Assembly: GCA_012517475.1 (NCBI GenBank)
Contig: JAAYUV010000017.1
Coordinates: forward strand, 1-41,871
DNA: 41,871 bases
Direction of reading: 5' to 3'
Source: Peptococcaceae bacterium
GTDB taxonomy: Bacteria; Bacillota; Desulfitobacteriia; Desulfitobacteriales; Syntrophobotulaceae
The notes below the pieces were generated by a model, which saw only the letters and a program-made list of their open reading frames with translations, was not told the DNA's origin and ran no database searches. This document shows, in pieces, positions 1 through 41,871 of the stretch (within the stretch, counting starts at the first letter, position 1; every line of letters begins with the position of its first letter). The position numbers and the translations under genes were made by a program.

Positions 1-263
1 ATAGCCGCTCTCGGCAGATCGTGAAGGCCACTAGCCTTCACGCATCCGTGGCGAGCCGCTCAATGCCATCCATGGCACCGGAAGAAATGTCCACTGGACA
101 TTTCTTCCCAGTCCATCCATGGACGTCGAAACAGCCGCGCTCCGATCAGCCATTTATGCCATCCGTGGCATGGCTGAAATTAGGCGCCTCCTGTGCCGTT
201 ATCGTGCTTCGCTTGACGCTGTCTATACATTACGGAAACTAGTCGTTTTGCAACAGCCCCTTA
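1..263 (+). repeat. Hairpin-rich MITE-like element, copy A (left part cut by window start)
   Basis: The right end is AGTCGTTTTGCAACAGCCCC, an inverted match to the left end of copy C near 41708. The interior is a string of small palindromes: stem 21-28/34-41, stem 64-69/72-77, a perfect 13-bp stem 80-92/96-108 with a 3-nt loop, stem 111-116/119-124, and a nested stem 149-153/171-175 around 157-170. Several centre on the motif CATCC(A/G)TGG. The core ends at the inverted motif CTATACATTACGG just before the IS-like end. Bases 1-121 are identical to 41751-41871, and copy B (10423-10725) is the same element inverted and diverged. The ends resemble the IS1182-family remnant at 33807-34408, so mobilisation by such a transposase is inferred. 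The open frame across it shows no protein-like features and is not called. Confidence 0.85.
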
Positions 264-324
264 TTGTCGGTTAAAGCATGAGTCAGATCTAAGAACAGAC
301 GTTGAACGGAAAAGAGGGGATTCC

Positions 325-822
325 ATGAAGCACTTCGTAGTAAAGAAACAAAATAACAGTAAGATGTGTTTCGTTTGTGGTCTGGAAAATGACTATAGTT
401 TGAAAGCCGGTTTTTATGAATTGGAGAATGACGAGATTATTGCCATATTCAGACCTCTGGAAGGACATCAAAGTTATCCCGGCCGGTTACATGGCGGGGT
501 GGCTGCATCTATTCTCGATGAAACAATAGGAAGAGCGATCAACATCAAACATGATGGAATCTGGGGAGTAACTGTTGAGCTTAACGTTCAGTACAAAAAA
601 CCGGTTCCCCTGGATGAAGAACTCAAGGTCGTGGGCAGGATCACAAGGGATACAAGCCGCATTTTTGAAGGTACGGGGGAAATTATTCTCCAAAACGGTG
701 AGGTTGCGGTGACTGCGTACGGGAAGTATATTAAGCTGCCTATCGATAAAATCGCAGATTTTGGAGATGATGACTGGAAAGTATGTCACCTTGAAAGCGA
801 TCCGTTAGAAGTCGAATATTAG
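325..822 (+). CDS. PaaI/YigI-type hotdog-fold thioesterase
   Basis: A 165-residue protein with the signature of small hotdog acyl-CoA thioesterases: the HGGVAASILDE segment at about residues 56-66 holds the helix-capping Gly and the acidic residue used in catalysis, followed by the VTVELNVQYKKPVP strand typical of PaaI-like enzymes. Family members hydrolyse acyl- or aryl-CoA thioesters in the cytoplasm; the substrate cannot be read from the sequence. A CxxC pair (residues 15 and 18) near the N terminus is common in the Firmicute branch of this family. The ATG is preceded by AGAGGGG at a good distance. It stands alone between the repeat element and a small SASP-like ORF, so no pathway is indicated by context. 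Confidence 0.85.
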   Translation: MKHFVVKKQNNSKMCFVCGLENDYSLKAGFYELENDEIIAIFRPLEGHQSYPGRLHGGVAASILDETIGRAINIKHDGIWGVTVELNVQYKKPVPLDEELKVVGRITRDTSRIFEGTGEIILQNGEVAVTAYGKYIKLPIDKIADFGDDDWKVCHLESDPLEVEY

Positions 823-838
823 AGTTATACCATTTAAT

Positions 839-979
839 ATGGATGGGGATAATGGTCATCTTACCTCCCGGGATGCAGGAAGAATCGGAGGCCGGCTAGG
901 CGGTAAAATCGGTGGAAACATGGTTAAGGAAATGGTTAAATTTGCGGAGGAACATCTGAAAGCCCAGGGACGGCTATAA
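839..979 (+). CDS. Small SASP-like protein (46 aa), possibly truncated
   Basis: A short frame encoding 46 residues with HLTSRDAGRIGG, a repeated (R/K)xGG pattern and a C-terminal MVKEMVKFAEEHL helix. This is the layout of the C-terminal half of clostridial alpha/beta-type small acid-soluble spore proteins, which coat and protect spore DNA (TSRxxGxxGGxMVKxMIxxAE). Usual members are 60-90 residues, so this may be a short form or a 5'-truncated relic: the frame is closed by a stop at 806-808, and there is no clear Shine-Dalgarno before the ATG at 839. A strong terminator follows directly, which supports a real transcript end. Homology is recognised by motif only. Confidence 0.5.
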   Translation: MDGDNGHLTSRDAGRIGGRLGGKIGGNMVKEMVKFAEEHLKAQGRL

Positions 980-987
980 TTATGTTA

Positions 988-1028
988 AACAACCCCTTTT
1001 ACAGGAATTGTAAAAGGGGTTGTTTTTA
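988..1028. terminator. Bidirectional intrinsic terminator
   Basis: A perfect 16-bp stem (988-1003 with 1009-1024, loop GGAAT) is flanked by T-rich sequence on the plus side and A/T-rich sequence on the other. It lies between the tail of the SASP-like ORF and the tail of the convergent helicase gene, so it can serve both. Confidence 0.85.
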
Positions 1029-1037
1029 TAAAAAACC

Positions 1038-2450
1038 TTATTTCCTTTTTGGCGCACGGGAAGAATATTTTGGATCTCGCTTTCTGTTAAAGTTATGTTG
1101 TTCAAAGTGGTCCCTCCGGGGCTGTCTTACGCGAAGCGGCGATTCTTCAGAAAGTACTACCGGAGTTGTATTTGGCTCCTTGGTAAGCAGTTTCAGGGCG
1201 GCAGAAAGCAGAGCGATCGAATCGCTGTTTTCTAAAAGTTCTTCAGCCATTTCTTTATATTTCAGAATGTCCTGATCTTCAATTGTTCTTAGAATTTTAT
1301 CCACCGTTATACGCTGCTGGCCTACTAAAGCATCAGTCAGTGTGGGTAACGGCTTTCGAATAATTCTTCTTTTGGCAACTTGCTCAATTAGTCTAAGATG
1401 GCCGATCTCCCTTGGTGTAACCAAAGTGATGGCAAGTCCTGCTTTTCCTGCACGACCGGTTCTGCCGATCCTGTGGACATAACTTTCGGGATCCTGCGGG
1501 ATATCAAAATTATAAACATGTGTAACACCGCTGATATCAAGACCCCGGGCTGCAACATCCGTGGCGACAAGTATCTCTGTAAGTCCTTCCTTAAAATGGC
1601 GCATGACAATGTCTCTTCTGGCCTGAGTTAAATCCCCGTGAATACCTTCAGCTGAATAGCCGCGTTTGCTTAAGGCCTCAAAAAGTTCGTCTACACGGCG
1701 TTTTGTTCTGCCAAAAACAATAGCTAATTCTGGAGAGTGGATATCCAGCATTCGGCACAACACATCAAATTTTTGTTTCTCCTGCACTTCGACATAATAC
1801 TGTTCAATTTGGGGAACAGTCATTTCTTTGGTTTTAATACTGATAAACACAGGTTCTTTCATAAAACGTTGCGCCAGGTCCTGGATGGTCTTAGGCATTG
1901 TTGCAGAAAAAAGCAAAGTTTGTCTTTCCGTGGGTACTTCCAACAAGATGTTTTCTATATCCTCTACAAAGCCCATACTTAACATCTCATCAGCTTCATC
2001 CAGAATGACAACTTCCACATACTGCAAGCGAATGGTTTTTCGCCGCATATGATCCATTAATCGTCCTGGGGTACCAACCACGATCTGAGGGCGGTTTTTC
2101 AAAGCTCGAATTTGGCGGTCAATATCCTGCCCTCCGTAAATAGGTAAAGCGCGTACTCCTTTAAATTGTCCGATCCTGTTTAATTCTTCAGCTACTTGAA
2201 TCGCCAGTTCTCTCGTTGGAGTAATAACCAGGCCTTTAACGGTATCCCGCTCCGATTCCATTCTTTGGATCATCGGAATTCCAAATGCAGCCGTTTTTCC
2301 AGTGCCGGTTTGGGCTTGCCCAATAATATCCTGGCCCTCTAAGGCTAAAGGGATAGTCTTTTCCTGGATAGGCGTGGTTTCCTCAAACCCCATTTCGGCA
2401 ATTGCCCGGATTAAATGATTACTTAGACCGAGTTCGTAAAAATTAGACAT
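1038..2450 (-). CDS. cshA: DEAD-box ATP-dependent RNA helicase, CshA type
   Basis: A 470-residue helicase that unwinds RNA duplexes, with expected roles in mRNA decay, ribosome assembly and cold growth. All superfamily-2 motifs are visible: Q motif GFEETTPIQ (about 21-29), Walker A AQTGTGKT (46-53), DEAD box [13 protein letters not shown] motif LLFSATMP, and motif [12 protein letters not shown]. The C-terminal tail is short and basic with RQPRRDH and RKRDPK, like CshA, and lacks a DbpA RNA-binding domain. The ATG at 2450 is chosen because AAGGAG lies just upstream; a longer frame to 2531 exists but has no ribosome binding site and adds unconserved residues. It is monocistronic, converging on the SASP-like ORF with a shared terminator. 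Confidence 0.93.
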
Positions 2451-2764
2451 CAAATAATATCTCCTTATAAAGTTGAGTATTTCCTTATGAATATGTTTTA
2501 GGCTGTTAAAAACACAAAAAGTTAGTCGCATTCAGCTAAATATATCTTTAACTTGTTTTGCATTATTTATAAGATAATGAGATAAATAATCCATGGGAAG
2601 TTGCAGCAAGAAAACATTTTAGTATATTTCCGCTGGATTGTCAATAATAACCAGACTGTTTATTTTTTCATATATTACAGGAAAGTGCATATATATGGAT
2701 TGTTTCAGTAATCTTTAAAGAGCACTTGCTGCCCTTGATAACATGATGACAAGGAGGTGTCGGG

Positions 2765-2839
2765 ATGTTCACCAAACATTGGATGTTAAGAGAGGTAGCC
2801 CATTGTAAAGAAGGTTGCAGTATCACGTCCCGGGCATGA
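2765..2839 (+). CDS. Putative 24-aa peptide with two cysteines
   Basis: A 25-codon frame starting MFTKHWMLREVAHC, with a very strong AAGGAGGTG Shine-Dalgarno at 2750-2758 and correct spacing, ending at TGA 2837-2839. A robust terminator follows 16 bases later, so the region looks like a self-contained short transcript. Two cysteines (residues 14 and 18, CKEGC) and a basic, aromatic N terminus are visible. I do not recognise a family. It could be a small functional peptide, a leader peptide for the attenuator behind it, or the mRNA part of a regulatory RNA. Confidence 0.45.
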   Translation: MFTKHWMLREVAHCKEGCSITSRA

Positions 2840-2855
2840 CCTTAAAAGGCCTGAA

Positions 2856-2891
2856 GAAAGGACTGTTCCGTGGGGACAGTCCTTTCCTTTT
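2856..2891 (+). terminator. Intrinsic terminator after the small peptide ORF
   Basis: The stem GAAAGGACTGTTCC (2856-2869) pairs with 2872-2886 and is followed by a short T-rich tract (CCTTTT). It ends the transcript that would carry the 24-aa ORF. Confidence 0.7.
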
Positions 2892-3026
2892 GCCGTGACA
2901 AACGAAAGATATGCAGTTGGATTGAATCAGAATACCAAATGTATGGCAAAAGAAATTTGGTTAAAAATAAAAGAGAAACGGGAAGTGAAATACTAAAATC
3001 CAATGTGTGGCAGGCGGAGTAATACG

Positions 3027-3392
3027 ATGTTTAAAGAATTCAGAACGCAAAAAATAATATTTGCCGCGTGGGTTATTCTGTTATTTCTCTTTTTTAGTTG
3101 TATGCAAATCGCTCTTTGGTCCAAATCAGAGATTTTGCAGCAGATTGATCTTTTAGAGCAGGATTTAAAAACTGAACAATGGGAGAACGCAGTCAAGGAT
3201 GTTGAAAAAATAAAGGATCAATGGGAATCGCGCAAATACATCAATTATATGGCAAATGAAACAGAGAATCTCAGAACATTTGAAAAAAAACTTATTCAGT
3301 TTGAGTTCCTGGTAAGAAATCAGGAAGATGATTCTCTGGAAATGCTCCCGGAAATTAGGGAAACGGTCAAAGATTTTCTTAATGTTTTTTAG
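3027..3392 (+). CDS. DUF4363 family membrane-anchored protein
   Basis: A 121-residue protein with one N-terminal membrane helix (KIIFAAWVILLFLFFSCMQIAL) and an outside-facing, helical acidic/basic C-terminal part that looks coiled-coil. Clostridial DUF4363 proteins have this size and topology and are usually encoded just before a DUF421 protein, as here. The ATG at 3027 follows GGCGGAG; an in-frame ATG at 3003 has no binding site. Its stop codon overlaps the Shine-Dalgarno of the next gene, so the two are translationally close. Function unknown; a role at the membrane with the DUF421 partner, often linked to spore biology, is inference. Confidence 0.75.
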   Translation: MFKEFRTQKIIFAAWVILLFLFFSCMQIALWSKSEILQQIDLLEQDLKTEQWENAVKDVEKIKDQWESRKYINYMANETENLRTFEKKLIQFEFLVRNQEDDSLEMLPEIRETVKDFLNVF

Positions 3393-3403
3393 GAGGAAAT
3401 GAC

Positions 3404-4072
3404 TTGGAATTAATCGGTTATGTGCTGCGTGTTATTGTCATTTATTTATTTACATATTTTGCCGCGAGGATTCTCCCCGGGAAAGCAATTGCCCAAATGA
3501 CGGTCTATGAGCTGACGGGTTTGTTCCTGATCTCAACAGTTGCTGCGGAACCCCTTGTCACGAAAGTCACGGCCAAAACTTTAGTGGGCATAGCCATGAT
3601 CCTATTAATGATCATTCTGACTTCCCGTTTATCCTTAATAAATAGAATAACCCCTTGGTTTGAACATACTCCTACCATATTGATAACGAAGGGAAAAATT
3701 GACTATAGAGCTTTGAAAGGTTCTTTTCTTTCTTTGAATCAATTTCAAGGTTTATTAAGACAAAAGGGATATGATAAAATATCTGATATAGAATATGCTA
3801 TACTCGAACCACAAGGGGAACTTTCAGTCTTTTCCAAGCCACAGGAAAGACCGTTACGGGTTGGGGATTTAGGAATTAACACGAGGGAAGACGGTCTTAC
3901 ACTGCCGTTAGTCATGGATGGAAAAATTATCCGGAGCAATCTCAGACACCTGAATCTCAATACCCGGTGGCTAATGGAAGAATTAAGGAAGCAAGGGGTT
4001 ACGAACTATAAGGAACAAATACTTCTGGCGGAGATTAACGCTTCCAACCAGCTTTCAGTTTTTTGGAAATAG
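3404..4072 (+). CDS. DUF421 (YetF/YcaP-type) membrane protein
   Basis: A 222-residue protein with about three N-terminal membrane helices (roughly residues 4-22, 37-50 and 58-78) and a soluble C-terminal domain with the family's conserved pieces: an RxLPGKAIAQMTVYEL-like segment near the first loop, LILxxGKIDY-type strand, and LRQKGYDKISDIEYAILEPQGELSV. It starts at TTG 3404, set by AGGAGG at 3391-3396 with 7-nt spacing; there is no better ATG. It forms a two-gene unit with the DUF4363 gene. Molecular function of the family is not established; some Bacillus members affect spore germination or stress. Confidence 0.85.
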   Translation: MELIGYVLRVIVIYLFTYFAARILPGKAIAQMTVYELTGLFLISTVAAEPLVTKVTAKTLVGIAMILLMIILTSRLSLINRITPWFEHTPTILITKGKIDYRALKGSFLSLNQFQGLLRQKGYDKISDIEYAILEPQGELSVFSKPQERPLRVGDLGINTREDGLTLPLVMDGKIIRSNLRHLNLNTRWLMEELRKQGVTNYKEQILLAEINASNQLSVFWK

Positions 4073-4123
4073 GATTCGGAAAATAAGATAAAAAAATACA
4101 TTATTCAATTTGGGGGAATCAAT

Positions 4124-4321
4124 TTGCTTGAAAGTTGGTTAGGAGATATTAAGACCATTACACCGGATGCTAATTATGAAACAGTTGCCGGTTTTATGCT
4201 CGAACAGCTAGGTCATCTTCCGGTTGAAGGGGAGACGGTGTCTTCTGATGGGTATCACTTTCTTGTAAAAGAAATGGGAATAAGAAGGATCAACAAGCTT
4301 TTAATCAAGAAAATAAATTAA
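4124..4321 (+). CDS. Stand-alone CorC/HlyC transporter-associated domain
   Basis: A 65-residue protein made entirely of the domain normally found at the C terminus of CBS-domain hemolysin-like/CorC proteins (TVAGFMLEQLGHLPVEGE ... FLVKEMGIRRINKLLI). In full-length relatives (about 430 residues) it follows a DUF21 membrane domain and two CBS domains and has an FAD-like fold; those parts are absent here. The proposed start is TTG 4124 after a GGGGG stretch. It could be a free-standing regulatory domain or the remnant of a deleted full gene. A terminator follows immediately, which suits a maintained transcript. Confidence 0.65.
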   Translation: MLESWLGDIKTITPDANYETVAGFMLEQLGHLPVEGETVSSDGYHFLVKEMGIRRINKLLIKKIN

Positions 4322-4340
4322 ACCGCAGAGGTGCGGTTTA
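4320..4340 (+). terminator. Hairpin after the CorC-domain gene
   Basis: AAACCGCA pairs with TGCGGTTT around a 4-nt loop, directly overlapping the stop region. The T-tract is poor (TTTATTCAT), so termination may be partial. Confidence 0.55.
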
Positions 4341-4377
4341 TTCATGAGTAAATAAAAAGACGGGGAGATTGATCAAT

Positions 4378-4614
4378 TTACTGATAGGTTGTATTCCGTA
4401 AAATATGGAGGTAGTTTTCCGCTTCTTCTTTCGTAAAAAAAACTTCCACCCGGTCATCGGCAATCTCAGCATTATCCCACGCTAAATATTTTCCGTGAGG
4501 CAGTTTACTTACACACCAGGATACATCTTTTTCCTTAAAAACCGTAGTGGTGTTTTCAAGCATTTCCTGATAGTCAACAAAGCCAAAAGTTTTTGCAAAG
4601 TGATCTTTATTCAT
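4378..4614 (-). CDS. Hypothetical protein (78 aa)
   Basis: A 78-residue acidic cytoplasmic protein starting MNKDHFAKTFGFVDYQEM, with no membrane segment or signal peptide. The C-terminal part (EVFFTKEEAENYLHIL) is an amphipathic helix. AAAGGA lies upstream of the ATG. It is divergent from the nif promoter region, separated by about 100 bases. I do not recognise a family; coding is supported by the binding site, the lack of a competing frame and protein-like composition. Confidence 0.6.
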   Translation of the reverse strand: MNKDHFAKTFGFVDYQEMLENTTTVFKEKDVSWCVSKLPHGKYLAWDNAEIADDRVEVFFTKEEAENYLHILRNTTYQ

Positions 4615-4711
4615 TTCCGACGTCCTTTACTCATAGAATAAGCAATGATTTCATCAATATATTTTCATACGGATAGCAAAATATTATTCATTTAGTTAAA
4701 TAATACGTAAT

Positions 4712-4746
4712 ACAATTCATAAATGGATTGACAATTCATATGAATT
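4712..4746 (+). promoter_or_regulatory. Candidate operator of the nif promoter
   Basis: The 10-mer ACAATTCATA occurs at 4712-4721 and again at 4731-4740, 19 bp apart (about two helical turns). The second copy is part of a perfect 14-bp palindrome, AATTCATATGAATT (4733-4746), lying in the spacer between -35 and -10. That is where a repressor would block polymerase. No known consensus (GlnR, TnrA, Fnr, NrpR) is matched by eye, so the binding protein is unknown. Confidence 0.5.
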
Positions 4747-4756
4747 TAATTATAGT
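4728..4756 (+). promoter_or_regulatory. SigA-type promoter of the nif operon
   Basis: TTGACA (4728-4733), a 17-bp spacer and TATAGT (4751-4756) make a near-consensus housekeeping promoter. Transcription would start at about 4763, giving a leader of roughly 365 nt before nifI1. No sigma-54 -24/-12 element is seen upstream of nifI1 or nifH. Confidence 0.8.
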
Positions 4757-4791
4757 ATTTATATGATTTTTGTTGAAAGGCAAAGCAATGG

Positions 4792-4826
4792 CGCTTTTTC
4801 TCTGCTGAGAGAAGAAGCGTTTTTTT
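4792..4826 (+). terminator. Leader terminator 1
   Basis: A 12-bp stem (4792-4803 with 4808-4819, one G-T pair, loop GCTG) is followed by seven Ts. It begins only about 30 nt after the predicted transcription start, so it would stop most transcripts unless antagonised. Confidence 0.8.
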
Positions 4827-4968
4827 ATTACTATCTGGGGCTTAAGACTCTTTATTTGTCTTATATTGTTCTGAAGGCAAAGGCGCTTTCTTGTTCAAGG
4901 TATTTACCCGGACAAAGGAAGCGCCATTACCTATATTTATGAAGAATATTTTACTCATAATAAGCAAT

Positions 4969-5019
4969 GGCGCTTTTTAACTGACCTAAGAATGTCGGAT
5001 AAAAAGCGCCTTTTATTTT
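4969..5019 (+). terminator. Leader terminator 3
   Basis: GGCGCTTTTTA (4969-4979) pairs perfectly with TAAAAAGCGCC (5000-5010), an inner GAC/GTC stem lies in the loop, and TTTTATTTT follows. Confidence 0.75.
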
Positions 5020-5027
5020 AAGCAATG

Positions 5028-5075
5028 ATGCTTTTCGTTACAGGAAACCCTGCGAACTAAAAGCGTTTTTTGTTT
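5028..5075 (+). terminator. Leader terminator 4
   Basis: GCTTTT (5030-5035) pairs with AAAAGC (5059-5064), continued by GTT/AAC after one mismatch and capped by CAGG-AAAC-CCTG. TTTTTTG follows. It ends about 40 nt before the nifI1 ribosome binding site. Confidence 0.75.
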
Positions 5076-5128
5076 AGAACCATTACTTGGACTTAATAGT
5101 CCAAATAAAGAAAAAGGAGGATCTGAAT

Positions 5129-5446
5129 ATGAAGATGATTCGAGCCATTGTACGACCAGAAAAGAGTGAAGTAATCTCAGAAAAATTAGCCGAAGCGGGA
5201 ATCGTATCCATGACCAAGATGCATGTGTTTGGCCGGGGTAAGACTAAAGGATTGCAAATAGGGGATATTCACTATGACGAGTTTCCCAAAGTCATGCTGA
5301 TGATGGTGGTTGAGGATCAGGAGACAGACAAGACTGTGGAGATTATTCTCGAAACCGGCAAAACAGGCAATATCGGGGACGGAAAAGTCTTCGTCTCTAA
5401 CGTAGAGGCTGCTTATACAGTAAGAACCGGTCAAGCCGGGCTGTAA
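5129..5446 (+). CDS. nifI1: NifI1, PII-family nitrogenase switch protein
   Basis: A 105-residue PII (GlnB-like) protein: MKMIRAIVRPEKSEVISEKLAEAGI is the N-terminal beta-alpha element, followed by the T-loop region (GRGKTKGLQIGDIHYDEF) that is characteristic of the NifI1 branch, and the C-terminal KTGNIGDGKVFVSNVEAAYTVRTG nucleotide-binding strand. NifI1 with NifI2 binds NifDK and inhibits it when nitrogen is replete; 2-oxoglutarate and ATP relieve this. The ATG at 5129 is set by AAGGAGG at 5114-5120; a TTG 14 codons upstream is not supported. The T-loop lacks the Tyr-51 uridylylation context of GlnB. First gene of the operon. Confidence 0.92.
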   Translation: MKMIRAIVRPEKSEVISEKLAEAGIVSMTKMHVFGRGKTKGLQIGDIHYDEFPKVMLMMVVEDQETDKTVEIILETGKTGNIGDGKVFVSNVEAAYTVRTGQAGL

Positions 5447-5460
5447 AGGAGTGACGGCAA

Positions 5461-5847
5461 ATGAAAGAAATTATTGCCATTGTCAGGCGTCACCAGGTCC
5501 CAGCTTCAAAAAAAGCCTTAGAAGAGGCAGGATTCAATGCCTTAACAATTCAAAGCGTGGAGGGTCATGGTAAACAAAAGGGCGCCGGCGGCTGGGCGGC
5601 AGAGGTTGATCCCCATCTCAGACCGCTTTTAAAACATGAAATGCCTGTTCAGGATGCCCTCATGAAATGGATTCCGAAAAGGATGCTCACTTTGGTTGTC
5701 CAGGATCAAGAAGTTGATAAAGCAGTCGAGGCGTTAATCAGGGCAAATCAAACCGGTCATATCGGAGACGGAAAAATTTTTGTTTGCCCCCTAGAAGAAG
5801 TCCTGCGGGTTCGAACAGGTGAAAATGGTCCTAGAGCTGTATCCTGA
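5461..5847 (+). CDS. nifI2: NifI2, PII-family nitrogenase switch protein
   Basis: A 128-residue PII homologue, longer than NifI1 because of a bigger T-loop (KGAGGWAAEVDPHLRPLLKHE, roughly residues 40-61), the hallmark of NifI2. The C-terminal half (QTGHIGDGKIFVCPLEEVLRVRTGE) is the standard PII ligand-binding end. It acts with NifI1 as a hetero-oligomer on the MoFe protein. It starts 14 bases after nifI1 with AAAGGAG as binding site. The pair sits ahead of nifH here, as in heliobacteria, rather than between nifH and nifD as in methanogens and many clostridia. Confidence 0.92.
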   Translation: MKEIIAIVRRHQVPASKKALEEAGFNALTIQSVEGHGKQKGAGGWAAEVDPHLRPLLKHEMPVQDALMKWIPKRMLTLVVQDQEVDKAVEALIRANQTGHIGDGKIFVCPLEEVLRVRTGENGPRAVS

Positions 5848-5871
5848 CACAGTATATCTGAGAAGTCATAA

Positions 5872-6756
<885 letters not shown>

Positions 6757-6816
6757 TCTTATTGATCGAACAACAGTTCCATTTAAATAGAGAGTAAAAT
6801 CACGGAGGTGATCGCG

Positions 6817-8250
6817 GTGGGAGAAAAACCAAGCGTTTCCATGGTCGAAGAAGTATTGTCCGTATATCCGGAAAAAGCCAGAAAACTCAGAGCCAAACAC
6901 ATTGTTGTTAAAGAGGAAGGTTGTTCCTGTGCCATCAAGTCCAACATTAAATGTGTTCCGGGACTCATGACAGCCCGCGGTTGTGCCTATGCAGGCGCCA
7001 AAGGGGTGGTCTGGGGTCCGATCAAAGACATGATTCATATTTCCCATGGCCCGATCGGTTGTGGTTATTATTCCTGGGGAGCGCGAAGAAACCTTACCAG
7101 AGGAATCGTTGGAGTGGAGAGCTTTTCACCAATGATGTTTTCTTCGGATTTTTCCGAGAGCAACATCGTTTACGGCGGTGACAAAAAGCTGGAAAAAGTT
7201 TTGCGTGAAGCGAAAGAACTATTCCCCAGCGTCCAGGGAATATCCGTTTGTTCCGAATGCCCGGTTGGGTTGATCGGGGACGATATCGAGAGCGTTGCCA
7301 AAAAAATGAATAAAGAGTTGGAAATTCCGATTGTTCCGGTACGCTGTGAAGGATTCCGCGGGATCAGCCAGTCTCTTGGCCACCATATTGCCAATGACGC
7401 CGTCAGAGATTACCTTTTAGGCAAAAAAGAGCGTCCGGAGGAAGTGGGACCCTATGACATTTCCCTGATCGGTGACTATAACATTGGCGGAGATGTCTGG
7501 TCTTCAAAAAAAATCCTCGAAGAAATGGGGTTGAATGTCAAGAATGTTTGGACGGGGGATGGTACGGTCGAGGGAATGATGGCCGCCCATCAAGTCAAAC
7601 TCAACCTGATCCATTGCTACCGCAGTATGAATTATATTTGCCGGCATATGGAAGAAACCTATGGGATTCCCTGGCTGGAATTCAATTTCTTTGGTCCAAC
7701 CAAGATCAAGGAATCTATCCGCAAGATTGCTGCCCAATTTGATGAGACAATCCAGAAAAAAGGAGAAGAGGTAATCGCCAAATACGAGCCTCTTATGCAG
7801 GCGGTTATCGACAAATACCGTCCGCGCCTGGAAGGCAAAAAGGTCATGCTGTTTGTTGGGGGGTTACGCCCGCGTCACGTGATCGGGGCTTACGAAGATC
7901 TGGGCATGGAAGTTGTCGGAACCGGGTATGAGTTTGCCCACAAGGATGATTATGACCGGACCTTCCCGGCTATGAAAGATGAAACAATTATCTACGATGA
8001 CGCGACCGAACACGAATTGGATCAATTCGTAAACCGAATTCGGCCGGACCTTATCGGTTCCGGAATCAAAGAAAAGTATGTATTTGAAAAAATGGGTTTT
8101 CCATTCCGCCAAATGCATTCCTGGGACTATTCCGGACCTTACCATGGATATGACGGATTCCCGATTTTTGCCCGGGATATGGATATTGCAATCAACAGTC
8201 CAACCAGAGCTCTGGCCAGAGCCCCCTGGAAAAAAGACAAGGAGGTGTAA
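6817..8250 (+). CDS. nifD: Nitrogenase MoFe protein alpha chain NifD
   Basis: A 477-residue alpha subunit of dinitrogenase, which carries FeMo-co and half of the P-cluster. By alignment to the known motifs the P-cluster cysteines are C56 (RGCAYAG), C82 (GPIGCGYYS) and C148 ([11 protein letters not shown]); FeMo-co is held by C267 (IHCYRSMNY) and H434 ([13 protein letters not shown]). These and the absence of VnfD/AnfD-type differences make it a molybdenum enzyme. GTG 6817 is preferred over GTG 6808 because the latter lies inside the CGGAGGTG binding site. nifK starts 3 bases after the stop, which suits coupled translation. Confidence 0.96.
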
Positions 8251-8253
8251 AGA

Positions 8254-9684
8254 ATGAGCAATGCTGCATGCACTGCCCATCCAATCTTGGAATGGATGGA
8301 GACAGAAGAATATAAAGAAAAGAATTTTGCCAGGGAAGCCTTGGTGATTAATCCTGCCAGAGCCTGCCAGCCTTACGGAGCTATGCTCTGTGCCTTGGGA
8401 ATTGAAGGATGCCTTCCTTTTCTCCATGGATCTCAGGGATGTGCGGCGTACTTTCGGGCTTGTTTATCCAGGCATGTAAGAGAACCGATTCCCATGGTTT
8501 CGGATTCCATGACGGAAGATGCCGCGGTATTCGGAGGTCAGGCAAACTTAATCGAAGGTTTGAAAAATGCCTATGCTACTTATAAGCCGTCGATTATCGG
8601 GATGTTTTCCAGCTGTATGGCGGAGGTCATCGGTGATGATATGAAATCTTTTATTGCCAATGCCCGTTCTCAAGGGGCAATTCCTGAAGACTTTCCGATT
8701 GCTTATGCCAATACGCCAAGCTTTGTTGGTTCACACATTACGGGCTTTGATAACATGTTGAAAGGGCTGCTGCAGTCTCTGGCCGATACCAGAAACGGGA
8801 AATGGACCAATGGCCGGTTATATATTGTTCCCGGTTTTGACCTTTATTCAGCCAATCTCAGAGAATATCGCCGTTTGATCGCCTCTATGGGTATTTATAT
8901 GACCATGCTTCCTGATTTTACGGAAACCTTGGACTCACCGCATACCGGTGAATACAAGATGTACCAACCGGGTACAAGCATGGCCGAACTTGCAGACGCC
9001 TTAAATGCTTCCGGTTTCCTCTTTATGCAAAAGTATTCAACGGCCGGAACCCAAAAGTTTGTGAAGAATGTCCAAAAAATCACTACAGAAGCTGTGACCA
9101 TGCCTATCGGGGTCGGCAACACCGATGCATTCCTGATGACATTGAAGCAAATGACCGGTAAAAGTATTCCGGCTGAATTGGAAGCTGAAAGAGGCAGGGC
9201 GGTTGATGCAGCAATTGATGCCCATCAATATATCCACGGTAAACGCTTTGCTCTTTATGGAGACCCGGATTTGCTGTTGGGATTGGTAGGTTTCCTGTTG
9301 GAAATGGGGGGAGTTCCTGTCCATATCGTTTGCAGCAATGGGAACGATACTTTCCTTAAAGAGATGGAAAGCCTGCTCTCATCCAGTCCTTTTGGTACGG
9401 AGGGAAAGGTATACAACGGCAAAGACCTCTGGCATCTCCGTTCCTTACTGTTTACAGACCCGGTTGATATGCTGATCGGAGACTCTCATGGCAAACAATT
9501 GGCAAAAGACGCCAAGATTCCTTTGGCCCGTATCGGCTATTTTATGACGGACCGGGTGCACCTGCACCGCCAGCCTATTGTCGGTTATCAAGGCGCGATC
9601 AATTTGGTTACCATGATTGCGAACATGCTTATTGATGAATATGACCGTAATTGTCCCGACGAACGCTTTGAAATGCTGAGATAA
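8254..9684 (+). CDS. nifK: Nitrogenase MoFe protein beta chain NifK
   Basis: A 476-residue beta subunit. P-cluster ligands are visible as C38 (PARACQPYGA), C63 (GSQGCAAYFR) and C121 (SSCMAEVIGDD). It is shorter than the proteobacterial NifK (about 520) because it lacks the N-terminal extension, as is usual in Firmicutes. It forms the alpha2-beta2 tetramer with NifD in the cytoplasm. AAGGAGGTG overlaps the end of nifD and the ATG follows at once. All expected ligands are present and the frame is intact. Confidence 0.96.
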   Translation: MSNAACTAHPILEWMETEEYKEKNFAREALVINPARACQPYGAMLCALGIEGCLPFLHGSQGCAAYFRACLSRHVREPIPMVSDSMTEDAAVFGGQANLIEGLKNAYATYKPSIIGMFSSCMAEVIGDDMKSFIANARSQGAIPEDFPIAYANTPSFVGSHITGFDNMLKGLLQSLADTRNGKWTNGRLYIVPGFDLYSANLREYRRLIASMGIYMTMLPDFTETLDSPHTGEYKMYQPGTSMAELADALNASGFLFMQKYSTAGTQKFVKNVQKITTEAVTMPIGVGNTDAFLMTLKQMTGKSIPAELEAERGRAVDAAIDAHQYIHGKRFALYGDPDLLLGLVGFLLEMGGVPVHIVCSNGNDTFLKEMESLLSSSPFGTEGKVYNGKDLWHLRSLLFTDPVDMLIGDSHGKQLAKDAKIPLARIGYFMTDRVHLHRQPIVGYQGAINLVTMIANMLIDEYDRNCPDERFEMLR

Positions 9685-9717
9685 TGCCCAACACGGTGGG
9701 AAAAAGGAGGGAAAAAG

Positions 9718-10077
9718 ATGCGGGTAGCCTTTGCGACCATGGGTCAGGACAGAATTGATGCTCACTTTGGTACCGCACCTGCTTTTGCCATCTATGATGT
9801 TAACCCTGATAGTGCCAGGTATATCGGCATCATCCACCTGCCGGAACAGTTTGCCGATGACGACAAAATAGAAGGGCGTGCTGAGGTTTTGAAAGAATGC
9901 ACAGTAGTATATTGCGCCCAAATTGGGGGTCCTGCCGCAGCCCGGCTTGTCCAGCAAAATATTCAACCGTTAAAAGTGAACGGAGGAACTTCGATCAAAG
10001 ATGAACTCAAGCGTTTCCAAACAATGCTGAAAGGAAATCCGCCGCCATGGCTGCGTAAACGCCTGGCTGAAGAATGA
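9718..10077 (+). CDS. nifX: NifX-family FeMo-cofactor binding protein
   Basis: A 119-residue single-domain protein of the dinitrogenase iron-molybdenum cofactor family (NifX/NafY/NifB C-terminal type). The opening MRVAFATMGQDRIDAHFGTAPAF contains the conserved D-x-HFG segment, and VVYCAQIGGPAAARLVQQNIQPLKV is the family's second half. Such proteins carry NifB-co or the VK cluster between NifB, NifEN and NifDK. AAAGGAGGG is placed well before the ATG. It lies directly after nifK, ahead of the ferredoxin, an arrangement seen in anaerobes. A second family member lies at 15529-15867. Confidence 0.88.
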   Translation: MRVAFATMGQDRIDAHFGTAPAFAIYDVNPDSARYIGIIHLPEQFADDDKIEGRAEVLKECTVVYCAQIGGPAAARLVQQNIQPLKVNGGTSIKDELKRFQTMLKGNPPPWLRKRLAEE

Positions 10078-10099
10078 GATACAAGGAGGAAACTTCGTC

Positions 10100-10366
10100 A
10101 TGTCCGTGTACAAGGGATTAACTTATGGTGGATCCGAATGGACTCCCGAATTCGTAGCAAGTATTGACCAGGAGAAATGTATTGGGTGCGGCCGTTGTGT
10201 CAAAGTATGCTCGCAGGGTGCTCTGGGTTTTGGGAACCTCAATGATGATGAGGATGCGGATCGGATGCAATCCAATATTGCCAATAAGGATAACTGTATT
10301 GGCTGCCGGGCTTGCGGAAAAACCTGTGTTAAAAAAGCTATCAGCTTTGAACCTAAATTAATGTAG
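10100..10366 (+). CDS. fdxB: nif-specific 2[4Fe-4S] ferredoxin (ferredoxin III type)
   Basis: An 88-residue ferredoxin with two cluster motifs: CIGCGRCVKVC (about residues 27-37) and CIGCRACGKTC (about 68-78), separated by a long loop (FGNLNDDEDADRMQSN), which is typical of the nif-linked ferredoxin III family rather than of clostridial 55-aa ferredoxins. It probably passes electrons to NifH or to the cofactor-assembly enzymes. AAGGAGG precedes the ATG. The gene is followed, not by nifE directly, but by a 300-bp repeat element. Confidence 0.88.
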   Translation: MSVYKGLTYGGSEWTPEFVASIDQEKCIGCGRCVKVCSQGALGFGNLNDDEDADRMQSNIANKDNCIGCRACGKTCVKKAISFEPKLM

Positions 10367-10422
10367 CTTTCCCCTTTAACGATAAAATAGATTCATTCCA
10401 ACATGGAAAGCCCTCCCTCAGA

Positions 10423-10725
10423 GGGGGGGTGCAAAGCGACTAGTTTCCGCAATGTATAGACAGCGTGAAGCGAAGCACGATAACGGCACACAATGTGCCT
10501 AATTTCAGCCATGCCACGGATGGCATAAATGGCTGATCGGAGCGAGGCTGTTTCGACGTCCATGGATGGACTGGGAAGAAATGTCCAGTGGACATTTCTT
10601 CCGATGCCATGGATGGCATTGAGCGGCTCGCCACGGATGGCCGCAAAGGCCTACTAGGCCTTTGCGCTGCCGAAAGCGGCTATACATTACGGAGACCTCT
10701 CTTAAGTAGTTTTGAAACAGCCCCC
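10423..10725 (-). repeat. Hairpin-rich MITE-like element, copy B, inside the nif operon
   Basis: An inverted, diverged copy of the element at 1-263 and 41708-41871. The well-preserved end is on the right (CTTAAGTAGTTTTGAAACAGCCCCC, read in two blocks at about 10701-10725); the left end (GGGGGGGTGCAAAGCGACTAG) is eroded. The core runs from CGCAATGTATAG (10448) to CTATACATTACGG (10692), about 245 bp. It keeps the same stems, for example GAAGAAATGTCC paired with GGACATTTCTTC. One stem reads GCAAAGGC/GCCTTTGC where copy A has GTGAAGGC/GCCTTCAC, so both arms changed together. It separates fdx from nifE and sits right before the nifE ribosome binding site. Confidence 0.88.
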
Positions 10726-10752
10726 ATAGCAGTGAACTGTGAGGTGAAAAAA

Positions 10753-12162
10753 ATGCATGAGAATATACGTCCTATTCCGGCCATTGAAGAAAGAAAGGAT
10801 TCTATCCAGACCAAAGGTCGCACCAGGCAGGAATTAAAATGTGATACCGACAGCGTGGCAGGGTGTGTGAGCCAGAGAGCTTGTGTCTACTGCGGGGCCA
10901 GAGTTGTCTTAAACCCCATCACCGATGCCATTCATCTAGTGCATGGACCTATCGGGTGTGCCAGCTATACATGGGATATCCGGGGCAGCCTGACCAGCGG
11001 AGCAGACCTCTTCCGGTTTAGTTTCTCTACGGACTTAGAGGAGCTGGACGTGATCTTCGGCGGGGAAAAGAAACTGGCCAGGGCAATTGACGACCTGACT
11101 GCCAAATATCATCCTAAACTGATTTTTGTTTATTCCACATGCATTGTGGGAGTCATTGGCGACGATCTGGAAGCCGTTTGCAGGGCGGCAGCCGAAAAAC
11201 ACGGTATTCAAGTGATTCCGGTTCAGTCCAGTGGTTTTGCGGGAAATAAATCTGCGGGGTATCGCGCCGCTTGTGACGCCTTACTCAATTTAATCAAACC
11301 GGAAGATAATCAACAGATTGAAAAAGATAAAACCATTAACTATTTAGGAGATTTCAACCTGGCCGGAGAACTCTGGATTATCAGGAATTATTTAAAACGG
11401 ATAGGCATCGAACTTAATGTAGCTTTTACCGGGGATTCAAGCTATGAAACTTTGAAAACAGCGACGAAGGCGTCCTTCAATATCGTGCAGTGCGCCGGAT
11501 CGATGATATATTTAGCCAACAAGATGAAAGAACTCTATAACATCCCATATCTAAATGTTTCTTTTTTAGGGTTGGAAGACACATCGGAATCCCTGCGCCG
11601 GATTGCCAAGACCTTCAACGATCTGGAGATCATGCGCCGGACTGAGGAATTAATCAAAATGGAGACGGTCTCCATAATCGGCGAGATTCAATACTACAGG
11701 CAAAGATTACAGGGGAAAAAAGCGGCTGTCTATGTTGGCGGGGGGTATAAAGCGATTTCTCTGATCAAGCAGTTCCGGGAACTCGGAATCGAGGTTGTGA
11801 TGATCGGCACCCAAACCGGCAGTAAAGAGGAATATGCCACCATTAATAATCTTGTGAATGACGGGACCGTCATTATGGATGATACCAATCCCAGCGAACT
11901 GGAACGATTTATTCTGGAAAAGGAAGCGGATCTTCTGGTAGGCGGGGTAAAAGAACGCCCCCTGGCCTATAAAATGGGAATTGCTTTTATTGATCACAAT
12001 CATGACCGCAGGCATCCGTTAAGCGGTTATGCCGGCGCGGTCAATTTTGCCCGGGAAGTGTATTCTACGGTCTGTTCTCCTGTTTGGAAATACCGAAAGA
12101 GGGGGGATAAAAATGAAAAAGCAGAGCAGAAGTTTCCGCAATGTGAGCGAAAATCCCTGTAA
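10753..12162 (+). CDS. nifE: FeMo-cofactor scaffold protein NifE
   Basis: A 469-residue NifD paralogue that with NifN forms the scaffold on which NifB-co matures to FeMo-co. Cluster-binding cysteines are conserved: the ACVYCGARVVLNP segment, GPIGCASYTWD and STCIVGVIGDD. It lacks the NifD FeMo-co histidine context; the equivalent region reads DHNHDRRHPLSGYAG, as in NifE. The ATG at 10753 follows GTGAGGTG; a longer open frame into the repeat element is not part of the gene. The C-terminal 16 codons overlap the start of nifN by 50 bp. Confidence 0.94.
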   Translation: MHENIRPIPAIEERKDSIQTKGRTRQELKCDTDSVAGCVSQRACVYCGARVVLNPITDAIHLVHGPIGCASYTWDIRGSLTSGADLFRFSFSTDLEELDVIFGGEKKLARAIDDLTAKYHPKLIFVYSTCIVGVIGDDLEAVCRAAAEKHGIQVIPVQSSGFAGNKSAGYRAACDALLNLIKPEDNQQIEKDKTINYLGDFNLAGELWIIRNYLKRIGIELNVAFTGDSSYETLKTATKASFNIVQCAGSMIYLANKMKELYNIPYLNVSFLGLEDTSESLRRIAKTFNDLEIMRRTEELIKMETVSIIGEIQYYRQRLQGKKAAVYVGGGYKAISLIKQFRELGIEVVMIGTQTGSKEEYATINNLVNDGTVIMDDTNPSELERFILEKEADLLVGGVKERPLAYKMGIAFIDHNHDRRHPLSGYAGAVNFAREVYSTVCSPVWKYRKRGDKNEKAEQKFPQCERKSL

Positions 12163-13522
12163 TATGTGTATGCCCTTAGGGGGAATCATTGCTTTCAAAG
12201 GGATTCAAGGTTCAATGACCCTTCTTCATGGATCTCAGGGTTGTGCCACCTATATGAGAAGGACGATTTCAGAGCATTATAGTGAACCGATCGATGTGGC
12301 TTCATCTTCTCTCAACGAAAAAGGAACGGTGTTTGGAGGAGAAGCCAATCTGAAAAAGGGATTGGAAAATGTTTGCCTATTGTATCAACCCCGAATTATC
12401 GGAGTCTTAACTACCTGTCTGGCGGAAACCATTGGTGAAGATATCCAGCGGATTACTGCGGATTATAAACTGGAGAAACAACGGCCTGAGCTTCCTATCA
12501 TTAATGTTCCTACACCGGGGTATGGGGGAAGCCATTCCGAAGGCTACTGGCATACCGTTAAAAAAATAACAGCCGGATTGGCCAAAGAAACCCCGAAGCA
12601 TTCCAAATTGAACTTGATCATTCCTCATATCAGTGCTGCAGATATTCGGGAATTAAAACGCCTTTTAAGACTCATGACGATAGAGTTTACATTGCTTCCC
12701 GACTATTCGGATACCTTAGATGCCCCCTATGCCGAGACCTATCAAAAAATCCCTTCCGGGGGAACAAGTATTGAAGATATAGCTACAATGCCCGGCGCCC
12801 CGGCAACCATCGAGCTGGGAATAACGGTAGAAGAAGGAGTTTCTCCGGGGAAATACCTGGAGAACGAATTTGGGGTTCCGCTGTACAGGCTGCCGCTTCC
12901 GGTGGGGATAGAAAATACCAATCTTTTTTTTCATACGCTAAAGGAGATTACGGGAAAAGAGATTCCTGAAGAAATACAAAGAGAAAGAGGCCGTCTTTTA
13001 GATGGGATGTTTGACTCCCATAAACACAATTTTCAGGGCAAGGCGGTTATCTTTGGGGAACCGGAACAAGTCTTTTCAGCAACAAAACTCTGCCTGGAAA
13101 ACGGAGTCACCCCAAAGATCATGGCTACCGGCAGCAGAACCAGAAAAATTGACCAACTGCTTGCGGAGGAATTAAAAAAGTTTGAGCACGTTGATCAGGA
13201 GACTGTGATTCTGAGTGATACCGATTTCTCCATCATCATGGAGAAATGCAGACAAATGGGAGTCAACCTGGCAATCGGTCATTCCGAAGGAAAGATCTTG
13301 ACGGAACGGGAAGGAATTTCACTAGTGAGATACGGATTCCCGGTCCACGACAGGGTCGGAGGCCAGCGCCTGCTCTCCGTCGGCTACCAGGGAACGTTGA
13401 TCTTCCTGGACCGTATAACCAACACCTTATTGGAAAACAAATATAAAAATTATCGCGCCCGCATGTTTGAGAAGTATTATCCGCTTCCCTCTCCTGCGGA
13501 ATGCGAACTGAAAGCCAGGTGA
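12113..13522 (+). CDS. nifN: FeMo-cofactor scaffold protein NifN
   Basis: A 469-residue NifK paralogue, partner of NifE. Family features are NPCNMCMPLGGIIAFKGI near the N terminus, LLHGSQGCATYMRR, TTCLAETIGED and the C-terminal SVGYQGTLIFLDRITNT. It keeps fewer P-cluster-type ligands than NifK, as expected for a scaffold with a single [4Fe-4S] cluster at the interface. The ATG at 12113 is preceded by GAGGGGG; longer in-frame starts fall inside nifE. The overlaps with nifE (50 bp) and the close nifB start point to coupled translation. Confidence 0.93.
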   Translation: MKKQSRSFRNVSENPCNMCMPLGGIIAFKGIQGSMTLLHGSQGCATYMRRTISEHYSEPIDVASSSLNEKGTVFGGEANLKKGLENVCLLYQPRIIGVLTTCLAETIGEDIQRITADYKLEKQRPELPIINVPTPGYGGSHSEGYWHTVKKITAGLAKETPKHSKLNLIIPHISAADIRELKRLLRLMTIEFTLLPDYSDTLDAPYAETYQKIPSGGTSIEDIATMPGAPATIELGITVEEGVSPGKYLENEFGVPLYRLPLPVGIENTNLFFHTLKEITGKEIPEEIQRERGRLLDGMFDSHKHNFQGKAVIFGEPEQVFSATKLCLENGVTPKIMATGSRTRKIDQLLAEELKKFEHVDQETVILSDTDFSIIMEKCRQMGVNLAIGHSEGKILTEREGISLVRYGFPVHDRVGGQRLLSVGYQGTLIFLDRITNTLLENKYKNYRARMFEKYYPLPSPAECELKAR

Positions 13523-13527
13523 GAACG

Positions 13528-14430
13528 ATGAAAAGATTGCTTTTAGAGGAAAAATCAGTTGAAGAAAAAGCAAAGAAGCATCCTTGTTATTCCTATGATG
13601 CCCACCACAAGTATGCCCGGCTTCACCTGCCCGTAGCTCCTCAGTGCAACATCAGCTGCAATTATTGCAGCCGAAAATTTGATTGTGTCAATGAAAGCAG
13701 ACCGGGAGTCACCAGTGAAATTTTAATGCCCGGCAAGGCTTTAGACAGATTTAAAATGGTCAGAGATCAACTGCCTAACTTATCGGTGGTGGGGATTGCC
13801 GGTCCCGGGGATGCGCTGGCCAACTGGGACAAAACCAAAAGAACATTGGAACTCATCCGGGAAGAAGATAAGGAGGTTACCTTTTGTTTATCCACCAATG
13901 GATTGCTTCTTCCTGAACTCGCTGAGGAAATTGTCCGGCTTGAAGTCCATCATGTAACGGTTACTGTGAACTGTATCCATCCGGCGATTGGCGCTTCCAT
14001 CTACAAAAGCATTCACTACGGAGGACAGCTATACTCCGGCATTGAGGGAGCCAGAATCCTGATCCGGAATCAGATTGAAGGAATCAAGAAACTGGCGGAA
14101 AAGGGAGTACTGGTGAAAGTGAATACCGTCATGATCCAAGGGGTTAACGATCACCATATTCCGGATGTAGTCAAAAAGGTAAAAGAACTGGGAGCCTTCA
14201 CGAGCAATATTATGCCGTTGATTCCGGTTCAAGGAAGTGTTTTTGAAGACCTTCCTCCCACCAGTGCGAAAAGAATTGCCGAAATGAGAAAAGAGTGCGG
14301 AGAACATTTACAGCAAATGATGCACTGCAAACAATGTCGTGCCGATGCGATCGGAATGCTTGGCAATGATTGCTCGGATCAATTCATTAAGGGAAGAAAA
14401 AAATGCAGCTGCAGGCAAGAAGCAGGCTGA
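13528..14430 (+). CDS. nifB: FeMo-cofactor biosynthesis radical SAM protein NifB
   Basis: A 300-residue radical SAM enzyme that makes NifB-co, the carbide-containing 8Fe core. The cluster motif is C40-NIS-C44-NY-C47 within the NifB signature LPVAPQCNISCNYCSRKFDCVNESRPG (positions about 34-60). The rest of the SAM barrel and the C-terminal cysteines (CKQCRADAIGMLG) for accessory clusters are present. It lacks the fused NifX-like C-terminal domain found in longer NifB proteins; separate NifX-like genes flank it. ATG 13528 follows AGGTGAG; an ATG nine codons upstream overlaps the end of nifN. Confidence 0.95.
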   Translation: MKRLLLEEKSVEEKAKKHPCYSYDAHHKYARLHLPVAPQCNISCNYCSRKFDCVNESRPGVTSEILMPGKALDRFKMVRDQLPNLSVVGIAGPGDALANWDKTKRTLELIREEDKEVTFCLSTNGLLLPELAEEIVRLEVHHVTVTVNCIHPAIGASIYKSIHYGGQLYSGIEGARILIRNQIEGIKKLAEKGVLVKVNTVMIQGVNDHHIPDVVKKVKELGAFTSNIMPLIPVQGSVFEDLPPTSAKRIAEMRKECGEHLQQMMHCKQCRADAIGMLGNDCSDQFIKGRKKCSCRQEAG

Positions 14431-14473
14431 GAATGGATTCGCGCAAAGCATAACAGTAAAAGGAGGTTTACTT

Positions 14474-15160
14474 ATGCCGCATGAAATTGCTGTTTTTCTC
14501 GATGCGGAAGGAAAAACAACCAATCTGACCGGGCAGGGAAAGGTAACGGTTTATGCCCGAAGGATGGGAAAATGGCATTCGTCCAGAGAGATGGATTTTT
14601 CCCTGGAAGATGTTCAGGATATGACTGACCTCCGAATAAGAATGCAGGAATTGTTAGCTTTTTTACTGGAATGCAGGATCCTGGCAGGATCAAGAATTAA
14701 TGGGATTCCCGCGGTTATTCTGGATCAGGCAAAATGTAGAGTTTGGGAGCTGGAAGGGAAACCGGCGGAGTTTTTGGATTACATCCTAAGGGAAGAAGAA
14801 AATTTATGGATCGAGATCAATAAGAAAAAAGAAGAGATGATTGAAATACCGTCTTTCATTGAAATGTCCCCAGGGAACTATACTGTTTCAGTAAAAGAGA
14901 TACAGGAAAACAATACCTCGTTAACTACAAAACAAATATTGCTTCCGTTTCTCCGGCAAGGGAATTTCAGCACGCTGGAGATTATATGCAATCATATTCC
15001 TCAATGGATTGAAGGGGAAGCAATTGCCAATAATTTTACGATAGAAACCTTAATCCGGGAAGAAAATCATAACACAAAAATTTCGCTTCTCCGGTGTTCC
15101 TTATTATTTCCTGGAGAAAGCAAAATTCAGTGTTTGGGAATGCGACGGAAATCCGTATGA
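14474..15160 (+). CDS. anfO: AnfO-family nitrogenase accessory protein
   Basis: A 228-residue protein recognised as AnfO-like (family named after the Fe-only nitrogenase operon): PHEIAVFLDAEGKTTNL at the N terminus, MGKWHSSREMDFSL, AKCRVWELEGKPAEFLDYIL in the middle, and VKEIQENNTSLTTKQILLPFLRQGNFSTLEIICNHIPQW near the C terminus. AnfO is needed for Fe-only nitrogenase function, with a poorly defined, possibly haem-binding, role. AGGAGG lies well before ATG 14474. The last about 22 residues (after KISLL) are out of frame relative to a second, partial anfO copy that starts there, so the natural C terminus is probably replaced. No anfHDGK genes are in the window. Confidence 0.75.
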   Translation: MPHEIAVFLDAEGKTTNLTGQGKVTVYARRMGKWHSSREMDFSLEDVQDMTDLRIRMQELLAFLLECRILAGSRINGIPAVILDQAKCRVWELEGKPAEFLDYILREEENLWIEINKKKEEMIEIPSFIEMSPGNYTVSVKEIQENNTSLTTKQILLPFLRQGNFSTLEIICNHIPQWIEGEAIANNFTIETLIREENHNTKISLLRCSLLFPGESKIQCLGMRRKSV

Positions 15161-15509
15161 TTTCTTGGATTATGTTTTATTACAGGAAAATATCAGCCAT
15201 AAAAAGAATTCAAAAAAAATCCTGCCGGAAAATCAGCCTGAGGACTTTGAAAAAGGGGAAGCACTCCCGGAAAATTATTCGATTCTTATCAAGGGAATTC
15301 AGGAAAAAAAAGCAAAGCTTACGTCTAAGCAGGTTTTGCTGCCATTTTTGCGCCGGGGCGGGTTCGAATCCTTGGAAATTATTTGTGACCGTATCCCGAT
15401 TTGGTTGGAAGAAGAGGCATTACGCAGGAGACTTTCTCTTCAGACACAGGAATTGGGATGGAATCAAGTGAAAATTACTCTTAGGAGCAGGTTGAAAAAT
15501 GAACCCTAG
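15087..15509 (+). pseudogene. Second anfO copy, 5'-truncated and out of frame
   Basis: In the frame of base 15087 the sequence reads FSGVPYYFLEKAKFSVWE, then GNPYDFLDYVLLQE and later SILIKGIQEKKAKLTSKQ, LPFLRRGGFESLEIICDRIP and a C-terminal QVKITLRSRLKNEP. This parallels the upstream gene from its residue about 75 to its end, so it is the C-terminal two thirds of another AnfO. No N-terminal part and no convincing start exist (a TTG at 15165 lacks a binding site). A deletion between tandem copies that joined the tail of one to the middle of the next explains the layout. Expression by reinitiation is possible but unproven. Confidence 0.7.
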
Positions 15510-15528
15510 CAGTCAGGAGGTTTCTTCA

Positions 15529-15867
15529 TTGAAATATAAAACGGCTGTAGCCAGCAGTGACGGAAAATTTGTCAATCAACATTTCGGTGGCAGCAAACAA
15601 TTCCTTATTTTCGAGATCGGAGAGGATGGATATCGGTTTCTGGAAATCAGGGAGAATGATCCTCCTTGTAGTTGGGGAGAACACACGGAGACTGCCATGC
15701 AAAAAACCATAGAGCTGCTCTCAGATTGCATGTGCGTAATCGTTAGCCAGATCGGTCCGGGAGCAGAAGATAAACTGAAATCAAAAGGAATTCTGCCGCT
15801 GGTTATTCCTAACTTCATTGATGAGGCGCTTCAGGAGCTAATTGATTCATTTCCAATATACGGTTAG
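15529..15867 (+). CDS. Second NifX/NifB-C-terminal family protein
   Basis: A 112-residue member of the dinitrogenase iron-molybdenum cofactor family, starting MKYKTAVASSDGKFVNQHFGGSKQF with the conserved NQHFG segment, then CMCVIVSQIGPGAEDKLKSKGILPLVI. It resembles the C-terminal domain that is fused to NifB in other bacteria, so here it may supply that cofactor-carrying function in trans. TTG 15529 is chosen because AGGAGG (15515-15520) is ideally spaced; an ATG at 15499 overlaps the broken anfO copy and would place the binding site inside the gene. It is only distantly like the nifX gene at 9718. Confidence 0.82.
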   Translation: MKYKTAVASSDGKFVNQHFGGSKQFLIFEIGEDGYRFLEIRENDPPCSWGEHTETAMQKTIELLSDCMCVIVSQIGPGAEDKLKSKGILPLVIPNFIDEALQELIDSFPIYG

Positions 15868-15878
15868 GGGGAGATCCT

Positions 15879-17018
15879 GTGAGGAAGTTATTTTATTTAG
15901 ACACTACACTGCGGGATGGTGAACAATCTCTGGGATTCACACTGAATTCCCAACAAAAATTATTGATAGCAGAACAACTCGTCAAGTTGGGCGTGGATAT
16001 TATTGAAGCAGGCTTTCCTGCTTCTTCCCCCGGCGATTTCAGCTCTGTCAGGGAAATCAGCAATAAGGTCAAAGGAGCAGCGATCTGCGGAATGGCCCGG
16101 TGTGTAGAAAAAGACATTGACCTCTGTGTTGAAGCCTTAAAAAAAGCCGAATCTCCCATGATCAACCTCGGTTTGGCAGTTTCCCCCATCCATATGGAAA
16201 AAAAACTAAAGCTAAATCCGGCACAAGTAGTGGAAAGGGCTGTAAACGCTGTTCATTACGCAAAAAAAAGATTGCCTGAAGTTCAGTTCTATGCGGAAGA
16301 TGCCTTGCGTAGCGATCCTTGTTTTCTCAGGGAGGTATTCGAGAATGTGATTGAAGCCGGGGCAGCAGTGGTCACCGTTTCCGATACCGTAGGCTGTGCA
16401 ACCCCCTGGAAGTACGGAGGACTGATCACCTATCTGAAAGCAAATGTCAAAAATATTGATCATGTCAGGTTGAGCACCCACTGCCATAATGATTTGGGAA
16501 TGGCAACAGCGAATTCGCTGGCCGGTATTTTGGCAGGGGCTGACCAGACGGAAGGGACGATCAACGGCATAGGGGAAAGAGCGGGCAACGCTTCCCTGGA
16601 AGAGATGATCATGTCCATTTTATATTTAACAGAATTCGAAAATATTCAATCCGGAATAATAATTAAAGAAATTTTTAAAACAAGCAAAATGGTGTCGGAA
16701 ATTACGGAGATGCCAATAGCCAAAAATAAGCCAATTGTGGGTTCCAATGTGTATACTCATTTTTCCGGAATCCACCAGGATGGGGTCATTAAAGAGAAAA
16801 GCACCTATGAAATCATTGATCCTGAAATCATTGGTGCTCAGAAAGGAAAAATCAGCCTTAGTGCCCGGTCTGGGAAAGCAGCGCTGAAATATAAGCTGGA
16901 CGAACTTGGTTTTGCATATCATAAAAGCGATTTGGAATTTATCTTTAACCGTTTTAAAAGGACAGCGGATAATAAAACCAGGGTATCGGAAGAAGATTTG
17001 AGTTTATTATTGGAATAA
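15879..17018 (+). CDS. nifV: Homocitrate synthase NifV
   Basis: A 379-residue DRE-TIM acyltransferase: DTTLRDGEQSLG at residues 8-19 (metal and catalytic Arg), the HCHNDLGMATANS metal site, and GERAGNASLEE. It condenses acetyl-CoA with 2-oxoglutarate to homocitrate, the organic ligand of FeMo-co. The length excludes the C-terminal regulatory domain of leucine-biosynthesis LeuA (about 510 residues), though the SGIHQDGVIKEKSTYEIIDPE region looks LeuA-like, so an isopropylmalate or citramalate synthase activity is the alternative. Its place at the end of the nif operon, 11 bases after the NifX-like gene, favours NifV. GTG start with GGGGGAG upstream. Confidence 0.87.
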   Translation: MRKLFYLDTTLRDGEQSLGFTLNSQQKLLIAEQLVKLGVDIIEAGFPASSPGDFSSVREISNKVKGAAICGMARCVEKDIDLCVEALKKAESPMINLGLAVSPIHMEKKLKLNPAQVVERAVNAVHYAKKRLPEVQFYAEDALRSDPCFLREVFENVIEAGAAVVTVSDTVGCATPWKYGGLITYLKANVKNIDHVRLSTHCHNDLGMATANSLAGILAGADQTEGTINGIGERAGNASLEEMIMSILYLTEFENIQSGIIIKEIFKTSKMVSEITEMPIAKNKPIVGSNVYTHFSGIHQDGVIKEKSTYEIIDPEIIGAQKGKISLSARSGKAALKYKLDELGFAYHKSDLEFIFNRFKRTADNKTRVSEEDLSLLLE

Positions 17019-17020
17019 AG

Positions 17021-17713
17021 TTATTCGCCTAATTCTTTCAAAGCATCAAAATCTTTAATTTTGATTGCGGTACCGTGAAAATCAATAAGCCCTTCGTCCC
17101 TCATCTTGCACAGTTCGCGTGAAAGAGAAGGCCTTGAAACATTGATAAAGTCAGCTAAATCATTCCGGTTAAGGTTCAATTGGAAAGTATTGTTCCCGGT
17201 TTTTTGAAATTCCTCTAACAGGAAAGTGCATATTTTTCCCCTTAAGCTTTTGATGGAGAGGTACTCTACCTTTTTATTCAGCATCAGAGCACGGTTGGAG
17301 ACAATCTTGAGCATATTCATAATCAGGCGTTTATGACTGGTACAGACCTTATCACAGCAGCCTACAATTTTGTCATTGGAAAAAAACATGGCTGAACATT
17401 TTGATTGGGCGATAACCGTAACAGGCCAGGACTTTTTACCGGAATATGCCGCCATTTCTCCAAACATTTCGCCAGGTCCTAACAATCCGATGATAACCCT
17501 GTTGCCGGAGGCTGTGTCTTTGGTCAAGGCGACCGTGCCGCTCAAAACCACCCCCACCTGGGAGAATTCTTCGCCGGCTATTGTAAGAAAATCATTTTTC
17601 TTATACTCGTATATTTTCAGGTTCATACATTGAAGAATACCAAGCATTTCTTCTTGAGTTATGCCTTCAAAAAGGGCACATTGCGACAAGGGTTCAAGCC
17701 ACTTTTCATACAT
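17021..17713 (-). CDS. Crp/Fnr-family transcriptional regulator
   Basis: A 230-residue regulator with an N-terminal cyclic-nucleotide-type sensor domain (LSGTVALTKDTASGNRVIIGLLGPGEMFGEMAAYSG) and a C-terminal winged helix (LNRNDLADFINVSRPSLSRELCKMRDEGLI). It lacks the N-terminal cysteine quartet of Fnr, but a CCDKVC cluster lies near residue 120 and might bind metal or sense redox. ATG 17713 is chosen with GGAG about 9 nt upstream; an ATG five codons earlier (17728) is possible. It is tail-to-tail with nifV (2 bp apart), so a link to nif control is suggested only by position. Confidence 0.82.
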   Translation of the reverse strand: MYEKWLEPLSQCALFEGITQEEMLGILQCMNLKIYEYKKNDFLTIAGEEFSQVGVVLSGTVALTKDTASGNRVIIGLLGPGEMFGEMAAYSGKKSWPVTVIAQSKCSAMFFSNDKIVGCCDKVCTSHKRLIMNMLKIVSNRALMLNKKVEYLSIKSLRGKICTFLLEEFQKTGNNTFQLNLNRNDLADFINVSRPSLSRELCKMRDEGLIDFHGTAIKIKDFDALKELGE

Positions 17714-17800
17714 TTCCAACCACTCCATCCTTATATAGCCGGTTTATAATCACTCATATTATACTAAAAAGTTTTAGCAAATAAAAATTGGAAATAAGGG

Positions 17801-17839
17801 AAGACCTCCTCACCTGGTAAACCAGGAACAGGAGGTCTT
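17801..17839 (-). terminator. Hairpin downstream of ypeB
   Basis: AAGACCTCCT (17801-17810) pairs with AGGAGGTCTT (17830-17839), with an inner CCTGGT/ACCAGG stem. It follows the ypeB stop on the minus strand. The T-tract is weak (CCCTTATT), so its strength is uncertain. Confidence 0.6.
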
Positions 17840-17863
17840 TGACATAAAAACAGCATAATCGGT

Positions 17864-19228
17864 TTACTGTAAAAATTCTCCCCTGGGGGTGGTGATAATC
17901 CGTTGAATTTTTTCTTCTGTACCGTCTTTGGCATTGATATAAATCAGGAATTCCTCGTCAGCTACACTGCCGCGGAATTCATAGCAAAATGCTTCTTGCC
18001 AGCCCGGCAAAGAAATGACTGCCAATCTGTTTTCCTTAAGGGCGAGGTCTTTACGGAGCTTGGTTCTGGCCTGTTCTTTAGTCAATTTTTTATCCCAGGA
18101 ACGGTTGTGATGAAACAGCCAATAAGGAGTTGAATCGTATCCGATAATCATTCCGGTATCCCTGCCAACAGTTAAACGGATTTTGTCCGGATATATCCGG
18201 GCGCCGTTTTCTTCACTGACAGCCTCCAGCTGAATATGGCCGCCAAAGTCTTCCGTTGCAGTTTTTACAAAGTTGTTCCACCCCAATTTTTTGAGGGTAC
18301 TCATAGCCTCAGATGCAGCCTCATCTACGGTTAATTTTTGTAAACCTACATCGCGTTCGTCCCTGAAAATGGTGACAACGCCGCCTTTTTTGCAAACGTC
18401 TACCGTTGCACTTTTATACTTAAAAATATAACCGGCGAAGGGTCCATTGGATGTCCCGGAACTCTCCGGAGAAGCATCCGGATAACCGACCGACTTCAAA
18501 AAGTATGAGGCAATATCCCTGGCTTCCTCTTCAGTTACGGTACTTTTGGGAAGACCAAGGGGTTCGGGAACAGAATGAGTATCCATTTGTCCGGAATAAG
18601 AAAAAGGAGGAAGCTTTTGTAAAGAAGCATCCAGCTGTTCCAAACTGGAACTGATCGAAGCCGGTTTGGTTGCTTGTCCCTCATCTCCCTGGGCCGCAGT
18701 AGTTGCAGATTTGTTGCGATTTCCCCAGAATCCCCCGGATTTATTGACCCAGGCTATTTTTTCCGTATTCAGATCGGCATATAACTCTTGAACATCCCGG
18801 TTTACGGTAATAAGACGCTCATGCATTTCCTTTAACGTTTTTTCCTGTTTCGCATCCGGCGGATTTCCCTTGGCAACTTGCTGAGTCAAAATTCCCGTAA
18901 ATTCCCCAACCTGATTCAGAAACTGGTCGATATAATTTAAACCGAAGTCTTCAGACGGAAGAAGAGAAAGATCTTTTACGGCCGTATCACTCTGATGGAG
19001 AGATTGGCTCAGGTAATAGACTTGCTGTGTAGGGGTGCCGGCTGCCCGGCTTTTGGCGATATTGGTCTCAAGTCCATCCAAATGCGTTACAAAATCGGAC
19101 AATGACCTGCGGTATTGGTTTTCTGAGATAACTTTTAAATTTTCGGCTCTTCTGTTTTCGCTGATCCCCCATGCCAAAGAGAGGGCCAGCAGCACCCCTA
19201 AAGATATAAACCAAGATCTTCTAACCAC
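17864..19228 (-). CDS. ypeB: Germination protein YpeB
   Basis: A 454-residue spore protein needed for the localisation and stability of the cortex-lytic enzyme SleB. It has an N-terminal membrane anchor (SWFISLGVLLALSLAWGI), a helical N-terminal domain, and repeated PepSY-type domains (for example TVTEEEARDIASYFLKSVGYP, LTVDEAASEAMSTLKKLGW, LTKEQARTKLRKDL). GTG 19228 is favoured by AGGGGGA eight bases upstream; the frame continues to an ATG at 19267, but that lies within sleB. It is the second gene of a sleB-ypeB operon, 13 bases after sleB, the conserved order in spore formers. Transcription in the forespore is expected from the family. Confidence 0.92.
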   Translation of the reverse strand: MVRRSWFISLGVLLALSLAWGISENRRAENLKVISENQYRRSLSDFVTHLDGLETNIAKSRAAGTPTQQVYYLSQSLHQSDTAVKDLSLLPSEDFGLNYIDQFLNQVGEFTGILTQQVAKGNPPDAKQEKTLKEMHERLITVNRDVQELYADLNTEKIAWVNKSGGFWGNRNKSATTAAQGDEGQATKPASISSSLEQLDASLQKLPPFSYSGQMDTHSVPEPLGLPKSTVTEEEARDIASYFLKSVGYPDASPESSGTSNGPFAGYIFKYKSATVDVCKKGGVVTIFRDERDVGLQKLTVDEAASEAMSTLKKLGWNNFVKTATEDFGGHIQLEAVSEENGARIYPDKIRLTVGRDTGMIIGYDSTPYWLFHHNRSWDKKLTKEQARTKLRKDLALKENRLAVISLPGWQEAFCYEFRGSVADEEFLIYINAKDGTEEKIQRIITTPRGEFLQ

Positions 19229-19241
19229 GATGATTTTCCCC

Positions 19242-19934
19242 CTAACGCGTAAATATATGTTTGCCAATCTGGATTATTTGCGGTCTCGACCAAATATATC
19301 CGTTGCTTGTTTTGGCAGGATTAAAGAAAAATAATGCTCCATAGGCAGGATCGGTACCCCTTAGGGCTTCATGTACAGCACTAATTGCGGAAGAAACCGG
19401 TTCTTGCCAAATTTGCCCGTTATCCACAGGGGAAAATGCGCCGCGCTGATAGATTACATCCGGGATCGTATTGGGAAAGGAAGAACTTTTAATACGGTTT
19501 AGGACAACTGCTGCGACTGCGATTTGTCCTTTGTATGGCTCACCCTTTGCTTCAGCGCTAACCAGCCGAGCCAGAAGATTAATATCCGAATTCTTATAAC
19601 CAACCGCAGTTCCCCCGCGATTAACGCTCTGGCCGGTCAATCTTTTCAGTTCGGCTATCGTCCGTGGTCCGGCAATACCGTCTGCAGGCAAACCATGTTC
19701 CTTTTGGAATAGTTTTACTCTTGCTTGAGTCTTAGTACCATAGATACCATCGATCGGGCCGACTACGTATCCTAGTCTCGAAAGCCGCTTTTGAAGTTCT
19801 GCAACCTCCGGACCCCTGGAACCTCTGGCGAGGGTGCGGTCACCCAAAGCCGCATTGCTTATGGATGAAGTGCAAAGGGACAGAACAAGTACAACTGCCG
19901 CAATAAGTAAAAATGGCCGGGTTCGAAATGTCAT
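19242..19934 (-). CDS. sleB: Spore cortex-lytic enzyme SleB
   Basis: A 230-residue secreted lytic transglycosylase that degrades spore cortex peptidoglycan at muramic-delta-lactam during germination. It has a signal peptide (RPFLLIAAVVLVLSLCTSSISNA), an N-terminal peptidoglycan-binding domain (GSRGPEVAELQKRLSRLGYVVGPIDG to GPRTIAELKRLTG) and a C-terminal Hydrolase_2 catalytic domain with the likely catalytic Glu in LVSAEAKGEPYKGQIAVAAVVLNR. ATG 19934 is preceded by GAAGGTGATG; an upstream ATG at 19976 is less likely because it would precede the signal peptide by 14 polar residues. Together with ypeB it marks an endospore former. Confidence 0.92.
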   Translation of the reverse strand: MTFRTRPFLLIAAVVLVLSLCTSSISNAALGDRTLARGSRGPEVAELQKRLSRLGYVVGPIDGIYGTKTQARVKLFQKEHGLPADGIAGPRTIAELKRLTGQSVNRGGTAVGYKNSDINLLARLVSAEAKGEPYKGQIAVAAVVLNRIKSSSFPNTIPDVIYQRGAFSPVDNGQIWQEPVSSAISAVHEALRGTDPAYGALFFFNPAKTSNGYIWSRPQIIQIGKHIFTR

Positions 19935-20038
19935 ATCATCACCTTCAGTGTCTTTTTTTCCAATAGTCTGGCACAAGATGGTGAAATTTATCCAAAGAAG
20001 AATAAAAAAGGATTGAGTTTAAAGAATGAACCATGTTG

Positions 20039-20047
20039 TGGTATAAT
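20039..20047 (+). promoter_or_regulatory. Extended -10 promoter of the FadR-type regulator gene
   Basis: TGGTATAAT is an extended -10 element about 60 bases before the gene. The -35 region is poor, as extended -10 promoters allow. TGTCATACA, just downstream, is a partial inverted repeat of the type bound by FadR-subfamily GntR proteins and could be an autoregulatory site. Confidence 0.5.
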
Positions 20048-20108
20048 GCATGGTAGGATGTCATACAAGTTAGAAATGAGATGTTTTAAAAGGGAAGGAA
20101 TGGTGTAA

Positions 20109-20816
20109 ATGGAAATAAAACCAATTCGGAATAAAAGGACTACTGAAATTATTTTGGATCAAATAAAAGATTTTATGAAGCAAGGACATCTGAAGCCCGG
20201 AGATAAACTTCCTACAGAAATGGAATTATCCGAGAGATTTGAAGTAAGCAGAACTTCTGTCCGGGAAGCCTTATCCGCCTTAAGCTTGACAGGGATTCTG
20301 GAGATACGCCAGGGTGAGGGGATCTTTGTCAAACGTTCGTCCTCAAATGCTGTTATTGAACCCCTGAGTTTTATCTTCCTCTTAGAAAAAGATCAACTGC
20401 AAAATATTTTGGAAGTACGAAAGGCACTGGAAATTGAAGCGGCGGATCTGGCAGCGCAAAGAAGAGAAAATGAAGATTTAGAATCTTTACGAGCACTGGT
20501 TGAAGAGATGGAAAGGGATTTGCCGGAAGCCATTCACAGTGAAAGAATCGACCTGGCTTTTCATCTTGCTTTGGCCAAGGCAAGCAAGAATCCTCTATTA
20601 GACCGTTTGATGAACACAGTACAGGAAACCATGAGCGAAACCCTGCATGTCACCAGGGCTCTATGGCTAAATTCAGGTTCAACCCAAAGGCTTTTTGAAG
20701 AGCACAGGGAGATCTATCTTGCTGTTGCGGCAAGAGACAACGAAACTGCGCGGCATTTAATGTATGAGCACCTGGTTAAAGTGGAAAGGGAATTAAAACG
20801 GATACGTAACCATTAA
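20109..20816 (+). CDS. GntR-family regulator, FadR/LldR subfamily
   Basis: A 235-residue transcription factor with an N-terminal GntR winged helix (LKPGDKLPTEMELSERFEVSRTSVREALSAL, residues about 31-61, and RQGEGIFV) and an all-helical FCD ligand domain with the metal-binding Asp/His positions (DLAFHLALAKAS, EEHREIYLAV). FadR-type proteins respond to small carboxylates. Its place directly upstream of the glcD/glcF-like genes suggests it controls a 2-hydroxy-acid (lactate or glycolate) dehydrogenase. GGAAGGAATGGTG lies before the ATG. Confidence 0.87.
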   Translation: MEIKPIRNKRTTEIILDQIKDFMKQGHLKPGDKLPTEMELSERFEVSRTSVREALSALSLTGILEIRQGEGIFVKRSSSNAVIEPLSFIFLLEKDQLQNILEVRKALEIEAADLAAQRRENEDLESLRALVEEMERDLPEAIHSERIDLAFHLALAKASKNPLLDRLMNTVQETMSETLHVTRALWLNSGSTQRLFEEHREIYLAVAARDNETARHLMYEHLVKVERELKRIRNH

Positions 20817-20873
20817 TGATGTAAAATATTTGGAGAAATAAGTGAATTTTACATTTTTTCAGATAAATAAATA

Positions 20874-20903
20874 TTTACAAGATAACGAAAAAAAAGTTAT
20901 AAT
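20874..20903 (+). promoter_or_regulatory. Promoter of the glcD-glcF unit
   Basis: TTTACA (20874-20879), 18 bp, TATAAT (20898-20903). Downstream at about 20924-20936, TGGTCAGGCCGGA is an imperfect palindrome that could be the operator of the adjacent FadR-type regulator (LldR-like sites are TGGTC-N2-ACCA). Confidence 0.65.
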
Positions 20904-20972
20904 AAACTTGTGTATTATGTGTGATGGTCAGGCCGGAGAGGTCTAGAAAAGACTAGGGGAGGAATATAAGAT

Positions 20973-22364
20973 ATGTTTACCACAGAAGTTCTTCATGAGC
21001 TGATTAAAGTTTTGGGTAAAGAAAATGTGCTCAGTGAAAAAGAAGATCTTGTCACGTATTCTTACGATGCAACTGCCGCAGTGCCCAGTGTAGAACCGGA
21101 TGTAGTCGTTACCCCAACATCAACGGAACATGTTGTAGAAATCGTCAAAATTGCTAACCGCTATAAAATACCTATTTATCCCAGAGGTTCAGGTACAAAT
21201 CTTAGCGGCGGTGCTATTCCCATTAAAAAAGGAATTGTTCTGACTACCCAGAAGATGAATAAAATTCTGGAATTAGATGCCGATAATCTTACTGCTATGG
21301 TACAACCGGGGGTTATTATACAGGATCTGAATAACGAAGCGGTTAAGCATGGTTTGATTTACCCGCCTGATCCCGGTACTGTTTCAACCGCGACCATGGG
21401 AGGATCAGTTTCCGAATGTTCAGGAGGACTAAGAGGTCTTAAATACGGAGTAACCAAGCATTATATCATGGGAATGGAGCTTGTGCTCGCCAATGGTGAT
21501 GTGATTAAATGGGGCGGCAAGACGGTTAAAAACGTTTCAGGGTATGATCTTACGGCTCTCTTCACGGGAGCGGAAGGTACCCTCGGGATTATCACCAAGC
21601 TTCTCGTAAAACTCATACCTGCCCCGGAAGCCAGAAAGAGTCTGCTTGCAGTTTTTGATGATCTGGATAAAGCCGGGAATGCTATTTCCGATATTATTCG
21701 CAACAAGGTTATACCTGCCACTCTTGAAATTATGGATAAAGTTACAATCGGGACGGTTGAAAATTTCACCCATGCAGGTTTACCTACAGATGCAGAAGCA
21801 GTTCTTTTGATTGAAGTCGACGGTTATAAGGAAGTCGTTGAAAGAGAAGCGCCGGTTGTTGAAAGAGTATGTCGTGAAAACGGAGCTGTGGATATCAAAG
21901 TGGCTAAAACAGATCAGGAAAGAGACCTTATTTGGTTTGCCCGCCGTAATGCTCTGCCTTCCCTTGCTCAGGTGAAACCGGCCCTGGTTCTGGAAGATGC
22001 GACTGTTCCCCGCAGCAAGATTCCAAATGTTATCAAAGAAATCAGAAGAATTGCCGAAAAATATAATTTAATGATCGGAACTTACGGACATGCAGGTGAC
22101 GGTAACCTTCATCCCACAATCGTGATTGATCCCAGGGACCAGGATGAAGTTCACCGCATGGAGCAAGCTGTCGACGAAATCTTTAAAGCAGCCATCTCTT
22201 TGGAAGGCACCCTTTCCGGTGAGCATGGAATTGGTATTGGCAAGGTGAAATACCTTCCGTTGGAATTCGGTGAAGCCGGAGTGAATACCATTCGCCGGAT
22301 TAAGGAGGCACTGGATCCCAATTATCTTCTGAATCCTGGGAAAATGGTGACAAAGGAGGAGTAA
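20973..22364 (+). CDS. glcD: FAD-linked 2-hydroxy-acid dehydrogenase, GlcD type
   Basis: A 463-residue flavoprotein with an N-terminal FAD_binding_4 domain (VVTPTSTEHVVEIV, PIYPRGSGTNLSGGAIP) and a C-terminal FAD-oxidase domain (YGHAGDGNLHPTIVID, LSGEHGIGIGK, LDPNYLLNPGKM). Such proteins oxidise glycolate or D-/L-lactate in the cytoplasm and pass electrons to a partner iron-sulfur subunit, which is encoded next. Substrate cannot be fixed from sequence: glycolate oxidase GlcD and clostridial lactate dehydrogenase share these motifs. GGGGAGGAA precedes the ATG. A fused electron-bifurcating Etf partner is not seen nearby. Confidence 0.88.
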   Translation: MFTTEVLHELIKVLGKENVLSEKEDLVTYSYDATAAVPSVEPDVVVTPTSTEHVVEIVKIANRYKIPIYPRGSGTNLSGGAIPIKKGIVLTTQKMNKILELDADNLTAMVQPGVIIQDLNNEAVKHGLIYPPDPGTVSTATMGGSVSECSGGLRGLKYGVTKHYIMGMELVLANGDVIKWGGKTVKNVSGYDLTALFTGAEGTLGIITKLLVKLIPAPEARKSLLAVFDDLDKAGNAISDIIRNKVIPATLEIMDKVTIGTVENFTHAGLPTDAEAVLLIEVDGYKEVVEREAPVVERVCRENGAVDIKVAKTDQERDLIWFARRNALPSLAQVKPALVLEDATVPRSKIPNVIKEIRRIAEKYNLMIGTYGHAGDGNLHPTIVIDPRDQDEVHRMEQAVDEIFKAAISLEGTLSGEHGIGIGKVKYLPLEFGEAGVNTIRRIKEALDPNYLLNPGKMVTKEE

Positions 22365-22367
22365 CCC

Positions 22368-23651
22368 ATGTCAATATATACTTCTCTTGATTCCGTCAAA
22401 GAGTATCTCATCAAATGCATGAAATGCGGCAACTGTCAGGCAGTTTGTCCCATTTTTAAAGAAACATTAAAAGAAGTTGGAGTTGCCAGGGGCAAAATCA
22501 GCCTTGTCGAGCGCCTTCTTGACGGAAAGATCGAAATGACCGAGGGGCTTGCAGACCGCTTTTCCCTGTGTACAACCTGTATGGCATGTAATGCCAATTG
22601 CCCGAATGCCGTACCTTTTGATAAAATCATTCTTGCCGCGAGGGCTGAGGCTGTCCGCAGAAAAGGGCTTCATCCAATCAAGAAGGTTATCTTCAAAACC
22701 TTAAAGCTGCAGCGTCTGTTTGATTTTGGCATGAAGACGGGAAGTAAATTCCAGGGACTGGCCATGAAACGGATTGAAGGAAAAGACTATGGCGCTCGTT
22801 TGCGTTTTGATGTTGGTTTAGGGAAGGACAAGGTTTTCCCGAATCTTGCTCCGAAAACTTTCCGTTCCAGTTATAAAAAAGTGGTGGAAGTTCCTCATCC
22901 CAAGATGAGAGTCGGATTTTTCACCGGATGTATGATCAATTATTTTTATACCGATATGGGCAAAGCAGTAGTGGATGTACTGACTGCCAATGATATTGAA
23001 GTAATTATTCCGTCCGAACAGGGCTGCTGCGGTATTCCCGCTTCAGTCAACGGAGATATTGCCAGTGCTAAAGATATGGCAAAAAGGAATCTTCAAGCCT
23101 TCGAAAACGCTGGCGCTGATGCCATTATCGTCTCGTGTTCTTCATGCGGTAGTGCCTGGAAGCATTCTTACGGAGAATTAATGGAAGGGGACCCAGAATA
23201 TCAGGCAATTGCTGATAAGTGGAAAAAGAAAACCTATGATATTAATGAATTTTTGGTTAAAGTGGTTCCCTTTAAAAAAGAAGGACTGGGGCGGATTGAT
23301 CGCAAGGTGACTTATCATGATCCCTGCCATCTAAACAGAGGTCAGGGTATTAATAAGGAGCCGCGGGAGATCCTGAAGAGCATTCCGGGAATCCAGCTTA
23401 TCGAGATGAAAGAACCGGGCCGATGCTGCGGTATGGCAGGTTCATTCAGTATCGTACATCCGGATCTGTCCCTCAAGATCTCCGATAAGAAAATTGCGGA
23501 TATCGCGGGTACAAAAACAGAAACGGTGGCAACAGGCTGCCCTGCCTGCAGGCTTCAGCTTCATAGCGGAGTTGTAAATGCGGGTCTTGATCAGAACGTT
23601 GTTCATGTAATCCAGCTTCTGGCTGAATCCTATGCCGAAGGCAGAAAATAA
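22368..23651 (+). CDS. glcF: Iron-sulfur subunit, GlcF type (CCG domains)
   Basis: A 427-residue protein with two 4Fe-4S motifs near the N terminus (CMKCGNCQAVCP at about residues 18-29 and CTTCMACNANCP at about 68-79) and two cysteine-rich CCG domains (GCCGIPASVNGD and GRCCGMAGSF, plus CSSCGSAW and GCPACRLQL) like those of GlcF, heterodisulfide reductase B and LutA. It accepts electrons from the GlcD-like subunit and probably hands them to the membrane quinone pool or a carrier. It starts 3 bases after glcD with AAAGGAGGAG in the glcD tail, so the two are co-translated. Confidence 0.88.
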   Translation: MSIYTSLDSVKEYLIKCMKCGNCQAVCPIFKETLKEVGVARGKISLVERLLDGKIEMTEGLADRFSLCTTCMACNANCPNAVPFDKIILAARAEAVRRKGLHPIKKVIFKTLKLQRLFDFGMKTGSKFQGLAMKRIEGKDYGARLRFDVGLGKDKVFPNLAPKTFRSSYKKVVEVPHPKMRVGFFTGCMINYFYTDMGKAVVDVLTANDIEVIIPSEQGCCGIPASVNGDIASAKDMAKRNLQAFENAGADAIIVSCSSCGSAWKHSYGELMEGDPEYQAIADKWKKKTYDINEFLVKVVPFKKEGLGRIDRKVTYHDPCHLNRGQGINKEPREILKSIPGIQLIEMKEPGRCCGMAGSFSIVHPDLSLKISDKKIADIAGTKTETVATGCPACRLQLHSGVVNAGLDQNVVHVIQLLAESYAEGRK

Positions 23652-23677
23652 TTGTGAGCTTTACGAAGTGACACGCT

Positions 23678-23724
23678 AAATAAACAGGTAAATTTGCATG
23701 AAAATTTGCCTGTTTATTTTTGTT
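23678..23724 (+). terminator. Intrinsic terminator after glcF
   Basis: AAATAAACAGG (23678-23688) pairs with CCTGTTTATTT (23709-23719), with further AAATTT pairing in the loop and a T-rich tail. Confidence 0.85.
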
Positions 23725-23751
23725 TTTGCGAAAGAATAGAAATAACCCTCA

Positions 23752-23776
23752 ATTGTTAATTGAAATATTGATTTCA
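23752..23776 (+). promoter_or_regulatory. Two inverted repeats upstream of the rubredoxin promoter
   Basis: TCAATT-GTT-AATTGA (23752-23766) overlaps TGAAAT-ATTG-ATTTCA (23761-23776); both are perfect. They lie just before the -35 of the rubredoxin promoter and may bind an activator or regulator of unknown identity. Confidence 0.4.
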
Positions 23777-23781
23777 CGGAC

Positions 23782-23810
23782 TTGCTTTCATAAAATTATC
23801 CATCTATAAT
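23782..23810 (+). promoter_or_regulatory. Promoter of the rubredoxin gene
   Basis: TTGCTT (23782-23787), 17 bp, TATAAT (23805-23810), about 45 bases before the start codon. Confidence 0.7.
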
Positions 23811-23854
23811 TTAGAAACAAAGAGTTCCTTAAAATGAAAAAGGAGGTCTATAGA

Positions 23855-24016
23855 ATGAAAAAGTATGAATGTATGGTTTGTGGCTACATCTATGATCCTG
23901 AAGTAGGAGACCCCGATTCCGGTATCGCTCCGGGAACAGCTTTTGAAGATATTTCTGACGACTGGGTATGTCCTGCCTGCGGAGTAGGAAAAGATCAATT
24001 CGAGGAAGTAGAATAA
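23855..24016 (+). CDS. rub: Rubredoxin
   Basis: A 53-residue rubredoxin with both iron-binding knuckles, [14 protein letters not shown] and [13 protein letters not shown], and the usual acidic composition. It carries single electrons in anaerobes, often to oxygen or peroxide detoxifying enzymes; no partner is encoded next to it. ATG 23855 is chosen because the AAAAGGAGG binding site overlaps an earlier in-frame ATG at 23834. It is a monocistronic gene with its own promoter and terminator. Confidence 0.95.
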
Positions 24017-24020
24017 TGAG

Positions 24021-24047
24021 AGAAGCTCGGCTCGAGCTTCTTTTTTT
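24021..24047 (+). terminator. Intrinsic terminator after rubredoxin
   Basis: AGAAGCTCG (24021-24029) pairs with CGAGCTTCT (24033-24041), followed by a run of Ts. Confidence 0.9.
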
Positions 24048-24179
24048 AGTTAGGGTCAAACCCTTTTCTTGAACAACTTGGAGAAATTGACAGTCTTTCG
24101 CATCATCTATTCCGTAAGAAATTTGCTATAATAAGAAAAAGTATTTTTCTCGTATAAGTTGGGGAAGGATGATCGAGAC

Positions 24180-24884
24180 ATGGCTCATATCCTGATCGTT
24201 GATGATGACAAAAATATTTGTCAACTGTTAGAGCTGTATTTGGCGAACGAAGGCTATTCTCTGACTTTTGTGCACGATGGAAGTATGGCACTTGATATGA
24301 TCAAAAAAGAGGATATTGATTTAGTTGTTCTGGACATCATGCTGCCGGTCATTAATGGGTGGGAAGTATGCAAGATGATTCGGAGGGAAAGTATGGTTCC
24401 AATCATCATGCTGACTGCCCGGGATCTTGTGGAAGATAAAATTCAAGGATTTGAATTAGGTGCTGACGATTATATTATTAAACCATTTGAACCAAGGGAA
24501 GTTGTTGCCAGGATCAAAGCGCGCTTAAAGAATAGGGCTATAAGTGAAAATAAGGATAAGTTCGGTTCTTCAATTAGTAAGAACATATTGAAAGCGGGAA
24601 ATCTTGAGGTCGATATCGATCGTTATGAAACCAGGATTAATGGACAAAAAATTGATTTTAAACCAAAGGAAATACAATTGTTATATTTTTTGCTGCGGAA
24701 TAAAAATATGGTTTTTTCCAGGGAGCAGCTTTTAGAGAGGGTATGGGATTATACGTTTGAAGGAGACACCCGTACGGTTGATGTTCATATCAACCGGCTA
24801 AGAGAAAAAATGGAGGGGGCTTGTACTGCCTGTCATATTCGAACGGTATGGGGTGTCGGGTACAAGCTGGAGAGCGATGTTTAG
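24180..24884 (+). CDS. OmpR/PhoB-family response regulator
   Basis: A 234-residue response regulator: receiver domain with the acidic pair in LIVDDDKN, phospho-acceptor Asp in DLVVLDIMLP (about residue 53), the Thr in LTARD and Lys in IIKPFEP; then a winged-helix DNA-binding domain (IDFKPKEIQLLYFLLRNKNMVFSREQLLERVW to VDVHINRLREKME). ATG 24180 follows GGGGAAGGA. The histidine kinase gene overlaps its end by 8 bp. A likely target is the PhoP-box-like array after the kinase gene. Confidence 0.93.
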   Translation: MAHILIVDDDKNICQLLELYLANEGYSLTFVHDGSMALDMIKKEDIDLVVLDIMLPVINGWEVCKMIRRESMVPIIMLTARDLVEDKIQGFELGADDYIIKPFEPREVVARIKARLKNRAISENKDKFGSSISKNILKAGNLEVDIDRYETRINGQKIDFKPKEIQLLYFLLRNKNMVFSREQLLERVWDYTFEGDTRTVDVHINRLREKMEGACTACHIRTVWGVGYKLESDV

Positions 24885-26289
24885 AGTAAATAAGACGATA
24901 TTCAGAAAACTGTTCTTTACGTATTTGCTGCTGATCATTGCGGTGATGTCGGTGATCGCTTTTGCATTTTCCTGGGGTTACAACAATTATGTATTTACGG
25001 AAAAACAAGCAGATTTACGTTCGGCGGCGGCCAAAACTGCGATGCTGATTGAAAGCTACCGTAATGAGCAAATCTCCTCCACAGAACTCAACCATTCTTT
25101 GGATATCCTGAGTTACATGACCGGTTCAAGGATCTACGCCATTAAACTTACGAAAGAGTCCCTGCAAAATGAAAAGCTGATTATGGATCAGGATTATATT
25201 GACGGGTATTTGTTTGAGGATTTAAAGAATATCCTCAATGGCCAGGAGGTTACCCGGAAAAAACAATATTCCGATAGGATGGATGGTTATGTGGTCTTTG
25301 TTGGAGAACCTTTGCATAACCAAACCGGAATAGAGGGAGCCATTTTGCTTTTCGCCCCGATTGATCAATTTAGTGCCCAAATTACCTTGATTAATTTAAC
25401 GATTTGGCTTTCGGCTTTAGTGGCGGTTTTTGTCAGCAGTTTTTTAATTTATTCGATTTCTCAAAAAATCTCCAGGCCTCTTAGAGTTATGGAGGAAGGT
25501 GCGAGGAAAATCGCGGCAGGAGAGCAAATCGAAGATTTGGTAGTTCAAACCGGAGATGAACTGGATAAAATGGCACAAGCCTTTAATTCAATGAAGAATA
25601 AGATCACAGCTGCTGAAAATATGCGGAGAGAATTCATCGCCAGCGTTTCGCATGATCTGAAAACCCCTCTCACTACCATTAATGGATTTGTGCAGGGAAT
25701 GTTGGATGGCTTGGTTAAGCCTGAAGAAAACACCAAATATCTGAAGATTATTAAGGAAGAAACCCAAAGACTCATCGGACTAACCGGTGATATTTTGGAA
25801 CTGGCTAAGCTGCAGTCTGGGGGAATAAACCTTCAGAGAAAATATTTCAATTTGAAAGAATTGCTGGAGAAAACACTGGAGAGCACAGGGTTTCAGTGCA
25901 ATACGAAAAAAACATTGATCAGTATGGATTGTCCTGAAAACATCGAATTGTATGCTGATGAAGAGCGTTTCAGGCAGATTCTCATTAACATTTTGGATAA
26001 TGCCTTTAAATTTACTCCGGAAAACGGTGAGATTATCTTGAAAGCTTCCCAACTTGAAAGGGAAATTTGCTTGCGTATCAAAGATAATGGCCAGGGAATC
26101 GCACCTGATGATCTTCCATATATTTTCGAAAAGTTTTACCGTGGTGATAAGTCCAGACAAGAATCAACCGGGGGAACGGGCCTGGGTCTTAATATTGTCA
26201 AAATGTTGGTTGAATCCCATGGCGGAAGGATAGAAGCCCAAAGCGTACTTGGTCAGGGGACAGAATTTATACTCTTTTTTCCCAAATAA
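24877..26289 (+). CDS. Membrane sensor histidine kinase
   Basis: A 470-residue kinase with membrane helices at about residues 9-32 and 170-195, an extracytoplasmic sensing domain between them, a HAMP linker (SQKISRPLRVMEEGARKIAAGE), HisKA dimerisation domain with the phospho-acceptor His in FIASVSHDLKTPLTTINGF, and a HATPase domain with N box (NILDNAFKFTPENG), G1 (DNGQGIAPDDL) and G2 (GGTGLGLNIVK). It phosphorylates the regulator encoded just upstream. The ATG overlaps the regulator's stop region and has TGGAG close by. The stimulus is unknown; architecture is PhoR/ResE-like. Confidence 0.92.
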   Translation: MFRVNKTIFRKLFFTYLLLIIAVMSVIAFAFSWGYNNYVFTEKQADLRSAAAKTAMLIESYRNEQISSTELNHSLDILSYMTGSRIYAIKLTKESLQNEKLIMDQDYIDGYLFEDLKNILNGQEVTRKKQYSDRMDGYVVFVGEPLHNQTGIEGAILLFAPIDQFSAQITLINLTIWLSALVAVFVSSFLIYSISQKISRPLRVMEEGARKIAAGEQIEDLVVQTGDELDKMAQAFNSMKNKITAAENMRREFIASVSHDLKTPLTTINGFVQGMLDGLVKPEENTKYLKIIKEETQRLIGLTGDILELAKLQSGGINLQRKYFNLKELLEKTLESTGFQCNTKKTLISMDCPENIELYADEERFRQILINILDNAFKFTPENGEIILKASQLEREICLRIKDNGQGIAPDDLPYIFEKFYRGDKSRQESTGGTGLGLNIVKMLVESHGGRIEAQSVLGQGTEFILFFPK

Positions 26290-26328
26290 AACTTCTGTCA
26301 TTCTTTTCCAGCCTTTTCTGAAAGTTAG

Positions 26329-26393
26329 TTCACGATAAGTTTACAATTTGTTTACAAATTATCTGTTTTGCGGTGACATTTGCACTTTATAAT
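26329..26393 (+). promoter_or_regulatory. PhoP-box-like direct repeats and promoter
   Basis: TTCACG (26329), TTTACA (26340) and TTTACA (26351) are spaced exactly 11 bp apart, as in Bacillus PhoP boxes (TTHACA-N5) bound by OmpR-family regulators. TATAAT at 26388-26393 is the -10; its -35 is poor, as expected for an activated promoter. The unit downstream encodes a lipoprotein and a secreted coiled-coil protein. Confidence 0.6.
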
Positions 26394-26444
26394 TAGACCT
26401 AATAACGGAAAAGATAAGCTACAAATCAACCAAGGAGGAAGGAT

Positions 26445-26714
26445 ATGAAGAGGAGAGCTACGATTGCGGTATCCACTCTTTTGATCCTGATGATGGTAGT
26501 CACCGGCTGTGCGGCCAAAACGGGGAGTGACAAGGGCAGCACCGGTAACCAGAAGGGGAAGGGAACCGGGGAAATTTCGGTAATAGCCAAATCCGGGAAT
26601 TCCATGACCACTAACGAAAAAGAAGCTGTGTTAAACGAAATAACCAAAGAACTTGATGAAATGATTAGCAGTGCCAATTCTTTTGAAGATATTGAAGACA
26701 GCGATCTGAATTAA
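26445..26714 (+). CDS. Small lipoprotein
   Basis: An 89-residue precursor with a type II signal peptide: basic MKRR, hydrophobic stretch, and lipobox VVTGC with the lipidated Cys at residue 22. The mature part has a Gly/Lys/Ser-rich linker followed by an acidic helix (NEKEAVLNEITKELDEMISSANSFEDIED). It would sit on the outer face of the cytoplasmic membrane. AAGGAGGAAGG lies before the ATG. No enzymatic motif. It is the first gene of a two-gene unit behind the two-component system and a probable target of it. Confidence 0.75.
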   Translation: MKRRATIAVSTLLILMMVVTGCAAKTGSDKGSTGNQKGKGTGEISVIAKSGNSMTTNEKEAVLNEITKELDEMISSANSFEDIEDSDLN

Positions 26715-26734
26715 AGCAAAAGGAGGAAATAGAA

Positions 26735-27280
26735 ATGAAAAAAACAACGATTGTGATGGCTGCTGTAATGACTATTTGCTTGCTGGTAAATAGCGCTGTG
26801 GTTTTTGCTGCTGATAATGCTTCCGGAAATGCCTTGAAAGGAAATAACCCGGAGCAACGGCTGGAAAAAATCCAGGAAAAAGTTCAAAACATAAAAAATT
26901 GGAATCAGGAAATTAAACCTCTTTTGGAACAGGCTCGTTCCGGCAGGGTGGAAATCATTAGATTAAGAAGTCAATTATTAAACATGCGGGGGCAATTGGA
27001 ATCCAAAATTCAGCAACTCCGCCAGCAAAAAGACAATTTGACCGATGATCAGATTGCTCAGCTCAAAGCATGCCTTGAGGCAATAAAAGCGGATAAGACA
27101 GGTATAAAGGATACATTGGGCGGTATACATTCACAACTCCCGGGATTACGGGGAGCGAAAAAGGATCAGGATCTGGAGAAAGCAAAAGCAGCTCTGCAGG
27201 AAATCATAAAGGTTCAACAGGAAAGAATTAATTTATTGAATAAAGGGATTGCTGATTTGCAAAAAGTCTTAGCCATCTAA
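26735..27280 (+). CDS. Secreted coiled-coil protein
   Basis: A 181-residue protein with a Sec signal peptide ending AVVFA-AD at about residue 25. The mature chain is almost entirely alpha-helical with heptad-like patterns (RLEKIQEKVQNIKNWNQEI, VEIIRLRSQLLNMRGQLESKIQQLRQQKDNL, ALQEIIKVQQERINLLNKGI). I do not recognise a named family. It may bind the cell surface or act in envelope stress together with the lipoprotein encoded 20 bases upstream. AAAGGAGG precedes the ATG, and a good terminator follows. Confidence 0.75.
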   Translation: MKKTTIVMAAVMTICLLVNSAVVFAADNASGNALKGNNPEQRLEKIQEKVQNIKNWNQEIKPLLEQARSGRVEIIRLRSQLLNMRGQLESKIQQLRQQKDNLTDDQIAQLKACLEAIKADKTGIKDTLGGIHSQLPGLRGAKKDQDLEKAKAALQEIIKVQQERINLLNKGIADLQKVLAI

Positions 27281-27308
27281 ACCGGTTTGAACAGGAAAGA
27301 TTAAATCC

Positions 27309-27352
27309 AAAAGGGATGCCACAATATAGATGATAAAGCGGCATCCCTTTTT
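27309..27352 (+). terminator. Intrinsic terminator
   Basis: AAAAGGGATGCC (27309-27320) pairs perfectly with 27340-27351, followed by more Ts. It ends the lipoprotein/coiled-coil transcript. Confidence 0.9.
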
Positions 27353-27757
27353 ATTTTATGACGGATATTGCAAGCAATCCTGGACAAAACGTATCACTTC
27401 ATTTCCGATGTTCAAATTGTTTTGCTTAAGCAAATTAAGCTTTTGTACCACCCGGTTTTTCTCGGCGTCTTTCCGGGAATCATGGCATTTAACGGGCTGT
27501 AATCAAATATTTCTTTTTCATAATTACTCCCTTCAGACAGAGTTATTTCCTCCAGATATAATTCTATTCTTAATATCCTGAAAAAAGAGTATCATCTAAA
27601 TTTGATTCTACTGATTATTCACAAAAATAATAGATTTTACCAACGATTATTGTCGAAGGAAACTAAAAAGATCCAGCGAATTATATGGTGTTACGGGAAT
27701 TTGATGAAAAAAGTATGTTTTAAAAGAACAACTATGGATTACATTGGAGGGTACACA
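27353..27757. other. About 400 bp without a supported gene
   Basis: On the minus strand there is an open stretch (27356 to about 27494) of roughly 45 codons with protein-like character (KLNLLKQNNLNIGNEVIRFV) but no start codon after the upstream stop, so it may be a relic. Nothing else convincing is seen before the deacetylase-like gene. Confidence 0.4.
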
Positions 27758-29128
27758 ATGGAAGGGCAACCGCAACATACAACGAATCCCCAGATTCCTG
27801 CAAAACAGAATATTCGGCTGTTGCTTATTATTTTTGTCGCCCTCATCCTCTCTACAGGGATTTATTTTGTAAATCTTGATATCAAACAGAATAAAAAAGC
27901 TGAAGAGATTAGGCAAAATTATTCCAGACTTCTTGAGCAAGGCGAATATCAAAATAAGGAAAACTACCAGCTGGCTCAAGACAGCCTGAAAAAGAGTTTG
28001 GATAAAATCTATGGACGTGTTGATGAGCTTGGGAAACAAGGACAATATATCGCAGCTGCGGAAGAACTTAAAAAACTAATGACTTTGTTTCCTGAAAACA
28101 AGGATATTCCTCAGAAGATAAATGCTCTGGAGACAGTCCGTCAAGAAGAAGAAAAAAGTCTGGTTCCGTATTATGGTCCGGTCCAGCACATCTTTTTTCA
28201 TCCTTTAATAGCCTTTCCGGCGCTGACTTTTGATGGAGATCTTCAGTCCAACGGTTTTAACCAGTGGTTTGTTACCATACCTGAGTTTAATAAGATTATT
28301 GAATCCATTTATGCCAAAGGATTTATCCTGGTTGATATAAAAGACCTGTATGAAATGAAAAAAGTTGAAGATAAGGAAACGGTTGTTCCAAGGGCCTTAT
28401 ATCTGCCCAAAGGAAAAAGACCGATGGTCCTTTCAATAGATGATTTGAATTACTATCCCTATATGATTCAAAACGGAACTGTGCATAAATTGATTGTGGA
28501 TACGGCAGGGAAAATTGCCACCTATTCCAAGAGCAGTGAAGGTAAGGAAACCATATCCTATGACAATGAAATTGTTCCCATTTTAGATCAATTTATAGAA
28601 AAACATCCTGATTTTTCATTCCGCGGGGCTAAGGGGGTTATTGCCCTCACCGGTTATGAGGGAATCCTCGGGTATCGAACGGATGAATTGCAGTCTCCTC
28701 TTTTCAGCAAGGAAAAAGAAGAGGCTCTCCGGGTTGTGCAAGTGATGAAGGAAAGCGGATGGTCTTTTGCATCCCATGGTTACGGTCACCTCAACACCAG
28801 AGACGTACCTTATGAAAGACTCGCAGCGGATACGCAGCGATGGAAAAAAGAAGTTGAACCTCTTATTGGGCATACCGATGTGTATATTTATCCGTTCGGG
28901 GCATCTGTTAAACCGGAAGATCCCAAATTCAAGTTTTTACAAGAAGAAGGTTTTAAGATCTTTTGTTCCGTTGGCCCCAATCCCTATTTGAAGTACTCAG
29001 ATCAATACGTGTTAATGGATCGCAGGCATATTGACGGAGTAGCTTTAATTTTGCAGGCGGATATGATGAAGGATCTTTTCGACAGTAAAATGGTTCTGGA
29101 TCCGGTCAGACCCCCGCTCAAGTTTTAA
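27758..29128 (+). CDS. Membrane-anchored polysaccharide deacetylase-like protein
   Basis: A 456-residue protein with one N-terminal membrane anchor (NIRLLLIIFVALILSTGIYFV), a helical/coiled region (about residues 45-125, partly TPR-like) and a C-terminal NodB-like fold. Likely NodB motifs are the Asp pair in LSIDDLNYY, the His pair in FASHGYGHLN, and the VYIYPFGA strand. It would act outside the membrane on peptidoglycan or another polysaccharide; substrate unknown. The fold is less canonical than PdaA, and some relatives may be inactive. ATG 27758 is preceded by GGAGGG at 27747; the longer frame upstream has no binding site. Confidence 0.77.
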   Translation: MEGQPQHTTNPQIPAKQNIRLLLIIFVALILSTGIYFVNLDIKQNKKAEEIRQNYSRLLEQGEYQNKENYQLAQDSLKKSLDKIYGRVDELGKQGQYIAAAEELKKLMTLFPENKDIPQKINALETVRQEEEKSLVPYYGPVQHIFFHPLIAFPALTFDGDLQSNGFNQWFVTIPEFNKIIESIYAKGFILVDIKDLYEMKKVEDKETVVPRALYLPKGKRPMVLSIDDLNYYPYMIQNGTVHKLIVDTAGKIATYSKSSEGKETISYDNEIVPILDQFIEKHPDFSFRGAKGVIALTGYEGILGYRTDELQSPLFSKEKEEALRVVQVMKESGWSFASHGYGHLNTRDVPYERLAADTQRWKKEVEPLIGHTDVYIYPFGASVKPEDPKFKFLQEEGFKIFCSVGPNPYLKYSDQYVLMDRRHIDGVALILQADMMKDLFDSKMVLDPVRPPLKF

Positions 29129-29458
29129 TCATCTCTTCTTCCTGCGGGTAGTTTCCAGCATTAACTTGTATTTGACTTCGGTATCCATGAGTTTTTTAGT
29201 AAGCTGATTCTTGCTTTCCCCTTCGGGACAGGCTGAAAGCTGTTTGCGCAGTTCACTGATTTGTTTAAGAAGGTGAACTTCCTCGGGAACAACCCCTGAA
29301 TTTTTGAGAACCGTATATGCGGCTCTCATTTCTGGCGGTATGGATACCAGATAATCAAGATTGACAGGTTTTCCCTCGCCCGGTAAATCATCAAATTCCC
29401 CATTATTAATAGCCTCTTCTATTTTGCTCAAAGCGATCTTGGCAAAAATATCGTACAT
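29129..29458 (-). CDS. DUF1992 (DnaJC28-like) protein
   Basis: A 109-residue protein with the DUF1992 signature: FAKIALSKIEEAINNGEFDDLPGEGKPVNLD near the N terminus, followed by helical KLMDTEVKYKLMLETTRRKKR. The family is found as a stand-alone protein in bacteria and as the conserved domain of eukaryotic DnaJC28; its function is not known. It converges on the deacetylase-like gene, stop codons being adjacent. The binding site (GGGGTA) is weak. Confidence 0.82.
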   Translation of the reverse strand: MYDIFAKIALSKIEEAINNGEFDDLPGEGKPVNLDYLVSIPPEMRAAYTVLKNSGVVPEEVHLLKQISELRKQLSACPEGESKNQLTKKLMDTEVKYKLMLETTRRKKR

Positions 29459-29580
29459 GTCGTATACCCCAAGTCTTTATTTTTCCTTCCGGTGTATGAC
29501 CATATTGATCATTAATTGGTTGGAATTCTTACAAATTATTATACAATGAAGGTAAGCATTTTTGATTATTATTGGACGGT

Positions 29581-29835
29581 ATGGAAAGGAAAAAGGAACC
29601 GAATATAGGTTCGGTTCCAGTTCAGCATACCCAAGTTTTAAAGATCATCCTCATCATTGCAGCGGGATCTTTTCTGATCAGGATAACACAGCCTATTGGA
29701 AGCGCGGTACTCAATATGCAGCATCCGTTTTTTACACAGTATGTGATACTTTTTATTTGCGGGGTCTTTCCTCTCCTGAAAGGTTTAATCGTCGCTGTTG
29801 TTACAATCCCAGCATGCTTTGCTTTTAGTTTTTAA
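29581..29835 (+). pseudogene. Fragment resembling an acyltransferase_3 membrane protein
   Basis: An 84-residue frame with two hydrophobic helices (VLKIILIIAAGSFLIRI and YVILFICGVFPLLKGLIVAVVTIPA). The piece LNMQHPFFTQYVILFICGV matches the mid-protein pattern of acyltransferase_3 membrane enzymes (about 350-400 residues), whose other helices and catalytic His are missing. I therefore read it as a remnant. A free-standing small membrane protein is the alternative. No clear Shine-Dalgarno precedes the ATG. Confidence 0.45.
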
Positions 29836-30127
29836 TCATCGTTCGGTTTCTTAATAGGTAGAGCTGCTTTTTACTCAAGGATATTACGATTGAATAGGAC
29901 ATTGTTATCCCCCTCTAACAGTTCTTTTTGTTCTTTCATGCTTCTTGCCCCATGTTATATAATATAAATTTATCCCGTACACTGTGAGGTAGCGCCAAAT
30001 ATATAGAAAAAGAAAATATTCTTTGTTTGACGGACTTGGTGCAGCCAAGTCTTTCTCATACATTTTTTTCGGCAAAAGTTTGAATAATAAGTTGGAAAGA
30101 AAACTTTTATAAGGAGGACGTAAGAAA
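29836..30127 (+). other. Non-coding leader region before nifJ
   Basis: No gene is seen. TATAAT at about 29957 could be a -10 element. A hairpin GACTTGG/CCAAGTC at about 30034-30053 is followed by TTTCTC and may be a weak terminator or leader structure. AAGGAGG before 30128 is the nifJ binding site. Confidence 0.4.
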
Positions 30128-33100
30128 ATGCCGAAAAAAATGGCGACGATGGATGGGAACGAAGCCGCAGCACTTGCTTCTTATGCGTTGACTGAAGTTG
30201 CCACCATCTTTCCAATAACCCCTTCATCTCCTATGGCTGAAGGAGTGGATGAATGGTCTGCCCATGGAAAAGTAAATATCTTCGGGCAGCCTGTGAAAGT
30301 AGTTGAGATGGAATCCGAAGCAGGGGCAGCAGGCGCTGTTCACGGATCCCTTGCTTCCGGGGCGTTAACGACTACATACACAGCCTCGCAAGGACTCCTC
30401 TTGATGATTCCCAATATGTATAAGATAGCAGGGGAACTGCTCCCCACTGTATTTCATGTCAGTGCCAGGGCCTTGGCAACTCACGCCTTATCGATTTTTG
30501 GAGACCATCAGGATGTGATGGCGTGTCGACAGACAGGATTTGCCCTGCTTGCTTCCACCAGCGTGCAAGAGGCGATGGATCTTGGTTATGTTTCTCATTT
30601 GGCTACAATCAAATCCCGGGTTCCATTTCTACACTTCTTCGATGGATTCCGGACCTCCCATGAATATCAGAAGATTGAAATGATTGATCAGGAAACCATC
30701 AACCAGCTGGTAGACCATCAAGCAATTCAAAATTTCAGGGATAATTCCTTAAATCCGGAACACCCCATCATCAGGGGATCAACCCAAAACCCCGACGTGT
30801 ATTTTCAATATAGAGAAGTATCCAACCCCTTTTATGAGAAAGTACCGGATGTGGTAGAGCAAACCATGCGGGATATTGAAAAAGTTACGGGAAGGGCCTA
30901 TCACCCGTTTAATTATTACGGAGCTCCTGATGCCGAGCACATCATCGTAGCGATGGGCTCGGTTTGCGATACAATTGAAGAAACCGTGGATTATCTTTTG
31001 GGCAAGGGGGAAAAGGTGGGGGTACTGATCGTTCACCTCTATCGACCTTTTTCAGCGAAATACTTCTTTCAGGTTTTTCCCCAAACAGTAAAGAAAATCG
31101 CGGTACTGGACAGAACCAAAGAACCGGGGTCCCCGGGAGAACCGCTCTATTTAGATATTGTTGAGCTATTCAGCAGTATTCCCAATAAGCCTATGATAGT
31201 CGGGGGAAGGTACGGTCTTGGGTCCAAAGATACAACACCGTCCCAGATCCTGGCGGTTTATAAAAATCTGAAACAGGGCAACCCCAAAAATCATTTTACT
31301 ATCGGCATCGTGGATGATGTCTCCCATACTTCCTTGCCCGAAGAGGAAGTTATCGATACCACTCCTGAAGGAACCATCAGCTGTAAATTCTGGGGGTTGG
31401 GTTCGGACGGCACGGTAGGGGCCAATAAATCAGCCGTTAAGATCATAGGCGATAATACGGATCTCTATGCTCAGGCCTATTTCTCTTATGACAGTAAAAA
31501 GTCAGGCGGTACTACGGTTTCCCACTTGCGATTTGGTAAAAAACCAATAAAATCCCGGTATTTAGTTTTCGATGCGGATTATATTGCCTGTCACAACAAA
31601 TCTTTTCTCTATCAATATGATCTCGTAAAGGGTTTAAAAAAGAATGGTACGTTTGTCTTAAACTGCCCCTGGAAAACAGAAGAGCTGGAAGAACACCTTC
31701 CCGCCTATCTGAAACGTTATCTGGCGGAGAACAATATTCAGTTCTATATCATTAATGCCATTGATATTGCACAAAAAATTGGGCTGGGTGCAAGAATCAA
31801 TATGATTATGCAGGCTGCCTTTTTCAAGCTGGCCAACGTAATACCGGTTGAAGATGCCGTGAAATACCTGAAAAAATCAATAGAAAAGACTTATGGCAGA
31901 AAGGGTTCTAAGATCGTAGAAATGAACCAGGCTGCAGTTGACCAGGGAATTTCCCAACTTGTTAAAGTAGAAGTCCCTGCATCCTGGGCTAATGCTCAAG
32001 ATGAAAAAACGTCTGCAAAAGAAGAACCGGATTTTATTAAAAATATTCACCATCCGATTGAGCGCTATGAAGGGGATAAACTTCCCGTCAGTACTTTTGT
32101 GGGGATGGAAGACGGACGTGCCCCTTTGGGTACAACCGCTTATGAAAAACGCGGAATCGCCGTATTTATCCCCGAATGGCAGATCGACAAATGCATTCAG
32201 TGCAATCAGTGCTCATATATCTGTCCTCACGCAACGATCAGACCGTACCTGTTAAATGATGTGGAAAAAGCGGAAGCCCCCGATACCTTCAAGACCAAGG
32301 AAGCAATCGGCAAGGGTTTGGAAGGACTGCATTACCGTATTCAGGTAGCCCCTATGGATTGCACAGGTTGTATGAACTGTGCCGACATTTGCCCTGCTCC
32401 CGGAAAAGCTTTAATCATGAAGCCGGCAGTACAGGAAATTGAAATGGAATCTGAAAATTGGGAATATGCGATGACCGTTACTCCGAAGGAAGATCTAACA
32501 GATCGATATACCTTAAAAGGCAGCCAGTTTATCAGGCCGCTCCTGGAATTTAACGGTGCCTGCCCTGGCTGTGGAGAGACTCCCTATGTAAAGCTTCTGA
32601 CCCAGCTCTTCGGAGAGAGAATGATGATTGCCAATGCCACAGGATGTTCATCCATTTGGGGCGGAAGTTATCCTTCCATTCCCTATACCACCAATGCGGA
32701 AGGAAGAGGACCTGCCTGGGCAAACTCACTCTTTGAAAATAATGCTGAATATGGGTATGGGATGTATTTAGGCGCAAAACAGGTCAGAGAAAAGATTGCC
32801 AGGTTAATGGAGGAAGCGCTTGATTCTCCTGTCGATGATCAAGTCAAAAGTGCGTTTCGGGAATGGCTTGATTCCTTTGATGACGGGGATAGGTCCAGGT
32901 TTGCTTCAGATAAAGTGTTACAAGTTCTCCAAACTCAATCCGGACAAAATCCTATCTTTGCCGAAATTCTCAAAAGGAAAGACTATCTGGTAAAACGTTC
33001 CGTTTGGTCGGTTGGCGGAGATGGCTGGGCTTATGATATCGGATACAACGGAGTGGATCATGTTCTGGCCAGCGGAGACGATATCAATCTCCTTGTTATG

Positions 33101-33655
33101 GATACCGAAGTCTACTCCAATACCGGGGGCCAGTCCTCCAAAGCTACGCAGACCGCAGCGATTGCCAAATTCGCGGCCGCCGGCAAAAAGATCCGCAAGA
33201 AGGACCTGGGGATGATGGCCATGTCCTATGGATATGTTTATGTTGCGCAGATCGCGATGGGAGCGAATATGCAGCAAACCATCAGGGCAATTAAGGAAGC
33301 GGAAAAATACAAGGGACCGTCTCTTATCATTGCTTATGCTACCTGCTTTACACACGGTATCAAAAGTGGAATGGGAACCAGTATAGCCCAGCAAAAGAAA
33401 GCTGTTGAATCGGGGTATTGGCATCTCTACAGGTATAACCCCGAGCTAAAAGAACAAGGCAAAAACCCATTCGTCTTGGATTCCAAAGAGCCGAAAGGGA
33501 ACTTCCGGGAATTTCTGGAGAGCGAGATCCGATACTCGTCATTGATGAACGTCTTTCCTGATATTGCTGATGAAATGTTCAGCGTTGCTGAGGATCATGC
33601 GATGACACGTTATGAGACCTATCGCAGGATGGCACAGAATGATTGTTTCAGGTAA
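30128..33655 (+). CDS. nifJ: Pyruvate:ferredoxin (flavodoxin) oxidoreductase, single chain
   Basis: A 1175-residue enzyme that converts pyruvate and CoA to acetyl-CoA and CO2 and reduces ferredoxin. Domains in order: PFOR N-terminal (EAAALASYALTEVATIFPITPSSPMAE), domain II with the TSQG-like ASQGLLL segment, the gamma domain (FWGLGSDGTVGANKSAVKII), a 2[4Fe-4S] ferredoxin domain (CIQCNQCSYICP and CTGCMNCADICP, about residues 690-755), and the TPP-binding domain (CPGCGETPY, GDGWAYDIGYNGVDHV). Length and order match the homodimeric clostridial PFOR. AAGGAGG precedes the ATG. It can generate low-potential electrons for nitrogenase as well as for fermentation; separate transcription from nif is indicated by position. 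Confidence 0.96.
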   Translation: MPKKMATMDGNEAAALASYALTEVATIFPITPSSPMAEGVDEWSAHGKVNIFGQPVKVVEMESEAGAAGAVHGSLASGALTTTYTASQGLLLMIPNMYKIAGELLPTVFHVSARALATHALSIFGDHQDVMACRQTGFALLASTSVQEAMDLGYVSHLATIKSRVPFLHFFDGFRTSHEYQKIEMIDQETINQLVDHQAIQNFRDNSLNPEHPIIRGSTQNPDVYFQYREVSNPFYEKVPDVVEQTMRDIEKVTGRAYHPFNYYGAPDAEHIIVAMGSVCDTIEETVDYLLGKGEKVGVLIVHLYRPFSAKYFFQVFPQTVKKIAVLDRTKEPGSPGEPLYLDIVELFSSIPNKPMIVGGRYGLGSKDTTPSQILAVYKNLKQGNPKNHFTIGIVDDVSHTSLPEEEVIDTTPEGTISCKFWGLGSDGTVGANKSAVKIIGDNTDLYAQAYFSYDSKKSGGTTVSHLRFGKKPIKSRYLVFDADYIACHNKSFLYQYDLVKGLKKNGTFVLNCPWKTEELEEHLPAYLKRYLAENNIQFYIINAIDIAQKIGLGARINMIMQAAFFKLANVIPVEDAVKYLKKSIEKTYGRKGSKIVEMNQAAVDQGISQLVKVEVPASWANAQDEKTSAKEEPDFIKNIHHPIERYEGDKLPVSTFVGMEDGRAPLGTTAYEKRGIAVFIPEWQIDKCIQCNQCSYICPHATIRPYLLNDVEKAEAPDTFKTKEAIGKGLEGLHYRIQVAPMDCTGCMNCADICPAPGKALIMKPAVQEIEMESENWEYAMTVTPKEDLTDRYTLKGSQFIRPLLEFNGACPGCGETPYVKLLTQLFGERMMIANATGCSSIWGGSYPSIPYTTNAEGRGPAWANSLFENNAEYGYGMYLGAKQVREKIARLMEEALDSPVDDQVKSAFREWLDSFDDGDRSRFASDKVLQVLQTQSGQNPIFAEILKRKDYLVKRSVWSVGGDGWAYDIGYNGVDHVLASGDDINLLVMDTEVYSNTGGQSSKATQTAAIAKFAAAGKKIRKKDLGMMAMSYGYVYVAQIAMGANMQQTIRAIKEAEKYKGPSLIIAYATCFTHGIKSGMGTSIAQQKKAVESGYWHLYRYNPELKEQGKNPFVLDSKEPKGNFREFLESEIRYSSLMNVFPDIADEMFSVAEDHAMTRYETYRRMAQNDCFR

Positions 33656-33684
33656 AAGGCTTTGATGAAAGAAGGGAGGACAAT

Positions 33685-33804
33685 ATGAGCCATAAGCATC
33701 ATATCGTTTCCATCATCTCCAGGATGGCGGAGAAAAATATACTTGAACACCAGTATAAAAATAAAAAATATTTAAACCTGAAAAGGAAGATGGACGAACC
33801 GTAG
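33685..33804 (+). CDS. Small basic protein (39 aa) after nifJ
   Basis: A 40-codon frame starting MSHKHHIVSIISRMAEKN, with a strong GGGAGGA binding site (33674-33680). The product is basic with an amphipathic helix and His/Lys clusters, no membrane segment. It begins 29 bases after nifJ and is probably co-transcribed. Its end lies directly at the IS1182 remnant. Family not recognised. Confidence 0.5.
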   Translation: MSHKHHIVSIISRMAEKNILEHQYKNKKYLNLKRKMDEP

Positions 33805-33918
33805 GAAAGGGGCTGTTGCACAACGAACATGAAAGTTCGTGGGCAACAGCCCTCCAGTTATCTCTGGAAATAGCAAATGCGAGCCCTAGAGAGCCCGCAA
33901 ATACTGTATAATTTAATT

Positions 33919-34170
33919 ATGCGACTAAGAAAACCATACACTAAAAATTATACAGAAAATATTGGAGGCTATCAATTAGTTCTGCCATTAAATTACGAAG
34001 TGTTAATACCGGAAGATGACTCAGTCCGACTGCTAAGCCAAATACTGGAGGGATTAAACTACGAGAAATTATACAGGGCGTACTCTTCCACCGGAAGAAA
34101 ACCTGCAGTCGAACCCAAAATCCTGTTTAAGGTATTAACTTACGCTCAGACAAGGCTACGTAATGTATAG
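33919..34170 (+). pseudogene. IS1182-family transposase, N-terminal fragment
   Basis: The first about 75 codons encode the transposase N-terminal domain (DUF772 type): LVLPLNYEVLIPEDDSVRLL, then LYRAYSSTGRKPAVEPKILFKVLTYA. The frame is then diverted into the palindromic insert and stops at 34170. The full protein is about 450-500 residues, so the DDE catalytic domain is lost. TATAAT at about 33907 may be its promoter. Confidence 0.85.
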
Positions 34171-34258
34171 ACAGCGTCAACGGAGCAAGGATGCGGAGTG
34201 CGGCAGATTGCGCCAAGGAGGGCGCAATCTGCCGAAAGCGTCAATGCATTACGTAGCC
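34154..34258. repeat. Short palindromic core related to the MITE-like element
   Basis: GGCTACGTAATG (34154-34165) pairs perfectly with CATTACGTAGCC (34247-34258), and the centre is a perfect 14-bp stem (34201-34214 with 34221-34234, loop AAGGAG). The two ends differ in their inner parts: one reads CGTAATGTATAGACAGCGTC, the other (reverse strand) CGTAATGCATTGACGC then TTTCGGCAGAT. The same two distinct ends bound the 245-bp cores of copies A-C. So this is a short version of that core, with a different interior. Confidence 0.8.
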
Positions 34259-34423
34259 CTGCCTTGAGATGGTTTATTAAGTCATGCAAAGAATCAGTCA
34301 TTTAGAAAAAACCAGATTTAAATCTTACGATTTAAGCTGGGTTATATTTTCTTTATAAAATAAAGAAGGTATCGCTCACTACCTTTTAAGTAGTTTTGCG
34401 ACACCCTCTTTCTGTAAAGACTA

Positions 34424-34594
34424 TTACAATTGATTGGAATCTACCCATTCTTTCGCATTACGAACATCATATTCCGTAGGAATAAGTACCTGAGACTCCT
34501 GTTTTACCTCTTCCCAATTCTCTATCCAGGCAGCTGTTTTATGATTTTCCACAGGAAGCGCCATAAAACGGTCTTTCCTTTTCATATTCGCCAT
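34424..34594 (-). CDS. DUF3787 family small protein (56 aa)
   Basis: A 56-residue protein with the family pattern KDRFMALPVENHKTAAW, then VLIPTEYDVRNAKEWVDSNQL. DUF3787 proteins are short, clostridial, and of unknown function. The ATG at 34594 is preceded by AAGGTGGG. The gene begins a run of minus-strand small genes and ends 16 bases from the IS1182 remnant. Confidence 0.75.
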   Translation of the reverse strand: MANMKRKDRFMALPVENHKTAAWIENWEEVKQESQVLIPTEYDVRNAKEWVDSNQL

Positions 34595-34654
34595 GATTTC
34601 ATCCCACCTTAGTCAGTTTTCTGCACTGAGTCTTTTTCAGCGTTTTATTCAGTT

Positions 34655-34777
34655 TTATATAATTGGTTTTTTAGGCATAACTCCTAATTCCTCAGATTTA
34701 ACATATTGCATGTTTCCCCAACCACTTGAGTGGTTTCTTTTCAGGATTCCGCTGTATCTATACTTCTTGCCGGACAT
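34655..34777 (-). CDS. Hypothetical small protein (40 aa)
   Basis: A 41-codon frame starting MSGKKYRYSGILKRNHSSGW and ending LGVMPKKPII. A good GTGAGGTG binding site lies at the right distance. The product is basic, Gly/Ser/aromatic-rich in its first half. Family not recognised. It precedes the DUF3787 gene on the same strand by 60 bases, so both may share a transcript. Confidence 0.5.
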   Translation of the reverse strand: MSGKKYRYSGILKRNHSSGWGNMQYVKSEELGVMPKKPII

Positions 34778-34848
34778 TCTGTTTCACCTCACATACAAAG
34801 ATATTATCTTTTGAAATAGTTTTTGATTCTAGAAAAAAAAACATACTC

Positions 34849-34992
34849 TTATTTTCTTGGAAATTTTTTATCCTGCCATAAGTGTTGTACAACTAAAACT
34901 CCACTTTCCTGGGCTTTATTCATAAGCTCAGAGATGGGTGATGTTACGAGGATAACATTGAAACCGATATTGACAATGACCCTGTTCTTCAA
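34849..34992 (-). pseudogene. Possible gene fragment (47 codons)
   Basis: An open stretch reading VIVNIGFNVILVTSPISELM then ESGVLVVQHLWQD has clear protein character (beta-alpha-beta-like) but only a TTG start and lies directly behind the terminator of the next gene upstream. It looks like the C-terminal remnant of a larger protein. Not recognised. Confidence 0.35.
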
Positions 34993-35018
34993 TAAAATAC
35001 CCGATTTGCATCGGGTAT
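34991..35018 (-). terminator. Intrinsic terminator of the coiled-coil protein gene
   Basis: ATACCCGAT (34997-35005) pairs perfectly with ATCGGGTAT (35010-35018); on the minus strand it is followed by TTTTATT. Confidence 0.85.
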
Positions 35019-35022
35019 GTAA

Positions 35023-35376
35023 TCAGTCTTTTTTGGATTGAAGCACAGTTTTCATTTTGTTAATTGCTTCGATCAAAGAGTCCGCCGTCTTTACAACGAC
35101 CTCATCTTTCTGGGCAATCCCTTCAGATAATTTTTCCTGAATCGAAGATTGAACCTTTAATGCCTTGTTTTCCAATTCCCCGATGATATTCTTCATATTA
35201 TCCGTAAATATTTCTTCTGCTTCTTCAAAGCTTTCCTCCATAATGGTTTTCATTTCATCAACATTTTCAAGGAGTCCTTTTTTCAATTCATTGGCTTCGT
35301 CGGCTGTTTGTTCTTTAATTAATGCAGTAAGCTCCTGAAGTTTTACTTTAATGTTTTTTAATCCTTCCTGAGACAT
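35023..35376 (-). CDS. Coiled-coil, phasin-like protein
   Basis: A 117-residue, almost wholly helical, acidic protein (LKNIKVKLQELTALIKEQTADEANELKKGLLENVDEMKTI, continuing to the end with amphipathic heptads). Composition and size recall phasins or small apolipoprotein-like proteins, but no specific family motif is seen. ATG 35376 follows GAAGGAGTG; a longer frame to 35421 has no binding site. Monocistronic with its own terminator. Confidence 0.65.
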   Translation of the reverse strand: MSQEGLKNIKVKLQELTALIKEQTADEANELKKGLLENVDEMKTIMEESFEEAEEIFTDNMKNIIGELENKALKVQSSIQEKLSEGIAQKDEVVVKTADSLIEAINKMKTVLQSKKD

Positions 35377-35510
35377 GCAAACAAACACTCCTTCATGGTT
35401 TAATTTACTCATTTCTATCATATCACAGTTTTTTCATTTTATTAAACAAATATCAGGATAAGAATAAAACAAGTAATATCTACCTTTGAAGGAGCAATTT
35501 TCTGCAAAAG

Positions 35511-35879
35511 TTAACTTTGGGAATACGGGAATTGGGCTTGATATTTGGTGAACATATCGAGGGCATCGTCCACTTGTTGCTGAGTGGCAAGATCTGCTTG
35601 ATATTCTCCCAGGTTAAAAATCTCTTCAAAAAGGTGGCGGTGAAGTTGTTTTATGCTATTGAGATTGTTGTTAACCAGAGTATAAAGCTTTTCGCATAGA
35701 ATTTCTTTGGAACCGGTAGTGTAGGACTCGATAATATACTTTTCACTCGAGAGCGTATCATTTAAACGATCACGAAGGTTATAAGACGAATCCTTTTCTT
35801 TTGGCAATACCGGAGATTTTCCTTTGCCAATTTTTTGAACCCCAAATGGACTGGTAACCGTTGAAGTATTGTCGATCAT
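35511..35879 (-). CDS. CotF-like spore coat protein
   Basis: A 122-residue protein with a disordered N terminus and a helical coat-F-type domain: RLNDTLSSEKYIIESYTTGSKE, then LHRHLFEEIFNLGEYQADLATQQQVDDALDMFTKYQAQFP. CotF-like proteins form part of the spore coat, expressed in the mother cell. It starts with ATGA overlap (4 bp) after the gene at 35876-36085, which encodes a related helical protein, so the two are translationally coupled. Confidence 0.75.
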   Translation of the reverse strand: MIDNTSTVTSPFGVQKIGKGKSPVLPKEKDSSYNLRDRLNDTLSSEKYIIESYTTGSKEILCEKLYTLVNNNLNSIKQLHRHLFEEIFNLGEYQADLATQQQVDDALDMFTKYQAQFPYSQS

Positions 35880-36085
35880 TGTACTATTCCCCCTTGTGCA
35901 GATTGCTGCTGAAGATAGTTTAACAGATTGCGATAGTTTTGCTGGTGGACTTGACCGGCATTATTGAATACCCCTTTAAAATTTGCATCCACTTCCTGAT
36001 TGGCATATTGATTGCATTTTTTTGCCATGAGGAGTTCCCAGGACATAAAATCTTTGATGTAATTTAATTCTTTTGCAGATAACAT
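35876..36085 (-). CDS. Small CotF-related spore protein
   Basis: A 69-residue protein of the four-helix coat/ferritin-like type: LSAKELNYIKDFMSWELLMAKKCNQYA, then HQQNYRNLLNYLQQQ. This pattern (xxELxYLxDxLxxExLLxKKCxxYA) is common to small clostridial CotF-related proteins encoded next to a larger coat protein. ATG 36085 is set by GGAGGG; a frame to 36136 lacks a binding site. First gene of the coat pair. Confidence 0.7.
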   Translation of the reverse strand: MLSAKELNYIKDFMSWELLMAKKCNQYANQEVDANFKGVFNNAGQVHQQNYRNLLNYLQQQSAQGGIVQ

Positions 36086-36149
36086 TGCACAACCCTCCAA
36101 GTAAAGATTTACTTCCATATTGTTTGCAATGTTCAAACTGGTTATGTAA

Positions 36150-36193
36150 AAAAATATAAAAAAAACCCCCCTGTTTCATGCAGGGAGGGTTTT
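36150..36193 (-). terminator. Intrinsic terminator of the zinc-ribbon gene
   Basis: On the minus strand AAAACCCTCCCTG pairs with CAGGGGGGTTTT around a short loop and is followed by a long T-rich run. Confidence 0.85.
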
Positions 36194-36212
36194 GATTGCA
36201 ATGATATTTTGC

Positions 36213-36509
36213 TTACCAGTTGTTTCTGGAACGGGGTTGGTAGCAGTCACGGCAATATACCGGTTTGTCACCAGTAGGCTGGAAAGGAACAGTAGTTTCT
36301 TTTCCGCAAGCTGAGCAAACAGCAGGGAACATTTCACGCTGAGGACGGGAATAACCGCCACGGCTTTGTTGTTTTCTGGCTGCACGGCACTCAGGGCAAC
36401 GTCCTGGTTCGTTTGTGAAACCTTTTTCGGCATAGAATTCTTGTTCTGATGCGGAGAAAGTAAATTCACGGCCACATTCTTTACAGCTTAGAGTTTTGTC
36501 ATTATACAT
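36213..36509 (-). CDS. Double zinc-ribbon protein
   Basis: A 98-residue protein with two zinc-binding pairs of CxxC: CKECGREF with CPECRAAR, and CSACGKE with CRDCYQ. The first half (LSCKECGREFTFSASEQEFYAEKGF) is the small zinc-ribbon domain widespread in Firmicutes, often with cold-shock-like expression; the linker is Arg/Gln/Gly-rich and could bind RNA. TAGGAGGT precedes the ATG. It has a consensus promoter about 110 bases upstream and a strong terminator. Confidence 0.82.
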   Translation of the reverse strand: MYNDKTLSCKECGREFTFSASEQEFYAEKGFTNEPGRCPECRAARKQQSRGGYSRPQREMFPAVCSACGKETTVPFQPTGDKPVYCRDCYQPRSRNNW

Positions 36510-36626
36510 GTAATGACCTCCTAGATTTTATTACCCGCCACATGGGAAGTTCGTTCGACATCTTCCCTGAGCCTGAGGCAATCGAGAAGGTCTTCTAAAT
36601 CCACATAGATCTAACGAGCTTAGTAT

Positions 36627-36655
36627 AGTATACCCAATAATTTGAAAATTGTCAA
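36627..36655 (-). promoter_or_regulatory. SigA-type promoter of the zinc-ribbon gene
   Basis: On the minus strand TTGACA (36655-36650), 17 bp, TATACT (36632-36627). The leader of about 110 nt before the gene contains a potential hairpin (GGGAAGATGTCG / CGAACTTCCC region), possibly regulatory. Confidence 0.75.
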
Positions 36656-36708
36656 AGATAAGTATTGAATTAAATAGTTAAAGATGATCAAGTTTTTAGC
36701 AAAACTAA

Positions 36709-39336
36709 TCAATAGGAGGCTTTCTTTCGCTTTCTTTTCCTGAGATCGTGCAAGAGCAACAGGAAAAATAACCCTAAACTGATTCCGGAGATATAAGTTC
36801 CTACCCGAAAACCATAAGGATAAAATTCGAAGGATATTTGATTTTCTCCCGGGGGTAATTCCACCCCCAGAAAAGCCTCTCCAATTTTCCGCATAGAGGC
36901 TGCCTGACCATTTACTGTGACTTCCCACCCGGGGTCAAAGGGGACGGACGTAAAAAGTAAGGTGCGGTCTGAAACGTGAACATTTCCCTGAACCCGGGTA
37001 TCAGAGACGATGAAATCATCCGGGGCTTCTTGACGGAGAGGAGAGAGGGCTTGATCAAGGCTGTTTTCATCTAATCCATAAAAATACTTTTGGGCCAGGG
37101 CAAAGCCTTCATTTTTAAAGGTAAGCTTGACGCGTAATTCTTCATTTTTCTGGTGAAATCCAAGATCCACAATTCTTTTGTTATAAACCGGCAAATAGCC
37201 TTTGATTTCTTTCTCATTAATCGAGATTTGAACATCGTTATCAATGGTCTGAAAAGAGACATAGACTTGTTGCTCTTTGGGATTCCTTAAAAGAAATTCA
37301 ACCGAGCCCGGCTGGGTGTTGCTAATTCTTTTAAAAGTCTCTTTGTTTTTTTCAAAGGTTAATGCGGCATTGTTCATTTTCGTGTCCTGAACGGGAAGAG
37401 GCAGGAAATAATCAATAATTTGTGGTTCTTTATTTCCTAACATCAGGTTGATCAGCCTGTTTTGCAGGGTAAAAGGGTTATCGTCCTTAGTGGGGTCAAA
37501 GGCCAGCGTTGCTTTATCCACCAAAAAACCGACCGGCAAAAAATATTGGTTCTGATAAACTTTGAATTCTCCTTTATCCATGATTTCCTTGTAGCCAAGT
37601 CCCTTTTCCGTTGTTGAAATCACATATTTTACCGCAAATAACGACTCTGTGATAGGGGTTGATCCGGCAAAGTTAACTGATTTGTATCCGGCAGTTGTAA
37701 GGAAGCCCAACTGTCTAAGGGCCTTAAGCATTTCCTGGTTAGACATGGAACTAAAATGAGTAATTCCGGGATAGTATAAATTCATCGGATCATTGTAGGT
37801 CCGGCCGCCAATCCGGTCCAGACGGTAGAAGCTTTGGTCTTTTGTTTCTATTTCCGGGATGATTTCTTGAAGTTCAGCCAAAGTTTTGCCGTATTCCTGT
37901 TTGGTAACAAAGGAAAACTCATTATCCAATCTTTTTAACAGATACCAGGTATTTAAGGTGGTTTCGAGGAAGATTAATCCCGCCAGGCAAATCAGGAACT
38001 TTTTCTTATTTATAGATGATTTCAGGATCCCTGCGAGAAGGAAGGAGTCTAAACCAAGAAGAACAATACTGATCCATATCATCCTGTCACTTAAAAAGTC
38101 ATAATTGGCTTTTTGTACAATGAAAATAACCAGTATCCAGGCCGGACAGGTTTTCTTAATCAAGGAGATTTCCGACAGTTTCATGGATTGAAGACTTTTT
38201 GCGGCCAGGAAAATTAAAAGGAAAGAAAATACAAAAGAATATCTGTAAGGAAACCAATCGGGCTTGTCAAAGGCATGCCACATGATATCCAAATTGGAAA
38301 AATTAAAGCTAAGGATCAGAAATCCGAGAAGTATTGCATAAATAATTCTTTCTTTGGAAGGAATTTTAGGATTCCAAAAGTACACTGTTGTTAATAAAAG
38401 GGGAAGCAGCCCGCAAAAGATATTGGGGAGTCCCTTATATTTCAGGGTATCATAGGCGCCCAGCTGAGATTTACTCAACAAATCCAATACTTTAAAGTTG
38501 ATATTCCAATTTAGCAGGGATAATACATTTGGTCCTCCCTGGCCGTTGGTTAAGGCAAAAAAAGTGGGAACCAGAAGAATCGCACTGCATCCGGCAGCAA
38601 GGAGAAAAGAAAATCCATACAGTGATATTTTTTTAAAAAAGAAGTTTATTCCTTTCCCGGAATGTTCGCTGAAAAATGCTGCCAGCATGTAAAGAAAAGA
38701 AAAGACGCCTACCATATAGGCAATATAAAAGTTGGCTATAAATATAACAATTAAACTCAAAGCGAAGAACAGAAACTTGTTTTCCCTTAGAATTTTCTCA
38801 ACACCAAAAAGGACCAGGGGTAAGAGAATCACTCCATCAAGCCACATCAAATTGAAAGAATAGACGATGGAGTAAGACATGAGGGAGTAAAGAACTGAAA
38901 AGAGGATGCGGTATATTCCGGTACACTTGAGGGAATAGCGGGCATAGTAAAGAAACGTAAAACCGCTGCAGCCAATCTTCAACAAGATGATCAGCATCAC
39001 CGCTTCAGTGAGATGCTCTTTAGGAAATAATAAAATGAACAAGGAAAATGGACTTGAAAGATAATAGGCAAAAAGCCCGAGAAAATTCAAACCCATTCCG
39101 GCTTGCCAGCTATAGAGGATGCTTTGTCCTTTGGTGAGAATTTCATAATAGGTGGAATAAAAATCGATGTATTGCCCGCTCAGGTCGGAGATTAATACGG
39201 TATGATCTCCGGCAGGATACATACCCAATTTTATATAAGCCAGCCCCAATATCCCCAAGGGCATAAAAAAAGAACAAAGATACTCAAAAATTCTTTGTTT
39301 TTCCAAACTTCTCAAAAAAGGCTTCCCGATGAACAT
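36709..39336 (-). CDS. yfhO: YfhO-family membrane protein (lipid-linked glycosyltransferase type)
   Basis: An 875-residue protein with a dozen or more membrane helices in the first about 480 residues, an extracytoplasmic C-terminal part, and a last helix plus basic tail (LFFLLLLHDLRKRKRKK). Near the N terminus GDHTVLISDLSGQYIDFYSTYYEIL is the YfhO signature and likely holds the catalytic Asp of a GT-C enzyme. In Bacillus and Listeria, YfhO acts with a CsbB-like GT2 and a GtrA-type flippase to decorate teichoic acid with sugars. All three partners are adjacent here. It starts directly after the gtrA stop. Confidence 0.9.
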   Translation of the reverse strand: MFIGKPFLRSLEKQRIFEYLCSFFMPLGILGLAYIKLGMYPAGDHTVLISDLSGQYIDFYSTYYEILTKGQSILYSWQAGMGLNFLGLFAYYLSSPFSLFILLFPKEHLTEAVMLIILLKIGCSGFTFLYYARYSLKCTGIYRILFSVLYSLMSYSIVYSFNLMWLDGVILLPLVLFGVEKILRENKFLFFALSLIVIFIANFYIAYMVGVFSFLYMLAAFFSEHSGKGINFFFKKISLYGFSFLLAAGCSAILLVPTFFALTNGQGGPNVLSLLNWNINFKVLDLLSKSQLGAYDTLKYKGLPNIFCGLLPLLLTTVYFWNPKIPSKERIIYAILLGFLILSFNFSNLDIMWHAFDKPDWFPYRYSFVFSFLLIFLAAKSLQSMKLSEISLIKKTCPAWILVIFIVQKANYDFLSDRMIWISIVLLGLDSFLLAGILKSSINKKKFLICLAGLIFLETTLNTWYLLKRLDNEFSFVTKQEYGKTLAELQEIIPEIETKDQSFYRLDRIGGRTYNDPMNLYYPGITHFSSMSNQEMLKALRQLGFLTTAGYKSVNFAGSTPITESLFAVKYVISTTEKGLGYKEIMDKGEFKVYQNQYFLPVGFLVDKATLAFDPTKDDNPFTLQNRLINLMLGNKEPQIIDYFLPLPVQDTKMNNAALTFEKNKETFKRISNTQPGSVEFLLRNPKEQQVYVSFQTIDNDVQISINEKEIKGYLPVYNKRIVDLGFHQKNEELRVKLTFKNEGFALAQKYFYGLDENSLDQALSPLRQEAPDDFIVSDTRVQGNVHVSDRTLLFTSVPFDPGWEVTVNGQAASMRKIGEAFLGVELPPGENQISFEFYPYGFRVGTYISGISLGLFFLLLLHDLRKRKRKKASY

Positions 39337-39762
39337 TTATTTATCACTTCCGGCCAAAGGTCTAAATACAATAAGTTTGCTCGCAAGATAATTAAAGATG
39401 ATAACCAGAACATTGGCGGTCATCTTAGAGACCAAATCATCAAAACCCATGATTTCTACAAGAAAGATCATGGAAATGATATCTAAGCCATAAGAAATCA
39501 TTCTTGATAAAAGGAAGGTGCCAAACTCCTTGCATAAAATAAGAAATTCTTTTTCCCTGCTCTTGAAAACATAGCGTTTATTGGTAATAAAGGCAAAGGA
39601 GACAGAGAGAAGCCAGGCCAGCGTTGTGGCCGTTTTGAAATCGAAAGCCAATAACTTCGTCAGGAACGTATAGCAGACAATATTGACAAAAGTAGTGATG
39701 ATCCCAAAAAAAATGTAATTTGTGATTTCATTTTTTTCTTTTATTGTCTTTCCAATAAGCAA
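39337..39762 (-). CDS. GtrA-family flippase
   Basis: A 141-residue protein with four predicted membrane helices (NYIFFGIITTFVNIVCYTFL, ATTLAWLLSVSFAFITNKRYVF, a third around residues 80-100, and a fourth, VLVIIFNYLASKLIVF). The TNKRYVF and NYxxSKxxVF motifs are typical. GtrA proteins are thought to flip polyprenyl-phosphate-linked sugars. It lies between the GT2 and YfhO genes, 4 bases from the first and adjacent to the second. Confidence 0.9.
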   Translation of the reverse strand: MLIGKTIKEKNEITNYIFFGIITTFVNIVCYTFLTKLLAFDFKTATTLAWLLSVSFAFITNKRYVFKSREKEFLILCKEFGTFLLSRMISYGLDIISMIFLVEIMGFDDLVSKMTANVLVIIFNYLASKLIVFRPLAGSDK

Positions 39763-39765
39763 GCT

Positions 39766-40701
39766 TTATATTTTCCTTCCGTTATATTCATCCACAAAAT
39801 AGAGAGGACGTCTTTTTGTCTCGTTAAAAATACGGCCGATATACTCGCCGATGATCCCAAGGGATAGAAGCTGGATTCCTCCCAGGAAGAGAATAATGAC
39901 CATGAGCGATGGGTATCCCTGGACACGTTCTCCGTAAGCAATGGTCTTTACGATAATCACCATCATATAAACGAAAGCAAAAAGGGAGATCAACGAACCC
40001 AAAAGACTGGAAAAGCGGAGCGGGATCGTTGTAAAAGAAGTGATACCTTCTATAGCCAAATCCAGGAGTTTGAGGTAATTCCATTTTGTTTGTCCTGCTG
40101 CTCTGGGATCACGGTCGAACAAGATTTCTTTTTTGTTAAACCCGATCCAGCTGAACATTCCCTTGGTATACCGCTGCGTTTCGCGGAGCTGTTTTAAAGC
40201 TTCCACACAACGCCGGTCCAGCAGCCGAAAATCCCCGGTATCCTCCTGGATGGGTATTCGCGATAACTTTTTGAGCATCTTATAAAAAGTACTCGATGTA
40301 TACTTCTTAACCCAGGTTTCACCCAGACGGTTTCTTCTTTTGGCATAAACATCATCATATCCGGACTCCCAGCACCGGACCATTTGGGGAATAAGTTCCG
40401 GGGGATCTTGCAGATCGGCATCAATAATCACCACGGCATCACCGGTAGAGTAGTCCAACCCGGCGATCATCGCAATCTCTTTACCGTAATTTCTGGACAG
40501 ATCCACATAGGAAATCCGGCTGTCTTTTCTTTGAAGGGTTTTGATAATCTCCAGCGTTTTATCCTTACTGCCGTCATTGATAAAAAGGATTTCAGTATCA
40601 TATTGATGAAGCTGATCCAGAACCTGGTCCAGTCTGGCATATAGTTTTTCCAGAACATCTTCTTCGTTGTAAGCGGGAATAAGGATAGAAATTTTTTTCA
40701 T
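39766..40701 (-). CDS. GT2 polyprenyl-phosphate glycosyltransferase (CsbB/GtrB type)
   Basis: A 311-residue enzyme: GT-A domain with ISILIPAYNEEDVLEKLY, DD(D)-type metal motif VVIIDADLQDPPELI, and QEDTGDFRLLDRR, followed by two membrane helices near the C terminus (FSSLLGSLISLFAFVYMMVIIV and MVIILFLGGIQLLSLGIIGEYIGR). These proteins load a sugar onto undecaprenyl phosphate on the cytoplasmic face. It is the first gene of a GT2-gtrA-yfhO operon. The ATG is preceded by TTGGTGAAGAAT, a weak binding site. Confidence 0.92.
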   Translation of the reverse strand: MKKISILIPAYNEEDVLEKLYARLDQVLDQLHQYDTEILFINDGSKDKTLEIIKTLQRKDSRISYVDLSRNYGKEIAMIAGLDYSTGDAVVIIDADLQDPPELIPQMVRCWESGYDDVYAKRRNRLGETWVKKYTSSTFYKMLKKLSRIPIQEDTGDFRLLDRRCVEALKQLRETQRYTKGMFSWIGFNKKEILFDRDPRAAGQTKWNYLKLLDLAIEGITSFTTIPLRFSSLLGSLISLFAFVYMMVIIVKTIAYGERVQGYPSLMVIILFLGGIQLLSLGIIGEYIGRIFNETKRRPLYFVDEYNGRKI

Positions 40702-40861
40702 GATTCTTCACCAAAAAAGTACCAATTTGACCCATATCATGTATAGTGTAAACAAGTGCCGGCTGTATTTATACATCAAAAATTTTGTATAATATTAGGG
40801 AATAATACTTTTTTGAATATTATGATAATTTAGAGATTGAATCATAGAGCGGAGGGTAAAT

Positions 40862-41707
40862 ATGAAAAGAATAAACGAGTTTCTGCTCATTAACCTGGGG
40901 CTTTTCTTGGTAGCGGTGGGAATCGTGCTTTTTAAAATTCCCAATAAATTTGCGACCGGTGGAGTAAGCGGGGTTGCCATCATAGCAGACAAGTATTTTC
41001 CGAATGCCCCGGTAGGATCTTTAATGTTTATCATTAATCTTATTTTGGTAATTCTCGGTTTCATTTTTTTGGGGAAAAATTTCGGATCGAAAACGGTTTA
41101 TTCCAGCTTTGTCTTATCCGGTATGGTCTGGGCCCTAGAAAAGATATTCCTTCTCACCAAACCCCTTACCGGGGATACGATGCTTGAACTTGTTTACGCC
41201 ATCCTGCTGCCGGCAATCGGGACGGCCATCGTGTTTAACAACAATGCCTCTACCGGCGGAACTGATATTATTGCAAAAATTTTAAGCAAATACACATCGT
41301 TCCATATCGGAATGACCCTGTTAATATCTGATTTTAGTATAACGATTTTTGCTTTGTTTGTTTTTGGCATAAAGGCAGGTATGTATTCTATACTCGGTCT
41401 TATTATGAAAGCTTTTATTATTGATTTAGTCATAGAAAACCTGAACATCAGCAAACATTTTGTTATAATCAGTAAAAAACCGGAAGAGGTCAAAGAGTAT
41501 ATTGTTAAGGAACTAAAAAGAGGAGCTACCATTCACAAAGCCTTTGGCGCATATTCCCATGAAGAAAAAGAGGTAATCACCGCGGTTATGAACAGGAGGC
41601 AAGCATTAAAATTACGGAAATTCATCCGGAATATTGATCGAAACGCGTTTATCTCGATTATCAATACTTCGGAAATCATCGGCAAAGGATTTCCGAATGG
41701 AGCGTAA
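40862..41707 (+). CDS. YitT/DUF2179 family membrane protein
   Basis: A 281-residue protein with five to six N-terminal membrane helices (LLINLGLFLVAVGIVLF, then the ATGGVSGVAIIAD loop, SLMFIINLILVILGFIFL and others) and a C-terminal cytoplasmic DUF2179 domain (KHFVIISKKPEEVKEYIVKEL to RNIDRNAFISIINTSEIIGKGF). The family is widespread in Firmicutes with unclear function; transport is suspected. GGAGGG lies at the right distance before the ATG. TATAAT at about 40788 may be its -10. Its stop codon abuts a copy of the repeat element. Confidence 0.9.
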   Translation: MKRINEFLLINLGLFLVAVGIVLFKIPNKFATGGVSGVAIIADKYFPNAPVGSLMFIINLILVILGFIFLGKNFGSKTVYSSFVLSGMVWALEKIFLLTKPLTGDTMLELVYAILLPAIGTAIVFNNNASTGGTDIIAKILSKYTSFHIGMTLLISDFSITIFALFVFGIKAGMYSILGLIMKAFIIDLVIENLNISKHFVIISKKPEEVKEYIVKELKRGATIHKAFGAYSHEEKEVITAVMNRRQALKLRKFIRNIDRNAFISIINTSEIIGKGFPNGA

Positions 41708-41871
41708 AAAGGGGTTGTTGCAAAACTACTTAAGAAGGTTTCCATAATGTATAGCCGCTCTCGGCAGATCGTGAAGGCCACTAGCCTTCACGCATCCGTG
41801 GCGAGCCGCTCAATGCCATCCATGGCACCGGAAGAAATGTCCACTGGACATTTCTTCCCAGTCCATCCATG
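41708..41871 (+). repeat. Hairpin-rich MITE-like element, copy C (cut by window end)
   Basis: The left end is AAGGGGTTGTTGCAAAACTACT, then AAGAAGGTTTC and the core start ATAATGTATAGCCGC (41742 on). From 41751 it is identical to bases 1-121 of the window until the sequence ends. The left end matches, in reverse complement, the right end of the IS1182 remnant (TTTTAAGTAGTTTTGCG). It begins at the stop codon of the YitT gene without disrupting it. Confidence 0.88.

Follow-up and report, generated by a model that had tools for sequence, protein, structure and literature searches.

The nif leader and its hairpins

What decides whether transcription that starts in front of this nitrogenase operon reaches the genes? 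The window (the whole stretch of DNA analysed, 41,871 nt) contains nifI1, nifI2, and nifH behind a leader at positions 4763-5128, whose folding is far more stable than that of shuffled sequences (z = -7.7). This leader is very probably a tandem transcription attenuator of the ANTAR type, with one hexaloop per unit and no P1 hairpin. The case for this reading draws on sequence, alternative folds, conservation, gene context, and co-occurrence with ANTAR genes, and the features of the locus are collected in Table 1. The near-consensus promoter that an earlier note had placed ahead of the leader is present, and the nif transcript is predicted from the promoter consensus to start at approximately 4763. 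All other transcription starts given here are also consensus predictions.

Table 1. Features of the nif leader and the first genes of the operon (positions in the window)
Feature	Position	Strand	Remarks
Upstream DNA box ATACGTAATACAATT	4703..4717	.	5' of the nif -35; core ATACGTAATACA conserved in relatives
Sigma-70-type promoter TTGACA-17-TATAGT	4728-4756	+	11/12 consensus bases; same layout in L039, L041, L042
Unit 1 ANTAR-type P2 hairpin AAAGC[AATGGC]GCTTT	4782..4797	+	
Unit 1 intrinsic terminator	4790..4828	+	14 bp stem and T-run; excludes P2; -19.5 kcal/mol
Unit 2 P2 hairpin GAAGGC[AAAGGC]GCTTTC	4873..4890	+	
Unit 2 long hairpin	4882..4926	+	No T-run
Unit 3 P2 hairpin AAGC[AATGGC]GCTT	4962..4975	+	
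Unit 3 intrinsic terminator	4967..5018	+	T-rich tail; -22.9 kcal/mol
Unit 4 P2 hairpin AAGC[AATGAT]GCTT	5020..5033	+	
Unit 4 intrinsic terminator	5027..5072	+	T-run; -15.9 kcal/mol
nifI1 (P-II family), first gene of the controlled operon	5129..5446	+	Pfam P-II, 4.7e-23
nifI2 (P-II family)	5461..5847	+	Pfam P-II, 2.4e-24
nifH	5902..6756	+	Pfam Fer4_NifH, 1.8e-134

The 17-mer AAGCAATGGCGCTTTTT occurs twice exactly (4783-4799 and 4962-4978) and twice in diverged form (at 4875 and 5020), as had been described, and the genome (3.68 Mb) has no further exact copy. The count of three T-runs on four hairpins also held: hairpins 1, 3, and 4 have one, and hairpin 2 (GGAAGCGCCATTACC) does not. The 17-mer had further been taken for the 5' arm of each hairpin. 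It does overlap the hairpins, but its AAGCAA lies outside the terminator stem in hairpins 1, 2, and 4 and largely outside it in hairpin 3. AAGCAA and GCTT form a separate hairpin of 4-6 bp, distinct from the terminator stem, and AAGCAATGGCGCTTTTT is itself the mini-hairpin AAGC[AAUGGC]GCUU, with A1 and G4 in its hexaloop. The hexaloops of units 1-4 are AAUGGC, AAAGGC, AAUGGC, and AAUGAU (starting at 4787, 4879, 4966, and 5024), and all of them have A1, G4, and a C-G closing pair. The earlier statement that the loops lack the A1/G4 hexaloop is therefore not borne out. A1/G4 is absent from the terminator loops, but these are the wrong place to seek it, since the hexaloop sits in the alternative fold. 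The 366 nt of the leader hold four A1/G4 hexaloop hairpins, while 5000 dinucleotide shuffles gave a maximum of two, and 4955 of them had none.

The arrangement of the two folds suggests a switch. A hexaloop hairpin is found at the 5' base of the large hairpin in 4/4 units, and in units 1, 3, and 4 it overlaps a true terminator. In each unit the small and the large hairpin share one arm, which is 3' in the former and 5' in the latter, and the two folds are thus mutually exclusive. The large folds have predicted energies of -16 to -23 kcal/mol, compared with -2 to -5.5 kcal/mol for the small hairpins, and thus a protein would be needed for the small hairpin to win.

Identity of the repeat

The repeat matches a known protein-binding element. 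In eut terminators, the ANTAR box AGCAANGRRGCUY (13 nt) is found at the 5' base and forms the P2 hairpin with an A1/G4 hexaloop (Ramesh et al. 2012, PMC3369931). AGCAATGGCGCTT and AGCAATGATGCTT agree with this box at 12/13 positions, and the window copies AGCAAUGGCGCUU and AGCAAUGAUGCUU likewise agree with the published box at 12/13. Judged by its sequence, the repeat is the ANTAR antiterminator hairpin P2. The earlier note had proposed serial antitermination by a previously undescribed RNA regulator. The kind of mechanism stands, but a wholly undescribed regulator is unlikely given the ANTAR A1/G4 hexaloops.

A metabolite- or metal-sensing riboswitch, or some other RNA-binding protein, could also switch terminators, and terminators close to a promoter together with conserved sequence are typical of riboswitches too. 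However, the conserved part here is a single hairpin of 14-18 nt with a six-base loop, which is too small for a known aptamer class, and the unit precedes many nitrogen genes and fits the known protein-binding box. The leader (4763-5128) has no Rfam match at gathering thresholds. We consider this explanation very unlikely.

ANTAR control of nif is already known, since ANTAR sites have been described in Pelobacter carbinolicus, on its nitrogenase units, and in Desulfotomaculum acetoxidans, whose nitrogen genes carry 13 (PMC3369931). In Geobacter sulfurreducens, gnfK and gnfR are named as the nitrogen-fixation sensor kinase and response regulator. GnfR of Geobacter sulfurreducens is an ANTAR antiterminator. 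These systems resemble the one described here in their ANTAR-type control of nif, amt, and gln and in having several sites per regulon. The Pelobacter and Desulfotomaculum sites came from a two-hairpin model (PMC3369931), whereas those described here have single hexaloops and a pseudo-receiver ANTAR protein. The dual-hexaloop EutV attenuators of the Enterococcus faecalis eut genes (PMC3369931, PMC8934654) share the A1/G4 hexaloop, the C-G closing pair, the box at the 5' base of the terminator, the mutually exclusive folds, and the presence of several attenuators per system. In contrast to them, the present system has no P1, up to four units per leader, a putative reader protein without the phosphorylated Asp, and nitrogen fixation and assimilation genes rather than eut genes. 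AmiR/AmiC of Pseudomonas and NasR of Klebsiella also work by ANTAR antitermination, and AmiR likewise has a pseudo-receiver (PMC8934654), but their leaders are of the two-hairpin kind (PMC3369931).

Nitrogen genes with the same unit in this genome

Across the 3.68 Mb, seven matches to the pattern AGCAANGRNGCTT were found. Three lie in the nif leader, one lies upstream of glnN (glutamine synthetase III), and the other three have no overlapping terminator. The last three were set aside; those on contigs C24 and C76 are in frame and probably coding, and the third, on C105, has no overlapping terminator either. Relaxed searches added amtB genes on three contigs (C40, C112, and C12) and a chemoreceptor (MCP) gene on C23, each with an overlapping terminator or a long hairpin with a T-rich tail. 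By position, the nitrogen genes under a hairpin and terminator are nif, glnN, and the three amtB genes.

The stems vary by gene (AAAGC/GCTTT, AGGC/GCCT, TGGC/GCCG, and ATGGC/GCTAT), while the loop is constant (AANGRN), which argues for recognition of an RNA loop and not for a DNA operator. An operator for a repressor or activator, located where transcription starts, would account for an AAGC-N6-GCTT inverted repeat just 3' of promoters. It would not account for a conserved center, AANGRN, that is non-palindromic and strand-specific, or for terminators that overlap the repeat again and again, and nif repeats 2-4 lie 100-260 nt past the start. The operator explanation is accordingly highly improbable.

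Chemoreceptor-type (MCPsignal) genes lie under a hexaloop-terminator unit at G000:C23 (L211:905-2440) and G010:C77 (L206:1290-2288). This gene context suggests that chemotaxis may be tied to nitrogen status.

Conservation across the order

Hairpins and covariation in related genomes had been named as a check on the switch, and both are present. Within the family, the nif leaders of G012, G007, G023, and G021 have two units each, and in G010 two units precede nifH. Across the order, a P2 hairpin with a terminator is found in 39/44 glnN leaders (0.3% in shuffles) and 16/28 amtB leaders (0% in shuffles). The other 12/28 amtB leaders have no scored site, and none was scored at the inspected glnN copies of G031, G032, and G038. 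Sites also occur 5' of gltB (G354) and 5' of the HutP-family gene that heads the nif operon in Desulfosporosinus. An alignment of 51 distinct hairpins (alignment A1) contains 52 double changes compared with 15 in shuffles, a count that is partly circular because the sites were picked with a stem filter; the frequency in leaders is the unbiased test. Loop positions A1 and G4 and the closing pair are invariant in the alignment.

Three strong terminators could simply insulate the nif operon or set a low constant level of its expression. This leaves unexplained the conservation of AAGCAA outside the stem, the A1/G4 loop, and the recurrence of the unit on glnN, amtB, and glnA-ANTAR, and we assign it a very low probability.

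The ANTAR protein

An attenuator of the ANTAR type calls for an ANTAR protein, and one was found in this genome (197 aa, C67:10130-10723, PF03861 6.3e-12). It aligns with Rv1626 and EutV across the receiver and ANTAR domains. The receiver lacks the phosphorylated Asp, with PDLILCGWD where PDLVLMD is expected. In our alignment with EutV, residues R142, K143, E160, Y164, R168, M172, and R175 are kept, among them the G4-contact residues E160 and Y164 and the loop plug M172, while four contacts are altered (K147Q, K149V, N173T, and R177T). The gene adjoins a phosphodiester-glycosidase gene and not nitrogen genes.

The order contains two types of ANTAR protein, type A with a phosphodiester-glycosidase neighbor and type B linked to glnA/glnN, and both lack the Asp. 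Only type A is present in three single-contig genomes that are 99-100% complete (G012, G002, and G021), and only type B in the g4 genomes and G019; all of them carry sites. From this distribution, either type seems to be sufficient.

The unit and the ANTAR gene tend to occur together. Among the family genomes that have glnN, 16/17 carry a unit there, and the exception, G005, has no ANTAR gene. The unit is present in 15/15 family genomes that have an ANTAR gene as well as glnN. G018, whose genome is 88% complete, has the glnN site, and an ANTAR gene was not found in it. A unit also precedes the glnA-ANTAR operons of G008 and G019 (L246 and L247, minus strand) and the ANTAR gene itself in G026 (L356). 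The position of these units points to likely autoregulation. These autogenous units connect the hairpin with ANTAR proteins on evidence separate from the literature.

The missing P1 hairpin

In eutP both hairpins are required, with a linker of 5-12 nt (PMC3369931), and P1 is the recruitment hairpin in the structural model (PMC8934654). A P1, taken as an A1/G4 hexaloop on a stem of 4 bp or more, was found at 0/39 glnN and 0/16 amtB sites (0/55), as by chance. The four window units also have none when A1/G4 hexaloops with a stem of 3-8 bp and a linker of 0-20 nt are sought. The nearest candidate, AAAA[AGCGCC]TTTT at 5001-5014, was rejected, being the AU-only 3' arm and T-run of terminator 3 and a by-product of any such terminator. 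The P2 hairpins do not pair up as P1-P2 among themselves, since they lie 92, 87, and 58 nt apart, much farther than the 5-12 nt linker allows.

Room for a P1 is also limited. At 21/50 sites with a recognizable promoter (at least 9/12), no more than 14 nt separate the predicted start from P2, and this gap is less than the approximately 17 nt of the shortest P1 plus linker, so P1 cannot fit there. At window unit 1 the gap between start and P2 is about 19 nt and contains no A1/G4 hexaloop.

The main alternative is a canonical dual-hairpin ANTAR attenuator whose P1 has diverged, with no hexaloop or a weak stem. The requirement for P1 in E. faecalis eutP speaks for it, the initial 20 nt of the nif RNA can form a weak hairpin, and unit 2 of a Desulfofundulus leader (L103) has a P1-like TAC[AAAGAT]GTA of 3 bp. 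Against these stand the searches and the short gaps described above and the lack of a conserved hairpin 5' of P2 in relatives. In addition, the detector does recover a canonical P1, GATTGCAC[AATGGA]GTGTGATC with a linker of 8, in the eut leader L265; in this small positive control (n = 2), 2/2 eut sites with a terminator are dual. A divergent P1 is unlikely overall.

The leader is therefore filed as one that would act like ANTAR antitermination yet is kept out of the two-hairpin motif, because P1, the defining feature of that motif, was sought and is absent. Since P1 is essential in eutP, sites without it may be weak with the ANTAR protein of this genome. A single hexaloop has been proposed as the minimal ANTAR motif from the EutV-RNA structure (PMC8934654). 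Here too the binding unit would be one hexaloop, but that motif was proposed from a structure, while the present sites are a natural architecture found across an order. What we call new is a single-hexaloop variant of the ANTAR attenuator, P1-less and stacked, which appears to guard a nitrogen regulon. In the open-access literature, no paper was found that reports a set of natural P1-less, or stacked, ANTAR sites.

A proposed serial gate on nitrogenase

The single-hexaloop attenuator leads to a model in which binding, termination, the direction of control, and the nitrogen signal are all predicted. Transcription from the promoter at 4728-4756 would meet strong intrinsic terminators before nifI1. 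The probable reader, the single ANTAR protein found in this genome, would bind and stabilize the hexaloop hairpin, blocking the terminator so that the polymerase reaches the next unit, and nif mRNA would be made only if all units are passed. Under nitrogen surplus the terminators would stop transcription ahead of nifI1. When nitrogen is scarce, the ANTAR protein, active independently of phosphorylation, would hold each hexaloop open. With four units in series, the leak rates of the individual units would multiply to give the total leakage. Unit 2, which has a hexaloop but no T-run, may be a decayed terminator or a recruitment or pause element.

A broader proposal covers the order around this genome, which includes Desulfosporosinus and its relatives. 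There, each terminator would have a single hexaloop, and a pseudo-receiver ANTAR protein would sense nitrogen without phosphorylation; at nif the four units would act in series as a gate, with unit 2, which has no terminator, taking over from P1 as the recruitment hexaloop. We rate the chances of this proposal as even.

These sites bear on two questions that the EutV-RNA structure did not settle, namely whether nature uses single hexaloops and what P1 contributes (PMC8934654). Dozens of natural sites lack P1, and some predicted starts lie only a few bases before the hexaloop. G012, G002, and G021, with one ANTAR protein each, are simple genomes for a direct test. The putative regulon is concrete, with nif, glnN, amtB, glnA, gltB, and a chemoreceptor gene, in a group that includes Desulfosporosinus, and the nif leader would be a natural four-step gate on nitrogenase.

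Other elements near nitrogen genes

Other putative control elements were found at these loci. In Desulfosporosinus nif loci L069-L083, a gene for a HutP-family antiterminator (PF09021, 3.5e-35) heads the operon about 1 kb 5' of nifI1. The stretch between the HutP gene and nifI1 is rich in NAG triplets and contains a conserved element, CCGGGCACC-hairpin-GGAGCGG...AGAGAGCCC, that ends in a terminator and has no Rfam match in the loci tested. It is possibly a second nif gate in Desulfosporosinus, controlled by HutP or a ligand; no paper linking HutP and nitrogenase was found.

Several hairpins with AYGGAY loops precede nifE in the window (10500-10680, the fdx-nifE gap). Those at 10516-10640 pass a loose loop filter and were rejected as ANTAR units, as they have no terminator and resemble loops of the TwoAYGGAY/CsrA type. 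A TwoAYGGAY RNA (Rfam RF01731) lies at 34133-34278. The AYGGAY elements may possibly bind CsrA, which would place one such site inside the nif operon.

The DNA box upstream of the nif promoter is probably an operator for some DNA-binding regulator. Its core also occurs ahead of the nif -35 in L005 and L007 and, in two copies, in L008, and this conservation suggests a second control of nif, at the level of initiation. TGTATAC is found 5' of the -35 in many amtB and glnN promoters.
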